DNA of 58,660 nucleotides from a virus, in the IMG/VR virus record IMGVR_UViG_3300029327_000042, positions 1-58,660 of that record. One strand, 5' to 3'. Shown here in pieces: positions 1-58,660 of this stretch. The stretch's first letter is position 1. Each line of letters opens with the position of its first letter. Below the pieces are notes generated by a model, which worked only from the letters and a program-made list of their open reading frames with translations, was not told where the DNA came from and made no database searches. The position numbers were made by a program, and so were the translations under genes.

Positions 1-33
1 CTTCAGCAGCGAATTCCCCGCTTATTTGCTGAT

Positions 34-78
34 GGGCCGCCAGGGTCTCGAACCCCGAACCTCCTGATTAAGAGTCAG
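34..78 (-). tRNA. 3' half of tRNA-Lys(CTT), attachment-site remnant
   Basis: Read on the minus strand, this is the anticodon stem-loop from its 5' strand onward (loop CTCTTAA, anticodon CTT), a variable loop, a five-pair T stem with loop TTCGAGA, and the acceptor 3' strand GCGGCCC followed by A. The D arm and 5' acceptor strand are missing; beyond 78 the sequence is unrelated. A break inside the anticodon stem with an intact 3' part is the usual trace of tyrosine-recombinase integration into a tRNA gene, the displaced 3' piece marking the distal end of the element. The island would then extend to the right, and the intact tRNA-Lys should lie beyond the window. No CCA is encoded. Confidence 0.8.
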
Positions 79-472
79 AAAAAAGCGAAAAGCGTGAGTA
101 GCTAAGGTGATGTATCGGTAAGTTATTTCTATGTAACATCGCGATTTAACGATGGTAATCCTTTTGCTGATTTTCACCGTATTACCCATCGTTACCTGTC
201 CTTTAAAGCGATTATGGCAGGATTATGGCAGAAAATTTGTGAAGGTAAGTAAGCGAAATGACGCTGCTTTGCCGAAGGTACCCGATTTTGGTCCTTATTT
301 AAGGCTTAGCCATATTTTCCCCCATGATCGTCAACTACTTTCACCTACTATTCACTTCATGAATCTGATAAACGCGGTTTGAAAAAGTGGCAGATCTTCC
401 CATTACTTCATAGGAGGAAATCGCAGCGAGAGATTCCTCTATACTCGCATGGCCCTATTCTGAAGCCCATCT
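79..472. other. Non-coding left end of the island
   Basis: I see no convincing gene here. A 76-codon frame from 152 starts without a ribosome binding site and has no recognisable domain. Around 210-232 there is a short direct repeat of GATTATGGCA, the kind of spacing seen in integrase arm sites next to an att core. The region separates the tRNA remnant from the first promoter at 473. Confidence 0.5.
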
Positions 473-501
473 TTGACCTAAAAGCTATAGCATATTATAC
501 T
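473..501 (+). promoter_or_regulatory. Sigma70-like promoter of the 530 gene
   Basis: TTGACC at 473-478 and TATACT at 496-501 are separated by 17 bases. Six bases further on begins an 18-base segment that is repeated exactly, at the same distance from a -10 box, in front of the gene at 25,931. Confidence 0.6.
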
Positions 502-507
502 TAAATT

Positions 508-525
508 AGATAATAACTAAAATAA
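508..525 (+). repeat. 18-base leader repeat, copy 1
   Basis: AGATAATAACTAAAATAA occurs here and again at 25,909-25,926. In both places it starts six bases after the -10 hexamer, so it would span the transcription start, and in both places a GTG-initiated small membrane-protein gene follows. Confidence 0.7.
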
Positions 526-529
526 CGAT

Positions 530-712
530 GTGGAACAATCTAAACCAAAATCAATCATCAAAAATAAGATGTATATAATCCTGGGAATTCTGGCAATTGT
601 GGCTGTATTTTATACTGCCGTCTATTTTTACCAAAGAGCGACGAGAGAATCATCTTTTCCATTGAACCACGGTAAGCCTTTAGATGTGAACCAACCAGCT
701 ATTAAAGAGTAG
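530..712 (+). CDS. Small single-pass membrane protein, GTG start
   Basis: A 60-residue protein with a short basic N-terminus, one hydrophobic segment at about residues 14-33 (YIILGILAIVAVFY) and a polar tail. It has no recognisable family. The promoter and leader in front are shared with the small membrane-protein gene at 25,931, which also starts with GTG GA. This points to a common regulatory design for cargo near element ends. It ends just before a terminator shared with the converging gene on the right. Function unknown. Confidence 0.55.
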   Translation: MEQSKPKSIIKNKMYIILGILAIVAVFYTAVYFYQRATRESSFPLNHGKPLDVNQPAIKE

Positions 713-750
713 CAGTTTAGAGTGCTTAATACTAAGTTACAAGTTCTATT

Positions 751-790
751 AAAAAAAAGCAGAATCTCAGTTGAGAGTCTGCCTTTTTTT
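751..790. terminator. Bidirectional terminator
   Basis: A run of A, the stem GCAGA-x-TCTC / GAGA-x-TCTGC and a run of T form a symmetric intrinsic terminator between two converging genes (530-712 and 815-3748). Confidence 0.75.
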
Positions 791-814
791 AGTTATTTAT
801 GCCTGAGCATTCGT

Positions 815-3748
815 TTAGAAAGGAACAAATGTTATGAGTTTTGGGACGGCCACAAATGTATTCACCAATAACGAAGCGCTATTTATTGTTAAAAACACTG
901 TATCCCATGTGTCCCAGCACAGATTAAGCACACTAGTATGAGTCCCATCGGCATTGTCACTTTCAATAAAGTTGACTGTACACCAGTGAGAATCATTATT
1001 CCAAGTATCATTGATCAGTAAGTATTCGACGCCGTTTATCCTTTTATAACCAGTCGCCAAAACAGCATGTCCTCCACTAAGATCCGGCATACCTATTTGG
1101 GAGACTACTACCCATCCGGAAACATAAGCTGGTTCTCCGTTCATGAGCTTTTGTTTCAATACATCTAACGTCTGGTGTGAAGACAGAAGCAATGGATTGA
1201 GGTAGTCGATGTCCCACTGTACATAAACGTTTTGGGGACTTGCCGATGTTTGAATGCTAACGGAATAATCCCTCATTTTTTCCAGCGTTACCTGATCATC
1301 AACCCACGTCCCGCCCTTTTGAATGTAAGCATCGAGGTACATTGCCATCGACTCGAGTATCTTCTCAGTGTTTTCCGAGTAAGCGGAGTTGTCAAGCTGA
1401 ATGCCATAGGGATTCATACTATTAAAATAGTAGAGAAACATCATCGTAAATGAAACCGGCACACACCCCGCCGGTCCAGCACTACCCGTACCATCAAAAA
1501 ACCGATAGGCTGAATCTTTTTGGTTTATGGCAGGAACCGACAAGGAAAATTCAGTATCAGGTTCATTCCCAGTCGTTTGAGGTCTGAATACCGCTTTGAC
1601 CGCTCTTGAATTTAAAAGGGTTAAGGGCAGAGTGTCCTGCGCATAGAGTGCATTCTCCACAACCCAAACGTCAAAAACCCACCCTGGATTTGCCGCTGCA
1701 GTAAGGGTTGCAACAGTTCCGGGACTTACGGAAGTTTGGCAACTTTGAGAACAGATGAGACCATTCACGTCATTGGACACACTTCCAGCATCAGTTGGAT
1801 CGACCGTTACGGCGAGTGTATTAACGGGGAGAAAAACAGCTTTTAAGGTATTGGCTGCATACATGGTAACTTGAAGAGGATTCTGCGTGTATGGTTTGTT
1901 GTAGCCGTTCAGTTCCCAATGATCAAAAACGAATCCTAGATTTTGATGAGCCGACACTTGTACGTTCTGCTCCGAAGGGTAATCCTGCTGACAAGTGTTT
2001 GGTGGTGATCCGTTGCAAGAAATCCCACCAATATCACTTGTTATGGAACCACCTTCCACAGGGCTAGAAACTACGGTGAGCGAGTAGATCGGTTGAAAGA
2101 CAGCGGAGAGATGCATCGGGTCCGTTATGGTGAAAGTGTCAGTTGAACTAGTTGACACTACATTGCCTCCCACCATCCAATGGACAAAAGTGTAACCAGG
2201 TTGGGGTTGAGCGGTGAGGGTGATTTGCTGATTGTAATCCAATGCTTCTTCACAGTCGCCGGGGCAACTGATCCGAGGATTTTGTGGAATATTTTCTACA
2301 ACCGTTCCGCTGAATTCCGGACTAACGCTGACACTAATCCCCGGCAGTGGGGCGTAATATGCGGTCACGGTCTTGCTCGCGTTCATGGTGACGGTCAGCT
2401 GAGTCGTGTAATACGTATAATTCTGACCATCGTACCAGTAATGCAGGGTGTATCCTGGTTCTTCGAGAGCCGTAAGCGTGACCTGCTGGTTGAGAGGGTA
2501 TGCCTCGTTGCAATCGCTTCCTTGCGAGCCGCAATTGATCCCCGGCCCAGAAATCGATCCTTGGTTGGAGGGATTAGCCACCGTGGTTAACGTAAGCTGA
2601 CCAAGATTGAACAGCGACGGAGAAGGAACTTTTTTGTCAACGTTAGTCCCATCACCAAACCGGCCATTGTTGTTAAACCCCCATGCCTGAACACTTCCGT
2701 CTGACTTACCCGCAAAGCTAGCCTCTGCTTCCATCATAGCTCTGGGTATTACTGTATAAGTTTGTCCGGGATTGACGTTATATGGGGTGAATTTGTCGGT
2801 GGTGGTATTATTTCCGATCTCGCCCTTATAATTGTATCCCCACGTCCATAAGCTTCCGTTCAACTTCAATCCCATGCCGTGCAAGTACCCAGCGGAAATA
2901 GCCGACCAATCATTTTCTCCTGGAATTTTATAGGGGGTCAGCCTATATCCGCTGTTCCATCCATCTCCGGATGCTCCATTATTTTCGGTGCCCCAAACCC
3001 ACCGCGTATGATCGGTTTTCAACGCTATGGTAAAGTTACTTCCTCCTACCGCTTGCAACCAATCCGTAGCCGTACCAACTTGTAATGGACTGAGGACATT
3101 CACTCTGGAATTATTACCCATTTCCCCGAAACTATTACTTCCCCAGACCCACAGTGTTCCATTGGTTTTTATTGCCAACGAATGATATTCTCCGGCGCTA
3201 ATGGATTTCCAATCGGTATCAGTTCCCACTTGAATTGGTATAAGAGAACTGTCCATTGTTCCCCTTCCTAATTGTCCAGCGGAATTATATCCCCAAGCCC
3301 ATAAGGAACCATCAGATTTAAGGGCAAGTGTGTGAATTGCTCCGGAAAAAACATCTACCCAATCATTGTCACTGCCTATTTGGCCTGGCTGATTACTATA
3401 GTATTGCGCACCAATATTTCTACCAAGGGCATAACCCGAAGTATTTGCGCCCCATGACCAGAGCGTGCCATCGGATTTTATCCCAACACTAAAATAACCA
3501 CCGGCAGTAATTTTCGTCCAGACGCTCGGTAATTGCACCGGGGAAAGGGCATTGATTGTTGTTCCATTACCCACTTGACCATAATTATTTTGACCGCTTG
3601 CCCACAATGTTCCATTAACATCAAGAACAAGGGTATGAAATCTACCACCGGCGATTTGCGGCTGGACAGCCATAGCTGCCGTACTCGCACAAACGATGAA
3701 CAGCGAAGCTAAGAGTAATATTAACCATCCTCTAGACGATAAATACAT
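815..3748 (-). CDS. Secreted RCC1-propeller / bacterial-repeat protein with C39-like peptidase
   Basis: The start at 3748 has a strong AAGGAG site eight bases upstream and gives a 977-residue protein with a signal peptide (about residues 1-27, ending AMA). Seven RCC1-type repeats follow (about 30-390, each with W-x-WG-x-N-x2-G-x2-G), enough for one beta-propeller. Four cysteine-paired repeats of the Listeria/Bacteroides InlB-like type come next (about 395-720). The last 240 residues look like peptidase family C39_2, with Cys in GPAGC (about 760), His in GGHAVLATGY (about 893) and an IND motif (about 912). It should act outside the cell or at the surface, perhaps as a self-processing or target-binding protease. 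The region upstream carries a good promoter. Substrate unknown. Confidence 0.8.
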   Translation of the reverse strand: MYLSSRGWLILLLASLFIVCASTAAMAVQPQIAGGRFHTLVLDVNGTLWASGQNNYGQVGNGTTINALSPVQLPSVWTKITAGGYFSVGIKSDGTLWSWGANTSGYALGRNIGAQYYSNQPGQIGSDNDWVDVFSGAIHTLALKSDGSLWAWGYNSAGQLGRGTMDSSLIPIQVGTDTDWKSISAGEYHSLAIKTNGTLWVWGSNSFGEMGNNSRVNVLSPLQVGTATDWLQAVGGSNFTIALKTDHTRWVWGTENNGASGDGWNSGYRLTPYKIPGENDWSAISAGYLHGMGLKLNGSLWTWGYNYKGEIGNNTTTDKFTPYNVNPGQTYTVIPRAMMEAEASFAGKSDGSVQAWGFNNNGRFGDGTNVDKKVPSPSLFNLGQLTLTTVANPSNQGSISGPGINCGSQGSDCNEAYPLNQQVTLTALEEPGYTLHYWYDGQNYTYYTTQLTVTMNASKTVTAYYAPLPGISVSVSPEFSGTVVENIPQNPRISCPGDCEEALDYNQQITLTAQPQPGYTFVHWMVGGNVVSTSSTDTFTITDPMHLSAVFQPIYSLTVVSSPVEGGSITSDIGGISCNGSPPNTCQQDYPSEQNVQVSAHQNLGFVFDHWELNGYNKPYTQNPLQVTMYAANTLKAVFLPVNTLAVTVDPTDAGSVSNDVNGLICSQSCQTSVSPGTVATLTAAANPGWVFDVWVVENALYAQDTLPLTLLNSRAVKAVFRPQTTGNEPDTEFSLSVPAINQKDSAYRFFDGTGSAGPAGCVPVSFTMMFLYYFNSMNPYGIQLDNSAYSENTEKILESMAMYLDAYIQKGGTWVDDQVTLEKMRDYSVSIQTSASPQNVYVQWDIDYLNPLLLSSHQTLDVLKQKLMNGEPAYVSGWVVVSQIGMPDLSGGHAVLATGYKRINGVEYLLINDTWNNDSHWCTVNFIESDNADGTHTSVLNLCWDTWDTVFLTINSASLLVNTFVAVPKLITFVPF

Positions 3749-3886
3749 TACGTTCTCCTTTGGTGTGAAACTTATTGGTGAGTGTTCAGCATACAAGTCA
3801 TTACCTAACAAGGTATTGTATTCAATTGTAAAAGAACTCAGATACCTCCTTTCGTTTTAGTTTTAGTATCTATGACACTATATACT

Positions 3887-3915
3887 ATGATAGCAGACGG
3901 CTATAATATGGTCAA
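3887..3915 (-). promoter_or_regulatory. Promoter of the secreted protease gene
   Basis: On the minus strand TTGACC (3915-3910) and TATCAT (3892-3887) are 17 bases apart, leaving a leader of roughly 130 bases to the start codon at 3748. The stretch 3749-4064 otherwise holds no gene. Confidence 0.55.
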
Positions 3916-4020
3916 AACTAGCAAGTCGTTAAGTGTGTTTGGTGAATGTTGTTGGTTTTGATATGAAGGAGAAAGGGGCTTTTAGTAGATGAGATTATAA
4001 ATCCCAGTTCATTCATGCAT

Positions 4021-4056
4021 AAGACCCCTTCCCATGTTTTGGGTTGGGGTCTTTTT
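4021..4056 (+). terminator. Hairpin with T run
   Basis: AAGACCCC and GGGGTCTTTTTT form a stem with a T run on the plus strand. It sits just beyond the 3' end of the minus-strand operon that ends at 4065, so it would mainly stop transcription arriving from the left. Confidence 0.5.
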
Positions 4057-4064
4057 TGAAAGAA

Positions 4065-4235
4065 CTAATATCCACATTCCGCGCAACTTGTTTCGATCTT
4101 CCCGCCGCCCAGGGACACAATAATGATCGTGTTCGCGAAGTTGTGGCCGGGGGTGGCCTGGTGGCCGCAGTCGAGCTTGATGTGAGTGCCGGCCAGCAAG
4201 AGCTTGAGATCTTCTGTGGTGAGTTCCTTTTTCAC
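4065..4235 (-). CDS. Small zinc-ribbon-like protein
   Basis: This 56-residue reading frame starts at a GTG that overlaps the stop of the DUF932 gene by four bases (GTGA), so it should be translationally coupled to it. The protein has CGHQ near residue 23 and ends with C-x2-C (SCAECGY), with several His between, consistent with a small metal-binding fold. A longer overlapping frame in this stretch has no protein-like character. Function unknown; the pairing with DUF932 suggests a joint role. Confidence 0.6.
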   Translation of the reverse strand: MKKELTTEDLKLLLAGTHIKLDCGHQATPGHNFANTIIIVSLGGGKIETSCAECGY

Positions 4236-4963
4236 CGTCCACCCCCTCCCAGCGCGGTGATGGTGTGGTGCAGTTGCACATGCTTTTCCATCACCGTGAG
4301 CGGGGGTGAGGATTTCAACGCCTCGGTACAGGCGTTATAGAGACTCCACATGGTTCTTGGCCGAAACTCTTCATAGGTCGGGCGCAGCCATTCTTCTTTC
4401 ACGACGGTGAGTTGACGCGGACTGATTATGTCTCGCCCGTAGAGCAGCCCCATAAGTTTAAAGGCCTCCAGATCGTTCACGGGGTAACTTTTCATCGCTG
4501 CCGCATCCTCGGTGATCTTTGCAAAGCAGTCCTGGCTTCGGTAAAGCGTTTGAATGCAGGTTGTTTCCAGTGCGAGCCAAACATTTTTGGTATGTTTTTT
4601 CATCACCACGATCTCGCCTTGGAGGGCCAGATTGTCGCAGACAAAGACGCTGGCCCCCATGGCCAGGCCAATGGACATGGAGCGGTCGTAGCTATTGCGA
4701 AAGGCCAGCGAGAGCGCGAGATCGCCCACATCCTTTTGAAACTTGAAGAAGGCGAACATCTGGTTACCGTTCCGGGCCAGTCCGTAATGCTCGCCAACGA
4801 GCAGGTAATCTTTCAAAATGACTTGGGAGATGGTCAGGAGCTTGTTCGCCAAATGATAATGGCTCACTGGTTTATAGGTGTCCGACTCCTGAGGCAGCGG
4901 GATCAAATCTAACTGCTCACGGGTTACCTCTTTGCCATCAACATGCATCATAAAGCCTTCCAT
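4232..4963 (-). CDS. DUF932 family phage/plasmid-related protein
   Basis: A 243-residue protein with the typical DUF932 pattern: an N-terminal LIPLPQESDTYKPVSH-like segment, SLAFRNSYDRSMSIGLAMGASVFVCDN in the middle, then EIVVMKKHTKN. The family is widespread on plasmids, phages and integrative elements; its biochemical role is not established. The start at 4963 has a perfect AGGAGGT six bases upstream. It is the penultimate gene of the minus-strand block 7360-4065 and overlaps a small zinc protein gene by four bases. Confidence 0.8.
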   Translation of the reverse strand: MEGFMMHVDGKEVTREQLDLIPLPQESDTYKPVSHYHLANKLLTISQVILKDYLLVGEHYGLARNGNQMFAFFKFQKDVGDLALSLAFRNSYDRSMSIGLAMGASVFVCDNLALQGEIVVMKKHTKNVWLALETTCIQTLYRSQDCFAKITEDAAAMKSYPVNDLEAFKLMGLLYGRDIISPRQLTVVKEEWLRPTYEEFRPRTMWSLYNACTEALKSSPPLTVMEKHVQLHHTITALGGGGR

Positions 4964-5141
4964 AGTGACCTCCTGTGGGTTGGTTTTTCCTCAAAGCGAC
5001 GTAAATCATTGAAAAGAACCATGCTTCCCGGTGGGTTTCTTGGTTAACCGGGAATTACGATGGGAAAGAACTGAAAGGGTGGGGAAGCGGGACATTTTTG
5101 CCAGAGATCCGGGGGCGGGAAACGATTGGTTAACTGGAGGG

Positions 5142-5690
5142 TTAATGCTTGGACTTCGGTTCGGGTTGCTTTTCTGTGGCGGTTATCCCGAGGGCCACCG
5201 CATCAAACATGTTCTGGTGAAACTCCTCTTTCCAGGCGCGGTCCTGCGTCAGGTACACTTTGAGTTCGGGGAATCGCAAGATAATGGCTCGGGCCACCTC
5301 CGCTTTACTGGCCCGGCCATTACCGCAAATGTGTTTTTTCACGGTGCTGGGCGCAATGCAGATCACTTTGAGCTGCTTCCTTTTGCCGAGGGCCTTGATC
5401 TCGTCAGCAAAGACATTGAGCAGCGCGGCATTGCGGTTATTGGCAAAGAACGTTTTTTCCACCACCAGCACTCCCGGTTTCAGATCCGCCAGGAGTCGCA
5501 GGATCACCCGGCGACCTTCTTTGAGGGTGAAATGAGGGGTGGGGCCTTTGCGAAAGACCGTCACCCCGTGGTAGAGCAGCTTTTGTTTATCGAGGAGGGC
5601 CACGCCCATATAGCGGGTGCCGGGGTCAATGGCCAGAATATTGGTTTTGCTTTTTGGCATAAGAGGGAGGATGAGCGAAGAGACCCCCAT
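5142..5690 (-). CDS. RuvC-fold Holliday-junction resolvase-like protein, catalytic residues intact
   Basis: A protein of 182 residues with the RuvC/RNase H-like pattern. The first acidic residue is in AIDPGT (D22), the second in VVEK (E78) and a late His/Asp pair in H158 and FDAVALG (D163). All expected metal-binding positions are present, so it is likely an active structure-specific endonuclease acting on recombination or replication intermediates of the element. The frame is open further upstream, but a start at 5690 lies 17 bases after the previous gene's stop and is preferred; 5660 is the alternative. It follows a degenerate paralogue directly upstream. Confidence 0.75.
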   Translation of the reverse strand: MGVSSLILPLMPKSKTNILAIDPGTRYMGVALLDKQKLLYHGVTVFRKGPTPHFTLKEGRRVILRLLADLKPGVLVVEKTFFANNRNAALLNVFADEIKALGKRKQLKVICIAPSTVKKHICGNGRASKAEVARAIILRFPELKVYLTQDRAWKEEFHQNMFDAVALGITATEKQPEPKSKH

Positions 5691-5706
5691 AATATCTTCG
5701 CTTTGC

Positions 5707-6204
5707 TTAATTATTATCCAATTCGTGGGCGCATAGAGCAGCGAGCGCCACCGCTTCAAAGAGCCTGATGTGATAGGGATTCTTAGCGGCCTTTTCTCGG
5801 TCGAGCTCATACATGAGGTCCGGATACTCCGTGGCAAGGATCTCGGCCATGGCCCGTTTGTTACTCTTTCGCTGTCCCGTAAAGAATCGTTCTAACCGTC
5901 TGAGCGGATACTCGCGCACCTTAGCGCCGTTTGACTCAGCCAGAATGGAGATCTCCTGGGTTAACTGGTTCAGCGCACGGGAGCTGCGACAGCGATCCAG
6001 CTTTTTTATCGCCAAGGCGGCTGGCTGATACCGCTGCAATAATGTCAGGAGAATGTATTTGGCTTTACCGGCCTTCTCCCTGGTTGAACGGCCCCTGAGC
6101 ACCTTGACTCGCCAGTCCCGTAGTTGAGTCCCCTGCAGGACGGCGATGCCAAGGTAGCGCGAGCCGGGATTAACGGCCAGAACGGTCCGTGGTGTTGGCA
6201 TCAT
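5707..6204 (-). CDS. RuvC-fold paralogue with degenerate active site
   Basis: A 165-residue homologue of its downstream neighbour. The same blocks are recognisable (VNPGSRYLGIAV, LAIKK, LFEAVALA), but the three catalytic acids appear as N12, K67 and E150. The resolvase chemistry is therefore probably lost, while the fold and a late basic, DNA-binding-like segment remain (FFTGQRKSNKRAMAEI). The start ATG overlaps the end of the winged-helix gene by 35 bases. It may form a heterodimer with the active copy, since RuvC works as a dimer; this is inference. Confidence 0.7.
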   Translation of the reverse strand: MMPTPRTVLAVNPGSRYLGIAVLQGTQLRDWRVKVLRGRSTREKAGKAKYILLTLLQRYQPAALAIKKLDRCRSSRALNQLTQEISILAESNGAKVREYPLRRLERFFTGQRKSNKRAMAEILATEYPDLMYELDREKAAKNPYHIRLFEAVALAALCAHELDNN

Positions 6205-6928
6205 GTTGTTTGATGAGATAGTTAAAGAGCGCCCCGCGACTTTTCTTGATGTGTTTGGCTGGTATGAGCATGATAGTGGCAAAGACCTGCCGTAAGAGGG
6301 GCTCGGGGTACTTTTTTGCGTAGGACCGGTAGAGCGCAAGGCCCTTAAGATCATCGAGCCCCTCAGCCAGATCATGGGCCAAGAGATCTTCTCGGGATGG
6401 TCCCTGGTAACCAGGCGTGCCACGGACCCGATTAAGGAACGCTTTTTTACCTTCGATATCGATTTTTAATAATCCTCTTTTTATCGATCTTTCGTTAGCC
6501 GTTGCATGGGAGGCGAATTTTTGCGAAAGCGAAGGGATATTTTGTGTCTGGGAGACCGTTTGAGAGGTGGGCCGCATGCCACGGCTGAGAGCTGAGGCCT
6601 GCCCCGGCTGGGGTGGCTGTATGGCGTTACCACCGGAGGCTTTCCATTTCTTCACCTGGATGGAAAGACACCGTCCGTTACTTTTCGTGGCGATATAGTC
6701 CCCCTCGCGAAGGATCTTGAGCCAGCGAAGGACCGTATCTCTTTCCAGGCCCATGTCGGTACAGATCGTCTGGATCTTCCGAACCAACATGCCGGTCTGG
6801 CGATTGGCACCGAGCACCAAATAGAGAAAGAGCCAAAGAGCATTTTTCATTTTGCGATAATGGGTCGCCCGTTCATCCATGATGAGCCCGGTCCAGAGTG
6901 GTGCCCACCACTGTTTGTTTTTTGCCAT
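6170..6928 (-). CDS. Winged-helix protein, replication-initiator-like
   Basis: A 252-residue protein. The first 95 residues look like a winged helix (MDERATHYRKMKN, LVRKIQTICTDMGLERDTVLRWLKILREGDYI). A low-complexity linker rich in Ser, Gln and Pro follows, then a helical C-terminal domain. This arrangement is common in plasmid and phage replication proteins. Its place beside RuvC-fold proteins, DUF932 and an XRE regulator supports a DNA-maintenance role. The family is not identified with certainty and no origin repeats were recognised nearby. Confidence 0.55.
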   Translation of the reverse strand: MAKNKQWWAPLWTGLIMDERATHYRKMKNALWLFLYLVLGANRQTGMLVRKIQTICTDMGLERDTVLRWLKILREGDYIATKSNGRCLSIQVKKWKASGGNAIQPPQPGQASALSRGMRPTSQTVSQTQNIPSLSQKFASHATANERSIKRGLLKIDIEGKKAFLNRVRGTPGYQGPSREDLLAHDLAEGLDDLKGLALYRSYAKKYPEPLLRQVFATIMLIPAKHIKKSRGALFNYLIKQHDANTTDRSGR

Positions 6929-7021
6929 AGGCCAAGGGAGTTCGCATCTGGCGCGGCGGGGCGGCCAGATGCGAAACGGTCAGTCTTGGGTTGATTAGTT
7001 GTTAAAACAGCACCGGATGGA

Positions 7022-7360
7022 TCACCAAGAAGGAGTGGAAAAAGTACGGTCCCGTTCCTGATTGGAAACGGCCTCCTCAGAAGAGTTGGGAAAATAACAC
7101 TGCTCCTTTTCGGTAAGTTCGGTGCGCACCTGTTGTAAGTGCTCCCCGAACAGGGCTTCCACCATGGTGCGATAAAGAACTGCCAGGCGAAAGAGATTAA
7201 GGGTGTCGGGTACGCACACGCCTGTTTCCCAGCGCGAAATCATGCTAGGGCTCTTGAGTCCTAAGATCCGGGCCACCTCCCGTTGAGTGAGTCCTCGAAC
7301 ACGGCGGTATCTCCGTAACCCATTGGCAATCAGTTTTCGCTTGGGAAAAACGTCTGTCAT
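7022..7360 (-). CDS. XRE-family helix-turn-helix regulator
   Basis: A protein of 112 residues. Residues 12-66 are a standard Cro/C1 helix-turn-helix (LRRYRRVRGLTQREVARILGL, then SMISRWETG). The C-terminal third is polar and unassigned. As the first gene of the leftward block that continues with the winged-helix and RuvC-fold genes, it probably regulates that block or itself. No clear Shine-Dalgarno site precedes the ATG. Confidence 0.75.
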   Translation of the reverse strand: MTDVFPKRKLIANGLRRYRRVRGLTQREVARILGLKSPSMISRWETGVCVPDTLNLFRLAVLYRTMVEALFGEHLQQVRTELTEKEQCYFPNSSEEAVSNQERDRTFSTPSW

Positions 7361-7578
7361 AGATGGTGCTTACATGGAGAGCGCGATGGCTCAGGAGCAT
7401 CCGAATTTTTACGGAATTGTCGCCCGCTTGTTTTCATACACAAACGGGGGTGCGCCTGAGCCAGCTACGTTGAGCACGCTCTGGTTCTACCGTAGCAGAG
7501 TGAAAAAGGCTGAAAAGCGGGGACAAATTGCTGGGTAAAGCAACCAGCTGAAAGGGCTATGAGAGTGGGGAAGAGTGT

Positions 7579-8859
7579 CTAATGTCTGGTATTGAGGGAC
7601 TGTTCGACCTTGGCGCACGGCGTGCCGTGAGCGGAACGTGAGGCGGCAATTACCGCTGATTTAAAGGAATTTTCCGTTGTAAAGGGGGGCAAAGTGACCG
7701 CGCTGAACGGCTTGGAGACATGGCCGTCGATCATAAGTTTTAGATAAATATGGTGGTTGGGAAGACTTACCAGGGATTCATCGTCAAAGACCGGCAAAAA
7801 TTCTTTGGCCAGGTATTGGGCGTCTTCGGCCCCGACCCGGAAGGCCAAGAGCGTACCGGCGTTTCCGAAGATCGCTGACCGGATCTTAGGGTCCAACTGG
7901 TTGATGTATTGATGCGCCAACACGAGATGAAGGCCGTATTTCCTTGCCTCAGAGAGAATGTCGGCAAACGAGAGGGTCAAAAAATTGTGAACCTCATCGA
8001 CATAAAGGTAAAAAGGCCGGCGGAGCTGCTCAGGGATATTGCCCCGGCTCTGAGCGGCCAGTTGCATCTGGGAAACCAACATAGAGCCTAAGAGCGTGGA
8101 GGTATCCTCGCCGATCTTTCCTTTGGCCAAGTTACAGAGCACGATCCGGCCCTCATCCATCACCTGGCGGAAACGGAAGGCGCTTTGCGCTTGGCCGAGC
8201 GTGTTGCGAAGCGGTGCGCTCACCGCGAACTGGCCGAACTTGTTGAGGATGGGAGAAATCGCTTCAGTCCGAAACCGGTCCGAATAGCGGTCAAACTCAC
8301 TGCGCCAGAAATCACGAATGTCCGGGTTGTTCACGAAAAACATGGCTTCCTTTCGAAACGCCGGTTGGGTGAGCAGGCACGTAACATCGAGCAGAGTGGT
8401 CCCCGGATAGTCCAAAAGCGTCAGCAGGGTGTACCTCAAGATATGTTCAAGACGCGGCCCCCAGAATTCCAGCCACACCTTTTTGAACACGCCAAGAAGA
8501 CCGGAGGCGACCAGTGGACGGTAATCTTGCGACACTTCGGCAATGGGATTGAAGCCGACCGGATAGGCAAGATCGGCGGGATTAAAGTAGATGACGTCCT
8601 TGATCCGCTCCGGCGGGATATGATCGAGAATATCTTCCACCAGGTCCCCGTGCGGATCAATCAAGGCCAAGCCGTGGCCGTTCCGGATATCCGAGATCAC
8701 CAGGTTGCGAAGCAAGGTGGATTTGCCGGTCCCGGATTTACCGATCAAGTACATGTGGCCGCACCGATCCTGCTCTTTAATGCCAAAGATCTTCTGGTTG
8801 TCCCGGTAATTCGTGGCGGCAAAAGGGGTAATGGCGTTTTGTTTTGGAGGGTTGTTCAT
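7579..8859 (-). CDS. TraD/TraG-like type IV coupling ATPase
   Basis: A protein of about 427 residues from the ATG at 8859 (the frame is open to 8949). It has a Walker A GKSGTGKST near residue 40, LIDPHGDL after it, a Walker B LYVDEVHN near 288 and the downstream HQYINQL and FRVGAEDA blocks of the VirD4/TraG/HerA superfamily. No N-terminal membrane segment is present, unlike typical coupling proteins, so it would act in the cytoplasm or with a separate anchor. No relaxase or secretion genes accompany it. It is transcribed leftward, divergent from the operon starting at 9001. Confidence 0.8.
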   Translation of the reverse strand: MNNPPKQNAITPFAATNYRDNQKIFGIKEQDRCGHMYLIGKSGTGKSTLLRNLVISDIRNGHGLALIDPHGDLVEDILDHIPPERIKDVIYFNPADLAYPVGFNPIAEVSQDYRPLVASGLLGVFKKVWLEFWGPRLEHILRYTLLTLLDYPGTTLLDVTCLLTQPAFRKEAMFFVNNPDIRDFWRSEFDRYSDRFRTEAISPILNKFGQFAVSAPLRNTLGQAQSAFRFRQVMDEGRIVLCNLAKGKIGEDTSTLLGSMLVSQMQLAAQSRGNIPEQLRRPFYLYVDEVHNFLTLSFADILSEARKYGLHLVLAHQYINQLDPKIRSAIFGNAGTLLAFRVGAEDAQYLAKEFLPVFDDESLVSLPNHHIYLKLMIDGHVSKPFSAVTLPPFTTENSFKSAVIAASRSAHGTPCAKVEQSLNTRH

Positions 8860-9000
8860 ACCTCTATGGTACCGGCGATAAAGGCCTCTAAAAAGAGAGG
8901 CATTGTGGGCTTTAACGGCAATTTCGCCCGGCTTGTTGGTTCTCCTCACTGCGGTAGGCTGAAGGCAGCTCTTTTAAATCTTTCTACCCAGGAGGAAAAC

Positions 9001-9378
9001 ATGGCAAAGACCGCCCACTGCATCGAAGTAAGGAGCGGCGACGGGACCCTTGTGCTCAGTCTCCATTTCGTGGAAAAGGAGATCGGGCCGACGTCGAGAA
9101 CGGAAACCACATCCTACAAAAAAACAGAAACCAAACAGGAAAGGAGGCAATCAAACGGTTCATCCAGCGGCGAAGGCACCATCACCGACGCCCAGAAACG
9201 ATTCATGTTCCGGATCTTGGCCGACCAGGGCATTGAAAAGGAAGGCGCCTACCAATTCTTAAAGGAGAATTTCGGGGTCGAGATCCTCAAAGACGTGTCC
9301 AAGTCGGAAGCCAGCCGGATGATAGAGCATCTTTTGGGGAAAAACGGGGGAGGCAACAGCGATGGACCACCTTTCTAG
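9001..9378 (+). CDS. Conserved hypothetical protein coupled to a PD-(D/E)XK nuclease
   Basis: The start is set by AGGAGG seven bases upstream of the ATG at 9001, although the frame is open from far upstream. The protein has 125 residues: a beta-rich N-terminus, a charged Ser/Thr/Gln linker (about 38-60) and a helical C-terminal domain (TDAQKRFMFRILADQGIEKEGAYQFL) that resembles small domains found in phage and plasmid proteins. It overlaps the nuclease gene by 17 bases, so the two are translated together and probably work together. No function can be named. Confidence 0.7.
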   Translation: MAKTAHCIEVRSGDGTLVLSLHFVEKEIGPTSRTETTSYKKTETKQERRQSNGSSSGEGTITDAQKRFMFRILADQGIEKEGAYQFLKENFGVEILKDVSKSEASRMIEHLLGKNGGGNSDGPPF

Positions 9379-10114
9379 CAGCCAGATCAATCTCTACTCG
9401 CAGTGCAGCCTCAAATACAAGTTCCAGTATGTGGATTTGCTCCCCAAACCCTTCAAAGCGTCCGGGCTGGTTTTCGGCAGCGCAGTTCATGCTGCCCTGT
9501 CCTGGTTCCATACGGAGCGCCTGGCGGGAAGAAATCCCACCCTGGATAAGCTGCATAAGGTCTTTGAGGCGGACTGGTACGGCCAAACCATCGAAAGTCA
9601 CGTCCGCTACAAAGAGTGGGAAACGCCAGCGGGCCTCATCATGCTCGGACGAAGTATTCTCGGATTGTATTACCGGGAACCGCATGACGGGGTGCAGGGC
9701 ACTGAAATTCCATTCACAGTGCCCTTGGAAGATCCGGTCACCGGCGAGCGGTTGGGGATCAATCTGGAAGGCTTTATCGACCTCCTTGAACAACCCGACA
9801 CCATCGTTGAATTCAAGACGTCGCTGAAAGCGATGGACATCAAGGACGTGAACGTGCAGCTCAGTGCCTACAGCTACGCCTACGAATTCCTCCACCAGCG
9901 GCTGCCCAGGCTCTTTAAGGTCGTGAATTTCATCAAATCCAAACGGCCTCGGATACTCGTGCTGGAGACGCACCAATGCGATCACCGGCGGTTTTTCAAC
10001 CTAGCCAAGAAGGTGTTCGAAGGTATCCGTGCGCAGATCTTTTTCCCGAAGCACAGCTTCATGTGCGCCGGGTGTGAGTTCGCGGAGCCATGTCAGGGGT
10101 GGGAAGGGAATTAG
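9362..10114 (+). CDS. PD-(D/E)XK nuclease with Fe-S cluster (RecB/Cas4-like)
   Basis: A 250-residue protein of the PDDEXK_1 superfamily. An early Cys (SQCSLKYKFQY, residue 15) and a C-terminal C-x2-C-x5-C (CAGCEFAEPC) match the 4Fe-4S cage of AddB/Cas4-type nucleases. The catalytic core shows GSAVH, then GFIDLLE and VEFKTS (about 138-151). It should be a DNA exonuclease or helicase-linked nuclease. There is no CRISPR array or Cas1 nearby, so a Cas4 role in adaptation is unlikely. A truncated second copy of its 3' end lies at 11,640. Confidence 0.8.
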   Translation: MDHLSSSQINLYSQCSLKYKFQYVDLLPKPFKASGLVFGSAVHAALSWFHTERLAGRNPTLDKLHKVFEADWYGQTIESHVRYKEWETPAGLIMLGRSILGLYYREPHDGVQGTEIPFTVPLEDPVTGERLGINLEGFIDLLEQPDTIVEFKTSLKAMDIKDVNVQLSAYSYAYEFLHQRLPRLFKVVNFIKSKRPRILVLETHQCDHRRFFNLAKKVFEGIRAQIFFPKHSFMCAGCEFAEPCQGWEGN

Positions 10115-10137
10115 ATTAAAGTTCTTTCAGAAAAATC

Positions 10138-10167
10138 AAAGGAAGTAGGAACCTCTACTTCCTTTTT
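10138..10167 (+). terminator. Intrinsic terminator
   Basis: AAGGAAGTAG-(6)-CTACTTCCTTTTT ends the 9001-10114 operon. A near copy occurs at 11,751 after the truncated duplicate of the same gene end. Confidence 0.85.
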
Positions 10168-10188
10168 AAATGCGTATCTGGATTGGGA

Positions 10189-10419
10189 TCATATCGACCC
10201 ACCCGATAGCTTCCCAGCAGGGGAAACTTGAACGTCCTTTTTCCGACGGCGGATAACCTTCCCCCGAGAAGCCTTGGCTAACCACTGAGCATTCAACGCG
10301 GTCTTGTACCGCTGTATGAGGACACAATCATTCTCTTCGGTTGTGAAGGGAACGCATAATTTTCGTAACTCTGATTCCAGTTCCCATCGTTTAAGATCCA
10401 AATCATTATTCTTTGACAT
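10189..10419 (-). CDS. Hypothetical protein, 76 residues
   Basis: The sequence is protein-like, with a charged helical N-terminal half (LKRWELESELRKL) and a strongly basic stretch (RRRKK near residue 57). That would suit a small nucleic-acid-binding protein, but no family is recognised and the ATG lacks a clear ribosome binding site. It lies between a terminator and the DUF2958 gene on the same strand. Confidence 0.4.
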   Translation of the reverse strand: MSKNNDLDLKRWELESELRKLCVPFTTEENDCVLIQRYKTALNAQWLAKASRGKVIRRRKKDVQVSPAGKLSGGSI

Positions 10420-10506
10420 AGTTTGCCCGTATTGAATTGTTATCTGATCCGAAAAAAGAAAGTGTACATAGCATGACAGGAAACAAATGGCAACGAGAGG
10501 AAGCCC

Positions 10507-10854
10507 TCAGCCCTCTGCGTTCAATCGATGTTCAATCGCGCGGGGATCGATTTTGCTTATGGGGCGTTCCTCGAAGTAGAGATCGCGCTCAATGCCAATA
10601 CCGAGGGGTCCCTGGTAGCGTTCGAGTTCGTCCAGGCTGAAATAGCCCCACTCATCATTCCAATCCCCGAACAAACTTATATAACCAAAGAAGAGGCGCT
10701 CAGCCGGGTAATACTCGGTAGCATACCAGGTGGCGCCTCCGGTCGGGTCAAAGAATTTCGCGATCACCAAGGGATCAACTTGCTCTTCCTGGCATCCAAC
10801 CCGGGCGAATCGTATTTTGAGGTCTTTCGTTAGCAGTTTCATGGTTTTGAACAT
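10507..10854 (-). CDS. DUF2958 family protein
   Basis: A 115-residue protein matching the DUF2958 pattern throughout: MKLLTKDL at the start, KFFDPTGGATWYATEY, LFFGYISLFGD, WGYFSLDELE and PLGIGIERDLYFEE. The family is almost confined to plasmids and integrative elements and its function is unknown. Start choice is open between 10854 and 10842 (MKLLTK); neither has a good ribosome binding site. Confidence 0.8.
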   Translation of the reverse strand: MFKTMKLLTKDLKIRFARVGCQEEQVDPLVIAKFFDPTGGATWYATEYYPAERLFFGYISLFGDWNDEWGYFSLDELERYQGPLGIGIERDLYFEERPISKIDPRAIEHRLNAEG

Positions 10855-10911
10855 TAAGGATTATTTCACCAGCCTTGGCATTCCACCTTCTTTCACCTCT
10901 TAGTACAATTC

Positions 10912-11006
10912 GGATAAAACACTTGTTTTATCCTTAACTTTGACGTAGACTGAAAATGCTGAATTAATAGGGAGTTAGCATACTAATAATAGAAGGGGTT
11001 TTATCC
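10912..11006. promoter_or_regulatory. Candidate res/operator site of the serine recombinase
   Basis: GGATAAAAC-ACTT-GTTTTATCC (10912-10933) is a nine-base perfect inverted repeat, and a third half-site GTTTTATCC lies at 10998-11006, directly before the recombinase ATG at 11015. Resolvases bind such paired half-sites just upstream of their own gene. Confidence 0.5.
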
Positions 11007-11014
11007 GCATCCAT

Positions 11015-11611
11015 ATGAAACAAAAAATCGCTGCCATTTATGCCCGCGTGTCCACGGACCGTCAAAAGGTGGCCATGCAACTCGAAGAGCTGAGAGCCTT
11101 CGCTCAACGTTCTGGCTGGATCATCTTTAAAGAATTTACGGACGAAGGCTTTACAGGAAAGCACACCGTGCGGCCAGCTTACAATGCCATGATGAAAGAG
11201 GCCCGGCACCGCAAGTTTGATGTGCTCCTGGTCTGGAAGCTGGATCGACTGAGCCGGTCTATGAAAGATCTGATTAATACACTCGATGAATTACGGCACT
11301 TGGGCATTGATTTCGTCTCCTATGATGACCGACAGCTCGATACCACCACCCCCGCCGGCAAGCTTATGTTTCACATGATCGCGGCGGTGGCCGAGTTCGA
11401 GCGAGAGATTATTCGGGAGCGGGTAATTGCGGGCCTCGAAAGCGCCAAACGCAAAGGCAAGCGCTTGGGTCGCCCGCCAGTGGCACCCCTGGTGTTGGAA
11501 CGCGCCAAAGCACTGAGAAAGCAAGGCTTGAGCTTTGCGGCAATCGGGAAACAGCTTGGCGTCTCGGGCGATGTGATCAGGAAGCGCCTTAACGACAAAA
11601 TAAGCTCATAG
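11015..11611 (+). CDS. Serine recombinase, resolvase/invertase family
   Basis: A 198-residue protein of normal resolvase/invertase length. The catalytic Ser is in YARVSTDRQ (about residue 12), and the arginine-rich LVWKLDRLSR motif follows near 70. The long E helix (GKLMFHMIAAVAEFEREIIRERV) and a C-terminal helix-turn-helix (KQGLSFAAIGKQLGVSGDVIRKRL) are complete. It should catalyse resolution or inversion at res-type sites, and inverted half-sites lie directly upstream. It sits between two copies of the same gene end, so it may have had a part in that rearrangement. Confidence 0.9.
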   Translation: MKQKIAAIYARVSTDRQKVAMQLEELRAFAQRSGWIIFKEFTDEGFTGKHTVRPAYNAMMKEARHRKFDVLLVWKLDRLSRSMKDLINTLDELRHLGIDFVSYDDRQLDTTTPAGKLMFHMIAAVAEFEREIIRERVIAGLESAKRKGKRLGRPPVAPLVLERAKALRKQGLSFAAIGKQLGVSGDVIRKRLNDKISS

Positions 11612-11639
11612 AGGTTTTAATCTTCAGGTTTGTACCTTG

Positions 11640-11729
11640 ATCCGGGAGCAGATCTTTTTTCCCGGGCAAAGTTTTATGTGCTTAGGCTGTGAGTACACCG
11701 AGCAATGCCGGGCGTGGGAAGGATCATAA
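11640..11729 (+). pseudogene. Truncated 3' end of a second Fe-S nuclease gene
   Basis: The frame reads IREQIFFPGQSFMCLGCEY and then TEQCRAWEGS before a stop. This matches the last 30 codons of the 9362-10114 nuclease (residues from GIRAQIFFP to the end), including the C-x2-C-x5-C metal motif. The sequences are diverged rather than identical, so it descends from a homologous gene in another copy of the element. No start or upstream part remains. It is followed by a matching terminator at 11,751. Confidence 0.85.
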
Positions 11730-11750
11730 TCGCTCAGTTCTTTCAACTCC

Positions 11751-11781
11751 AAGGAAGTAGAAAACGCTACTTCCTTGTTTT
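11751..11781 (+). terminator. Intrinsic terminator, duplicate copy
   Basis: AAGGAAGTAG-(7)-CTACTTCCTTG has the same stem as the terminator at 10,138 and the same position after the duplicated gene end. Confidence 0.75.
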
Positions 11782-11900
11782 GACAGTATGTAGCAGAGTG
11801 GAGTATCCTGAAAGAAAGCGAGCTAGCAGAATTCTCACCGGCGGAACATACCGCCATGGATAGTGTACAGAAGCCAGTACGGGTAAAAAAGAGGAAAATC

Positions 11901-14900
11901 ATGGCCCAACCGGAGTGCCCAAAACATAATTCCGAAAATAAAGAGTTAAAAGCAGTCGAACATATGAATACTGATCTATCATTTATAACAAATGAAAAAA
12001 ATCAAAGCCTCAAAGACCGATTTGAGGTTCTTATTCGGGATACGGCATTCTTCGATTGCCTGGTAGGTTATTTCTATACCAGCGGGTTCCATGCGCTGTA
12101 TAAGTCTCTGGAAAAGACAGAAAAGGTTCGAATTCTCATTGGCATCAGCACCAACAAGCAGACTTTTGACCTGATTGCTAAAGCTAGTGATCCTCGGCAA
12201 CAAGTCATTGAATTTTCTCATGCAGAAACGAAGGAAGAGGTTGAGAGACTCGTTGAGCAGGAATTGGCAGACTCAGACGATAATAGAAACGTCGAAGAAG
12301 GGGTGCATAAGTTTGTTGAATGGGTCAGGGATAAAAAACTAGAAATTCGGGCCTACCCATCCCAGAATATACATGCCAAACTATACATTATGACCTTTTG
12401 TGAAGGAGACCGCGATATAGGGAGGGTAATTACCGGTTCCAGCAACTTTACCCAGGCCGGACTCATTGATAATCTGGAATTTAATGTCGAGTTAAAAAAC
12501 CGCAGTGATTATGAGTTTTCACGCCAAAAGTTCGAGGAACTGTGGCAGTCAGCAGTGGATGTCAGTGAGCGGTATGTTCAGACGATCCAGGACAAGACCT
12601 GGCTCAGCCAAAGTATCACGCCCTATCAACTCTATCTAAAATTCCTTTACGAATATTTCAAAGATGAACTCAGCCAAACCGATGAGGTTTTTGTAAGGTA
12701 CCTCCCCGAGGAGTTTAAGAAACTCGAATACCAAGAGCAGGCAGTCCTCAATGCCAGAAAGATACTGTTGGAGTATGGCGGCGTTTTCATCTCCGATGTC
12801 GTAGGACTGGGCAAAACCTATATTTCCGCCATGCTGGCGGGACAATTGGAGGGGAGAACGCTTATCATTGCCCCGCCTGTACTTTTGGAAAAATCCAATC
12901 CCGGCTCTTGGACTAACGTGTTTTCGGACTTTCACGTGCCTGCTGATTTTCAATCCCTCGGGAAACTGGACGACCTCCTGAGCAGGGGAACTGATAAGTA
13001 CGCCAACATTATTATCGATGAAGCCCATCGTTTCCGAACGGAAACGACCGCGACCTACGAGAAGCTGGCGGAAATCTGTCGCGGCAAACGGGTGATCCTG
13101 GTGACCGCCACTCCCTACAATAATGCGCCCAAAGATATCCTCAGCTTACTTAAGCTCTTTCAGAAAGCGAAGAAGAGTACCATTCCCAATCTGCCCGACC
13201 TGGAAAGCTTTTTCAGCCGACTTGAGCAAAAATTGAAAAAACTCGACCGCCAGAAAGATTATGACAAATACATTTCTATCGTGAAAGAGAACGCGCGTGA
13301 AATACGGGAAAAGGTACTGAAATATTTAATGGTACGCCGCACTCGGACAGAGATCGTAAAGTATTTTTCCGATGATATTAATAAGCAAGGACTCAAATTC
13401 CCCAGTGTGGAGAAGCCTGTCCCGCTTTTTTATGAACTAAACGAGAAAGAAGATCAGGTCTTTACTAAAACCATTGAGCTCATCGTTAAAGACTTCAAAT
13501 ACGCACGGTATATGCCCCTTCTTTATTATCAAGGCAAGGTGGACCCGCTTGAGCGGCAATCACAGAAAAATATGGGCCGGTTCATGAAGATCTTGCTGGT
13601 TAAACGCCTGGAAAGCAGTTTTTTTGCCTTTCGGAATTCGATTGACCGCTTTTTGCACTCCTATGAAATGTTCATTAAAGAGTTTGACAAGGGCAATGTC
13701 TATGTGAGTAAGAAGCACACCAGCAAGATATTTGAATTATTGGAAGACGATGATGATGAGGCCGTGCAGCGCCTGATCGACGAAAGCAAAGCTGAGCGCC
13801 TTAGCAGTGGCGATTTTGGAGAAGAATTCCGGAATGATTTGCAGCACGACCGTGATGTGCTTCTGGAGATTAAAAAATTCTGGACGAACATTCATCGCGA
13901 TCCGAAGCTGTTAAAATTTATCGACGGGCTCTCCACTGATCCTGGATTGAAAAAGAATCATTTGATCATCTTCACCGAATCCAAGGAGACTGCTAACTAT
14001 CTCTTTACAAATTTGCACCAGAAGTACCCTGACCAGGTGTTATGCTATACTGGCTCTTCCAGCGAAGCGACACGCGATAAAGTCATCGAAAATTTTGACG
14101 CGCGCGCTCGTCATCCAAAGAGCGAGTACCGGATACTGGTGGCCACAGAGGTTTTGGCTGAAGGCGTGAACTTGCATCGCTCCAACACGGTGATCAACTA
14201 CGACATTCCCTGGAATCCTACCCGCATGATGCAGCGAGTTGGCCGCATAAACCGGGTCGATACCCCGGCTGATAAGATTCATACGTTTAACTTTTTTCCC
14301 ACTACTCAATCCAACGACCAGATCAAACTCAGGGAAGCGGCGGAAGCCAAAATCAATGCCTTTTTAACCCTGCTGGGTGGCGATGCCGAATTGTTGACCG
14401 AAGGGGAACCCATCGGCTCGCATGAACTCTTTAACCGATTGATCTCAAAACAGGCTTTAGAAGGCGAGGATGAAGCGGGGGAGACCGAATTGAAATATCT
14501 GCATGCAATAAAAGAGATTCGCGATAAAGACCCTGACTTGTTCGAAAAGATCAAACGGCTACCCAAAAAAGGACGCACGGCTAAATACTTCGCTGAGCAG
14601 GCTGATTCACTGATCACCTATTTTCGAAGGGGTAAACTCCAGAAATTCTACATGGCCGCGGCTCAGCCGGAAGCGCACGAGCTGGACTTTATCTCAGCAG
14701 CCAAACTGCTGGAGAGTGGCGTTGATGAACCAAAGAAAAAATTGCCGGGACAGTTTTACGATCTGATGGATAAGAACAAAGAGGCCTTTGTTTTCTCGAC
14801 CACCGAGGAGCAGTCCCAACTAAAGCAAAGAGGCGGCGGGCGCGACAGCGCGGCCAACATCCTTAAGATTTTAAAAGTTACGATGAAGAACACTCAAAAG

Positions 14901-15158
14901 CTGACGGATGATCAGGAACTCTACCTCAAGAAAGTATTCACCCAGCTTGCGGAAGGCGGCTTGCCAAAGCAGACAGCAAAACAAACGTTGCAGGCTCTAA
15001 ATGATTTAAAAAATGATTTGATCAACCCCTTTAAGGTACTGGGGGTGCTGCAAACTCACATCCCGGCTAAGCTGCTCGAACAGCATTATGCCGAACAGAA
15101 TCCGGCGGTATTTGGCAAACGGGAAGTCATTTTATCCATGTATTTGAGTGGTGAATAA
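11901..15158 (+). CDS. PLD-nuclease / SNF2-like helicase of a defence system
   Basis: A 1,085-residue protein from the ATG at 11901 (GAGGAAAA upstream; the frame is open from 11856). A phospholipase D-type nuclease half comes first, with HAKLY near residue 156 and GSSNFT near 179. A superfamily 2 helicase follows, with Walker A GLGKT near 302, DEAH near 372, and motif VI QRVGRINR near 779. The C-terminal 250 residues are helical. It should be an ATP-driven DNA translocase or nuclease. The methyltransferase gene begins two bases after its stop, so the two form one restriction unit. It resembles DISARM DrmD in partnership, but the other DISARM genes are absent. Confidence 0.8.
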   Translation: MAQPECPKHNSENKELKAVEHMNTDLSFITNEKNQSLKDRFEVLIRDTAFFDCLVGYFYTSGFHALYKSLEKTEKVRILIGISTNKQTFDLIAKASDPRQQVIEFSHAETKEEVERLVEQELADSDDNRNVEEGVHKFVEWVRDKKLEIRAYPSQNIHAKLYIMTFCEGDRDIGRVITGSSNFTQAGLIDNLEFNVELKNRSDYEFSRQKFEELWQSAVDVSERYVQTIQDKTWLSQSITPYQLYLKFLYEYFKDELSQTDEVFVRYLPEEFKKLEYQEQAVLNARKILLEYGGVFISDVVGLGKTYISAMLAGQLEGRTLIIAPPVLLEKSNPGSWTNVFSDFHVPADFQSLGKLDDLLSRGTDKYANIIIDEAHRFRTETTATYEKLAEICRGKRVILVTATPYNNAPKDILSLLKLFQKAKKSTIPNLPDLESFFSRLEQKLKKLDRQKDYDKYISIVKENAREIREKVLKYLMVRRTRTEIVKYFSDDINKQGLKFPSVEKPVPLFYELNEKEDQVFTKTIELIVKDFKYARYMPLLYYQGKVDPLERQSQKNMGRFMKILLVKRLESSFFAFRNSIDRFLHSYEMFIKEFDKGNVYVSKKHTSKIFELLEDDDDEAVQRLIDESKAERLSSGDFGEEFRNDLQHDRDVLLEIKKFWTNIHRDPKLLKFIDGLSTDPGLKKNHLIIFTESKETANYLFTNLHQKYPDQVLCYTGSSSEATRDKVIENFDARARHPKSEYRILVATEVLAEGVNLHRSNTVINYDIPWNPTRMMQRVGRINRVDTPADKIHTFNFFPTTQSNDQIKLREAAEAKINAFLTLLGGDAELLTEGEPIGSHELFNRLISKQALEGEDEAGETELKYLHAIKEIRDKDPDLFEKIKRLPKKGRTAKYFAEQADSLITYFRRGKLQKFYMAAAQPEAHELDFISAAKLLESGVDEPKKKLPGQFYDLMDKNKEAFVFSTTEEQSQLKQRGGGRDSAANILKILKVTMKNTQKLTDDQELYLKKVFTQLAEGGLPKQTAKQTLQALNDLKNDLINPFKVLGVLQTHIPAKLLEQHYAEQNPAVFGKREVILSMYLSGE

Positions 15159-15160
15159 TT

Positions 15161-18100
15161 ATGGACAGACAACAGGCACGCAATCTAATCAAAGAAACAT
15201 TTGAAAAGCCGTTTGAAAAGGCGCGATTTTCTACGTTTATTAAGAACCTTTTAAATCGCAGTGAGGACGCGCCATTTACTTACAAGGGGCAATACATCCC
15301 TGACGCTTATAAGCCCTCCATAAGCACGTTGGAGCGCATCGCCAAATTCACCGATGGCGAACAGAAGGTTGATGTATTGATTATCAGGCTCAGGAAAGAA
15401 AGCTCGCTGGAGCGTGCTCGCACTATGCAGCGGAACTTTGTCGCCTGGTATCTCAATGGCAGCCGGGGTGGAGAACTGAAGGATGCCGCTCTGGTAGCGT
15501 TCGTATCCCCCGATGAAACTGATTGGCGGTTTTCGCTGGTTAAGATGGACTATAAATTTGAGCAGACCACGACCGGCAAAATGAAAGTGAAAGAAGAATT
15601 TACCCCTGCTCGGCGTTGGTCTTTTTTAGTGGGTATCAGCGAAAAAAGCCACACAGCCCAGAGTCGACTGATCAACATTCTAGCAAATGACGAACAGTCA
15701 CCGAGTCTCACCGAATTGGAAGAATCTTTCAACATAGAAACTGTTACGAATGAGTTCTTTTTGAAATACCGGGATCTTTTTGTTCGCGCGAAAGAAGCAT
15801 TAGATAAAGTGGTTCAAAACGATTCCCGCATCAAAGCCGATTTCGAAGCTATCGGAGTGAACACTGTTGACTTTGCCAAGAAATTGTTGGGACAGATCAT
15901 TTTTCTCTACTTTTTACAGAAAAAGGGTTGGTTTGGAGTTAAGGGGAATGACAAGTGGGGGGACGGCTCAAAGCAATTTTTGAGGGAACTGTTTGAAGGA
16001 AAGCACGGGACATATAAGAATTTCTTTAACGACATTCTGGAACCCCTCTTTTATGATGCATTGTCGAGAGATCGCTCGGATATCGACCACTGGAACGACC
16101 ATTTCAAATGCAAAATTCCCTTTTTAAATGGTGGGCTCTTCGATCCTATTGGTAATTATAGCTGGCATAATGCAGACATTTTGCTACCCAACGAACTGTT
16201 TTCTAATCGAAAAGCGCAGATGGGTGAAGGTAACGGTATTCTCGATATCTTCGACCTCTATAACTTTACCGTCAAAGAAGACGAGCCGATGGAAAAGGAA
16301 GTGGCTATCGACCCGGAATTGCTGGGTAAAGCATATGAGAAATTTAATGCCATTCGACCGGACAACTTTGAGGAGTACAAGAAGGCACTAACTAGCGGGA
16401 AAAAAGGCGATGAAAGCAAGTTTAACAAGCAATTCGGCGTCTATTATACCCCGCGTGAAATAGTTCATTACATGTGCCAACAAGGTCTAATAAATTATCT
16501 CACAACTGAAATGGCAGGGTCGGAGGGCAATAAATTTATCAGTAAATCAGATATTGAAACCTTGATTCATTTGGGTGAGCAGGTCGGTGAGAATGAAGCG
16601 CGGGTCGAAAGCCATGGTACAGAGACCAGCGCCTATTCTTACAAACTACCTGAGAGCATCCGCGAAAATGCCGAACTAATCGATCGAAAACTGGCCGGCA
16701 TTACAGTTTGTGACCCGGCCGTGGGGTCCGGTGCCTTTCCAGTTGGTATGATGAGTGAGATCGTAAAAGCGAGGAATGCGCTCTCGATATTTATTCAAGA
16801 TGAGGAACGAACTGTTTACGATTTTAAACGTCGCTGCATTCAGCATTCCCTGTACGGTGTGGATATAGATCCTGGGGCTGTAGAAATCGCTAAGCTTCGC
16901 TTATGGCTTTCATTAGTGGTTGATGAGGATGACATAAGACAAATTAAACCCTTACCCAATCTGGACTACAAGATCATGCAGGGCAATAGTCTGCTAGAAG
17001 AGTTTGAAGGCGTAAAGCTCTTTGATGAAAAACTTATTGCCTCTATCGGTTTTGATAAAGAAAAACGAATCAAATCTTTAAAGGAAAGACAGTCCTCACT
17101 ACAAAAGGAGTACTTTGAACTTCATTCACAAAATATGCTTAGTGGTAGCAAGCAGTCTGTATTAGAGCAGGAGCTAAAGAAAATAAGTTTAACGTTAAAG
17201 AAAATTGCCGCTACAACGAAACCGGTATTTGCTAATCCAGGTTTATTTGACGCTGTAAGTGAGGCGCAACATAAAGCGAGCCAATTGAAGTTGCTTCACA
17301 AGGAACTATTTGAAACTACTGATAAGAAGAAAAAAGATGATATAAAAAAGACAATTGGCAGGTTGGAATGGGAACTTATCGAGGTAACGCTTAAAGAAGA
17401 GGGCAAGAGTTCTGAACTTAAGAAAATCGAAGAATTTAAGAAATCAAACATTAAACCATTTTTTCTTTGGAAGCTAAACTTTACAGAAGTGTTTCAGGAA
17501 AAAGGTGGTTTTGATATCGTTATTGCTAATCCACCGTATGTTAGACAAGAACAAATCGGTGACATAAAGCCTTCGCTCAAAAGAATTTATAGTTCATATT
17601 CCGGCAGGGCTGACTTGTATGTATATTTCTATGAGATGGCTACATGTTCGCTTCTTTCAAAAAGAGGAACACTCTGCTTCATATCGTCCAACAAGTGGCT
17701 ACGCGCTCAATACGGAGAGGGATTAAGGCGAATTTTATCAAGCGCTTGTCGTCCCAATACCCTAATAGATTTTGGCGAACTGCCTGTGTTTGAAGAAGCA
17801 GCCACTTTCCCATTGATATTTATTGGCGCTCGCGGCAATTCATCGGATTTGACCTTTGTGCAAATTCGCTCACTTACTCCACCGTATCCAAATCTTCCTC
17901 TTATTGTTTCCACAGAAGGTATGAAGATATCATCTGGTAAGTTGTCACATCTCACTTGGTCCTTTGGGAATAGCTCCGAAGAAGGGCTTCTCGCTAAACT
18001 TAGAACATTTCCCGGTAGGCTCGATGACTCGATGATAATGGCAGGGATAAAAACGGGCTTTAATACAGCTTTTTGGATTGATGCATTTTGTCGTGAGCAG

Positions 18101-18778
18101 TTGATAACTTTAAGCCCGAGTTGTTCCAAATTTTTGAAACCGCTCATCATTGGTGACGATATAAGACAATGGGAAATAGGGAACCGCAATAGATGGATTA
18201 TATACACGCCCATAGGCACTAATCCAAAGGAGCTTGGCTCAATCCTTATACATCTTGAGAAGTGGAAGCTTAAGTTACAAGGTAGGGCACTAAGTCAGCA
18301 ATGGTGGGAGCTTCAGCAAGCGCAATTTCGCTACTGCCAGCTTTTTGAGTCTCCAAAGATTGTTTATCCAGACATAGCAAAGTCTCCAAGATTCACAATC
18401 GATTATGATGGGCGATACCTTGACATGACTGCTTTTGCTATTGCTTCAGAAAGTAAGTTTTTAGTAGCATTATTGAACTCCAGGTTGATATGGTACTTTC
18501 TGCAAAAAACAGCTGCTGTTTTGGGGGATGCAAATAATGGAGGGAGACTTCGCTTGAAAAGGCAATATATAAAAGAAATTCCAATTCCAAAAGCATCTAC
18601 CAAAGTTGAATATGAATTACAGCTGTTGGTTGAACAAATTCTCGCTACTAAAGAAAAGAATAAGAACGGAGTTATAGATATCTTGGAAAATAAGATTAAT
18701 CAACTAGTCTACCAGCTCTATGGTCTCACCAAAGAAGAGATTAGAATCGTGGAAGGCTCGTATTTTGACGCTAGTTGA
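15161..18778 (+). CDS. Eco57I-class adenine methyltransferase (type IIG / DrmMI-like)
   Basis: A protein of 1,205 residues. Motif I is DPAVGSGAFPVGM (near 517), the catalytic motif IV is IANPPY (near 790), and a coiled, charged insertion lies between them (about 640-770). The C-terminal half looks like a target-recognition and specificity region (GDDIRQWEIGNRNRWIIY and ALLNSRL-type blocks typical of Eco57I enzymes). It should methylate N6 of adenine in a specific sequence and protect host DNA from the partner helicase-nuclease. Gap to the upstream gene is two bases. Confidence 0.85.
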   Translation: MDRQQARNLIKETFEKPFEKARFSTFIKNLLNRSEDAPFTYKGQYIPDAYKPSISTLERIAKFTDGEQKVDVLIIRLRKESSLERARTMQRNFVAWYLNGSRGGELKDAALVAFVSPDETDWRFSLVKMDYKFEQTTTGKMKVKEEFTPARRWSFLVGISEKSHTAQSRLINILANDEQSPSLTELEESFNIETVTNEFFLKYRDLFVRAKEALDKVVQNDSRIKADFEAIGVNTVDFAKKLLGQIIFLYFLQKKGWFGVKGNDKWGDGSKQFLRELFEGKHGTYKNFFNDILEPLFYDALSRDRSDIDHWNDHFKCKIPFLNGGLFDPIGNYSWHNADILLPNELFSNRKAQMGEGNGILDIFDLYNFTVKEDEPMEKEVAIDPELLGKAYEKFNAIRPDNFEEYKKALTSGKKGDESKFNKQFGVYYTPREIVHYMCQQGLINYLTTEMAGSEGNKFISKSDIETLIHLGEQVGENEARVESHGTETSAYSYKLPESIRENAELIDRKLAGITVCDPAVGSGAFPVGMMSEIVKARNALSIFIQDEERTVYDFKRRCIQHSLYGVDIDPGAVEIAKLRLWLSLVVDEDDIRQIKPLPNLDYKIMQGNSLLEEFEGVKLFDEKLIASIGFDKEKRIKSLKERQSSLQKEYFELHSQNMLSGSKQSVLEQELKKISLTLKKIAATTKPVFANPGLFDAVSEAQHKASQLKLLHKELFETTDKKKKDDIKKTIGRLEWELIEVTLKEEGKSSELKKIEEFKKSNIKPFFLWKLNFTEVFQEKGGFDIVIANPPYVRQEQIGDIKPSLKRIYSSYSGRADLYVYFYEMATCSLLSKRGTLCFISSNKWLRAQYGEGLRRILSSACRPNTLIDFGELPVFEEAATFPLIFIGARGNSSDLTFVQIRSLTPPYPNLPLIVSTEGMKISSGKLSHLTWSFGNSSEEGLLAKLRTFPGRLDDSMIMAGIKTGFNTAFWIDAFCREQLITLSPSCSKFLKPLIIGDDIRQWEIGNRNRWIIYTPIGTNPKELGSILIHLEKWKLKLQGRALSQQWWELQQAQFRYCQLFESPKIVYPDIAKSPRFTIDYDGRYLDMTAFAIASESKFLVALLNSRLIWYFLQKTAAVLGDANNGGRLRLKRQYIKEIPIPKASTKVEYELQLLVEQILATKEKNKNGVIDILENKINQLVYQLYGLTKEEIRIVEGSYFDAS

Positions 18779-18849
18779 TGTAGTGCCTTGATCTACTGAT
18801 TGACTTCTGCCTTGTGCCTATAGTTTCGGTAGAGGGTAGACGCGAGTTA

Positions 18850-19584
18850 ATGAAGTATATGAAGATAACTAACGAAATCTCCGAATTGTTGCAATCATAC
18901 GTGTATGTTTTCATCGATCCTCGGAACGGTGAGCCGTTTTATATTGGAAAAGGTTGTGGCAACCGTCTCTTCTCACACCTCGAAGATAACTCTGACTGCG
19001 AAAAGGTGGACCGCATTGCTCAAATTCGTGCGTCCGGTATGGAACCCGAGGTAGATCTTTTGCGGTACGGTTTGACAGATCAGGAAGCCGCTTTGGTGGA
19101 GGCAGCCGCCATTGACTTGATCGGGAGAACTTATCTTACCAATCGCATAGCTGGATATCACAAGGGAAGTTTCGGCCGCATCACTTCACAAGAGGTCATC
19201 GCTATGTTTACTGCCAAACCAGTGGAAGTGCGTCATAAAGCTATCCTAATAACGATAAATCAACTGTATCGAAGTAACATGGCACCAGAAGAGCTGTACG
19301 AAGCTACCAGGGGGATTTGGGTTCTCGGAGAGCGAAGAAATAAAGCGGAATATGCCATGGCTGTGTATCAGGGGATTGTCCGGGAGGTTTACCGGATTCG
19401 GCAGTGGTATCCAGCGGGGACTTTGAAATACACAACCCGGGACCCGTCGGAGTTTCGCAATACTCCGAATCAGGGCCGTTGGGAGTTCGAGGGGGAAGTG
19501 GCTGAGGAAGCGATTCGGAAAGAATATGTTGGCTTCTCTGTCGGCAAGGGGGGACAGAATCCGATTCGGTACAAGGGTATTTAG
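18850..19584 (+). CDS. GIY-YIG nuclease domain protein (LEM-3-like)
   Basis: The ATG at 18850 is used; a GTG at 18814 is possible. The first 110 residues match the LEM-3-like GIY-YIG fold: YVYVFIDPRNGEPFYIGKG, then NRLFSHL and an EAALVEAAAIDLIG helix that carries the expected Glu. The C-terminal 110 residues are unassigned (VYRIRQWYPAGT, WEFEGEVA). The gene lies between the methyltransferase and two abortive-infection genes on the same strand. A nuclease role in defence is likely, and it could be an effector of either neighbour. Confidence 0.75.
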   Translation: MKYMKITNEISELLQSYVYVFIDPRNGEPFYIGKGCGNRLFSHLEDNSDCEKVDRIAQIRASGMEPEVDLLRYGLTDQEAALVEAAAIDLIGRTYLTNRIAGYHKGSFGRITSQEVIAMFTAKPVEVRHKAILITINQLYRSNMAPEELYEATRGIWVLGERRNKAEYAMAVYQGIVREVYRIRQWYPAGTLKYTTRDPSEFRNTPNQGRWEFEGEVAEEAIRKEYVGFSVGKGGQNPIRYKGI

Positions 19585-19611
19585 GCAACTATTTAAGATC
19601 GCATAATAACT

Positions 19612-20337
19612 ATGAACTTTAGACTCATTGCCACGGAAGTCGGCGACCTTCTCAAGTATGATACCACAGTCAATGAAATCCGAAGAGCGGCTGCGGCATT
19701 ATTCCGCTTTCGCGTTGAGGTATTCCCGAATGACAATATTACCTCTGCTCGAGCCCAGGAGGTCTATAACGCCATTCTCTCTTTGGCAAAACAGGAAATG
19801 AATAACGACGAGCGGAACGAATTATTGAAAAAGTTCTGCCGCCAGATAACGCCGGATGGTCATTGGGACAAGGTTCAGTTGATTATAGAGGATGGCCTTG
19901 GCATCACCTCCAGTGCCGAAAAACTAACGCATGGCGAGTTCATTGCCCGGGGTTTTCATCCTGAGATCATGGATCACTGTAGAAAGCTCTTCTCTCAGGG
20001 CAACTACTTTCATGCTGTGTTCGAGGCTTGCAAGGTCTATAATAAACAAGTTCAGCAGAAAGCCCAAAGTTCGGCTGACGGTGCGAATCTTATGCTTGAG
20101 GTATGGGGGTGCGAAAAAGGAACACTGAAGATTACTCCGTGCCAATCAGAGACTGACAGGAACGTACAGGACGGTGTCAAATTTCTTTCTGCCGGTCTGA
20201 TGCGGGCAATGCGGAACCCGACAGCCCACGAGCCAGCACTGCACTGGCCGATTGGAAAACAAGATTGTCTCGACATGCTGAGTTTTATTTCTTTTCTGTT
20301 CCGTCAATTAGACAAAGCAGTTTATTATAAGGGCTGA
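19612..20337 (+). CDS. TIGR02391 (Ymh-type) HEPN-like abortive infection protein
   Basis: The 241-residue protein matches the TIGR02391 family in its second half (HPEIMDHCRKLFSQGNYFHAVFEACK, then LMRAMRNPTAHE). The R-x4-H motif RNPTAH near residue 200 is the HEPN ribonuclease signature, so RNA cleavage on infection is the likely outcome. It stands 6 bases before the next Abi gene, and both are probably co-transcribed within the defence island. The N-terminal 110 residues are helical and unassigned. Confidence 0.7.
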   Translation: MNFRLIATEVGDLLKYDTTVNEIRRAAAALFRFRVEVFPNDNITSARAQEVYNAILSLAKQEMNNDERNELLKKFCRQITPDGHWDKVQLIIEDGLGITSSAEKLTHGEFIARGFHPEIMDHCRKLFSQGNYFHAVFEACKVYNKQVQQKAQSSADGANLMLEVWGCEKGTLKITPCQSETDRNVQDGVKFLSAGLMRAMRNPTAHEPALHWPIGKQDCLDMLSFISFLFRQLDKAVYYKG

Positions 20338-20343
20338 CCGCCT

Positions 20344-21282
20344 ATGGAATGTATGAAAATAAGTGAACTAACAAGACGTGACATTACCGACGCCATCATG
20401 GCTGAAGGCTTTCAATGGAACGGTAGATTCGAAGAGACCGAATTTCTCAGTCGTCTTTTTGATTTGACGAAATTACCATCATACGATGGTAGGTTTCACA
20501 ATGCATCGGGCGACATATGGCAACATAGGGTAAACAACCTACACGATTGGGATGACAATTGGATTTTTTCTGATGATCGTTTCAATCTTATGGGTTGTGA
20601 GGATGACTTGTTCCTCAGGTTTCTTTGCGAGACAATCCATCCAGTTATCAGACCTGATGTCACCGAGGCTGAACGGATTTGCCAGCTTTATAATAGTTTT
20701 CTCAAAAACGACGGCTTTGAATTGGTAGAAAGAACAAGACTATCTGGAAAACCAATCTATATCGGTCGTTACGTCGGCTCATTACCATCACCTGGAGTGC
20801 AAATTATAAAGCAAACAATGAGCGGGATAGATGCTTCATATGTCACTCAACAAATTACGAGGATGGAAGCTTCTGTCTTGAATGATCCTGGATTGGCCAT
20901 TGGTACAGCGAAAGAGCTGGTAGAAACCTGCTGTCGAACAATTCTTCATGGAAGGGAAGTGGAAATTCCGAAAACAGCCGATCTGTCACAGCTTGTAAAA
21001 TTGACGAGCAGGGAGCTGCAACTGACGCCGGACGATATTCCTGATCAGGTGAAGGCTTCCGAAGTTATTAAACGGCTTCTCAGTAACCTTGCATCAATCA
21101 CACAAGGAGTCGCAGAACTTCGAAATCAATATGGAACAGGCCATGGGAAGCATGCTCACAGCAAAGGGCTTACTCCCAGACACGCGAAACTTGCCGTGGG
21201 GGCTGCATCCACATTGGCGGTCTTTCTTGTGGAAACCCATGAAGTGAGAAATAATAAATTGCAACAAGCTGGTAAGAAATAG
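20344..21282 (+). CDS. AbiJ-like abortive infection protein with HEPN-type C-terminus
   Basis: A protein of 312 residues. The N-terminal 100 resemble the AbiJ N-terminal domain (TRRDITDAIMAEGFQWNGR, then DDNWIFSDDRFNL), and the C-terminal 130 match the abortive-infection C-terminal family, with LRNQYGTGHGKH near residue 260 as a variant HEPN motif (R-x6-H). Start may be the internal ATG at 20353. With the HEPN gene six bases upstream it forms an apparent pair. The partner could be a regulator or a second subunit. Confidence 0.65.
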   Translation: MECMKISELTRRDITDAIMAEGFQWNGRFEETEFLSRLFDLTKLPSYDGRFHNASGDIWQHRVNNLHDWDDNWIFSDDRFNLMGCEDDLFLRFLCETIHPVIRPDVTEAERICQLYNSFLKNDGFELVERTRLSGKPIYIGRYVGSLPSPGVQIIKQTMSGIDASYVTQQITRMEASVLNDPGLAIGTAKELVETCCRTILHGREVEIPKTADLSQLVKLTSRELQLTPDDIPDQVKASEVIKRLLSNLASITQGVAELRNQYGTGHGKHAHSKGLTPRHAKLAVGAASTLAVFLVETHEVRNNKLQQAGKK

Positions 21283-21342
21283 TAATTCGACTCTGGTGGT
21301 CCATCATCGATAATGCATCGGACTTCTATTGAGTGATAGCTT

Positions 21343-22164
21343 ATGCCCTGGTCATCACAACATCTTTCATGGTTAAAAGATACGGGCAGGGTCTTGCACA
21401 CAGCGGACGGAAAGGACGTTTCGATCTTCGAGTTTGCACATAGCCCTGATCCAAGAATCCTCTCGAAATGGGCGAAACATTTTCGGAATCACTACTGCTT
21501 TGATAATAAGATTGACGATCTTCGACGTGGCACAGGACTTTCCCGTTGCGACTATCTGACTAACTTAAAGTTTCCGCACGTCAGAGAACGTCCGGGGCCC
21601 AGTGTCCGGGCAGGCGATTTTGGCGAAATACTCGTTGCCGATTTTGTCCAATACATGCTCAACTATACGGTCCCCAGGACACGCTATCTTGATAAGATTC
21701 GCCGGAATCAGAGCCCCGAGGGCATCGATGTGATTGGCTTCCTGCAGGCTGATCCTAAACCGTCCCCGCAAGACGAGCTTATTACTTTCGAAGTCAAGTG
21801 CGCCTTAGCCAGTGCGAGTACCACCACTCTCCAGCGAGCAGTTAATGATTCGTGCAAGGATTTCAATCTCCGTAAAGCAGAGTCCCTTAATGCAATTAAA
21901 CAGCGACTGATGATGCAGTCAGAGGAAAACGCAGGTATGATCGCTGTGGTTGAGCGTTTCCAGAACAAAACAGATCGACCCTATAACGAGATTTCTGGGG
22001 CTGCAGCGGTCCATTCCGAGCATACCTATAGCGACGAGGTTGTCACCAGTGCGGACGCTGGATCTCATCCGAACCAAGAAAATCTCTTTTTAGTATTAAT
22101 CCGAGGCAATGAGCTCATGGCTCTCGTGCATGAGCTTTACCGGACAGCTGCCAATGAAGCCTGA
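21343..22164 (+). CDS. HamA-like PD-(D/E)XK nuclease of a Hachiman-type system
   Basis: A 273-residue protein with the restriction-nuclease core G-x2-GE (GDFGE, near 91), GIDVIG (near 126) and FEVKC (near 148). Its end overlaps by 11 bases the start of a Ski2-like helicase gene, the arrangement of hamA-hamB. The sequence differs enough from the usual DUF1837 pattern that I call it HamA-like rather than HamA. It should supply the DNA-degrading activity controlled by the helicase. Confidence 0.6.
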   Translation: MPWSSQHLSWLKDTGRVLHTADGKDVSIFEFAHSPDPRILSKWAKHFRNHYCFDNKIDDLRRGTGLSRCDYLTNLKFPHVRERPGPSVRAGDFGEILVADFVQYMLNYTVPRTRYLDKIRRNQSPEGIDVIGFLQADPKPSPQDELITFEVKCALASASTTTLQRAVNDSCKDFNLRKAESLNAIKQRLMMQSEENAGMIAVVERFQNKTDRPYNEISGAAAVHSEHTYSDEVVTSADAGSHPNQENLFLVLIRGNELMALVHELYRTAANEA

Positions 22165-25100
22165 TAAAAATGCTAGATTATTGCTGGGTGCCACTCGGGC
22201 GATGGCGAAGATGCTGGAGTATGATGTCCCCGAAGAACACCGCCAAATTGATATTAAACGAGACCCCACCGTCCTGCTCGATTTAACTATCGGCATTTTA
22301 GGAGATACCTGTGCAGCCGCAAATAACCTAGATCAGGTAAGCCAAAACCTGGATCTCCAGCGTCAGCGCCTCCTTTTTTCATCCTACTACTTTGACGCCC
22401 TGCTCAACTCGAAAGCCAATGACAGTTTTTCTGAGTACTTAAAACTCCTTGGAGCCGGAACCTACTATTTATGCGACTTTCCCGGTAGTGCTCGGGTTTT
22501 GGTTGATAAGATTGAATCGCCCGATCTGGAAGCTGACGGCCTTGATTGGTTCACTTGGTCGTTGCTCGCCCACGACTTTTCGGACGAAATAGCTGAACAT
22601 TTCTCCGGAAAGTACGAAAGAATATTGAAACGGTTGCATTCAGAATTGGGGATTTTTTTCCGTGAGGGCGAGGATGAAGAAGGAATAAATCAACTTCTCA
22701 AAAGATTGAGGCAACGAGCGTACCGGGACGGCGCGGACCGGGAACTCCTTTTCGCTGATGTTGCCACCACCCTATGCAAGAAGAAGCTGGAGATATCCGC
22801 TTGGAATACGCTGCCTCAGTTTACCGGAATTGCCCAGGAACTCTGGAAGCCCTTCGTCCAAAAAACCGGCTCAATTTATGAGCTGTGGCCTGCTCAGATG
22901 CTCTTGGGTAAAAAAGGAGTTTTTGCCGGTCGTTCGGCAGTGGTACAAATGCCGACCAGCGCGGGCAAAACGAAAGCCACTGAATTGATTATTCGAAGTG
23001 CCTTTCTGAGCGATCGGACCAAACTTGCTATTATCGTAGCTCCGTTTCGCGCATTGTGCCACGAAATCTATGACGGACTGGCAAAACAGTTTCAAGGCGA
23101 AGATATCAGTCTTCAACTGGCTTCTGATGTGTTGCAGGATGATCTGAGCGACATGGCTGATCCACTTCCTTGTATTCTAATTCTCACTCCCGAGAAGCTC
23201 GATTATCTATTGCGGCAACAACCAGAGCTGACCAGCGTCACTGGGCTGATCGTCTATGATGAGGGCCATCTGTTTGATGATTCTAGTAGAGGAGTCAAAT
23301 ACGAACTTCTCTTGGCTTCATTGAAGAGAAGATTCTCCTCTGAGGTGCAGGTGGTTTTGATTTCAGCGGTAATCGGCAATGCAAGCGAGATCAGTCAATG
23401 GTTAACCGGCGATGACGAGAATTGCATACGTGGGCGAGATCTGCATCCTACCTATAGAACAGTTGCTTTCGCCAGCTGGCAAGACAGACTGGGTCAACTA
23501 CGGTTTGTAGAACCGGAGGACCCTGATCAATTTGCCTTCTTCGTTCCCCGCATTCTTGAGACACAAGAACTTGAAGTGAGACCACGGGAAAATCCGCGTC
23601 CATTCCCGAAGCAAGATGAGCCTGGCCATATTGCGCTCTATCTTGGGTGTAAAATGGTGCGGAATGGATCAGTGGCCATTTTCGCTGGAAGGAAAGATTC
23701 TGCGGCAAAAATGGCCAGCGATATTGTTGATGCCTTTTCAAGAAATCTGCAGCTGCCTAGTCCTGCTCGTTATTGCGACCCTGAAGAATTGAAAAAGTTA
23801 GTTTTCCTTTATGGACAAAATTTAGGAACAGATTGCATCCCGACCAAATCTGCTCAGTGTGGAATTTTCCTCCACCATTCCAATACTCCTCATGGAATTC
23901 GTCTTGCGCTGGAGCATGCTCTTCAAAATGGCAAAGTGAAATTTGTGATCTGCACTTCCACGCTTGCTCAAGGAGTAAACCTACCGCTCCGGTATCTCAT
24001 TGTGACTACAGATCGCCAAGGCAGAGAAAAGATTAAGATCCGTGATTTTCACAACCTGATGGGGCGTGCTGGCCGAGCCGGGATGTACACAGAAGGGACT
24101 ATAGTATTTTCCAATCCGGCTATTTTCGATAAAAAGATGAACCGTAGTGAAAAATGGCGATGGACCGATGCTAAAAATCTATTAAACCCTGAAAGATCCG
24201 AACCCTGCAAAAGTTTTATCTTGGCTTTGCTCAGTCCAGTACGCGGTCGTGATTCGAGATACGAAGAAGTTCGGTTTAAAGTCGGTCCACTCAGATTAGC
24301 CAAGTTATTTTATGAGGGCAGGGAGACTTTTGACGGCTTACCGGACCAAATGGTTGAAAGAGTAGGGGGAAATGCAAAACTTAGGGCAGACAACCGCGCC
24401 AGCATAGCGCAGCAGTTGAAAGATAGAGCCAATACCTATCAATCTATCAGTGCATTTTTGGTTCAGTACATGTGCGAAGCAGAAGAAAATGATGCATCTC
24501 CACGCGAGGCTGCTGAAGAATTACTACGTGAATCACTAGCTTTTTATCAGGCAACTGAAACTCAGCAAGGAATTTTGTTAGAGCTTTTTTCTTATCTTCA
24601 GGAAAGAATACTGAGTCTCGAGCCATCGCACGAAAAGAGAAAAGTATTTGCCAAGACAGTGTTTGACATCCCTGAGGGCCAGGCATTGCTGAAGTTGGCG
24701 GTGGATATTCTGCCTCAACTTCGGTCTGATATGGAGCTTGAGGAGTTGCTCCGGCTGTTTTGGCCGGCTCTTTACCGGTTTAACACCAATTCGTCGATCA
24801 GGACCTGCACTAGCGAAGAAGCTTTAAAGGAGGCGGGGACCGCCTGGCTGCAAGGGCGCTCCTTTGCAGAGGTATTTTCGTTGTTCAGTCGTAGTAGATT
24901 CGGGAGAAGGAAACCGACCATTGATCATGCGGTGGAGGTTTGTGAAAATGGGTTCGGCTTTCAGGGGTCGATGATTATCGGTGCTTGTATCGATCTTATG
25001 GGAGCTAATGGTTTGGACGATCCCACCATTGAAGAACGAGTGCGTCAATTTCAAAAGGCGCTCAAATACGGTTTGCCCACTGGGAAGGCGATTGCCGTTT

Positions 25101-25279
25101 ATGAGATGGGGTTAGCGGAAAGAGCACTTGCAATGGAACTGAGTAGGTTTGTGCCTCGCATCCCTTCGCGACGGAATATTGTCAGATCCTTTAGACGAAG
25201 CAATCGCGAAGTTCGTGAGATCGTCGACGTGTATCCGGAGTATTTCGAATCCAAGCTAGATGAAATACTGTCTTCGTGA
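22154..25279 (+). CDS. HamB-like Ski2-type DEAD/DEAH helicase
   Basis: The ATG at 22154 overlaps the end of the nuclease gene and is preferred over an in-frame start at 22109. The protein has 1,041 residues: a helical N-terminal domain (1-240), Walker A MPTSAGKTKA near 265, DEGH near 369, a second helicase lobe with STLAQGVNLP, and the Ski2 hallmark LMGRAGRAG near 636. A winged/helical C-terminal half follows. In Hachiman the helicase senses damaged or phage DNA and releases the nuclease. It is the last gene of the defence block. Confidence 0.7.
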   Translation: MKPDKNARLLLGATRAMAKMLEYDVPEEHRQIDIKRDPTVLLDLTIGILGDTCAAANNLDQVSQNLDLQRQRLLFSSYYFDALLNSKANDSFSEYLKLLGAGTYYLCDFPGSARVLVDKIESPDLEADGLDWFTWSLLAHDFSDEIAEHFSGKYERILKRLHSELGIFFREGEDEEGINQLLKRLRQRAYRDGADRELLFADVATTLCKKKLEISAWNTLPQFTGIAQELWKPFVQKTGSIYELWPAQMLLGKKGVFAGRSAVVQMPTSAGKTKATELIIRSAFLSDRTKLAIIVAPFRALCHEIYDGLAKQFQGEDISLQLASDVLQDDLSDMADPLPCILILTPEKLDYLLRQQPELTSVTGLIVYDEGHLFDDSSRGVKYELLLASLKRRFSSEVQVVLISAVIGNASEISQWLTGDDENCIRGRDLHPTYRTVAFASWQDRLGQLRFVEPEDPDQFAFFVPRILETQELEVRPRENPRPFPKQDEPGHIALYLGCKMVRNGSVAIFAGRKDSAAKMASDIVDAFSRNLQLPSPARYCDPEELKKLVFLYGQNLGTDCIPTKSAQCGIFLHHSNTPHGIRLALEHALQNGKVKFVICTSTLAQGVNLPLRYLIVTTDRQGREKIKIRDFHNLMGRAGRAGMYTEGTIVFSNPAIFDKKMNRSEKWRWTDAKNLLNPERSEPCKSFILALLSPVRGRDSRYEEVRFKVGPLRLAKLFYEGRETFDGLPDQMVERVGGNAKLRADNRASIAQQLKDRANTYQSISAFLVQYMCEAEENDASPREAAEELLRESLAFYQATETQQGILLELFSYLQERILSLEPSHEKRKVFAKTVFDIPEGQALLKLAVDILPQLRSDMELEELLRLFWPALYRFNTNSSIRTCTSEEALKEAGTAWLQGRSFAEVFSLFSRSRFGRRKPTIDHAVEVCENGFGFQGSMIIGACIDLMGANGLDDPTIEERVRQFQKALKYGLPTGKAIAVYEMGLAERALAMELSRFVPRIPSRRNIVRSFRRSNREVREIVDVYPEYFESKLDEILSS

Positions 25280-25453
25280 TGACCGTTGGCTGACAAGGCT
25301 TCTAAGTCATTTCAGCCCGTCTTTCTAGGCAATCTCATCGATGTTATTCTCTTTGCAGAAGCGGATTGTCTGTCTGCTGCCAATGCTTAGGAAAACAGCA
25401 ACTTAAAATCTTCATGGCTATTCCCACCCTCCTTTAATCACTCCCCCCTGTAC
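25280..25453. other. Non-coding, with a decayed minus-strand frame
   Basis: There is no gene. On the minus strand 25,326-25,388 reads SIGSRQTIRFCKENN followed by a few residues and a stop, preceded in frame by a stop 24 bases upstream of that segment. This looks like the tail of a helix-turn-helix protein left behind at the element junction; the resemblance is weak. Confidence 0.35.
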
Positions 25454-25499
25454 CGCCAGGCTCACCGGAAACCGGTGACACCATAGTGACAAAGAAGTG
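25454..25499 (+). repeat. att left arm, copy 1
   Basis: CGCCAGGCTC, CCGGAAA, then ACCGGTGACACCATAGTGAC and AAAGAAGTG are repeated at 30,110-30,156 with only small gaps. The segment contains one copy of the motif GTGACACCATAGTGACA and lies 114 bases before the att core, nearly the same as in copy 2 (104 bases). Confidence 0.8.
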
Positions 25500-25612
25500 A
25501 TAAAAGTAGGCTATTGCTGATTAAACCTGACAACATTTACAACTCGACCTTTTGGCTTGTCTTAGCGGAATTTCCCTTGGTTAAGCCAAAAGCTGCACGC
25601 TGCTCATTCAGG

Positions 25613-25633
25613 TTCGAGTCCCGTCACTCCCGC
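25613..25633 (+). repeat. att-like core, copy 1
   Basis: Twenty-one bases beginning TTCGAGTCCCGTC and ending CTCCCGC, identical to 30,260-30,280. The sequence looks like the T loop, T-stem 3' strand and acceptor 3' end of a tRNA, but no cloverleaf can be built with the bases in front, as expected of an att copy displaced from its tRNA gene. Confidence 0.75.
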
Positions 25634-25640
25634 AGTTATC

Positions 25641-25664
25641 AAAAAAACGCGAAAGCGTTTTTTT
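25641..25664 (+). terminator. Hairpin with T run after the att core
   Basis: AAAACGC-GAAA-GCGTTTTTTT is a short intrinsic terminator directly after the core; the second att copy is followed by a comparable hairpin. It is probably inherited from the downstream end of the target tRNA gene. Confidence 0.65.
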
Positions 25665-25740
25665 GTTTTATCTAAGGTAAAAATTGGACGACCTATTGTT
25701 TAACTGCTCAAGGGTTTGTGTCAGATGTAGTCAATTTTAT

Positions 25741-25769
25741 GTCACAATGGTGTCACTATCGTGTCACTG
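25741..25769 (-). repeat. Integrase arm-type sites
   Basis: On the minus strand this segment reads two overlapping copies of GTGACAC-x-AT-x-GTGAC (GTGACACGATAGTGACA and GTGACACCATTGTGAC). The same motif is found in both left arms and at 30,389, so these are likely binding sites for one integrase or its excisionase. Confidence 0.7.
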
Positions 25770-25873
25770 AGAGTGGTAATTCTGAAATTTATGCTGTTTG
25801 GTTGATTAGCAATGGCTTTAGTATAGGCTTTTACTGATAGGGTGGTGACGGGTCTTGTACCCGACGCCTGCTT

Positions 25874-25902
25874 TTGATTAAGTATCGAAATCATACTATA
25901 AT
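25874..25902 (+). promoter_or_regulatory. Sigma70-like promoter of the element 2 cargo
   Basis: TTGATT (25,874-25,879) and a perfect TATAAT (25,897-25,902) are 17 bases apart. The 18-base leader repeat begins six bases after the -10 box, exactly as at 473-525. Confidence 0.7.
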
Positions 25903-25908
25903 AAAATG

Positions 25909-25926
25909 AGATAATAACTAAAATAA
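25909..25926 (+). repeat. 18-base leader repeat, copy 2
   Basis: AGATAATAACTAAAATAA, identical to 508-525, again between promoter and a GTG-initiated membrane-protein gene. Confidence 0.7.
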
Positions 25927-25930
25927 ATGA

Positions 25931-26176
25931 GTGGAAAGTGCTCAAAGTAAATTGAAAAGAAAATTCAATAAAAAGTCTCTCAGATGGTGGAGTCTCGCAA
26001 TTGTCGTAGCCATAGTGTTGATTGTGACCCTGTGCACACTGTATGGGGAACTGTTTCCTGGTAAAACAGGTTATACTGATGGGGGATCATTCTGGAACTT
26101 TAACTCAAAAACCAAACTCCCTTTAGGAGGGGCAAACAATAATATTGATATGCAGCAAAAGAATTTCTTTAAATAA
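25931..26176 (+). CDS. Small membrane protein, GTG start
   Basis: An 81-residue protein with a basic N-terminus, one strong hydrophobic segment (WWSLAIVVAIVLIVTLC, about 19-38) and a Gly/Asn-rich exported tail. It is the first gene after the shared promoter and leader and is followed 24 bases later by another GTG-initiated membrane gene. No family recognised. Confidence 0.55.
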   Translation: MESAQSKLKRKFNKKSLRWWSLAIVVAIVLIVTLCTLYGELFPGKTGYTDGGSFWNFNSKTKLPLGGANNNIDMQQKNFFK

Positions 26177-26200
26177 TTTGGTACATTTTAATAAAAAACA

Positions 26201-26989
26201 GTGGACAAAAATAAAAACAAAATTGTTGAAGTAATAAAGTCATCTAAATTAAAGGTGATCATTCTATGTATCATCGGTGTCTACTTCCTTGGCGTCCTTT
26301 TCATTTATCTTCGCCCAAGACCGCAACATCCTACAGGACTGATACTGGGTGGCGAAGATGAAGCGTTCGATAAATACTTGCAAGAGAAGAGCGAAAAAGA
26401 GAAACAAGAGCAGCAGAAACCGAAGCCTGGATCTATGGGTGGGAGACTTATTGGAGACGGCTGTTATAACCGAACGATGAAAGATGGGCAATTTGATGAA
26501 TACCATTTTAGGATAGATTTCAACAATGATCCAGCAAACACCTCTGTTCACTATGAAAACAAAGAGGCAGGTATAGCGTTTGATGTTCCATATAATAAGA
26601 ACTGGGGGAATAAGGATTGTCAGGTATTGCCGTATGTGCAGATAGGAGATCAAACAATAAGTAATTTGCTGGTCGACTTCGGTTCAGCACATGCATTTAT
26701 TGGACCTGCTTATCATTTTAGAATTCGGCCGAAAAGGACGGCGAATGACATAATCAATGAGCAAAAAGGGGTTGGTGGGGAACCAAATCCCAACCCGAGG
26801 TTGGAAAAAATTGGTCCATACACCGTAGTTGTTTATGAAAGCTATGGAATGGGTGATTCAAGAATTTACGAAGTAGTGGGAAAAACGGCTAATTACAAAT
26901 TCTCAACTTCGCCAATTGACGTCCAAAAGAATCCAAGTTCTCCAGAGTTAGAGAGAGTCATTAAATCATTGAAATATATAAAAGATTAA
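26201..26989 (+). CDS. Membrane-anchored hypothetical protein, GTG start
   Basis: A 262-residue protein. A single N-terminal membrane segment (VIILCIIGVYFLGVLFIYL, about 19-38) is followed by a charged Glu/Lys/Gln helix (about 52-75) and a folded outer domain with conserved-looking aromatic and Cys residues (GDGCYNRT, NKDCQVLPYVQIG). No domain family is recognised. It is the largest protein of the cargo unit and probably works with its small membrane neighbours at the cytoplasmic membrane. Confidence 0.6.
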   Translation: MDKNKNKIVEVIKSSKLKVIILCIIGVYFLGVLFIYLRPRPQHPTGLILGGEDEAFDKYLQEKSEKEKQEQQKPKPGSMGGRLIGDGCYNRTMKDGQFDEYHFRIDFNNDPANTSVHYENKEAGIAFDVPYNKNWGNKDCQVLPYVQIGDQTISNLLVDFGSAHAFIGPAYHFRIRPKRTANDIINEQKGVGGEPNPNPRLEKIGPYTVVVYESYGMGDSRIYEVVGKTANYKFSTSPIDVQKNPSSPELERVIKSLKYIKD

Positions 26990-27091
26990 GAGACCAAATA
27001 CATTCGCAAAATGATGAACATGACTATTGTAGGTGCCTGACATTTTTAGTGGTATTCGTATTAATATACAAATAATTTAAAAATAAAAAAT

Positions 27092-27433
27092 ATGAGTATT
27101 ATGAATAAGCTTAGCAAACATATATTGTTTGATTGGCTCCATATTATACTTTCGTGCATCGGAATAGGAGCACTTACGATTCAGGCAGGGAGAGTCTCTA
27201 GAAATACTCTGTGTCATTGTTTTGAGCATGACTATGGGCAATGGGTGGCGTTTGTATTGGGAGTACTTGCCATCCCGGTACTTATTTTTGTAAACCGCTC
27301 TAATTGGAAGAATTCCATCGCACTTAAATACATCGTTTTGATAATCGTCATGATTATGTATGTTGTATTGTTTTTTAGTATTCTAGAACTTGGTAAAAAC
27401 ATTGTGCCTGTCGGTTTTCTGCCGCAACAGTAG
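27092..27433 (+). CDS. Multi-pass membrane protein
   Basis: Of 113 residues, about 75 fall in three hydrophobic segments (WLHIILSCIGIGALTI, VAFVLGVLAIPVLIFV, YIVLIIVMIMYVVLFF) with short charged loops. No family recognised. The position in a row of small membrane proteins suggests a joint membrane complex. Confidence 0.55.
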   Translation: MSIMNKLSKHILFDWLHIILSCIGIGALTIQAGRVSRNTLCHCFEHDYGQWVAFVLGVLAIPVLIFVNRSNWKNSIALKYIVLIIVMIMYVVLFFSILELGKNIVPVGFLPQQ

Positions 27434-27599
27434 GACAACAAAATGGGTCAAGTACTTTCGTCTAAAAATTTTTACGATCATAGGTAATGCATGACCCCTT
27501 CATTGGTCTCTCTGTTTTTTATTCAAATATTTAAGTAACCTTGCCTTTATAGATGATCGGTTATATTATTAAATAAAGTTAATATTGATCTTATAGCTT

Positions 27600-28145
27600 A
27601 TGTATAAGCTTCAAAAGAAGTATTTTGTTTTGTTACCAGCAGTCTTTTTGACTGTTTTTTTGTCTTTTGTCTTTTCTGATTGGTATATTAACCACAGAAT
27701 ATCGCAACCATCGGATATACACACGGATAACATTAAAAAAGAAGCCATCATCCCACAAGATACGCCAGCGGTACAAGAAACTGTTGCCAACCCTGTTGAT
27801 CCGGCACAAGAAAATAACCACCAAGAAGAGATAATCAATTGTAAGGCTAAACTTTATAGTGTTAAAGCGACAAAGGAACAATGCAATCAAATTGAAGTTT
27901 TGGATGCACGAGCTCAAGGAAGGATTGATGGATTAGAGCAAGAAGCTAAAACATACAACAATGAAAATGAGAAAAAAATGAAAAAATGTGACAACGCTTC
28001 CACCTCGGTATATCAAATTGTTGCTCTTACAAAGTGTTATAAAGCATTAGAAGATGACACCAACAAAATTTATAAGGAAAAAAAGTCTGAGGAGGCAAAA
28101 ATAAAAAATGACTTGGGGGATACCATTGATAAATTAATTAAATAA
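27600..28145 (+). CDS. Membrane-anchored coiled-coil protein
   Basis: The 181-residue protein has one N-terminal membrane segment (FVLLPAVFLTVFLSFVF) and then a long periplasmic part rich in Glu, Lys, Asn and Gln with predicted coiled-coil character (about 75-181). Three or four Cys (INCKAKL, EQCNQI, KKCDNA, TKCYKA) may form disulphides. Such spacing is seen in entry-exclusion and lysis-type proteins, but the family is unknown. Confidence 0.55.
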   Translation: MYKLQKKYFVLLPAVFLTVFLSFVFSDWYINHRISQPSDIHTDNIKKEAIIPQDTPAVQETVANPVDPAQENNHQEEIINCKAKLYSVKATKEQCNQIEVLDARAQGRIDGLEQEAKTYNNENEKKMKKCDNASTSVYQIVALTKCYKALEDDTNKIYKEKKSEEAKIKNDLGDTIDKLIK

Positions 28146-28149
28146 ACCG

Positions 28150-28191
28150 CCAAATTTCTAATTGGCTGATCATTATAATTAGAGAATTTGG
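28150..28191. terminator. Inverted repeat after the 27,600 gene
   Basis: CCAAATTTCTAATT and AATTAGAGAATTTGG form a long imperfect stem around a 13-base loop, five bases after the stop codon. There is no T run, so it may act as a processing or weak termination site. The stretch 28,192-28,444 holds no convincing gene. Confidence 0.45.
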
Positions 28192-28444
28192 ATTATAATG
28201 GCTGTTGTGTTGAAGGATCAATATCGGCAATAGCAATTACTTATTTAATTGGAGTTTATAATTGTAAAAATTTGTTACCAAAACAACAATACGCAGATAG
28301 TTATTATTTGGATATGAATTCTGTAATGGGTCACATATTAATACTCAATAATTACAATATTGTATATTAAAGAAAACGCTATATCCTTTCATATAGCAAT
28401 TGGAAAGATTATGGATGTTTGTACAGAATATTTAAATTATTTAT

Positions 28445-29434
28445 ATGTCTACCAGACTTCCTAGAAAAGTGTTAGCTTTACTAAACAAGGCAAAGGATTC
28501 TGCCTTGCTTGCTGTTGAGATATATAATAAACCAAGAACAGCTTTTAAGTCGTCTGGTTTTATAGTCTTAATGTCTATTGCTTATACAGCCTTGTTCCAT
28601 GCTCATTTCGAGAAAGAAGGAGTCAAATATTTTTATAGGAAAAAGAATTCACGTAGATTTGAAACTATAGAAGGGGATTATAAAGCATGGGAATTGACAA
28701 AATGCGCTGAAGAATATTTGGACTCAAAAGATAATCCAATTTTCAGAAATCTAGAGCTTGTTTTCAAGCTTAGAAATAAAATTGAACATAGGTTTATTCC
28801 AGAAATTGATAGTCATATTCTTGGAGAATGTCAGGCTATGCTTATAAACTTTGAGAATATGTTGGAATCTCATTTCGGGCCAAAGCACTCCATTTCGGAT
28901 CTTCTTAACATCCCCCTGCAGATCAGTCGAGGGAGAAGAAGAATGCCTTTAAGTTCTGAGGCTCAAGAGGTTCTTGATTTTGTAAGAAACTACAGAAGCT
29001 CAGTGTCAAAAAAAGTGAGAGACTCACAAAAATTTTCCTTCAAGGTGTTTTTAATTCCTAAAATTGGAAACCACAGAAATACATCTGATATTGCGATGGA
29101 GTTTGTTGATTTCGATTTGGCCAGTAAGGATCAGCAGGATAATTTAGAGAAAATTCAAACATTAATAAAGGACAGGCAAGTCCCAGTAGCTAATCAAGGT
29201 AAATATAAACCGACGAGTGTCGTTGCAGAGATCACAAATAGAACAGGAGTGGAGTTTAATGTCAGTTGGCATACAGACATGTGGAAAAAATATAAAGTGA
29301 GGCCAGATTCAACTATGTTGAAAAAAGAAAAATGTATCACGAAATATTGTCAGTATGATGTTGTACATAATGATTATGTCTATACAGAAGAATGGATAAA
29401 TCATTTAATTAAAAAAGAAATTATCAAAGGATAG
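28445..29434 (+). CDS. DUF3644-like HEPN domain protein
   Basis: A 329-residue protein. The N-terminal half matches the DUF3644 pattern (KDSALLAVEIYNKP, then LELVFKLRNKIEHRFIP), where RNKIEH near residue 115 is a HEPN R-x4-H ribonuclease motif. The C-terminal half carries a probable DNA- or RNA-binding winged fold (KYKPTSVVAEIT, then YVYTEEWINHLI). DUF3644 proteins are common in phage defence islands and on mobile elements, so an RNA-cleaving defence or toxin role is likely. Confidence 0.65.
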   Translation: MSTRLPRKVLALLNKAKDSALLAVEIYNKPRTAFKSSGFIVLMSIAYTALFHAHFEKEGVKYFYRKKNSRRFETIEGDYKAWELTKCAEEYLDSKDNPIFRNLELVFKLRNKIEHRFIPEIDSHILGECQAMLINFENMLESHFGPKHSISDLLNIPLQISRGRRRMPLSSEAQEVLDFVRNYRSSVSKKVRDSQKFSFKVFLIPKIGNHRNTSDIAMEFVDFDLASKDQQDNLEKIQTLIKDRQVPVANQGKYKPTSVVAEITNRTGVEFNVSWHTDMWKKYKVRPDSTMLKKEKCITKYCQYDVVHNDYVYTEEWINHLIKKEIIKG

Positions 29435-29501
29435 CGTATATATTGTCCATGGCTGGTTTGTTTAAAAATTACGTTACTTGAGCTTGTGCCTCTTCATTCT
29501 A

Positions 29502-29693
29502 TTATTTTAATGACCCAAAACAACCATTCTCCATATATTTTTCAACATCCTCTGGTTTGAACCTGATCAGACCGCCAATTTTGTGGAAGGGAATTTGTCT
29601 TCTTTCTATCATCCGATAGATAGTTCTTTTTGATACATGGAAGTGCTCCGCCACTTCAACGGGTTTCCACATTCTTCGTCTATTCTCGTACAT
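29502..29693 (-). CDS. AlpA-like helix-turn-helix protein A
   Basis: Sixty-three residues of the MerR-like excisionase fold: WKPVEVAEHFHVSKRTIYRMIERRQIPFHKIGGLIRF has helix-turn-helix and wing in the usual order. Such proteins act as excisionases or activate excision. A related gene lies 150 bases upstream on the same strand. Confidence 0.75.
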   Translation of the reverse strand: MYENRRRMWKPVEVAEHFHVSKRTIYRMIERRQIPFHKIGGLIRFKPEDVEKYMENGCFGSLK

Positions 29694-29840
29694 AAGTTTC
29701 TTTACGGGCAGGCCGGATTACATTACTGATCCAACATGCCACGTTATGTAATTAGACAGCAATAAAATGCCTATATCCAATTTATAGGATGATGTTGTTT
29801 CTCGTAAGCAGGGTAAAGTTGCCTGAAGCGGCAACCAGCT

Positions 29841-30041
29841 CTATTCGGGCCAGATGAACGGTTCAATACTAGAACGGTTGATGTAGTCCTCAACATCTTC
29901 CTGCTTAAACCTAAGCAGGCCACTAATCTTGTAGCATTTGATCTTTCTTCCATAGATCAGCCGGTAGAGGGTAGTCTTGGATATCGACAACAGCTCCGCC
30001 ACCTCCGGAAGGGTCAACATGCGTTTTGAATTGGTCGTCAT
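29841..30041 (-). CDS. AlpA-like helix-turn-helix protein B
   Basis: Sixty-six residues with LTLPEVAELLSISKTTLYRLIYGRK and a KISGLLRF wing, related to the 29,502 and 31,480 proteins. It sits close to the att arm at 30,110, as expected of an excisionase. Confidence 0.75.
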   Translation of the reverse strand: MTTNSKRMLTLPEVAELLSISKTTLYRLIYGRKIKCYKISGLLRFKQEDVEDYINRSSIEPFIWPE

Positions 30042-30109
30042 TGGATTGGTTCTAACAATTATTGTGAAGGGTTACCCTGAGCGGAGCATCGTGCCACTTC
30101 TCCCCATAT

Positions 30110-30156
30110 CGCCAGGCTCCCGGAAAAACCGGTGACACCATAGTGACAAAGAAGTG
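30110..30156 (+). repeat. att left arm, copy 2
   Basis: Near-identical to 25,454-25,499, including GTGACACCATAGTGACA and AAGAAGTG, 104 bases before the second core. Confidence 0.8.
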
Positions 30157-30259
30157 GCGCATGCTGTCCTTTCAGGTCAACCGCCGTCACATTAGGCTTG
30201 ATCGGGCTTAAGCCGCGTTTGCTTTATTTAAGCCCCAAATTGTGTTTTTGACGTTCGGT

Positions 30260-30280
30260 TTCGAGTCCCGTCACTCCCGC
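30260..30280 (+). repeat. att-like core, copy 2
   Basis: Identical to the 21-base core at 25,613, with the same tRNA 3'-end appearance and no cloverleaf in front. The integrase gene ends 38 bases to the right. Confidence 0.75.
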
Positions 30281-30293
30281 CTCGTTAGAGGAA

Positions 30294-30316
30294 AGAGCGC
30301 TTAGGCGCTTTTTTCT
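30294..30316 (+). terminator. Hairpin after the second att core
   Basis: AGCGC-TTAG-GCGCTTTTTT, an intrinsic terminator in the same position as the hairpin after copy 1 but with a different stem sequence. Confidence 0.7.
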
Positions 30317-30317
30317 T

Positions 30318-31460
30318 TTATTTAAGCATAAATTCCGCATTGCTCTCGCTCGGCCAGGACATCGTTTTTTGGTCTTTTTCCCTGACCTGTGACACGATAG
30401 TGACATTTTTTTCTCCACTGCTGGTTTGAGGGTTCAGCGCCCGCATGGCTTCGTGCAGGGCCGTGCGATTTAAGTGCGCATACCGCATCGTTGTCTGAAT
30501 GTCAGTGTGTCCCAGGAGCGCCTGCACCGCTAAGAGATTTGCTCCCTGCTGGACGAGGTGCGACGCAAAGGTATGCCGGAGCGTGTGCCAGCCAACGGCA
30601 CGTATACCGGCCTTTTCACAAATCTTTTTGAGCGTGCGCATGCTGCGGTTTTGCCTCAAGTACTCGCCGTTCATGCCGGGGAATATTAAGCCGCGCTGCT
30701 TGACTCTGCGGGAGAGGAGTTGAAGAACCGAATCAGACATCGGAACTTGCCGGATACGGTTGCTCTTCGTGCTGCCCAGCACCCCTCGGGCATAGGCCTG
30801 CCGAATGGTGAGTTCACCAGTAGCAAAGTCTACGTCCTCCCAGGTTAAGGCCGTCAGCTCTCCGAAACGCAAACCCGTTTCCAGCGCCATGAGAATCATG
30901 TCATGCCAGAACCCACTGACAGCATCAAGCAGTTGCTGACTTTCCTCCCGGGTCAGAAAATCATATTTACTCGGTTGCTTCTTGAGCTGCTTCATCTCCG
31001 GGCACGCCGCGATGAGCCCCCATTCCTTGGCGGTCTGCAGCGCTCGGCGAAGCACCGTTAGCTGATTATTGATCGTCTTGGCTTTGAGCTGCTGAGCGAT
31101 TTTCTCGGCTTTGTAGCGTTCGATGTCTCGGCTCCCAATGGCTCCGAGTTTCTTGCGACCAAAAAACGGCACGAGATGGGCCTTGAGAATTGATTGTTTG
31201 CTCCCAAACTCAGAAGGCTTGTTATTGCTTTTGACATACGTTTCTAACCATTCACTGGCAAACTCTCGAAACAAGAGTTCTTTCGGCTGATCTTTGGTCC
31301 GCTCGGGATCGAGCGGTTCGCCTGATGCCAGGCGTTTTCGTAACTGGACTTCATAGTTGAGGGCTCCTTTTCGGGAATTGTCCGGGCTCGCCCGACGAAT
31401 GCGTTTCCGGTGGAATTGGAAATCCACGAACCATTTTCGATAGCGTTTTCTTACACCCAT
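30318..31460 (-). CDS. Tyrosine recombinase (integrase) of the GTGACAC-arm elements
   Basis: A complete phage-type integrase of 380 residues: N-terminal arm-binding part, SAM-like core-binding domain (FASEWLETYVKS), and catalytic domain with Arg in TGLRFGE, Lys in STKSNR, HTLRH, LLGH and the nucleophile Tyr in MRYAHL. Its C-terminus faces the att core 38 bases away, and one arm-type repeat lies within its 3' end. It is probably responsible for both 21-base att copies. An AlpA-like gene lies 19 bases upstream, giving an int-xis pair. Confidence 0.9.
   Translation of the reverse strand: MGVRKRYRKWFVDFQFHRKRIRRASPDNSRKGALNYEVQLRKRLASGEPLDPERTKDQPKELLFREFASEWLETYVKSNNKPSEFGSKQSILKAHLVPFFGRKKLGAIGSRDIERYKAEKIAQQLKAKTINNQLTVLRRALQTAKEWGLIAACPEMKQLKKQPSKYDFLTREESQQLLDAVSGFWHDMILMALETGLRFGELTALTWEDVDFATGELTIRQAYARGVLGSTKSNRIRQVPMSDSVLQLLSRRVKQRGLIFPGMNGEYLRQNRSMRTLKKICEKAGIRAVGWHTLRHTFASHLVQQGANLLAVQALLGHTDIQTTMRYAHLNRTALHEAMRALNPQTSSGEKNVTIVSQVREKDQKTMSWPSESNAEFMLK
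30389..30405 (+). repeat. Arm-type site inside the integrase gene
   Basis: GTGACACGATAGTGACA, the exact reverse complement of one of the sites at 25,741. It lies within the last codons of the integrase gene. Confidence 0.65.
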
Positions 31461-31479
31461 ACGCTTATAGAGGCATCGG

Positions 31480-31677
31480 TCAAATGCCCTTTGCTTCCAG
31501 GTACTGGTTAATCTCCGTAATAGGAAACCTGAGTGAGCCGCCCACCTTGTGAGCCGGGAGCTCCCGTTTATCTACCAACCGATACACAGTGGTTTTGGAA
31601 ATGGCCAGGACCTCCGCAACTTCTTCGGTGGTGTACACTTTTTTAAGTGGGTGAGGGGCATCGAAACCGATGTTCAT
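31480..31677 (-). CDS. AlpA-like excisionase
   Basis: From the ATG at 31677 the protein has 65 residues: VYTTEEVAEVLAISKTTVYRLVDKR, then HKVGGSLRF, the MerR-like excisionase fold. The frame continues upstream to 31737 without a better start. It stands directly before the integrase gene on the same strand and is the likely directionality factor. Confidence 0.75.
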   Translation of the reverse strand: MNIGFDAPHPLKKVYTTEEVAEVLAISKTTVYRLVDKRELPAHKVGGSLRFPITEINQYLEAKGI

Positions 31678-31737
31678 TGAATTGTTAAAGAGCGATATAG
31701 GGGTATGGCGAATTTGGCCACACTTGTCTATATCCAC

Positions 31738-32112
31738 TCTAGCGTTAAGGGTAAGAGCTTACAAGTGTCCGTAATGCAAGGAATGTTTGCCTGTTTCCGG
31801 TATCACACATTCAGCTTAGGCGAACATCCCGAGAGATAAAAGACGGGTATTGTTGCCGTTACAAGCAACACTGAAGGCTACTGCGTAAGCCGGTTGCTGC
31901 CCCATGACCCTAACGGTTGCACGGGAATGATAGAGAGAAGAAAGAAGAAGAGAGAGACGAGGAGGGGAGAGAAAAAACCAGTGTAACCAAGGACCGCCCC
32001 TTTAAAGAAGGGATTAACCAGCCCTTAACCGATTGAAGTTATTCGCATTCCACGGTTTTTCATCAGGATTATGCCGTTTATAAAATAACCAGGGAGTTAC
32101 CTCCGTCGCCGA
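31738..32112. other. Non-coding region with polypurine tract
   Basis: No gene is seen between the excisionase and the XRE gene. Bases 31,929-31,977 are almost only A and G on the plus strand (GAGAGAAGAAAGAAGAAGAG and more), which is unusual here. Such tracts can form triplex DNA or act as transfer or replication signals, without further support in this case. Confidence 0.5.
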
Positions 32113-33153
32113 TTATTCAGCCATTAACTCTTGCTTGTCTACTCCAATGAGCGTTTTAACCATGGACTGTAAATAATCCGGCATATCCTGAATAGGGATT
32201 TCAGTTTCGGTTAATCGATGGTATTCATCCAAATATTTTTGGAAGACTTGCTTATGGTCAGTCGCAAATCCAACGGTATTGTTTTGGAGATGACCCAGGT
32301 TAGTTAAGGTCCTTACCCTCTCATCAAAATAATCAATGTGCGGTTGATCCTGACCCATAAAAAGCACCTTGCTGTTTTCATTGCTATTGCTGGGTAGCTC
32401 CTTCATTTGGACAAATAGGCGTGGGCACATCCCAATTAACTTAATATTGAACAATCCTGGATAGCGAGTAACGAATTGAATTGTTTCTCTAATGTGTTTC
32501 AATATATGCTTTTTGACCTCAGCCTTACTACCTAGTGCTATATAATCCTCCATACATTTATGACAAACCAACGTGTTGATATGATAGCCATTTTTCAAAG
32601 AGTAATTAAATAAGTGCCATCTCCTATGATGGAAATGATCGGACAAGGTGCTGTAAATGCGATACAATGAGTCATCCTGGCTGGTATAAAGCTTTTCATA
32701 TTTTCTCTTAATGTGGAATACATATTCATGGGACATCATGGCGACATGAGGCGTCTTGTAAATTAAGTATGTATCTCCCGGCAACCGTTCCATGGATAAG
32801 ATCAACAGGTCAAAGGTGATCAGGGAGTGGATGTTTTGAAGCCCCTTGATACTCCGTCGCTCCGCAGCCTGCATCAGCAGGTTCGCATCGAGCTCATCAA
32901 CCTCGCTCCACCCATAAAACTTGAGTATCTCATTGGTTTCGCTTAAGGGGAGATTGAGCGCCACCATTGCGACGGCAAGAATTTTATCTCGGCCAATCTT
33001 GCCCACTTTTCCCTTTTCGATGAGTTTTAGGTAACTATTTGAAATGCCAGTGATAGTGGCTATTTCATTTTTGCTCAGACCGGATTGTATTAACTTCCCC
33101 CCCAGATCATAGCTGGGCTCGGGAGCGAATTTTCTGTCTGCCGACTGTGACAT
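32113..33153 (-). CDS. XRE-type regulator with large unknown C-terminal domain
   Basis: From the ATG at 33153 (MSQSADRKF) the protein has 346 residues; the frame is open to 33261. Residues 15-85 form a Cro/C1-like helix-turn-helix (LIQSGLSKNEIATITGISNSYLKLIEKGK). The remaining 250 residues are unassigned, with a CHKCMEDY motif near 215 and many aromatic residues. It may be a ligand-sensing transcription regulator of the rightward operon, to which it is divergent (196-base gap). Confidence 0.6.
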   Translation of the reverse strand: MSQSADRKFAPEPSYDLGGKLIQSGLSKNEIATITGISNSYLKLIEKGKVGKIGRDKILAVAMVALNLPLSETNEILKFYGWSEVDELDANLLMQAAERRSIKGLQNIHSLITFDLLILSMERLPGDTYLIYKTPHVAMMSHEYVFHIKRKYEKLYTSQDDSLYRIYSTLSDHFHHRRWHLFNYSLKNGYHINTLVCHKCMEDYIALGSKAEVKKHILKHIRETIQFVTRYPGLFNIKLIGMCPRLFVQMKELPSNSNENSKVLFMGQDQPHIDYFDERVRTLTNLGHLQNNTVGFATDHKQVFQKYLDEYHRLTETEIPIQDMPDYLQSMVKTLIGVDKQELMAE

Positions 33154-33348
33154 AGCGTTCCTCACTGTAAATAGTACTTGCAGTAATGCTTGACATACCG
33201 AACAACTGCGACTAGAATCCACACTCATTGAGTACGTATCACAGGTGGCTCCGCAGAGCAATCCAAAAGTGGAGCATCAATATAATTCCTCACACAGCGC
33301 TTCTCATTGTTTCAACTCGGCTCCGGACCGCTAGGAGGAGGGAAGGTG

Positions 33349-33648
33349 ATGACGGTTAAGACGGAGGAAGCCATAGCACGGGAAGCCCGAGAAGATTTCG
33401 GCAATCGAATCAATCGGACCTGGGTGATGAAGAATAAAGCCGCCGAAGTGCTCGGCTACCACGAAAAGAGTATCCGTAATTTTGTAAACGAGGGCCGTCT
33501 CACTGGGTACCATGATAAGCAGGGATACCACGTTGAGATCCTCTCCATGGCGACCTTCCTCTATTGGAAAACGTCCCATCTTTCCCGCGAGTTGCGATAC
33601 CAGATAGTCCACGAGCTTTTCAGCACCCACGGTCTTTTACGCAAATAA
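33349..33648 (+). CDS. Helix-turn-helix protein
   Basis: Start chosen at 33349 because GGAGGAGGGAAGG stands right before it. The 99-residue protein has an excisionase-like helix-turn-helix (NKAAEVLGYHEKSIRNFVNEGRLTGY) and a helical C-terminus. It is the first gene of the rightward block and is followed by a terminator, so it is likely expressed on its own as a regulator. Confidence 0.65.
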   Translation: MTVKTEEAIAREAREDFGNRINRTWVMKNKAAEVLGYHEKSIRNFVNEGRLTGYHDKQGYHVEILSMATFLYWKTSHLSRELRYQIVHELFSTHGLLRK

Positions 33649-33670
33649 GCTTTCTGGTTTCTGATTAACT

Positions 33671-33706
33671 GGACTGAGAGAGAAATCTCTCGGTCCTTTG
33701 CTTTTT
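33671..33706 (+). terminator. Intrinsic terminator
   Basis: GGACTGAGAGA-(4)-TCTCTCGGTCC forms an eleven-pair stem followed by a T-rich tail, 23 bases after the stop of the helix-turn-helix gene. Confidence 0.7.
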
Positions 33707-33819
33707 ATGGAAATACAAGGAAGCGGTGGAAGCTCCTGGAGTCGTCTTTCCATCTGCCTGAAAATACAATGAAATATAAGGCGTACAACGTTAACTGATT
33801 AACCGATGGAGCAGAAGCA

Positions 33820-34434
33820 ATGGACAAAGTAGATGAAGTCATGAGGCTCATGGAGATGCTGCAAGTCTCGGACAAGCACCCCATCGGCAAAGTTATGTCA
33901 GCGAAGGGGTACTGGACGGCGGGAGTTTCGGCCAGCAATAACGCTTACAAAATCCTTGTCGAACTCGTCAGCCTTAACCGCCTGGAAAAGGGCAACGGAT
34001 TCTTCCGGCTGCCGGGATGTAAATCCGATTATGGCGAACATGCAAGGCTTCTGACCAGGATACTTGCCGAAATTCTCAAACTGCCCTTTGCCGTTTCTAT
34101 TTTTCGCGAGCACACCATACAAGCTGTTGGCTTGCGACCAGACGCGCTCATCTTGATCACCGATCACAACCGGGCGTTGTGTCTGGTACTCGAAGCGGTC
34201 AATCAGGAATCAGACCGCTCTTTGGAAACTAAGCGGAATGTGTGGAACCAGTGGGCCGATGCCAAAAAGTACCTCGGCCAATTGTTCAGGGTCACGATTC
34301 CGCATTTCGATTTTGTCAGGAGCGATGAACTCAGTCGCTACCTCAAGGAGGTAATCTATGACCAACCAAATCGCCATATGCCTCACCTTTTCTCTGATGC
34401 TGGGGCTGGTGGCGTATTACAAACCGCCTCCTGA
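33820..34434 (+). CDS. Replication-relaxation-like protein (winged helix + PD-(D/E)XK fold)
   Basis: Of 204 residues, the N-terminal 70 resemble a winged helix (NAYKILVELVSLNRLEKGNGFFRL). The C-terminal part has GLRPDALILITD and LVLEAVNQESD, the D...E-x-V/D pattern of replication-relaxation proteins, which have a nuclease-like fold and are found next to FtsK/TraD-type ATPases on plasmids. Here a TraG-like ATPase follows in the same operon. It overlaps the next gene by 77 bases. It could be the initiator or accessory nuclease of transfer. Confidence 0.5.
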   Translation: MDKVDEVMRLMEMLQVSDKHPIGKVMSAKGYWTAGVSASNNAYKILVELVSLNRLEKGNGFFRLPGCKSDYGEHARLLTRILAEILKLPFAVSIFREHTIQAVGLRPDALILITDHNRALCLVLEAVNQESDRSLETKRNVWNQWADAKKYLGQLFRVTIPHFDFVRSDELSRYLKEVIYDQPNRHMPHLFSDAGAGGVLQTAS

Positions 34435-34720
34435 AATAAAACGGGAGGTAATTGAGAAGCCCGTAATCGTGAAAGAAGTGGAAATTGTTGAAAAGCCGGT
34501 CATCGTGGAAAAGATGGCGGGAACCCACGACAAGGAATCTGTCACTGCCCCGCATGGCCGGTCGAAAATAAAACACAAACCCATCTCGCGTCCACTGGTG
34601 CGAAACGGCTATGCCGTGCGGTACCAACCAGGAGAACGGTGCGGTTGCCAACCGGGGTATCCATCCTATGGGACAACCGGCTATTGGGAATCACCCTATC
34701 GTTGGCATGCGTATCGATAA
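34358..34720 (+). CDS. Small exported or membrane-anchored protein with repeated KPVIV motif
   Basis: A 120-residue protein beginning within the preceding gene; AGGAGG stands eight bases before its ATG. It has an N-terminal hydrophobic segment (AICLTFSLMLGLVAYY), then a Glu/Lys/Val repeat (EKPVIVKEVEIVEKPVIVEK), and a Tyr/Gly/Pro-rich tail with CGC. It looks like an envelope protein with a stiff periplasmic stalk. Function unknown. Confidence 0.55.
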   Translation: MTNQIAICLTFSLMLGLVAYYKPPPEIKREVIEKPVIVKEVEIVEKPVIVEKMAGTHDKESVTAPHGRSKIKHKPISRPLVRNGYAVRYQPGERCGCQPGYPSYGTTGYWESPYRWHAYR

Positions 34721-34758
34721 TCTACTGGCTACGATGAGCGGCCAGAAAGGAAACAGCT

Positions 34759-34983
34759 ATGGAACAAATTGTAATTGCGAGTTCGTCCGTAATGCCGCTG
34801 CTGATGGCATTCGGACTTGGTATCCTCTTAGGCTGGCTACTTAGTTATCAATCGGCGCTGCGAAGAGGCTATGAACGGGCGATCCAGGAACGGAATCGGG
34901 AACAGAGCGCTCAAGCCTTTGCGCAGTACCTACAGAGTATTGCACAAGGAGTGCGTAATGAACCTTCCGATTCCCACGAATGA
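34759..34983 (+). CDS. Small membrane protein
   Basis: The 74-residue protein has one N-terminal membrane segment (VMPLLMAFGLGILLGWLL) and a charged amphipathic helix behind it. It overlaps the following coiled-coil gene by 26 bases, so the two are coupled. Confidence 0.55.
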   Translation: MEQIVIASSSVMPLLMAFGLGILLGWLLSYQSALRRGYERAIQERNREQSAQAFAQYLQSIAQGVRNEPSDSHE

Positions 34984-35428
34984 CAAACTGAAATTAAAGT
35001 TGCCGCCGCTACACGCGTTGCCCGCGATGTTCGAGCCGATGCTGCCTATGCCGGTGCCTCAGTTACCATACAAACCAGGAATCGCCGGCATCATCGAAGG
35101 GTTTTTCCATAACGTAGCGCTCAAGCAGCTCAACACTGCGGCGGAAAGCGAAGCCAACATCGCCGAAAATAAATTGCGACAAACCAAGGCCCAGTTCGAA
35201 CAGATTAAGGAGCTTCTGTTATTTGGGCATAAATACAACTTGGACATGGTGAGAATTAACCACGAGCAGGAAATGTTGGCGATTGAAAAACGGTCGGCGG
35301 AAGCCTCTCTGGCTGAGCAACAGTTGAAAAACTATCTCACCCAGATCGAAGCCGAAAAGGCCCAGCTCGAATTGCAGCAAATGAAGAAAGAATTGGGCAT
35401 CGGCTCGGATAAAGAAAGCAGCGAGTAA
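34958..35428 (+). CDS. Coiled-coil protein
   Basis: The start at 34958 has AAGGAG seven bases upstream. The 156-residue protein has a Pro/Met-rich N-terminal part (LPAMFEPMLPMPVPQLPYKPG) cut short here, then a long amphipathic helix (about 55-145) rich in Ala, Glu, Gln and Lys. It probably oligomerises and may link the membrane proteins upstream to the ATPase downstream. No family recognised. Confidence 0.55.
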   Translation: MNLPIPTNDKLKLKLPPLHALPAMFEPMLPMPVPQLPYKPGIAGIIEGFFHNVALKQLNTAAESEANIAENKLRQTKAQFEQIKELLLFGHKYNLDMVRINHEQEMLAIEKRSAEASLAEQQLKNYLTQIEAEKAQLELQQMKKELGIGSDKESSE

Positions 35429-35445
35429 GAAGATAAAATCAACCA

Positions 35446-35478
35446 CCCTTCACCGGGGATCAAATTTCCGGTGAAGGG
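35446..35478. other. Eleven-pair hairpin in the operon
   Basis: CCCTTCACCGG-(11)-CCGGTGAAGGG, 17 bases after the coiled-coil gene. There is no T run, so mRNA processing or attenuation is more likely than termination. Confidence 0.6.
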
Positions 35479-35539
35479 ATGGCGGGAGCGTCTTTGACAA
35501 CTCCCGTCAGAAATATTGAGGGAAGGGGGTGAGATATAG

Positions 35540-35710
35540 ATGCACGGACTTGATGTAATAAGGCGGATGAATGATCGCGCTGTCGAGAAGGAGCGCGAGA
35601 GTGATGTGAAGTGTCGATGCGGGAAGAATACTCTCGACACTGAAGACGAAGAGCAAATAGAACGCGCCGCGAGAATAATCTGGGTCTTGTGCCGGAAAAA
35701 GGCTGCGTAG
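35540..35710 (+). CDS. Small charged protein, 56 residues
   Basis: ATG at 35540 with AAGGGGGTGA nine bases upstream. The protein is highly charged, with three Cys in CRC and VLCRKK and an Asp/Glu cluster (LDTEDEEQIER). It is likely translated but has no recognisable family. It is framed by hairpins on both sides. Confidence 0.5.
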   Translation: MHGLDVIRRMNDRAVEKERESDVKCRCGKNTLDTEDEEQIERAARIIWVLCRKKAA

Positions 35711-35724
35711 CGCAGTAAGGGAAA

Positions 35725-35750
35725 GGGCAGGGCTTGGGTAAGCTCTGCCC
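35725..35750. other. Hairpin after the small gene
   Basis: GGGCAGGGCTT-(4)-AAGCTCTGCCC forms an eleven-pair stem just after the stop at 35,710, without T run. Confidence 0.6.
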
Positions 35751-35798
35751 GCCCTTAAAAAATAGACGGCAGAAGCCGAATTGACATTTTCATTCCTC

Positions 35799-35838
35799 TT
35801 CACTGGAAAAACTACCTTGAGGGTAATTCTCCAGTGAA
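35799..35838 (+). promoter_or_regulatory. Structured leader before the ATPase gene
   Basis: TTCACTGGA and TCCAGTGAA pair around an inner stem (CTACC-TTGA-GGGTA). The structure ends 20 bases before the ATG at 35858, so it could control access to the ribosome binding site GGAGGTG. Confidence 0.5.
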
Positions 35839-35857
35839 ATGGAATGGAGGTGAACCG

Positions 35858-36994
35858 ATGAATCTTCTTTCCCGGTTAAAACTCGGACTAAGTCCGAATT
35901 GGGTGATGGAATACATTGCGGGTCCGAATCGGTATCTGGGGACAACCATGGTGGGTGGCCCCGGCACGGGCAAGACTTCATTTATCCGCTCGTGCTGGCA
36001 GCAAGATGAACTCTATGGGACGTCGCGGATGCTGATCGATCCCGCACGCTTTTTGGCCATGGATGCTCTGGCAATCTCCCATGGCCAGGCGCTTTATTGT
36101 TCTCAAGAAACGCCGTTAAGTCTCAACATAATGGCCCAGCCCTATCACGAAAACCAGATCGTGGACACAGTCTGCGAGGCCATTAACCAAGTGATTGCGC
36201 TGACCACCAGCAATCAAAGTCTCACTGCACGGATGCGCGCCATCCTTCAGGAATCGATACTTTACAATCTCAAACGTAACCGTAAGTCGCTGATCAATGT
36301 ACGTGACCACATCGCTCAAGGGAAACAGGATGTAACGACCGAGGGGATATTGGCCCGCCTGAATTACCTTCTGGGGGACGCGCAGGTGAACAGGATTATC
36401 TGTGGAAATAATCCTTTGGAAGTGGGCAGTTTCAGTAAAAGCGGCAAAGCATTTATTCTAGATTGTTTTGGCATGAGCCGCGAGCGCATGCTCTTTGTGG
36501 GGAATCTACTTAGTCAAACCGTCAAAAACTATTTCCTCTATCAGCGGCCCAAAACCTACTCACCGCTGGCTCTCTATATTGATGAGGCGCATAACTTCGT
36601 GAATCCAAATCTGTTCGACATTTTGAAGGAAGGTCGGAAATACAAACTGGCGTGTCTTCTTGCCACTCAGGATTTCGCCCTGGTCGGTGAAAAACTCGCC
36701 AGAGTCATGCTTAACGTCGGCAACTTGGTGGCCTTCCGGGTGGGGTATAAAGAAGCCAGTCTCCTAGCCAGGGAAATGGGCCTAACGCCCGAAACATTGC
36801 AGTTCCTACCGAAATATTACTTGGCGTACAAAACGGTTGATCGGGTGGGGATTGTGAAAGCGCCCCGCCCACCGTTCGTGAAACCGTTGCAGCTCGGGAA
36901 ACGGCCGCCTCACGGACCGGTCATGCCGGTTGCTGAGCCAAGACCTGAGTGGAAGGGCTGGTTTCCGTTGGAACAGACTGAGTCATCCGTTTGA
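35858..36994 (+). CDS. TraG/HerA-type ATPase without membrane anchor
   Basis: The start at 35858 follows GGAGGTGAACCG. The 378-residue protein has Walker A GGPGTGKTS near 33, LIDPAR, then Walker B LYIDEAHN near 242 followed by ILKEGRKY, LLATQDF and AFRVGYKEASLLA, matching block by block the ATPase at 7579-8859. It is shorter than conjugative coupling proteins and lacks their membrane helices; neighbouring small membrane proteins could supply the anchor. No relaxase or secretion genes are near. It likely pumps DNA or protein for transfer. Confidence 0.75.
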   Translation: MNLLSRLKLGLSPNWVMEYIAGPNRYLGTTMVGGPGTGKTSFIRSCWQQDELYGTSRMLIDPARFLAMDALAISHGQALYCSQETPLSLNIMAQPYHENQIVDTVCEAINQVIALTTSNQSLTARMRAILQESILYNLKRNRKSLINVRDHIAQGKQDVTTEGILARLNYLLGDAQVNRIICGNNPLEVGSFSKSGKAFILDCFGMSRERMLFVGNLLSQTVKNYFLYQRPKTYSPLALYIDEAHNFVNPNLFDILKEGRKYKLACLLATQDFALVGEKLARVMLNVGNLVAFRVGYKEASLLAREMGLTPETLQFLPKYYLAYKTVDRVGIVKAPRPPFVKPLQLGKRPPHGPVMPVAEPRPEWKGWFPLEQTESSV

Positions 36995-36999
36995 ATCAT

Positions 37000-37023
37000 G
37001 GGGACAGCATCTGCGCTGTCCCC
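37000..37023 (+). terminator. Hairpin after the ATPase gene
   Basis: GGGGACAGC-(6)-GCTGTCCCC is a nine-pair stem starting five bases after the stop and followed by AATCATTTTA, a weak T tract. Confidence 0.6.
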
Positions 37024-37053
37024 AATCATTTTACCTGTAAAGGAAATACTGCC

Positions 37054-37353
37054 GTGGAAGAATATCTGACCACCAAGGAATTAGCCGCCAGAATCAGATA
37101 CAGCGAGCAAACCATTTACAACATGATTCACAAAGGGACGCTGATTCTGGGAGAGCACTATATTAAACCGACCCCGAAGAAGCTGTTGTTTCGATGGAGC
37201 GCGATGCGGGACTGGTTGGGCGAGACGCCGAGCCTCCCAGCCCACATAAATGCTCAAGATCAAACTCGACCGGAAGCGTTCCCCGAATCCATCGTTCGAT
37301 CAAAAGGATCGGGATCTCATCGAGAAAAGGGATCACGAGTGATCAACATCTGA
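37054..37353 (+). CDS. Excisionase-like helix-turn-helix protein, GTG start
   Basis: The frame is open from 36,991, but the protein proper begins at the GTG at 37054 (MEEYLTTKELAARIRYSEQTI read with Met). The 99-residue protein has a MerR-like helix-turn-helix followed by a wing (YIKPTPKKLLFRW). It stands 100 bases before the second integrase gene and is its likely excisionase or regulator. Confidence 0.65.
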   Translation: MEEYLTTKELAARIRYSEQTIYNMIHKGTLILGEHYIKPTPKKLLFRWSAMRDWLGETPSLPAHINAQDQTRPEAFPESIVRSKGSGSHREKGSRVINI

Positions 37354-37453
37354 AGTCCGTGAGCAGTGAACTCTTCTTGGCAGCCGCTGATTCTGGTAGA
37401 ATGCAGGCTGGTGAAAATCAGCGGAAGGAGGTTGCCTATGAGGAGCATTTAGG

Positions 37454-38770
37454 ATGAGCACTGGTAATGCGGCGAAAGCCAATGTGGTGGATTTTCCACT
37501 CATTACGAAATCAAAGAAGCAGATCGCAAAGACCCGGAAATCCGGGCTGAACCACAATAAGTGGGGTTCGGTCCGAAACTATGAGGGCAAGGTCGGGGTG
37601 GATTTCATCTATCTTGATGAGCGGGTTAGGGAAGTGACGGAATACCGCTGGAATGAGAAAAACACCAAGACTGTTCGAGAACAGATGGATCGGATCAAGA
37701 TCAAGATCGATGAAGGTACGTTTCGGTTTTCAGAGGCCTTCTCGTTCAGTAAGAAGGCGGAATACTTCGCCAACAAGGAGCGTGAGCATTACGGGCTCCC
37801 GCTAACTCCCGAGCAGGTGCGGTGCGGGGAGTATGCCTGGCAGTGGTATCAACGACGGAGCCTCTCGGGCCGGATAACGGGTAGAACCCTTCGGGAGTAC
37901 AAGAGTTATCTGAAACGCTATCTCGATCCGTTCTTTGGCACGCGGTCATTTGGGCAGCTCAATGCAGAGGTGTTGGAAGATTTTGTGGCCTGGGCACGGC
38001 AGCAGAAACTTAAGGGCCATCCCGTCTCCAATAAATCGATCAATAAGTATTTGGTGCCTCTGCGGATGATCTGTGAAGCGGCCGCGATTGAACATAAGTG
38101 GGGACGTGGCTTTGACCCGTTCTTTGGATTTAGCCGACTGCCCGAAAACGATGCTCGGGATGAAATCTTCCCGTTTAAGCTTGAGGAACAGGTGATGATC
38201 TGCGAGGCCCTCCCTGAGCATTGGCGACCCTATTTCCAGTTTGCTTTCCGGTCCGGTTTAAGACCGGGGGAGCAGATTGGATTAAAGCCGGAAGACATCG
38301 ATTGGGAAAAGGGGTTGCTTCACGTTCGGCGGGCCATCACGCTCGATGTGGAAGGACAGAGAACGGAAGGGAAGACCAAGAACAGATTCAGTCGGCGGAC
38401 GATCAAACTCACACAGACAATGCTGGCGCCACTGCTGGCCCAGAAAGTCATTTATGAAAGGTTGGGGAGTGCCTACTTCTTTTGCACGCCGGGCGGTCAC
38501 CCCGTGCATCTGAGCAATTTGCGCAGGAAAGTCTGGATACCCACGCTTGAGGAGGTGGTGGGGATACCCGTAAGAGCTCTCAAGCAGACTCGCCATAGCT
38601 TTGCCACGAACGCCCTGAGCCACGGCGTCAATCCGTTGTGGATTGCCAAGGTGATGGGGCACCGGGACACCGAGATGGTGATCAAGACCTATACGAAGTA
38701 TGTCGAGAATAGCCGGGGGATGGAGGATGGTGCCATCTACGACAGGTTGTATCAGTCCGGTCCGCAGTAA
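37454..38770 (+). CDS. Tyrosine recombinase with DUF3596-type arm-binding domain
   Basis: The protein has 438 residues. The N-terminal 80 match DUF3596 (WGSVRNYEGKVGVDFIYLDE, with TFRFSEAF), the core-binding domain follows (about 110-200), and the catalytic domain has Arg in SGLRPGE, Lys in GKTKNR, KQTRHSFA, MGHRD and Tyr in KTYTKYV. The HxxR position is KQTR, as in many integrases with QTRHTFA-type motifs. It is unrelated to the 30,318 integrase and thus serves a different att site. Repeats after the gene may be its arm sites. Confidence 0.9.
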   Translation: MSTGNAAKANVVDFPLITKSKKQIAKTRKSGLNHNKWGSVRNYEGKVGVDFIYLDERVREVTEYRWNEKNTKTVREQMDRIKIKIDEGTFRFSEAFSFSKKAEYFANKEREHYGLPLTPEQVRCGEYAWQWYQRRSLSGRITGRTLREYKSYLKRYLDPFFGTRSFGQLNAEVLEDFVAWARQQKLKGHPVSNKSINKYLVPLRMICEAAAIEHKWGRGFDPFFGFSRLPENDARDEIFPFKLEEQVMICEALPEHWRPYFQFAFRSGLRPGEQIGLKPEDIDWEKGLLHVRRAITLDVEGQRTEGKTKNRFSRRTIKLTQTMLAPLLAQKVIYERLGSAYFFCTPGGHPVHLSNLRRKVWIPTLEEVVGIPVRALKQTRHSFATNALSHGVNPLWIAKVMGHRDTEMVIKTYTKYVENSRGMEDGAIYDRLYQSGPQ

Positions 38771-38792
38771 GGATGTGGTTTGACAAGTTATC

Positions 38793-38826
38793 TTGAAAAA
38801 GGGTGAATTGGGGTGAAAAAGGGTGA
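38793..38826 (+). repeat. Direct repeats after the integrase
   Basis: TGAAAAAGGGTGA occurs twice, 19 bases apart. Their position just behind the integrase gene fits arm-type binding sites. Confidence 0.5.
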
Positions 38827-38964
38827 CGTTGTGAAAAATTAAGTAGATACGTAGAAGTAAAGAGTTATTGGAATCTCGGAAAAGTCAAAAGGAAAATAGG
38901 GGTTTGACAGGCAATGTCGGAAAAGTCGGTTCGCAACAGAGCTGTTTATTTTGCCTAGTCAACA

Positions 38965-38998
38965 CGAAAAAGGCCAGGCAAGAGCCCGGCCTTTTTCG
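38965..38998. terminator. Bidirectional terminator
   Basis: CGAAAAAGGCC-(12)-GGCCTTTTTCG separates the rightward integrase from the leftward toxin-antitoxin genes. The region 38,827-38,964 holds no gene. Confidence 0.75.
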
Positions 38999-39023
38999 AC
39001 AGAAGGAGATCGCCTGTATTCTA

Positions 39024-39299
39024 TCAGACGACTACTTCGATATCATGTACTTTAATGGTTCTATTCCCATCCTCTATGGTGTAGAGGGCATAAATAGCTG
39101 TTGCTGAAAAAAATTGAAGCTCCATCTCGTAGACGCGCCAAGGCGGATCTGCTTCAAAAATAATATGACCGTCCTGACCGTCCCGGCAGAGATACCATCG
39201 AAGCGACATCAAGACTTCATCCAAGCGAGGATGAGCCACCTTAAATTTGTTAATTTTCTCAGTTGCAACTGAGGTCAGTTCCCATTCCCTAAGCAGCAT
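39024..39299 (-). CDS. Probable toxin of a Panacea-type pair
   Basis: A 91-residue protein overlapping the antitoxin gene by 11 bases. The C-terminal strands (WRVYEMELQFFS, then IYALYTIEDGNRTIKVHDIEVV) have the beta pattern of RelE/ParE-like or other small toxins. PanA antitoxins are paired with many unrelated toxins, so the mode of action is open. The assignment rests mainly on the neighbour. Confidence 0.5.
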   Translation of the reverse strand: MLLREWELTSVATEKINKFKVAHPRLDEVLMSLRWYLCRDGQDGHIIFEADPPWRVYEMELQFFSATAIYALYTIEDGNRTIKVHDIEVVV

Positions 39300-39858
39300 T
39301 GGCCCGATTCTCCATGCAACCCTGCATAGACACCGTCGCCCAATTAATAGCCGCAGGAGAAGCCTTGCCGGCGGACTTTACAAAGACAGTATGAAGTGGA
39401 ATTTCTTCGTCAAGGTTTGCTCGTGACCATGTTTCATCATGAGTTAGTTCACTAATGGATTTGGCAGTGTGGTTATGGCACACGATGTTAACCACTTCAT
39501 CGATCAAGCTGATTTGTGCGGGAGAGAAAAGAGAAAGATTGGGTTTCTTGAGCGGAACAAAATCCTTCTTGGGGTATCCGTAATATTCCGTATCTCTGAT
39601 TGCGATTTGTTTCGTCTCAGCAAGTTCATGAAGGATTTCGAGGATATGCCGTGGAACAGGGCCGTACTGTTGTTTTACGTAAGACTCTCCGGTAATTGGT
39701 TCCCCATCCAGAACATAGGACCACACATCCGCGTACCAAAGCGATTTGTTCAATTTAGTAGCTCCCAAGCTACTATCCGCTTTGTAGCAGATGTAGTGAA
39801 CCAATGCTTTGAGTTTTTCGCGGTCGAAATCATACCCGCGGACATTGTTCTGTTCCAT
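39289..39858 (-). CDS. Panacea-domain (DUF4065, SocA-like) antitoxin
   Basis: A 189-residue protein with the Panacea/DUF4065 pattern: LKALVHYICYKADSSLGATKLNKSLWYADVWSY is here split over two helices (key residues TKLNK and LWYAD), then GPVPRHI and a late HDETWSRA. Such proteins neutralise a partner toxin encoded in the same operon. It is the upstream gene of the pair, and a palindrome 58 bases before its start may serve autoregulation. Confidence 0.8.
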   Translation of the reverse strand: MEQNNVRGYDFDREKLKALVHYICYKADSSLGATKLNKSLWYADVWSYVLDGEPITGESYVKQQYGPVPRHILEILHELAETKQIAIRDTEYYGYPKKDFVPLKKPNLSLFSPAQISLIDEVVNIVCHNHTAKSISELTHDETWSRANLDEEIPLHTVFVKSAGKASPAAINWATVSMQGCMENRANAA

Positions 39859-39915
39859 CTTGGGCTCCTATCAGCACAACCAAAAGTTAAAATGACGTTA
39901 ACTTGTTACATAATA

Positions 39916-39940
39916 GCCGATAACCTCTATTATTATCGGC
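39916..39940. promoter_or_regulatory. Palindrome upstream of the antitoxin gene
   Basis: GCCGATAA-(9)-TTATCGGC is a perfect eight-pair repeat 58-82 bases upstream of the antitoxin start, a likely operator or terminator for the opposite strand. The stretch 39,859-40,167 holds no gene otherwise. Confidence 0.5.
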
Positions 39941-40167
39941 ATCTTTAACATGAAGCATAAGCAGAATAAAGTGTTTTGTTGCCTTTGTGAGGTAGTAAAA
40001 TGCAGTATTTCATCCTACTTTTAGGCCCTATCTAATCCAATTAACGAATGACCGGCCTGGATCAAATTCGAAATATCCTTTGTAAGCCCTGGGGGAATGA
40101 GATAATTTTATGCTGCCCATGCTCGGAGAAATTGACGGAAGCGCTCCAAAGTCCCCGTATGTATTAA

Positions 40168-40308
40168 TCACTTCTTCTTTGTCGGCTTCTTGTCTGTTTC
40201 CACAACTGTTGTTTTGGGGTGCTTTTTAGCTTCATCCAAAGTAGTGTAGCGTCCTGTGTCAGCTTCACGAGCCCTTTTTATTGTCCCACCCTTCTTTTTG
40301 TCGGACAT
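40168..40308 (-). CDS. Small Lys-rich protein, 46 residues
   Basis: ATG at 40308 with AAGGAG seven bases upstream. The protein reads MSDKKKGG, then RAREADTGRYTTLDEAKKHP, KTTVVET and a Lys-rich end. The pattern A-x-TG-x-Y ... A-x2-HP-x-TTVVE is found in many tiny proteins of unknown function on phages and chromosomes. Too short for any structural statement. Confidence 0.65.
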   Translation of the reverse strand: MSDKKKGGTIKRAREADTGRYTTLDEAKKHPKTTVVETDKKPTKKK

Positions 40309-40362
40309 GACTTTCTCCTTTTTTGGACGAGTTATAAGGATCACTTCTGCCGTAAGTTTCGG

Positions 40363-40488
40363 TCATCCAATCTTATTTTGCAGGATGATCAATTCCTTAA
40401 CAGTGGAAAGAAGATCGGATCGGGCAAGTTGGTCGCATGATTGCTCGACCATGACATTTACAAGGGGATCCGGGGAGTTCGCCGGCAT
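40363..40488 (-). CDS. Possible small phage protein
   Basis: A 41-residue frame (MPANSPDPLVNVMVEQSCDQ and a LLSTVKELIILQNKIG tail) with protein-like composition and a helical end. No ribosome binding site precedes the ATG, while the frame is open upstream to the stop of the 40,553 gene. It could be the decayed end of a longer gene. Confidence 0.3.
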   Translation of the reverse strand: MPANSPDPLVNVMVEQSCDQLARSDLLSTVKELIILQNKIG

Positions 40489-40552
40489 TGCGGATGTCGG
40501 TGCAGACCCCGATGATGGGTTGATGTTTGATCTCGGCCTGGTTTGCTCTCTG

Positions 40553-40930
40553 CTAATCTCCCCTGACCTTCCATTTTGGTTCTACGGTTTGCTCAAGGTT
40601 GATTCCGACGACAATTGAGAGGTCCCTAAATTCAAGTGGAACGGCATCGAGTGAAGCTCCGAATGTGATCTCTACATCGGCGGGCAATTTCGTGAGAAAT
40701 TCAAGAAAGCGTTCGGCGGTTGGCCTGCTGTCGATTTCTGAAATTGGTCCGAAAAAATTGCCGTCGATTTCATTAAGCTCAATCTGCAGCAAGTCATCCC
40801 CTCTCATCTTGAACCTATAAAAAACCAGAGGGCGCATTCTGTATTTGGATGAGCCGAACGTAATTTCCGTATCTGGAGGGACCTTGCTAAGGAAGTTGCA
40901 CAATTTTCCGACTGTCAGTGATTCGCTCAT
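40553..40930 (-). CDS. Protein with internal domain duplication
   Basis: The 125-residue protein contains two copies of a 50-60-residue unit: VGKLCNFLSKVPPDTEITFG and AERFLEFLTKLPADVEITFG, each followed by a short beta stretch. Its start ATG directly follows a TAG that ends a repressor-derived segment (GGGGAGATTAG ATG AGC), whose GGGGAG acts as ribosome binding site. No family is recognised. It is an accessory gene between phage end and repressor. Confidence 0.55.
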   Translation of the reverse strand: MSESLTVGKLCNFLSKVPPDTEITFGSSKYRMRPLVFYRFKMRGDDLLQIELNEIDGNFFGPISEIDSRPTAERFLEFLTKLPADVEITFGASLDAVPLEFRDLSIVVGINLEQTVEPKWKVRGD

Positions 40931-40993
40931 CTAATCTCCCCGAACCTTTATCAGAACAAGAAATCTCTTCCTGAAGGGGTCCTTGCCAACCAT
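40931..40993 (-). pseudogene. Duplicated fragment of the repressor gene
   Basis: The minus strand reads MVGKDPFRKRFLVLIKVRGD and then stop, matching MVGKDEFRKKFLVLIKVRGD of the repressor (41,327-42,148), and the DNA is about 85 percent identical over some 65 bases. The repressor continues with S-M-S; here TCG is TAG, and the following ATG AGC starts the 40,930 gene. Confidence 0.8.
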
Positions 40994-41021
40994 GATTAAA
41001 AGCCGCCCAAGATCTTTCTCC

Positions 41022-41315
41022 TCAAGAAGTCTGGTAAACTGGAAGACCGATCCATCCATCAGGATGGGATACCGTTCGGTAGATCTTCCCATCTGCACGT
41101 AATTCGTAATCTGGGAGCCCGCACCAGCCCATCGGATGGGAGACGGTTCGATAGATTTTACCGTTTGGACGCAATTCGTAATCAGGAAGACCATTCCATC
41201 CATCGGGATGCGAAACGGTGCGGTAGATCTTGCCGTCATCGCGTAATTCGTAATCGGGTAATCCGCTCCAGCCGCTTGGATGGCTTACAGTTCGATTGAT
41301 TTTTTTTATTGTCAT
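41022..41315 (-). CDS. Tandem-repeat protein (four IYRTVSHP units)
   Basis: ATG at 41315 with AAGGAAGGA immediately upstream. The 97-residue protein is made almost entirely of four 23-residue repeats of the type GLPDYELRxDGKIYRTVSHP-x-GW, encoded by 69-base tandem units. The alternating hydrophobic/aromatic pattern suggests stacked beta hairpins. It ends in QTS shortly after the last unit. Only a structural or binding role can be proposed. Confidence 0.65.
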   Translation of the reverse strand: MTIKKINRTVSHPSGWSGLPDYELRDDGKIYRTVSHPDGWNGLPDYELRPNGKIYRTVSHPMGWCGLPDYELRADGKIYRTVSHPDGWIGLPVYQTS

Positions 41316-41326
41316 TCCTTCCTTTT

Positions 41327-42148
41327 CTAGTCGAATTCCTTCCCTGCCCAGCGGACTCGGCCGAGGATATATTGCTTAAGGGATCGGCCGGGCACCAAGT
41401 CAAATTCGAAGGGTCTGTAAACGGCAACATTGTCACTCATGCAGATAAGAGTCATCCGGCCGTCCTCCTTGCGGCTCAGCGCCAGGCGCTTAATCGCGGA
41501 GCTTCCGTCCGGCATTATTATCATGTAGATTGAGCCGGTGCGAACGTCTAACCGCTCCCCCTCGTAAGTGTCCACCATTACAACTTCACCTGGATTGATC
41601 GTGGGGCTCATCGAATCTCCCCGAACCTTTATCAGGACAAGAAATTTCTTCCTGAACTCATCTTTCCCAACCATCCGCTCGATCCACCATTTCTTGAACG
41701 GATATTGATCGGCGACCTCATCAAAGATGATTTCTCCTTCAGGTCCAGCGGCAACTCTCGATTCGAGTAGAGGTAAAAGCTCAAAATCCTCAGGCGATAA
41801 GCAGTTATAGGGCGCCTGCTGCTCGCTCAACTCCTCGCCCCGCCGCATTGGCCCCTCGCCGGAAAGCAGCCAGTCAGAAGAAATCCCATGCTTCTCGAAC
41901 GCTTCAACAATCCATTGAGCAGGAAGACGTTGTCTTTTTCTCGCAGATCCAAACGATCCGAGGGTCAGGTTTAAAATTTTCATCAGTTCTGTTGGATTTT
42001 TAGCACCGAGAGCACTGATAAGCCTCTCCAGTTTTGACTCGAATAGCGGATCAGGCTGGTTCGCTTGCTCTTCAGGATCAACCGAACCACCAAGCGAACT
42101 AGTTGGCTTGGTGGATTTGTGATCTATGCCGTTGTTTATATTAGACAT
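41327..42148 (-). CDS. Phage repressor, helix-turn-helix plus S24 peptidase
   Basis: From the ATG at 42148 (MSNINNGIDH) the protein has 273 residues. The N-terminal domain resembles CI-type repressors (PTELMKILNLTLGSFGSARK, then GISSDWLLSGEGPM). The C-terminal LexA/S24 domain has the Ala-Gly cleavage site (VAAGPEG, near 132), the nucleophile Ser in GDSMSPT (near 177) and the general-base Lys in SAIKRL (near 216). It should hold lysogeny and be inactivated through RecA-stimulated self-cleavage. Divergent from the early operon across a 122-base operator region. Confidence 0.85.
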   Translation of the reverse strand: MSNINNGIDHKSTKPTSSLGGSVDPEEQANQPDPLFESKLERLISALGAKNPTELMKILNLTLGSFGSARKRQRLPAQWIVEAFEKHGISSDWLLSGEGPMRRGEELSEQQAPYNCLSPEDFELLPLLESRVAAGPEGEIIFDEVADQYPFKKWWIERMVGKDEFRKKFLVLIKVRGDSMSPTINPGEVVMVDTYEGERLDVRTGSIYMIIMPDGSSAIKRLALSRKEDGRMTLICMSDNVAVYRPFEFDLVPGRSLKQYILGRVRWAGKEFD

Positions 42149-42270
42149 AATGTTACACCGCCCAAAAGTGATAAAAATCCACGTTGCGAACAAAATATTC
42201 ATTGACTCACTAATGAAAATCATTAGAATGCTGTAACATACGTTTCAATCACAAATTACAGGATTCGGAC
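42149..42270. promoter_or_regulatory. Immunity operator region
   Basis: The gap between repressor and early genes contains the inverted repeat CTAATGA-AAA-TCATTAG (42,210-42,226), and TGTTACA / TGTAACA sites near 42,152 and 42,232. These are probable repressor and early-regulator binding sites for divergent promoters. Confidence 0.6.
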
Positions 42271-42717
42271 ATGGCAATCAATGGGAATACGAAACCAAAT
42301 TTCGGACAGCCGGGGCGGCAATTGACCCTCCGCGACCAGATGAGCCTTGATCCGACCGATCTCCTGAAGGCAGCGATGCGGGAAGCCGTGAATAATTCAG
42401 GGCTTTCACGCTCCCAGGTAGTTGAAGAAATGAACAGGCTGTCAGCAATTGCCGGGCTGGGTGTCCGGGTGAGCGAGGCGATGCTCGATAAATGGATCGC
42501 GCGAGGTTCCAAAGGCCACATCATACCTGTCAGGGACCTGCCTATTTTTTGCCAGGTTGTTGGGTCGATCTTGCCTCTCCAGGCTCTTATGCCTTCCGGC
42601 GTTGAAATCATCGCCGGAGATGACCTGAAGCTTTTGAGATGGGCCAGGGCTGAATCGGAAAAGAGAAAGGCCGCAAGACAAGCCAGGCGGTTCGCCGAGG
42701 AGGCCGGAATCCGATGA
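42271..42717 (+). CDS. Early phage regulatory protein
   Basis: A 148-residue protein, first gene to the right of the operator. A helical segment (DLLKAAMREAVNNSGLSRSQVVEEMNRL) is split here over residues 28-55 and resembles the Mu-like CII/early regulators that prevent repression. Later VSEAMLDKWIARGSKGHIIPVRD and DLPIFCQVVGS suggest a DNA-binding fold. Its stop overlaps the next start (ATGA). Confidence 0.65.
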   Translation: MAINGNTKPNFGQPGRQLTLRDQMSLDPTDLLKAAMREAVNNSGLSRSQVVEEMNRLSAIAGLGVRVSEAMLDKWIARGSKGHIIPVRDLPIFCQVVGSILPLQALMPSGVEIIAGDDLKLLRWARAESEKRKAARQARRFAEEAGIR

Positions 42718-42905
42718 GACCCGAATGGCAGCTTAAAGGCATCAAAAAGTGGTTGATCGATTTGAACATGACGCAAGATCAGATCGCAAAGGCCGCAGGT
42801 GTGAGCCGCCCCCTGGTTAGCCTCACCATTTCAGGCCGAAGGAAGAATAAACAAGTGATTGACTTCCTTTTATCTAAAGGGTGCCCGAGGAACTTGCTCG
42901 ATTGA
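42714..42905 (+). CDS. Ner-like helix-turn-helix protein
   Basis: A 63-residue protein of one helix-turn-helix domain (IKKWLIDLNMTQDQIAKAAGVSRPLVSLTISG). Mu-like phages encode Ner at this place, which turns down early transcription and repressor synthesis. It is coupled to the upstream gene by an ATGA overlap. Confidence 0.75.
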   Translation: MRPEWQLKGIKKWLIDLNMTQDQIAKAAGVSRPLVSLTISGRRKNKQVIDFLLSKGCPRNLLD

Positions 42906-42931
42906 TCTTTAGCGGCGGAGGCCGAAATCAG

Positions 42932-45214
42932 ATGAACGACCGGGTAACAGTAAAGGATCTAGCGGCGTCGCTCGGGATAACCGAACGGGCGGTGCAGAAA
43001 AAAGCGAAGGAGAAGAACTGGCCGGCGCAGGATTCCACAAATCCAAAGGGCGGTCGGCCGATCAAAACTTTCCCGCTTTCAATCCTTTCCAGGGAAGACC
43101 AGGAAAAGGTAGCTAAGCATCGCCTGGAGGAGCGGCTCCGAAATCCCATGTACCTGGTCGACAAAAATGCCCAGTCCTCCGCAAGCAAAAACGCCGGTTT
43201 GTCAATTCCAAATGCCGGTTTGTCAAATCCGCCCACCGTTCCCGGACAGATGACATCCGGTACAGGTTTAACAAACTCAAACAAACAGGCCGCCCCTCCG
43301 GCTCGGTCCGACCAGGTTGGGCTTGCAAAGTTCAACCTGGTCACCGCCTGGAGAAACCTCCTTGAGTCGCAGCCTCACGGCAAAAAGATCGAGGCGACCC
43401 AGGCGTTTTTGCTTGCGTACAACTCGGGGCGGCTGCTTCCCGGACCCTTCGCCCTGGTCGGGCCAATGGCATCGGGCACACTCCGCGATCTTGACAAAAA
43501 ACTCCGGGCGTCTCGCGATCAAAATAACGGCGTCGAGGACTACCACGCGATATGCGACGGTCGCGGCGGGTGGCGAAAGCACGGGACCACCTTGTGGAGG
43601 CAGAGATCGCTTTCGAATGAGGCCAAAGATGTCTTCTTGTCATGCTGGCTTCGGCCCGAACAACCCACGGTCGCGCTCGCGATCCGCGCCGCCAGGATGA
43701 TGCTGGAGAAGCGCGGAACGCCGGAACCATCCGACGACCGCACCTGGCGAAGATGGCTCGAAGACTGGTCCAAAAGATCTCAGCATATAATAGTGCTCGC
43801 ACGCGAGGGCGAAAAAGCCTACCGAGACAAGGTCGGCCCCTATATCACACGCGACGACTCGATGCTTGAGCCCGGCCAGGTGCTCATTGCAGACGGCCAC
43901 GATCTAAACTTCCAGATCCTGCACCCCCAAACCGGGAAGCCCTCGCGCCTCAAGCTGGTGATGTTTTTCGACTGGGCATCGCGCATGCCGGTCGGCTGGC
44001 AGATCATGCCCACCGAGAACTCGGTCGTCATCCACGCGGCCCTTCGCAACGCGATCATAGCCCTGGGCAAGGTGCCGGATGTCGTCTATCTCGATAACGG
44101 CAAGGCATTCAAGGCCAAGGTTTTTACCGATTCGAGCCCGGATCTTACCGAATTTACCGGCATCTACGCCCGCCTCGGGATCGCCACGCAGTTCGCGCAG
44201 CCCTACAACGCCCGCGCAAAGATTATCGAGCGGTTTTTCCAGACGCTAAACGAGCAGTTCGAGCGGCTGATGTCTAGCTACACCGGGGCATCGATTGCCG
44301 ATAAGCCGGCCTGGACCTCCCGAAACGAAAAATTCCACAAGGCCATGCACGCCAAACGCACGGGCGGCTGGGTCCCCGACATCCGGGAAGCCGCCTGGCT
44401 CGTATCGCTCTACATCCAGTGGTACTCGCAGCAGGAACACTCCGGGATCAACTTCCAAAAACCGGCCGACCTGCTCGCCGCCGGCAGGGGTCCCGGAGTG
44501 GACGTCGCCGACCTCAACTACAGGATGCTTTGGGAAAAGACTGCTGTTCCGCACCGCTGCCGGGTGACCCTCTTTGGAATCGACTACGAATCGGACTGCC
44601 TGCACGGCTACGCGGACAAGGTTGTGGTCAAGTACGACTGCTCCGACCTCGCAAAAATCTGGTTCTACACGGCTGACCGCGAGTACCTCGGCGAGGGCCT
44701 CCCCGTCCAGGCGCTAAACCCAATCGCCCGCCAGCTCGGAGACCAGGTGGGAGTCGACCAGGTCAAATCGGCTATTGCTCGCCAGCGCAGCCTGGCCAAG
44801 CAGACAAAAGCCGGCCTGCTGGAACTCGGGGCTTCGAATGAAACAGCCGAAGGACTTTCGGCCCTGCCCTGGCGGCAAAAAGCTGCGGTGCTTCCAGGAG
44901 GGAAATCAGAATCAGCGCAACCCAAGCTCGAAGCGCCCATGCCCGAAGAGGAGAAGGCACGTCTTGAGCTGGTTGCCAGCCGGGCCGAGGCCGAGATCCG
45001 CAGGGAAGAAGAGTCAAGGCCCGAACTGGAGCGCCCCGAGCAATTCCGCAGCCCGGCAGAGAGGTTCGAGTGGTGCTGGAGGGCTCAACACCAGCACAAA
45101 GCCGAGCTGACCCACGAAGAGCAGGCGTTTATGGCCTGGTACCAGACTACTGAAGAATTCCAGACGGTCTGTCGGCAGCGGATTGAAGACCTTGAGATGA
45201 TTTACTGCCAATAA
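42932..45214 (+). CDS. MuA-type DDE transposase
   Basis: From the ATG at 42932 the protein has 760 residues; a GTG at 42881 is an alternative. An N-terminal winged DNA-binding domain (VTVKDLAASLGITERAVQKK) is followed by end-binding domains, then the catalytic core with D in IADGHD (near 320), D in YLDNGK (near 386) and E in KIIERFFQTL (near 431). The C-terminal basic region and the MuB-interaction tail follow. It should catalyse transposition of the prophage with target choice by the MuB-type ATPase downstream. Confidence 0.9.
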   Translation: MNDRVTVKDLAASLGITERAVQKKAKEKNWPAQDSTNPKGGRPIKTFPLSILSREDQEKVAKHRLEERLRNPMYLVDKNAQSSASKNAGLSIPNAGLSNPPTVPGQMTSGTGLTNSNKQAAPPARSDQVGLAKFNLVTAWRNLLESQPHGKKIEATQAFLLAYNSGRLLPGPFALVGPMASGTLRDLDKKLRASRDQNNGVEDYHAICDGRGGWRKHGTTLWRQRSLSNEAKDVFLSCWLRPEQPTVALAIRAARMMLEKRGTPEPSDDRTWRRWLEDWSKRSQHIIVLAREGEKAYRDKVGPYITRDDSMLEPGQVLIADGHDLNFQILHPQTGKPSRLKLVMFFDWASRMPVGWQIMPTENSVVIHAALRNAIIALGKVPDVVYLDNGKAFKAKVFTDSSPDLTEFTGIYARLGIATQFAQPYNARAKIIERFFQTLNEQFERLMSSYTGASIADKPAWTSRNEKFHKAMHAKRTGGWVPDIREAAWLVSLYIQWYSQQEHSGINFQKPADLLAAGRGPGVDVADLNYRMLWEKTAVPHRCRVTLFGIDYESDCLHGYADKVVVKYDCSDLAKIWFYTADREYLGEGLPVQALNPIARQLGDQVGVDQVKSAIARQRSLAKQTKAGLLELGASNETAEGLSALPWRQKAAVLPGGKSESAQPKLEAPMPEEEKARLELVASRAEAEIRREEESRPELERPEQFRSPAERFEWCWRAQHQHKAELTHEEQAFMAWYQTTEEFQTVCRQRIEDLEMIYCQ

Positions 45215-45238
45215 CGCGCCTTTCAGTCGTTTAGCTGA

Positions 45239-45511
45239 ATGACTGAAAAAGGGACAAAAATGGAAATTATTGGAGAGATCACAGAGCGTGCCGCAGAAGT
45301 CCTGGGCGGCTATCAACTGGTAACCGAGCATGACTTGCGCGACGTAATCACTGACATGATCGAGCGTCTTGGGTCGCAGACCGCTGTTGCAAGGGAACTC
45401 GGGGTATCGGTGGTTTATCTGAATGATGTGCTGCACGGGAAACGGGGATTGGGAATGAAGCTCGCCGAAGGGCTCGGCTGGGAGAAGATCGAGATCTACA
45501 GGAGGAAGTAA
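45239..45511 (+). CDS. Small helix-turn-helix phage protein
   Basis: A 90-residue protein with a compact helix-turn-helix (SQTAVARELGVSVVYLNDVLHGKRG). An inner start at 45260 is possible. It lies between transposase and ATPase genes, and a perfect 24-base palindrome follows its stop, which may be its own binding site. Confidence 0.65.
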   Translation: MTEKGTKMEIIGEITERAAEVLGGYQLVTEHDLRDVITDMIERLGSQTAVARELGVSVVYLNDVLHGKRGLGMKLAEGLGWEKIEIYRRK

Positions 45512-45516
45512 CGCCA

Positions 45517-45540
45517 AAAATTGCGAAATTTCGCAATTTT
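45517..45540. promoter_or_regulatory. Perfect 24-base palindrome
   Basis: AAAATTGCGAAA followed directly by its reverse complement, without spacer, between the helix-turn-helix gene and the ATPase gene. A dimeric regulator site is the simplest reading; a terminator is less likely because the T tract is short and the loop would be absent. Confidence 0.65.
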
Positions 45541-45560
45541 CAAACAGGGGGGGAACAGGC

Positions 45561-46277
45561 ATGAAAGCGGTATTTGTCGAAACGCGGAACACGGTGCGCG
45601 CCAGGGAAGCGCTCTCCGTGCTTGAAGACATCGAAGGCGGGCAGCCGGGGCTGGCTTGTTTTTACGGCGAGGCCGGGCGGGGCAAGACCATCTTTGCGCG
45701 CCACTACACCGTCCAGACCGGGGCCGTCTACCTGCGAGTGCTCGAAGACTGGACGCCTCGGGCCATGCTGGCAGCTCTTTGCAGGCAGCTCAACGGGTCC
45801 GAACCCAACTCGGTTGACCGGTGCAAGCGCATGGCCTGCGAGCAGCTCGAAACTCAGCGCCGCACCCTCCTGGTCGATGAGGTTGACCGCCTCTCGGTTA
45901 ATCTCATCGAGCATCTTCGGGACATACACGATATCTCAGGGGTCCCTGTAATACTAATTGGAGAGCAGCATCTTTTCCCCATTCTAAACGCCAGAAAGCG
46001 CCTCTGGTCCCGCGTCACTCAGGTGGTCGAGTTCAAGGCCATCTCCACCGAAGATATCATCCTTTATGCCATGAGGGCCGCCGACCTGAAGCTCCATCCA
46101 GAGGTGGCGGCAAGGATCGAATCGCGCTCCGGCGGAGATTTCCGCCTGGTCTTCTCCGACATCCGGGACTGCGAACAGATGGCGCGGGCTGCCGGGACAA
46201 AGACCGTCGATATCAAAATGGTGCAATCACTTTCCTCGCGTCGGCCTGGAGCAAGTGGAGGCCGCAATGGAAACTGA
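45561..46277 (+). CDS. MuB-type AAA ATPase, transposition target protein
   Basis: The 238-residue protein has Walker A GEAGRGKT near 37, Walker B LLVDEVDRL near 100, sensor and lid helices as in MuB and ExeA-like ATPases. It lacks the N-terminal helix-turn-helix of Mu B (312 residues), which the separate 45,239 protein might replace. It should form filaments on target DNA and stimulate MuA. Confidence 0.85.
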   Translation: MKAVFVETRNTVRAREALSVLEDIEGGQPGLACFYGEAGRGKTIFARHYTVQTGAVYLRVLEDWTPRAMLAALCRQLNGSEPNSVDRCKRMACEQLETQRRTLLVDEVDRLSVNLIEHLRDIHDISGVPVILIGEQHLFPILNARKRLWSRVTQVVEFKAISTEDIILYAMRAADLKLHPEVAARIESRSGGDFRLVFSDIRDCEQMARAAGTKTVDIKMVQSLSSRRPGASGGRNGN

Positions 46278-46869
46278 GCGCAGAAAATGCGGCAGAAAGC
46301 TCAATTCGGAGACCGAGCAAATCAGGCAGGCGCTTGCCGCAATGGGTACCGCCACAACTCGGCAGCTCCGTGACATGGGGTTTTCCAGGGCCAAGATCGA
46401 CATCGCAATCGAGACCTTTCGACGGCAAAAATGCGTCATGCGAATATCGAGGGCGACCTACCAGTATGTGCCGGAGCGACGGCCGGCGCGCGAAGCGCCC
46501 CTGGAGGACCGCATCTGGCACGCGATGAGGATCAACCCAAAGTGGAGCTGCTCGGACATTGCCATCCAGGCCGGAACGACTGTCTCCTATGTCTACAAAC
46601 GCTTACGTGAATACCGTGCGGAAGAATTCATAGCACGAGCTGGTTTGAGAGGGCTTGAGAGGCTCTGGAAGCTCACCATCAAAGGCCATGAGCATATCGA
46701 GCGCCCCGAGGTCGAATTTTTCGAGCCGGACCCGCTCGTCCTTCTTGCGGCCAAGATCAACAAGCTGGTTGCAACCGGCATGGCTCAGCGCTTTGCCGAC
46801 GCGAACGAAGCCGCAAAAGCGGCATGCTCGGAACTCCGGGACAAGCTCGAGGAGATAGCATGCTTGTAA
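46267..46869 (+). CDS. Winged-helix early phage protein
   Basis: GGAGG five bases before the ATG at 46267 fixes the start. The 200-residue protein contains two helix-turn-helix-like units (ATTRQLRDMGFSRAKIDIAIETF and WSCSDIAIQAGTTVSYVYKRL, each shown in part) and a helical C-terminus. It is coupled to the preceding gene by 11 bases overlap. Likely a DNA-binding early protein; exact function unknown. Confidence 0.6.
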   Translation: METERRKCGRKLNSETEQIRQALAAMGTATTRQLRDMGFSRAKIDIAIETFRRQKCVMRISRATYQYVPERRPAREAPLEDRIWHAMRINPKWSCSDIAIQAGTTVSYVYKRLREYRAEEFIARAGLRGLERLWKLTIKGHEHIERPEVEFFEPDPLVLLAAKINKLVATGMAQRFADANEAAKAACSELRDKLEEIACL

Positions 46870-47195
46870 GGACCTTCACGCGGCACTTTGTAAAAATGTG
46901 GTGCCAGTGGCGCGGGGGCTTCCCGGACATCGAGGAAGTAAACCGCCTGATATCCGAAGGCCAGCAGCTACGGCCTCAGCTCTTGCTCTTTAAGCGCATG
47001 CCCGACGGCACTTACCGCGACTACATGCTCCTGGCCGAACACTGGAACAACGAAGCCGGCGTGGTCATGCGAATCGATGAAGCAAACGGGACGGCTGTCA
47101 CGATAATCGCCGCTGGGCGGCGAAAGGAATTCAGCCGGTATTTTCCCACCCGAAAACGGTCCACGGAGAACGGCCATGCCAAGACCTCTGCCTAA
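46860..47195 (+). CDS. Hypothetical early phage protein
   Basis: A protein of 111 residues starting inside the end of the preceding gene. It has a mixed alpha/beta pattern (LVRTFTRHFVKMWCQW, then VVMRIDEANGTAVTIIAAG) and a basic tail that overlaps GemA by 20 bases. No family recognised. Confidence 0.6.
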   Translation: MLVRTFTRHFVKMWCQWRGGFPDIEEVNRLISEGQQLRPQLLLFKRMPDGTYRDYMLLAEHWNNEAGVVMRIDEANGTAVTIIAAGRRKEFSRYFPTRKRSTENGHAKTSA

Positions 47196-47640
47196 GATCG
47201 GAAACAAGGAAAAGGCGCTGATTCACGTGGCTAAATCGAAGCTCGGCCTCTCCGAGGACGCTTACCGCGAGATGCTGGCAAGCGTCGGCGTGACCTCTTC
47301 TAGGGACCTGAACGTGCTCCAGTTCGAAGAACTGCTGGGCAGGCTGGAAGCGGGGGGATTTGTATCGAGCCGGGCGCCCCGCTCGGCCGATGGGAAGTCC
47401 CGCAAGCGGGTTAAGCCTGCAGACGGGAGAGGCCCCCTGCTTCGGAAGATCCGGGCGATCCTCGCCGATACGGGCCTCACTGAAGAGTACGCCCTGGGCA
47501 TCGCCGCCAAGATGGGTTTTTGTGCGACCGCGCTCGAATGGCTTCATCCAGACTCGCTCTGGAGGGTGGCCGCGGCGCTGTCCATCTATCAAAAGCGCAA
47601 GAAAACAAAGGAGGGAACAGGCAATGAACGAAATGTGTAG
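47176..47640 (+). CDS. GemA / gp16-like DUF1018 regulatory protein
   Basis: The 154-residue protein starts with IGNKEKALIHVAKSKLGLSEDAYREML, the conserved opening of DUF1018 (Mu gp16, GemA), and ends with a helical block around ALEWLHPDSLWRVAAAL. In Mu, GemA alters host gene expression and gyrase use. Position in the early operon agrees with the family. Confidence 0.8.
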   Translation: MPRPLPKIGNKEKALIHVAKSKLGLSEDAYREMLASVGVTSSRDLNVLQFEELLGRLEAGGFVSSRAPRSADGKSRKRVKPADGRGPLLRKIRAILADTGLTEEYALGIAAKMGFCATALEWLHPDSLWRVAAALSIYQKRKKTKEGTGNERNV

Positions 47641-47920
47641 AGGCGAAGATATTACCAGGCCCCCTTTTCGCAAGGCCGGGCGCGGTATTACCCAAGACCA
47701 CATACTCGTAACCGACGAACTGATCGACTCTTTGGCCAATCGATTTCTGGATGGCAGGGTTCGCGAAATTACCGGATGCACGTTCGAACTCTACATCCTG
47801 CACCCGGAGGCGTGGGAGCGGATCGCAAAGGCCCTCAGGGAGGGCAAGGCGGTCCGATACCAGAAGGGCTATCCGGAAATCATCGAAGTGATTGTGCCCG
47901 GAAGGTCAGTCGTCGACTAG
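47624..47920 (+). CDS. Hypothetical phage protein
   Basis: The ATG at 47624 is preceded by GGGAACAGGCA, one of five nearly identical start contexts in this operon. The 98-residue protein (ILVTDELIDSLANRFLDG, then YPEIIEVIVPG) has no recognised family. It overlaps GemA by 17 bases. Confidence 0.6.
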   Translation: MNEMCRGEDITRPPFRKAGRGITQDHILVTDELIDSLANRFLDGRVREITGCTFELYILHPEAWERIAKALREGKAVRYQKGYPEIIEVIVPGRSVVD

Positions 47921-47932
47921 AAAGGATCCGGC

Positions 47933-48307
47933 GTGAGCAACGATCCCGAAAACAGGCTGCTTAAAGCTTTGTCCCACCATCACGGCCGTGCCAGGGCGAT
48001 CTCGATGCCCGCACTTTTCCATGCCGTCTACGACAAGCCGATGGGTGACAAGATCAATGGGACCCGAGCCCTGCGCGACCTGGTGACGAAGTTGCGCAAG
48101 GAAGGGATCCCCATTTGTTCTACCGCCTCTCAGGACGGCGGGGGCTACTACCTTGCCAGCGCCGGGTCCGACCTCGATGAATACTGCCGCAAGCTCAAAA
48201 TCCAGGGTCTCAAAAAGCTCGCCATAGTTGCCAAGCTGCAAAACAGGGCACTGCCGGAATTGATCGGGCAAATATCGATCAACCTGGCCAGGGACGAAAA
48301 GATCTAG
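47933..48307 (+). CDS. Winged-helix-like phage protein, GTG start
   Basis: A 124-residue protein with a winged-helix pattern (GTRALRDLVTKLRKEGIPICST, then GGGYYLAS), similar to restriction-type or transcriptional wHTH modules in phage early regions, and a helical tail. The GTG at 47933 stands directly after the previous gene. Role probably regulatory. Confidence 0.6.
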   Translation: MSNDPENRLLKALSHHHGRARAISMPALFHAVYDKPMGDKINGTRALRDLVTKLRKEGIPICSTASQDGGGYYLASAGSDLDEYCRKLKIQGLKKLAIVAKLQNRALPELIGQISINLARDEKI

Positions 48308-48325
48308 CTGCAAAGGGAGACAGGC

Positions 48326-48439
48326 ATGTTTCAGCGCATAAGGCTTTTTCTCTACATTTGGTGGCGCAATGACTGCTCGATATCAATGGCCTGGTGGCTG
48401 GCGGGCAACGTCGAGAAGTTCTGCGAGGATTCAGATTAG
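48326..48439 (+). CDS. Tiny Trp-rich phage protein, 37 residues
   Basis: ATG at 48326 with the recurrent GGGAGACAGGC start context. The short protein is Trp-rich (LYIWWRNDCSISMAWWLAG) and could be membrane-active or a small inhibitor. No family known. The GC-rich gap 48,440-48,525 shows a hairpin but no gene. Confidence 0.45.
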   Translation: MFQRIRLFLYIWWRNDCSISMAWWLAGNVEKFCEDSD

Positions 48440-48525
48440 CCGCGGGGGACGCGGAGAGCGCGGAAACATAACTCCGCGCCCTCTGAGTCCTCTGCGGTGA
48501 ATCAAAAATAGAAAGGGAAACAGGC

Positions 48526-49026
48526 ATGGCTGAACCGGCAAGAAAACTTGATTATCCGACCGCTGCCCACAAGATCGCGGACGGATACCTGGAAGACATC
48601 GCGGCAACCACGCTGGCGCTTAAGAAAATGGAAGTTGAATGGAAGGCCGAACTCGATCAGCTGGCCACCAGGTGGAAGGCCAAAATGGCCCCGCAGAAGG
48701 CCCTGCTCGGCGAGCTTGAAGTCCAGATCGAAAAGCACATGAAGGTCAACCGGAATCAGCTTTTCGACGGTACCGACCGGGTCGACCTGGCAAACGGGGC
48801 TCTCATCTTTGCCGTTATCAAGAGGGTCAAGCGCGCGCGAAACCTCCTGGAGCGCCTTGAGAAGATCAATGCCGATGATGCGATCGCGATCACCAAGTCG
48901 GTTGATTGGGAGAAGCTCGAAACATGGACAGACGAGCGGCTGCTCGAAATCGGGACAGAGCGCGTCAAGGAGGACAAGTTCTCGTGGGAACTCCGGGAGG
49001 ATAAGAATGGGCCTGCCAAAAATTAA
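48526..49026 (+). CDS. Gam-like host-nuclease inhibitor
   Basis: A 166-residue protein of the Mu Gam type: coiled-coil first half (ATTLALKKMEVEWKAELDQL), then the DNA-binding core (LANGALIFAVIKRVKRARN) and VDWEKLETW near the end. Gam binds free DNA ends as a Ku-like dimer and protects them from RecBCD. The start has the recurrent GGGAAACAGGC context. Confidence 0.8.
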   Translation: MAEPARKLDYPTAAHKIADGYLEDIAATTLALKKMEVEWKAELDQLATRWKAKMAPQKALLGELEVQIEKHMKVNRNQLFDGTDRVDLANGALIFAVIKRVKRARNLLERLEKINADDAIAITKSVDWEKLETWTDERLLEIGTERVKEDKFSWELREDKNGPAKN

Positions 49027-49333
49027 TATCGGACTGGCAAGGAGGGGGCGGGGCGGCTCGTTAGCGGAGCTTTTGCTTGGAGTGGAAGGCCGCGAAGGCT
49101 CAACTGCATTGATTGATGGTTATGCAACCCCTCGCGATGCATGCCGAAGCGCTGCGAAAAAACTTCGCATCCTCGCGGAAAAGTTCGAGCTGCTCGGGCA
49201 ACAGAAAGATCAGTACCGAGCGTCGGTGCAGGATCGCATCAATAAGATGACGGCATCCGGAAGGGCCTCCGCGCTCGGAGCCTGCCCCGGCAGCGCTTTT
49301 GAGCCGGGGGAGTCTGCGGTTAACGAAGATTAG
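49007..49333 (+). CDS. Hypothetical phage protein
   Basis: The ATG at 49007 lies within the end of the Gam gene. The 108-residue protein has a basic N-terminus, then helices (RDACRSAAKKLRILAEKFELLG) and a polar tail. No family recognised. Confidence 0.55.
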   Translation: MGLPKINIGLARRGRGGSLAELLLGVEGREGSTALIDGYATPRDACRSAAKKLRILAEKFELLGQQKDQYRASVQDRINKMTASGRASALGACPGSAFEPGESAVNED

Positions 49334-49346
49334 GAAAGGCGAGACG

Positions 49347-49409
49347 ATGGGAAAACAGGCGGGGGGGGGCACTTGCCGGCGCTGTCAGAAACTAAAGAAA
49401 AAGGGGTAG
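49347..49409 (+). CDS. Possible 20-residue peptide
   Basis: A tiny frame with a GGAAAGGCGA site before its ATG: Gly-rich start, one C-x2-RC-type cysteine pair, Lys-rich end. It could be a true mini-protein or part of a leader for the following gene. Confidence 0.3.
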   Translation: MGKQAGGGTCRRCQKLKKKG

Positions 49410-49412
49410 CCC

Positions 49413-49616
49413 TTGGCTGAACAAGTATCCGGCATAGCCGGCAAAATTGCATGCAGGGAATGCCATAACTTCAGGCAGGGGCACGGATCTGTGGCCGCCC
49501 TGGGAATCTGTCAGTCAAGACCGTGGGACGGTCACCGCGGGCAGTGGCCGTTCCGCCGGCATGCATGTCGTAGTTTTCGCTCTGCGGTCTCTACGCCCGC
49601 TGCGGTGAAAAACTGA
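49413..49616 (+). CDS. Small Cys/His-rich phage protein, TTG start
   Basis: The 67-residue protein starts at TTG (49413) and contains ACRECHNFRQ, GICQSRPWDGHRGQWP and HACRSF, a spacing of Cys and His that fits a single zinc site. It ends in TGATG, overlapping the next start. Function unknown; similar small Cys-rich proteins occur in Mu-like phages. Confidence 0.6.
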   Translation: MAEQVSGIAGKIACRECHNFRQGHGSVAALGICQSRPWDGHRGQWPFRRHACRSFRSAVSTPAAVKN

Positions 49617-50125
49617 TGCGCGGCGTTTGTCCGGGCTGCGGCCTGGTAGCCGACCTGGAGGCTTTCCTCACCGACGCCGACTGGCGGGCCGTGGTCGATT
49701 TCTTTCCGAACATCCCGGCGCAGCTTCAGCGCCGCTCGATCTCCTTTCTTGGCCTTTTCCGGGGCAAAAACGCGCTTCGGCCGTCGACGGCCCTCAAGAT
49801 CCTCCGAGGCCTCCAGGAGCTTGCCACCAGTGGATCGGTCAAATGGGAAGGCTGCGAGACCAGGCCCGCGCCCGTCGAGTTATGGATTGAAGCAATCGAC
49901 GCGATGATCGAGTCCGGCAAGCGCGGCTTCACGGACCGGCAGGGCCTCAATTATCTGCGGCATACCGCCTGGGTAAAGGCGGAAGGGCTTGCGCGAAAAA
50001 CCGAATCCAGGCGCGAGATCGAGCGGAGACACCGGGTGGAGGACCCGGTGGATAGTCCTCCGGCAACCGAAGAGGAGCGTAAGGCAGTTAAGGACATGAT
50101 GAAGCAATTTTTGGGGAAATCGTAG
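49616..50125 (+). CDS. Phage protein with N-terminal zinc knuckle
   Basis: The 169-residue protein begins with CPGCGLVADLEAFLTDADW, a Cys pair at residues 5 and 8, then helical regions with LRPSTALKILRGLQEL and a basic, Arg/Glu-rich end (RKTESRREIERRHR). The start overlaps the preceding stop (TGATG). No defined family; common in Mu-like early regions. Confidence 0.6.
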   Translation: MRGVCPGCGLVADLEAFLTDADWRAVVDFFPNIPAQLQRRSISFLGLFRGKNALRPSTALKILRGLQELATSGSVKWEGCETRPAPVELWIEAIDAMIESGKRGFTDRQGLNYLRHTAWVKAEGLARKTESRREIERRHRVEDPVDSPPATEEERKAVKDMMKQFLGKS

Positions 50126-50146
50126 GGTGGGCAGCCTCTGCCCACC
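50126..50146. other. Strong hairpin in the early-late gap
   Basis: GGTGGGCAG-CCT-CTGCCCACC directly after the stop at 50,125, a nine-pair stem with a three-base loop; no T run. Confidence 0.6.
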
Positions 50147-50162
50147 GGGGAGGGAAACAGGC

Positions 50163-50468
50163 ATGGCGGAGGAGGAAGTTCTGAAGGGGCTTGAGGCGTC
50201 CCGGCGAAAAGGGGTCGACCGGATGCGCGACAACGCCTGTTTTATTCTGGCCCAGATCCTCAAGAAGCGGATGGTCTCAATTGAGGAACTGGCCGATGAG
50301 AGCGGGCTTTGCTCGCGCACCATTTACAGGTGGGTCGAGTCATTGAGCTTTCAATTCCCGATCACGATAAACGGCGGGGTCGTCTACGTCGCTGACAATT
50401 TCGACCTGCAGCGGTTGCACCAGGCAAAATTATTTTCAGAACCGGAAAAAAAGTTAAAGGCGTTTTGA
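50163..50468 (+). CDS. Helix-turn-helix phage regulator
   Basis: The 101-residue protein has a classic helix-turn-helix in MVSIEELADESGLCSRTIYRWV and a short beta wing (FPITINGGVVYVAD). The start follows the recurrent GGGAAACAGGC context. Its place at the border of early and lysis/head genes is where Mu-like phages encode the middle or late activators (Mor, C), so an activator role is possible but not shown. Confidence 0.6.
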   Translation: MAEEEVLKGLEASRRKGVDRMRDNACFILAQILKKRMVSIEELADESGLCSRTIYRWVESLSFQFPITINGGVVYVADNFDLQRLHQAKLFSEPEKKLKAF

Positions 50469-50646
50469 CAACCCTGGTCACGAGCGTGTGCTAAGGGTTG
50501 TCTCGCCTGTTTCCCAACCGAGGGATCAAGGGGGCCGGAATTCTGGAGGGGGCTCCGGTTCCCTTGACTCTCGGCGTAGCCCCTCGAACATCACAGGCAG
50601 CGAGCCTCTAGATGATAGGGCGGATGCGGCAAACCACCATCCGCCC
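50467..50646. other. Cluster of three hairpins before the lysis genes
   Basis: Three stems follow one another: GACAACCC / GGGTTGTC (50,467-50,502), TCAAGGG..CCGGA / TCCGG..CCCTTGA (50,526-50,567) and GGGCGGATG / CATCCGCCC (50,618-50,646). None has a T run. The region could carry a terminator, a processed small RNA or the late promoter; no gene is seen. Confidence 0.55.
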
Positions 50647-50682
50647 ACCCATCTTCCCCTCCGCATCGGGAGGGGGAATCCC

Positions 50683-51333
50683 ATGAAGCTTACACCCGAA
50701 GGACTCCAACTACTCCTCGACGGCGAAGTCGGCGGCGGCTGGAAGTACTATGAGAAGTTCTGCCTTCATCCGGTGGTGCCCGGCGGCAAAGATACCAACT
50801 CCGGCATTACCCTCGGGATCGGCTACGACTGCGGGGCCCAATCAACCGGCACATTTCTTACTGAATGGGAAGATTTCCTCTCGCAAGCCGATCTTGCAAG
50901 ACTTCTTACGGTAGTCGGGCTGCGCGGTGCCGAGGCGAAGCGATGGCTGCCCATTTTGAAGGATATCACTATTCCCTGGGATGCCGCTCTCGAACAGTTC
51001 GAACGCTATAGCGTGCCTCGCTACTGGGCGGCAACTCAACAGGCATTCCCCGGCGTAACAGAAGCCCCGCCATGTGTCCAGGAAGCACTTCTCTCCCTCG
51101 TTTTCAACCGAGGCCCCTCGATGGCCGGAGCACGGCGAATCGAAATGCGCTTTATCCGCATCGCGGTTGCCGCCGGGCAATGGTCGCAGATCCCAGTCGA
51201 GTTGCGCGAAATGAAGCGGCTATGGCCGGATACCAAGGGCCTCCAGAATCGCAGGGAAGCAGAAGCACGCCACATAGAAATCGGACTGGCGAAGAGCAAC
51301 TCACCGCAGAGCGCACAGAGTGCGCAGAGCTAA
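50683..51333 (+). CDS. Phage endolysin, lysozyme-like (pesticin/T4 type)
   Basis: The start at 50683 is preceded by GGGAGGGGG. The 216-residue protein has an early Glu (LLLDGEVGGGWKYYEKF) and DTNSGITLGIGYDCG, which resemble the catalytic E...D...T region of pesticin- and T4-type lysozymes. A helical second half with EALLSLVFNRG follows. It should cleave peptidoglycan at lysis. No signal peptide, so a holin is required. Confidence 0.75.
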   Translation: MKLTPEGLQLLLDGEVGGGWKYYEKFCLHPVVPGGKDTNSGITLGIGYDCGAQSTGTFLTEWEDFLSQADLARLLTVVGLRGAEAKRWLPILKDITIPWDAALEQFERYSVPRYWAATQQAFPGVTEAPPCVQEALLSLVFNRGPSMAGARRIEMRFIRIAVAAGQWSQIPVELREMKRLWPDTKGLQNRREAEARHIEIGLAKSNSPQSAQSAQS

Positions 51334-51349
51334 AAACAGGGAGTAGACA

Positions 51350-51769
51350 ATGATGTTGAAACGTTTTGTTTGTAAGTCGAGGAAGGTCCAGGTTCTGGCG
51401 ATTTGTCTCCTTTTGGTTATGGCCGGGTGCGCGGGAAGCCTGCCGTCGGGCGATGGCCAACCTCAGTCCTCGGATGTTGCCAACTTCGCATCGAATTGGC
51501 TGACGGGTCTTACCAGTTCAATCGCGCAGAATGCTCCGGCGGCGATCAGCACTCTTTGCGCATCGGGCGCAATGAGCTCGGAGGAATGCGGCTACGCGGC
51601 CCTTGGCCAGTCTCTTCTTCCGGCCTTTGTTGGAGTGGCCCAGAGCGCGCTCACCAACTTCAAGGCGCAGCCCACTGCCGAAAACCAGAAGGCGCTCGAT
51701 ACCGCTATGGCCCCGGTCTACACGGCTGCAAAGACTTTGGGGGGAGGGGCAACTCCGGCAGCGCCCTGA
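51350..51769 (+). CDS. Phage lipoprotein
   Basis: A 139-residue protein with a signal peptide and lipobox (LLLVMAGC, Cys near 27), then an Ala/Ser-rich mature part. It stands directly after the endolysin gene and could be an outer-membrane spanin component or a superinfection protein. Two further Cys (STLCASG, EECGY) may form a disulphide. Confidence 0.7.
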   Translation: MMLKRFVCKSRKVQVLAICLLLVMAGCAGSLPSGDGQPQSSDVANFASNWLTGLTSSIAQNAPAAISTLCASGAMSSEECGYAALGQSLLPAFVGVAQSALTNFKAQPTAENQKALDTAMAPVYTAAKTLGGGATPAAP

Positions 51770-51778
51770 CCGGATTGC

Positions 51779-51895
51779 ATGACCTTTCCGGGCTGGGAAG
51801 ATCAGAGTCAGACATGGAGCAACCCTCTTTGGACTGGATCTCTGGGCGAGCCTGGCCCGGATTTCTACATCAACATCATTAACCGGAGGTTTTGA
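51779..51895 (+). CDS. Small phage protein, 38 residues
   Basis: A short frame rich in Trp, Pro and Gly (FPGWEDQSQTWSNPLWTG) that ends three bases before the next ATG. Translation is plausible from its position between lipoprotein and holin-like genes, but the ribosome binding site is weak. Confidence 0.4.
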   Translation: MTFPGWEDQSQTWSNPLWTGSLGEPGPDFYINIINRRF

Positions 51896-51897
51896 AC

Positions 51898-52089
51898 ATG
51901 CCCCGAGGATGGATGACAAAAACAGGAGCCGTTTTATCGGCTTTATCGGGTGCGATTCTCGGCGCGGTGCAGGTTTGTCCGGTCGCCGAATGGCAGCCCT
52001 GGATGACCTTCGCGGCCACGATCCTGGGCGGCCTCGGAGTAGCGCTCATCGGCCAGGGAATCAGACGCAATCTTCCTACAAGCAAATAG
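51898..52089 (+). CDS. Holin-like small membrane protein
   Basis: GGAGG stands nine bases before the ATG. The 63-residue protein has two hydrophobic helices (VLSALSGAILGAVQV, and MTFAATILGGLGVALIGQGI) and a basic C-terminus, the usual build of a class II holin. It follows the endolysin and lipoprotein genes. Confidence 0.65.
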   Translation: MPRGWMTKTGAVLSALSGAILGAVQVCPVAEWQPWMTFAATILGGLGVALIGQGIRRNLPTSK

Positions 52090-52097
52090 GGGTAGTC

Positions 52098-52454
52098 ATG
52101 GATGGCGCTGTTTTAGATCTGGCCGTTAAGATCGTTTCCGGCTTCGGCATTCCGGGCATCATTTTCGTGGTCTGGTACTACAGCGAGAAAAGCCACGAGA
52201 AGACCTTGGCGATCTATCGCGATGACACGTTGAGGCAGCAAAAGATCTTCGAGGAGGGTTTGGGCGAGGTCCGGCGCATGTATGAAAACAATGCCGAGCT
52301 GGTCAGGCGGTTTGCAGCACTGGCTGGTGACCAGAAAGACATCCTCCTCATGAACGCTCAGGGCTACGCGAAGCTGTGCGACCAGGTCGCCACCAACCAA
52401 TTCTGTCCAATGGTCAGGCTCAAAAAACAGGCAAGCGGGAGGGAAGAAGGATGA
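52098..52454 (+). CDS. Membrane-anchored phage protein, possible spanin/holin partner
   Basis: The 118-residue protein has one N-terminal membrane segment (GFGIPGIIFVVWYY) and a long charged helix behind it (about 28-90), then a short Cys-containing tail. The layout matches inner-membrane spanin subunits. It overlaps the next gene by ATGA. Confidence 0.6.
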   Translation: MDGAVLDLAVKIVSGFGIPGIIFVVWYYSEKSHEKTLAIYRDDTLRQQKIFEEGLGEVRRMYENNAELVRRFAALAGDQKDILLMNAQGYAKLCDQVATNQFCPMVRLKKQASGREEG

Positions 52455-52714
52455 GCGAACGACTGATGGCCCAGGGGAAGCTCCAGGAGCTAAAGCTCCA
52501 GGTCGAGCAGCGAAAACTTGCAGTGGAAGAGGCCAGGCGAGCCATACGCGAGGCGACCAGTCCCATAGTTGATACGCAGCACCTAGAGTCCGACAGAGTG
52601 CTGTTCCTTGCGGGCGAACTGGCCCTAGCACTGGAATCGACCGAGGATGGCCGCCTCGGACTCAGGCCCCTGCTCGCTGAAATAGCGAAGCTTTGCAAGG
52701 AATACGGCCTATGA
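52451..52714 (+). CDS. Coiled-coil phage protein
   Basis: The 87-residue protein is mainly helical (KLQELKLQVEQRKLAVEEARR) and lies between the lysis genes and the packaging genes, in the place where Mu-like phages have gp26-type proteins. Coupled to both neighbours by ATGA overlaps. Confidence 0.6.
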   Translation: MSERLMAQGKLQELKLQVEQRKLAVEEARRAIREATSPIVDTQHLESDRVLFLAGELALALESTEDGRLGLRPLLAEIAKLCKEYGL

Positions 52715-53226
52715 ACCACCGCGAGTTGCTGCTCAGTGCCTCAAAAAAGGCGAGGTTCGCATTCCTGTCCCTGCCCGAGGGTCTCCAGGATGAAATAATC
52801 GCAGGTCTGGACGGGCAGACCCTTACCCTGCAATCAGCATCCGCGCTGGTCAAAGAGCGCGGTCATAGCCTGAGCCATGAAGGCATCGCGGGCTATTACC
52901 GGGCGCTTCGAACGGAGAGGCGGCTCCTGGGAGTGCGCGAGGAGATGTCGCGCATTATCGCCGAATACGCCAAGAAGCCACACAAAGAGGCACTGGAAAG
53001 TCTGGTCAACCTGGCCATCGCAACAGCGGCGACCGGTTTGGTTGATGGTTCGACGAAAATGAAAATCGACCTGGCGGCCCTGGTCAAGGCGCTGCCGCAG
53101 GATCAGCCTGCTCCCGTACAGCCGGAGCCACAGGCCGGTGAACAGAAGCAATCGCCCGAGTCTGGACCCGGACTCAGCGAACAGGCGGCCGAAGAGATCC
53201 GCAAAAAGGTGCTTGGAATAAGATGA
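52711..53226 (+). CDS. DUF3486 family protein (Mu gp27-like, small terminase candidate)
   Basis: A 171-residue protein with helix-turn-helix at about 10-60 (LPEGLQDEIIAGLDGQTLTL is part of it), GIAGYYRAL, and a Pro/Gln-rich linker before a helical end. DUF3486 proteins stand directly before the large terminase gene of Mu-like phages and probably act in DNA packaging. Confidence 0.75.
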   Translation: MNHRELLLSASKKARFAFLSLPEGLQDEIIAGLDGQTLTLQSASALVKERGHSLSHEGIAGYYRALRTERRLLGVREEMSRIIAEYAKKPHKEALESLVNLAIATAATGLVDGSTKMKIDLAALVKALPQDQPAPVQPEPQAGEQKQSPESGPGLSEQAAEEIRKKVLGIR

Positions 53227-54686
53227 GCGAAATTCCCGACCTCCTCATGCCCTACCAGAAGGCCTGGATCGCCGATAAGGCCCCGGTCAAACTGTGCGAG
53301 AAATCGCGCCGCGTCGGGCTTTCCTGGTGCGAAGCGGCGGACGATGTGCTCGAAGCGGCAAGCACCGGCGGCATGGATGTCTGGTATATCGGCTACAACA
53401 AGGAGATGGCCCTCGAATTCATTAATGATTGCGCCTTCTGGGTCGGCGTCTACGGCGAAGCGGCATCGGCGATGGAAGAAGTCCTGGTCGAGGACGAGGA
53501 CCATGACATCATCGCCTTCAGGATAACTTTTTCAAGCGGCAAGCGTGTGACCGCGCTTTCCTCCAGGCCCTCGAACCTTCGAGGCAAGCAGGGCAAGGTA
53601 GTGATCGATGAGGCCGCTTTCCACAACGACCTTCCAGGGCTGCTCAAGGCCGCAATCGCCCTTCTTATGTGGGGCGGGCGTGTCGTGGTTATCTCCACCC
53701 ACTTCGGCGAGGACAATCCATTCAACGATCTGATCGGAGAGATCCGCGCCGGCAAGAAGCCCTACTCCTTACACAGGATTACGCTCGATGACGCCCTGGC
53801 GCAGGGCCTCTATCGCCGAATCTGCCTCAAAACAAACCAGGAATGGACAGCAGAGGGCGAAGCGGCCTGGCGCCAGGATCTCATAAATTCCTACGGCGAT
53901 GATTCCGATGAGGAACTTTTCTGCATCCCGAGCAAGGGGTCCGGCATCTACCTGCCTCGAAATATTATCGAAGCCTGCATGGATGCCCAAATACCGGTGG
54001 TCCGCTGGAAATGCACGCCGGAATTCGCGGAGCAGCCCGAGGATGCGCGCACCGCCGCCGCCCTTGCCTGGTGCGTCCTATACCTCGATCCGGTCCTGGA
54101 CGTCCTGCCCGAGAACTGGCCAACCTACTTCGGCGAGGATTTCGGCCGCACCGGTGACCTGACGGTGATTGTCCCCCTCCAGGAGCAGCCGTTTCTCACC
54201 TACCGCGATATCTGCCAGATCGAACTTCGAAACGTTCCCTTCAGGCAGCAAGAACAGGTCCTCTTCTATCTTCTCGACCGTCTGCCCAGATTTCGCGGAG
54301 GCGCAATGGACGCGCGCGGAAACGGCCAGTATCTAGCCGAAGTCGCCATGCAGCGCTACGGCTCCTCGCGGATCGCCCAGGTAATGCTCTCCGAGACCTG
54401 GTACCGCGAGAATATGCCCCCGCTCAAAAGCGCCCTTGAAGACCGAAAGATGGCCATTCCGAAAGATGCGGACACCCTGGACGACCTTCGAGCGGTCAAG
54501 ATGGAAAAGGGCGTGGCAAAGGTCCCGGATACCTACAAGGGAAAAGGTCGCGACGGCGGGCAACGCCACGGAGATTCCGCAATAGCTCACGCCCTGGCTT
54601 GGTCGGCAACAAAGATGGCCGGCGGGCCTCCTGAATATGAATCAGTCGGCGAGCGCCGCTTTGCGAATCACAGAGGAGCTTACTAA
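53223..54686 (+). CDS. Mu-like large terminase subunit (gp28 type)
   Basis: A protein of 487 residues. The ATPase half has KSRRVGLSWCEA near 29 (Walker A variant), LSSRPSNLRGKQGKVVIDEAAFH shown here in two blocks as ALSSRPSNLRG and VVIDEAAFH (Walker B near 127) and a VVISTHFG coupling motif. The nuclease half begins at FGEDFGRTGD (near 305) with an RNase H-like pattern. It packages DNA into proheads by the headful mode of Mu. Confidence 0.9.
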   Translation: MSEIPDLLMPYQKAWIADKAPVKLCEKSRRVGLSWCEAADDVLEAASTGGMDVWYIGYNKEMALEFINDCAFWVGVYGEAASAMEEVLVEDEDHDIIAFRITFSSGKRVTALSSRPSNLRGKQGKVVIDEAAFHNDLPGLLKAAIALLMWGGRVVVISTHFGEDNPFNDLIGEIRAGKKPYSLHRITLDDALAQGLYRRICLKTNQEWTAEGEAAWRQDLINSYGDDSDEELFCIPSKGSGIYLPRNIIEACMDAQIPVVRWKCTPEFAEQPEDARTAAALAWCVLYLDPVLDVLPENWPTYFGEDFGRTGDLTVIVPLQEQPFLTYRDICQIELRNVPFRQQEQVLFYLLDRLPRFRGGAMDARGNGQYLAEVAMQRYGSSRIAQVMLSETWYRENMPPLKSALEDRKMAIPKDADTLDDLRAVKMEKGVAKVPDTYKGKGRDGGQRHGDSAIAHALAWSATKMAGGPPEYESVGERRFANHRGAY

Positions 54687-54689
54687 AAA

Positions 54690-56342
54690 ATGCTGCTCGA
54701 TCAGTTCGGCCGAGAGATCCAGATGGGGGATATCAGGACCCCGGAAACCCGCGAAATATCGGTCCAGCTCCTGCGCGACCGCTACAGCACTTATCCCAGC
54801 TCCGGCCTCACGCCCGACCGGCTGGCAACGATCCTCAAGGCCGCCGACCAGGGAGACGTACTCCGCCAGGCGGAACTGTTCGAAGAAATGGAAGAAAAGG
54901 ACGCCCACCTGGCGTCGCAGTTCCAGACCCGCAAATTGGCCGTGCAAGGTCTTTCGTGGGAGATATCGCCGACATCCGAAGATTCCGCCGACAAGAAAAT
55001 TGCGGAATTTTGCAATATGGTTCTCGAAGGCCTGGCCGACCTCGACGATCACATCCTCGATATGCTCGACGCCCTTGGCAAAGGCTACTCGATGATGGAA
55101 ATCATGTGGGATACCTCTTCAGGCCAGGCGAACGTCACCGGGCTCAACTGGATACACGCCAAGAAGCTCACCTTCTGGAACTCCATACACCCCAGGGTGC
55201 TAACCGAAGAAGACCAGGTACAGGGCATCGATCCGCCCCCATTCAAGTTCGTCTACCACCGCTACAAGGCCCGGTCAGGCTATGACACAAGGGCCGGGAT
55301 CATGCGCGTTTGCGCCTTCATGTACCTTTTCAAAAATTATGCAATTAAAGACTGGGTATCGTTTGCTGAAGTATATGGCATGCCGATCCGGGTTGGAAAG
55401 TTCGAGCCGGGTGCATCGAAAGCGGACAAAGACGCCCTGATAAATGCAATCCGCTCGCTCGGAGCCGATGCCGCCGGCATCATATCCAAATCCACCGAAA
55501 TCGAATTTATCGAATCGACCAAGACCAGCTCGCTAAACGTCTACGAAAGCCTGGTAACTTTTTGCGATGCGCAAATGTCAAAGGCCATCCTCGGCCAGAC
55601 GCTCACATCGGAAGCCGGCGGCAGCAAGGGCCAGGGCAGCTTCGCTCTCGGCCAGGTGCATAACGACGTCAGGCAGGACCTGATAGAGGCAGACTGCCGC
55701 GCACTCGGTAAAACCATCACCCAGCAGATCCTCCGTCCCCTGGTCGGCTTTAATTTCGGCTGGGACGCGCCGATACCGCAGTTCCGGTTTCTCTACGAGC
55801 CTCCGGAAGACCTCAAGGCCGCCGCCGATGTGTACAAGATCGTGAGCGACATGGGGCAGCCGATCAGCCAGGAACATATCAGCGAGCGATTTAAGATACC
55901 TCTTCCGAAAGATGGCGAGACGCCCTTAAAGAAGCCGACCCCGCCTCCGCAACCGTTCGGAGGCATGCCGCCCGGATCGCTGCCGGGAATGCAGCCCGAA
56001 AAAAAGCCTCCTGAAGGACCGCCCGAAAACAATCCGCCCGAGGATGAGCCGCCCCCGGCAAAGGCGAAGCGTATCGCAAAAAGTGTTAAGGGGGGCGGCG
56101 AACCGTCCGGTCAGAAGGCAATCGACGCCATGCGCCGAAAGGCATTGCCGAAGGCAACCGATGAGATCCAGGCAATGCTCAAGCCGGTCTTGGACATGAT
56201 TAAAAACGCTGAATCTCTCGAAGAGATCGGCGCGAAAATCTACGCCCTCTATCCGCGCCTGGACGGCGAGCGCTTCCAGCAGCTCCTCGCCCGCGCGATC
56301 CTCGCCTCGGCCCTAACCGGCGGCGCAAGCGAGGGTGAATGA
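54690..56342 (+). CDS. DUF935 portal protein (Mu gp29-like)
   Basis: The 550-residue protein matches DUF935: an N-terminal REIQMGDIRTP segment, DAHLASQFQTRKLAV, then GKGYSMMEIMWD and FVYHRYKA, and FGWDAPIPQFRF. A Pro-rich linker (about 415-455) precedes a C-terminal helical part. It forms the dodecameric portal ring. Overlaps the next gene by four bases. Confidence 0.9.
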   Translation: MLLDQFGREIQMGDIRTPETREISVQLLRDRYSTYPSSGLTPDRLATILKAADQGDVLRQAELFEEMEEKDAHLASQFQTRKLAVQGLSWEISPTSEDSADKKIAEFCNMVLEGLADLDDHILDMLDALGKGYSMMEIMWDTSSGQANVTGLNWIHAKKLTFWNSIHPRVLTEEDQVQGIDPPPFKFVYHRYKARSGYDTRAGIMRVCAFMYLFKNYAIKDWVSFAEVYGMPIRVGKFEPGASKADKDALINAIRSLGADAAGIISKSTEIEFIESTKTSSLNVYESLVTFCDAQMSKAILGQTLTSEAGGSKGQGSFALGQVHNDVRQDLIEADCRALGKTITQQILRPLVGFNFGWDAPIPQFRFLYEPPEDLKAAADVYKIVSDMGQPISQEHISERFKIPLPKDGETPLKKPTPPPQPFGGMPPGSLPGMQPEKKPPEGPPENNPPEDEPPPAKAKRIAKSVKGGGEPSGQKAIDAMRRKALPKATDEIQAMLKPVLDMIKNAESLEEIGAKIYALYPRLDGERFQQLLARAILASALTGGASEGE

Positions 56343-57079
56343 AAATCGACGCCGTTCCCTTCGATCTCGACTTCGAGGAGGCCATAGCCTGGTTTCGGAG
56401 CAAAGGCTATGCGATTACGGCAACCTCCTGGAGGGAACTCTGGAAGCAGGCGAACGCTCGCGCTTTTACGGTGGCTCGCGTTACCGAAATGGACGTGCTG
56501 GTCGACATCAAAAACGAAGTCGACAAAGCAATCCGCAACGGCACAACGCTCAAGGAATTTAAAGACAACCTCATCCCGAAGCTCGAAGAAAAGGGATGGT
56601 GGGCCCCGACCGGTGAAAAGGCAATCGTGCAGCTCCCGGACGGGACCGAAATGAAGCGTCTCGCGCCCTGGCGGCTTGAGACCATTTTTAACACCAACAT
56701 TCAGACCGCCTACTCGGTCGGCCGGTTTCAGCAACAGATGGAAGTCGCGCAGGATCGCCCCTACTGGCAATACAAGGCGATCATCGATTCGGTCACCCGG
56801 CCCGATCACGCCGAGATGGACGACAGGGTTTATCACTACCTGCACCCGATCTGGAACGAATGGTATCCGCCCAACGGCTTTGGCTGAAGGTGCTACATCG
56901 TGACGCTCTCGGTCGAGGACGTAGGAGAACGCGGACTGGAAGAGGAAACAACCGGGGTATCGGCAAAACCCGATGAAGGCTGGGACTATAACGTCGGAAG
57001 AGAAGGCCTCAATTCCTACAAGCCGGACCTCTCTAAATACCCCGAGGACTTGGCCAGGCAGTACAAGGAGCCGGAATGA
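56339..57079 (+). CDS. Mu F-like head protein (gp30) with in-frame TGA at a conserved Cys
   Basis: Read without interruption, the frame gives 246 codons from ATG at 56339 to the stop at 57077, which overlaps the next ATG by four bases like its neighbours. Codon 183 (56,885-56,887) is TGA. In front stands DDRVYHYLHPIWNEWYPPNG (last residues of a typical Mu F-like module), behind it RCYIVTLSVEDV, so TGA occupies the first Cys of the family's CRC motif. Conventional annotation ends at 56,887 with 182 residues. A hairpin with GGTC loop lies 24 bases downstream. Nonsense mutation or selenocysteine are the two readings. Confidence 0.7.
56893..56924 (+). promoter_or_regulatory. Candidate bacterial SECIS-like hairpin
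   Basis: CTAC (56,893-56,896) can pair with GTAG (56,921-56,924), and CTC-GGTC-GAG (56,908-56,917) forms the top. Loop GGTC and distance from the TGA (23 bases between) fall within the known range of bacterial selenocysteine elements, but the middle is poorly paired. Confidence 0.25.
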
Positions 57080-58182
57080 ACAAGTTCATAGTTATCGCGC
57101 AGATGCCCCCCGGAATAATTCCGACAGAGTTCCAGGTCTTTCCTGCCGGCCAGGTGGAGGCGAAAGGGGCCGGTGCCTTTACCGTCGACGCTGAAGCTAT
57201 GAACGCGGTCATCCAAAAGTTCCAGGCCCGAGGCCTGGACATGGTGATCGACTACGAACACCAGACCGAGGGCAAAACCGATCAATACGATTTCACCGCC
57301 CCTGACGGACGCGCTCCGGCTGCCGGCTGGATAAAGCGGCTGGAAAATCGCGGTCAGGACGGGCTCTGGGCGATTTGCGAATGGACCGACAAGGCCAGGG
57401 AATACCTCGCCAGCCGCGAGTACAGATACTTCTCGCCTGTTTTCATGGTTTCAAAAAGTTCCGGAAAATTGACGGAGCTGCTTAGAGTGGCGCTCACAAA
57501 CGCGCCGCGCCTTAATCAAATTCAGCCAATCGTGGCGAAAAATCTCAAGGAGGAAAGTATGGAGTTTTTAAAGAAAATAGCCAAGCTGCTCGGGCTCCCC
57601 GAGACGGCCACGGAAGACCAGGTGTCAGTTGCCATCGCCGGGCTTAACGGTCACAAGGAAACCGTTCTCGCATGCTCCAGGGAAGTAGGTCTAACCGATG
57701 CAACGGGCGGAGAAATCATTATCTCGGCGATCAAATCGCTCAAGGAACAGCCCGCAAAGATCGTTGCCTGCCCCGAAGTTATCGAGGCAATCGGCCTGGC
57801 CACAACCGCTACCAAGTCCGAAATCATAGCCTCGATCCACGCGCTGAAGCAGCGCCCCGACGCGACGGTTCTCCAGGAGATCGCATCGCTTAAAGCGCGC
57901 CTGGCCGAACGCGATAAGGACGATCTCGTCACCGCCGCGCTCAAGGAAGGCAAGATCACCCCGGCGCAGAAGGAATGGGCCGAAAAATACGCCCTGGCCG
58001 ATGCCGAAGGCTTCAAGCTTTTCGTAGCCAAGGCCCCACAGGTTGTGCCGACAGACAAGCTCCAGGTCGTACCCGATCCCAAGCCGGCTGCCGTGCCTGA
58101 TGACGCCCAGCTCCAGATCAACAAGATGCTCGGGGTCTCGGATGAGACCTGGAAAAAATACAACACGCCGGCGACGGCCTAA
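57076..58182 (+). CDS. Mu-like prophage protease (gpI) with scaffold domain
   Basis: The 368-residue protein has the Mu gpI protease domain (FVIAQ-like start IVIAQMPPG, MVIDYEHQT near 58, FSPVF and LLRVALTNAPRL near 150) and a C-terminal scaffold part (about 162-368) rich in Lys, Glu and Ala. The protease matures the prohead after assembly. An internal start inside the gene likely yields the scaffold alone. Coupled by ATGA to the head gene before it. Confidence 0.85.
   Translation: MNKFIVIAQMPPGIIPTEFQVFPAGQVEAKGAGAFTVDAEAMNAVIQKFQARGLDMVIDYEHQTEGKTDQYDFTAPDGRAPAAGWIKRLENRGQDGLWAICEWTDKAREYLASREYRYFSPVFMVSKSSGKLTELLRVALTNAPRLNQIQPIVAKNLKEESMEFLKKIAKLLGLPETATEDQVSVAIAGLNGHKETVLACSREVGLTDATGGEIIISAIKSLKEQPAKIVACPEVIEAIGLATTATKSEIIASIHALKQRPDATVLQEIASLKARLAERDKDDLVTAALKEGKITPAQKEWAEKYALADAEGFKLFVAKAPQVVPTDKLQVVPDPKPAAVPDDAQLQINKMLGVSDETWKKYNTPATA
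57559..58182 (+). CDS. Nested scaffold protein (gpZ-like), internal start
   Basis: An in-frame ATG at codon 162 of the protease gene (MEFLKKIAKLLGLPETA) has AAGGAGG seven bases upstream, as strong as any in the operon. In Mu the scaffold Z is made from such an internal start of gene I. The product would have 207 residues and lack the protease domain. Confidence 0.7.
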   Translation: MEFLKKIAKLLGLPETATEDQVSVAIAGLNGHKETVLACSREVGLTDATGGEIIISAIKSLKEQPAKIVACPEVIEAIGLATTATKSEIIASIHALKQRPDATVLQEIASLKARLAERDKDDLVTAALKEGKITPAQKEWAEKYALADAEGFKLFVAKAPQVVPTDKLQVVPDPKPAAVPDDAQLQINKMLGVSDETWKKYNTPATA

Positions 58183-58219
58183 GACGAACTGCCGGAAACG
58201 GCATCAAGGAGGGTTGGAA

Positions 58220-58660
58220 ATGGCTTTAGCTGACGACAGAAAAACCCAGTATTTCGAGGGCCTAGAAAATTACTTCCCGGTTGGGGCGGCTAAGAAAATT
58301 TACGCCGGAAGTCTCGTCTGCCTCGACGGAGTAACCAGACTGGCCGAAGCCGCAAGCGATGCTGCAAGCAAGGTATTCGCGGGCGTGGCCGGCGAGCGGG
58401 CCGACAACTCGCTTGGCCTGGCCAGCGCAATCAATGTGCTCACGCGCCGGCGCGGTGTGTTCCTGTTTGGCATCGCGGCCGCGGTCCAGGGAGACGTCGG
58501 TAAGGCGGTCTTTGTAAAAGACGATGAGACTGTCGACCTGGTCGGAAACGTCACGAACGGAATCTACGTCGGCGTTATCGCGCGCGTTGAATCTGCAACC
58601 AAGGTCTGGGTCGATATCTACCCCGGCCTCATCCAGTCAGATGTCGCAACCCACATCGCA
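58220..58660 (+). CDS. Head decoration-like protein, cut by window end
   Basis: AAGGAGGGTTGG precedes the ATG at 58220. The 147 visible residues (LADDRKTQYFEGLENYFPVG, then AKKIYAGSLVCLDG, GVAGERADNS, KAVFVKDDETVDL and GIYVGVIARVES, IYPGL) resemble the capsid-stabilising DUF2190-type proteins that stand before the major head gene in Mu-like phages. The end lies outside the window. Confidence 0.65.
   Translation, partial: MALADDRKTQYFEGLENYFPVGAAKKIYAGSLVCLDGVTRLAEAASDAASKVFAGVAGERADNSLGLASAINVLTRRRGVFLFGIAAAVQGDVGKAVFVKDDETVDLVGNVTNGIYVGVIARVESATKVWVDIYPGLIQSDVATHIA

What the first reader, a model, noticed from the sequence alone, without database searches (positions are those of the whole stretch)
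56339..57079. In-frame TGA at the conserved Cys of a Mu F-like head protein: selenocysteine or fresh nonsense
Directly seen: codon 183 of an otherwise open 246-codon frame is TGA, and the frame runs on to an ATGA overlap with the next gene, like the other junctions of this operon. Family knowledge: Mu F-like proteins end their core with a CRC-type motif; here it reads stop-R-C, so TGA replaces exactly one Cys. Selenocysteine typically replaces Cys, and a hairpin with a GGTC loop (as in the E. coli fdhF element) lies within the permitted distance. A phage morphogenesis selenoprotein would be unusual. The simple alternative is a single Cys-to-stop substitution in a decaying prophage.
Basis: partly seen in the sequence, partly recalled or inferred. 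Interest (0 to 1): 0.75.

Follow-up and report, generated by a model that had tools for sequence, protein, structure and literature searches.

The report
Selenocysteine in phage head protein F
A Mu-like phage gene for a minor head protein has a UGA 'stop' codon exactly where relatives have a conserved cysteine, and dozens of distinct phages do the same (at one, the other or both cysteines of the motif) with a matching RNA hairpin after it, so the phage is very probably using the host's selenocysteine machinery to build a virion protein, which I found described nowhere.

Summary
Codon 183 (56885-56887) of a 246-codon Mu F-like (PF04233) frame is TGA, at the first Cys of the family's C-x-C motif (phage Mu: PPNGWNCRC). 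It is not a fresh nonsense mutation. Pattern scans of IMG/VR found 32 other F-like genes with TGA at the first Cys, 14 at the second and 4 at both; TAA/TAG at the first Cys: none. In 80 homologues not selected on this site, 17,015 aligned codons hold stops only at these two positions (7 loci, all TGA). Downstream codons are under purifying selection. The tree needs at least 7 Cys/TGA changes on well-supported branches. SECIS-like hairpins follow the TGA in most Sec-type genes but few Cys-type ones (p about 1e-10, not corrected for relatedness), with compensatory changes in one clade. Best reading: a selenoprotein family of Mu-like phages, decoded by host SelB/tRNA-Sec. This copy's own hairpin (56903-56922, GGUC loop, 23 nt after UGA) has the right geometry but is weak (-4.8 kcal/mol). 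The host is unidentified and its sel genes were not testable. No phage selenoprotein turned up in the open-access papers searched. Inserted residue, yield and function are inferred, not shown.

The parts
56339..57079 (+). Mu F-like minor head protein gene, 246 codons with one internal TGA (proposed selenoprotein gene)
   Evidence: PF04233, 72.4 bits; phrog_220, 268 bits
56885..56887 (+). TGA codon 183, proposed selenocysteine codon, aligned with the first Cys of C-x-C
56891..56893 (+). TGC codon 185, second Cys of the motif (itself TGA in CxU and UxU relatives)
56903..56922 (+). candidate SECIS hairpin ACG-C-UCUC-GGUC-GAGG-A-CGU, apical loop GGUC 56911-56914, 23 nt after UGA; weak on its own
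54690..56342 (+). Mu-type portal protein (gp29-like), stop overlaps the F start
   Evidence: PF06074
57076..58182 (+). Mu I-like head maturation protease, start overlaps the F stop
   Evidence: (PF10123)
53223..54686 (+). terminase large subunit, intact
42881..45214 (+). MuA-like transposase, intact; marks the element as a Mu-like (transposable) prophage

Best explanation
This is a selenoprotein gene of a Mu-like phage. The minor head protein F (MuF/gp7 class) has selenocysteine in place of the first Cys of its conserved C-x-C motif. The host's SelB, loaded with Sec-tRNA-Sec, is recruited by a SECIS hairpin inside the coding sequence just downstream of the UGA, and the ribosome reads on into the C-terminal part and the overlapping protease gene. 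Shown by comparison: UGA only at the two Cys positions, selection on the downstream codons, hairpins associated with UGA. Inferred: that the residue is selenocysteine, that host factors supply it, and that the U-x-C pair works as a reactive selenol-thiol (or metal-ligand) site in the virion.
For: Recurrence: pattern PPNGxx-TGA-x-C gives 38 stretches in IMG/VR, 32 of them F-like genes open on both sides of the TGA. TGA at the second Cys: 15 stretches, 14 genuine. Both: 9 stretches, 4 genuine. Controls: TAA/TAG at the first Cys 0; Trp-to-TGA two codons upstream 2, both non-coding noise. Sample not selected on this site: 80 homologues, 17,015 codons, stops only at residues 183 (6) and 185 (1), all TGA; 118 Cys-type loci, one stop in 19,117 codons, near the C terminus. 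Divergence at codon positions 1/2/3 is 0.34/0.30/0.57 after the TGA and 0.30/0.26/0.54 before it. Tree with the motif masked: 13 changes by parsimony, at least 7 on starred branches, UxC and CxU types interleaved. SECIS-like hairpin versus synonymous recoding: mean z -1.63 (UxC), -1.92 (CxU), -0.19 (Cys type), p 2e-10; hairpin at or below -7 kcal/mol in 29 of 37 versus 21 of 116, p 4e-11. One clade: 100% paired, 3 of 6 pairs with two-sided changes, 0 of 500 shuffles as good.
Against: This copy's hairpin is weak (-4.8 kcal/mol, z about 0 against dinucleotide shuffles, -1.0 against synonymous ones) and would miss a -7.5 kcal/mol cut-off by itself. The host is unidentified and its selA/B/C/D could not be checked; no selA in the window record, no selB in the 28 virus records searched, and no tRNA-Sec above the gathering score in 47 records, as expected if the host supplies them. 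The hairpin contrast is not independent of relatedness: on phylogenetically independent pairs it points the same way (3.1 to 0.3) but is too small to be significant. One U-type sequence (L008) has no hairpin by my criterion. No proteomics.
Confidence: 0.86

Rival explanations
1. Fresh Cys-to-stop nonsense mutation in a decaying prophage; the product is a truncated F protein.
For: A Cys codon is one substitution from TGA; this copy's own hairpin is weak; the Cys-type nearest relative (L200) is as close as the TGA-type ones.
Against: TGA at the same codon in the two nearest TGA relatives and in dozens of other phages; stops nowhere else in the gene; neighbouring phage genes intact; pairwise divergence downstream of the TGA shows purifying selection also for window-L015 and window-L035.
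Confidence: 0.06
2. UGA is read as cysteine, not selenocysteine: a tRNA-Cys with anticodon UCA, known from some bacteria and reported to act with SelB, keeps the protein identical to the Cys form.
For: It would explain UGA exactly at Cys positions and could still use SelB and a hairpin. Such tRNAs are described in papers cited in PMC8762117 (Mukai 2016; Vargas-Rodriguez 2018), which I did not read.
Against: No UCA tRNA found in the U-type loci scanned; a host-encoded one would not be seen there. It is rare by comparison with ordinary Sec decoding (established knowledge).
Confidence: 0.03
3. Programmed partial readthrough (near-cognate tRNA) or reinitiation: UGA as a regulatory stop giving a short and a long F protein, the identity of the inserted residue being unimportant. 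A GTG lies at 56900, just after the TGA.
For: Stop-codon readthrough is a known viral strategy; in several relatives the UGA lies before a C-terminal nuclease domain (PBECR2), so readthrough would tune cargo; a GTG start follows.
Against: It does not explain why UGA sits only on the two Cys codons, including both at once, and never at other codons, nor why UAA/UAG are absent (25), nor hairpins with SECIS geometry (37, 112).
Confidence: 0.04
4. The phage or host uses a code in which UGA is always a sense codon.
For: UGA in frame in a conserved gene.
Against: TGA is the normal stop of this same gene and of many relatives, and in-frame TGA is confined to two codons.
Confidence: 0.01

Closest known systems
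Mu F / SPP1 gp7 minor head proteins (PF04233, TIGR01641, phrog_220)
   Same: Domain, operon place between portal and protease, C-x-C motif after PPNG; 38% identical to phage Mu F over residues 13-244
   Different: First Cys codon is TGA; no Sec-containing member is described by Pfam, PHROGs or NCBIfam in the entries returned
Bacterial selenoproteins with bSECIS elements (e.g. E. coli formate dehydrogenase FdhF)
   Same: In-frame UGA at a Cys position; downstream coding hairpin with 3-9 nt loop, G in the first two loop positions, 16-37 nt spacing (model quoted from PMC13188914)
   Different: Phage virion protein rather than a cellular redox enzyme; UGA can sit on either or both Cys with the same hairpin serving both; this copy's hairpin is weak
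Selenoproteins of eukaryotic viruses (poxvirus glutathione peroxidases, as reviewed in PMC8310308)
   Same: Virus gene decoded by the host's Sec machinery
   Different: Those are host enzymes captured by the virus with eukaryotic SECIS; this is a core phage head gene in which Cys/Sec changed within the phage family
MuF polymorphic toxins of temperate phages (PMC5576092)
   Same: MuF domain followed in some U-type relatives by a nuclease domain (PBECR2)
   Different: This copy has only a short tail after the motif and no toxin domain hit

Membership tests
Mu F-like minor head protein | PF04233 match above cut-off | tested here: met
   72.4 bits versus 29.6; phrog_220 268 bits
Mu F-like minor head protein | Gene lies between Mu-type portal and Mu I-like protease | tested here: met
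Mu F-like minor head protein | Protein present in the virion | not testable with these tools
   needs particles
Bacterial selenoprotein | In-frame UGA aligned with a conserved Cys in homologues | tested here: met
Bacterial selenoprotein | Several independent homologues with UGA at the same place, coding sequence conserved after it | tested here: met
Bacterial selenoprotein | bSECIS hairpin after UGA, family level | tested here: met
Bacterial selenoprotein | bSECIS hairpin after UGA, this copy (geometry and MFE <= -7.5) | tested here: inconclusive
   geometry met (GGUC loop, 23 nt), energy -4.8 alone, up to -9.2 with flanks in another fold
Bacterial selenoprotein | Host has selA, selB, selC, selD | not testable with these tools
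   window is a virus record of unknown host; the virus records searched carry no sel genes
Bacterial selenoprotein | Selenium in the protein | not testable with these tools
   needs mass spectrometry or 75Se labelling

The most novel reading that the evidence does not exclude
A whole class of Mu-like phages builds a virion (possibly injected) head protein with one or two selenocysteines in a C-x-C site that flips between Cys-Cys, Sec-Cys, Cys-Sec and Sec-Sec, using selenium chemistry as a redox switch or metal site in assembly or DNA ejection, and thereby restricting itself to Sec-decoding hosts.
Probability: 0.35. Interest if true: 0.9.

Novelty: new variant of a known kind. Interest (0 to 1): 0.82.

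Why it matters
Known prokaryotic selenoproteins are cellular and mostly redox enzymes; the two prokaryotic selenoprotein reviews I searched do not mention phages. A core phage head gene that repeatedly swaps Cys for Sec would be, as far as I could find, the first selenoprotein family of phages. It would mean that standard annotation truncates these proteins at their functional motif, that phage production depends on host selenium metabolism, and that the unexplained C-x-C motif of the MuF family is chemically active, since Sec usually marks a reactive site. All of this is directly testable.

Tried and rejected
Fresh nonsense: rejected by recurrence and selection. UGA reassigned genome-wide: rejected. 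Phage-encoded tRNA-Sec, UCA tRNA or SelB: none above cut-off; one weak sub-threshold tRNA-Sec-like hit in G416 (27.6 bits, gathering 47) is taken as an ordinary tRNA, since ARAGORN calls a tRNA-Met in that record (not checked to be the same place). The intended second-Cys control turned out to be a positive. Structure: AlphaFold model of mean pLDDT 85 but no PDB fold or sequence match, so nothing on the geometry of the Cys/Sec site. Folding the window's hairpin alone gave no significant z.

Full report
What is there. The window is an IMG/VR virus record of 58,660 bases. From about 41 kb it holds the left part of a Mu-like prophage: S24-type repressor (by eye), MuA-like transposase, a MuB-like ATPase (by position), terminase, portal, F-like protein, I-like protease. 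The F-like frame 56339-57079 has one internal stop, TGA, at 56885-56887, codon 183. Read through, it matches PF04233 and phrog_220 and phage Mu F from residue 13 to 244 at 38%. Mu F reads PPNGWNCRC where the window reads PPNGFG-stop-RC. ATGA overlaps join it to the portal and protease genes. The open frame after a stop is common by chance in this window (about 50 such cases); continued homology is what counts.

Is it a fresh mutation? No. I scanned IMG/VR for PPNGxx-TGA-x-Cys as DNA: 38 stretches, of which 32 encode F-like proteins with the frame open on both sides. I then ran controls. TAA or TAG at the same place (with Trp before): none, although two substitutions from a Cys codon are needed for those, so this control is weak on its own. 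TGA for the Trp two codons upstream: two stretches, both non-coding. TGA for the second Cys, meant as a one-step control, gave 14 genuine F genes instead, and TGA at both gave 4 (L191, L195, L196, L197). A scan not selected on this site, by homology to the window and its two nearest TGA relatives, returned 80 loci: across 17,015 aligned codons stops occur only at residue 183 (6 loci) and 185 (1), all TGA; 118 Cys-type loci have one stop in 19,117 codons, near the C terminus. Two of those 80 loci are L015 and L035 again (as L204, L205), and L275-L277 are copies of one sequence, so the distinct counts are smaller.

Selection and history. In 209 pairs of TGA-bearing genes the divergence at codon positions 1, 2, 3 is 0.34, 0.30, 0.57 downstream of the TGA and 0.30, 0.26, 0.54 upstream: the downstream part is translated and constrained. 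The window's own pairs show the same (with L015: 22, 18, 43 differences in 60 codons). A tree of 147 F cores with the two motif residues masked needs 13 Cys/TGA changes, at least 7 on well-supported branches, and in one clade the TGA sits on the first Cys, the second Cys or both. This is the back-and-forth expected of Sec and Cys.

The RNA signal. The bacterial SECIS model (PMC13188914) asks for a 3-9 nt apical loop with G in its first two positions, 16-37 nt after UGA, and MFE of at most -7.5. I scored hairpins of nearly that geometry (loop starting 13-34 nt after the UGA, loop 3-8 nt) against synonymous recodings: mean z -1.63 for 29 UxC, -1.92 for 8 CxU, -0.19 for 116 Cys-type sequences read in the same register; p 2e-10. 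At -7 kcal/mol or better: 29 of 37 against 21 of 116. These p-values treat related sequences as independent; with phylogenetically independent pairs the direction holds (3.1 to 0.3) but the numbers are too small. In the S-A-R-E-V-E clade the hairpin CCGCC-CGUGA-GGUGG pairs in every one of the 12 sequences I put in, with two-sided compensatory changes in 3 of 6 pairs and none of 500 shuffles as good; I left out clade members whose hairpin lies elsewhere (L010, L036, L042, L166), so the 100% is conditional. Cys-type neighbours lose it.

This copy. The window's hairpin ACG-C-UCUC-GGUC-GAGG-A-CGU (56903-56922) puts GGUC 23 nt after UGA, as the model asks, but is worth only -4.8 kcal/mol and is no better than shuffles; its relatives L015 and L035 have -6.0 and -3.6. 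So for this one sequence the RNA evidence is neutral to mildly positive, and the case rests on the family.

Machinery. No selA in the window record, no selB in 28 of the virus records, no tRNA-Sec above the gathering score in 47 and no UCA tRNA in the loci scanned. A phage that relies on its host is the natural reading. I could not identify the host or test its sel genes; the search of 398 genomes of one phylum produced one match, not an F gene. This is the main gap.

Mechanism. Shown by comparison: UGA is tolerated only at two Cys codons, the sequence after it is selected, and a SECIS-like hairpin accompanies it. Inferred: SelB-dependent insertion of Sec. More speculative: the role. [quoted passage not shown] several U-type relatives carry a PBECR2 nuclease domain after the motif, so termination at the UGA would remove both motif and cargo. 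A selenol-thiol pair that oxidises in the particle and is reduced on entry, or a metal site, are the two roles I think likeliest; nothing here decides between them (no fold match).

Known or new. Pfam, PHROGs and NCBIfam describe the family without any Sec member in the entries returned. Searches of 5.39 million open papers found no phage selenoprotein; two reviews of prokaryotic selenoproteins and a study of Sec-rich Deltaproteobacteria contain no mention of phages. One paper reports tRNA-Sec genes in huge phages and infers that they may make Sec proteins, without naming any (PMC10747093). Subscription papers, preprints and supplements were not searched, so priority is not proven.

Noticed in passing
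L166-L179 and L265 (TGA at second Cys); L191, L195, L196, L197 (TGA at both Cys): F-like genes with CxU and UxU forms of the motif; UxC and CxU forms interleave in one clade while the same hairpin stays in place (loop 24 or 30 nt from the start of the UGA).
   Followed up: yes
L023, L032, L041, L043 (downstream of the TGA): U-type F proteins with a C-terminal PBECR2 nuclease domain, so the Sec codon precedes the presumed cargo domain; L028 has a weak ART-like hit there instead.
   Followed up: partly
window 40925-40993 and 41606-41674: A 69-nt piece of the phage repressor gene (around the VRGDS site, minus strand) is present twice at 87% identity; a third, shorter copy lies at 40548-40570.
   Followed up: partly
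window 41022-41315 (minus strand): Tandem 72-bp repeats encode a small repeat protein (GW.GLPDYELR..GKIYRTVSHP) next to the repressor.
   Followed up: no
window 1-40000: The left 40 kb is lower in GC (about 35-54%) than the prophage (about 58%) and carries a resolvase-like protein, two integrase-like proteins and HerA-like ATPases by eye: perhaps a mobile island of an unidentified host into which the Mu-like phage jumped.
   Followed up: no
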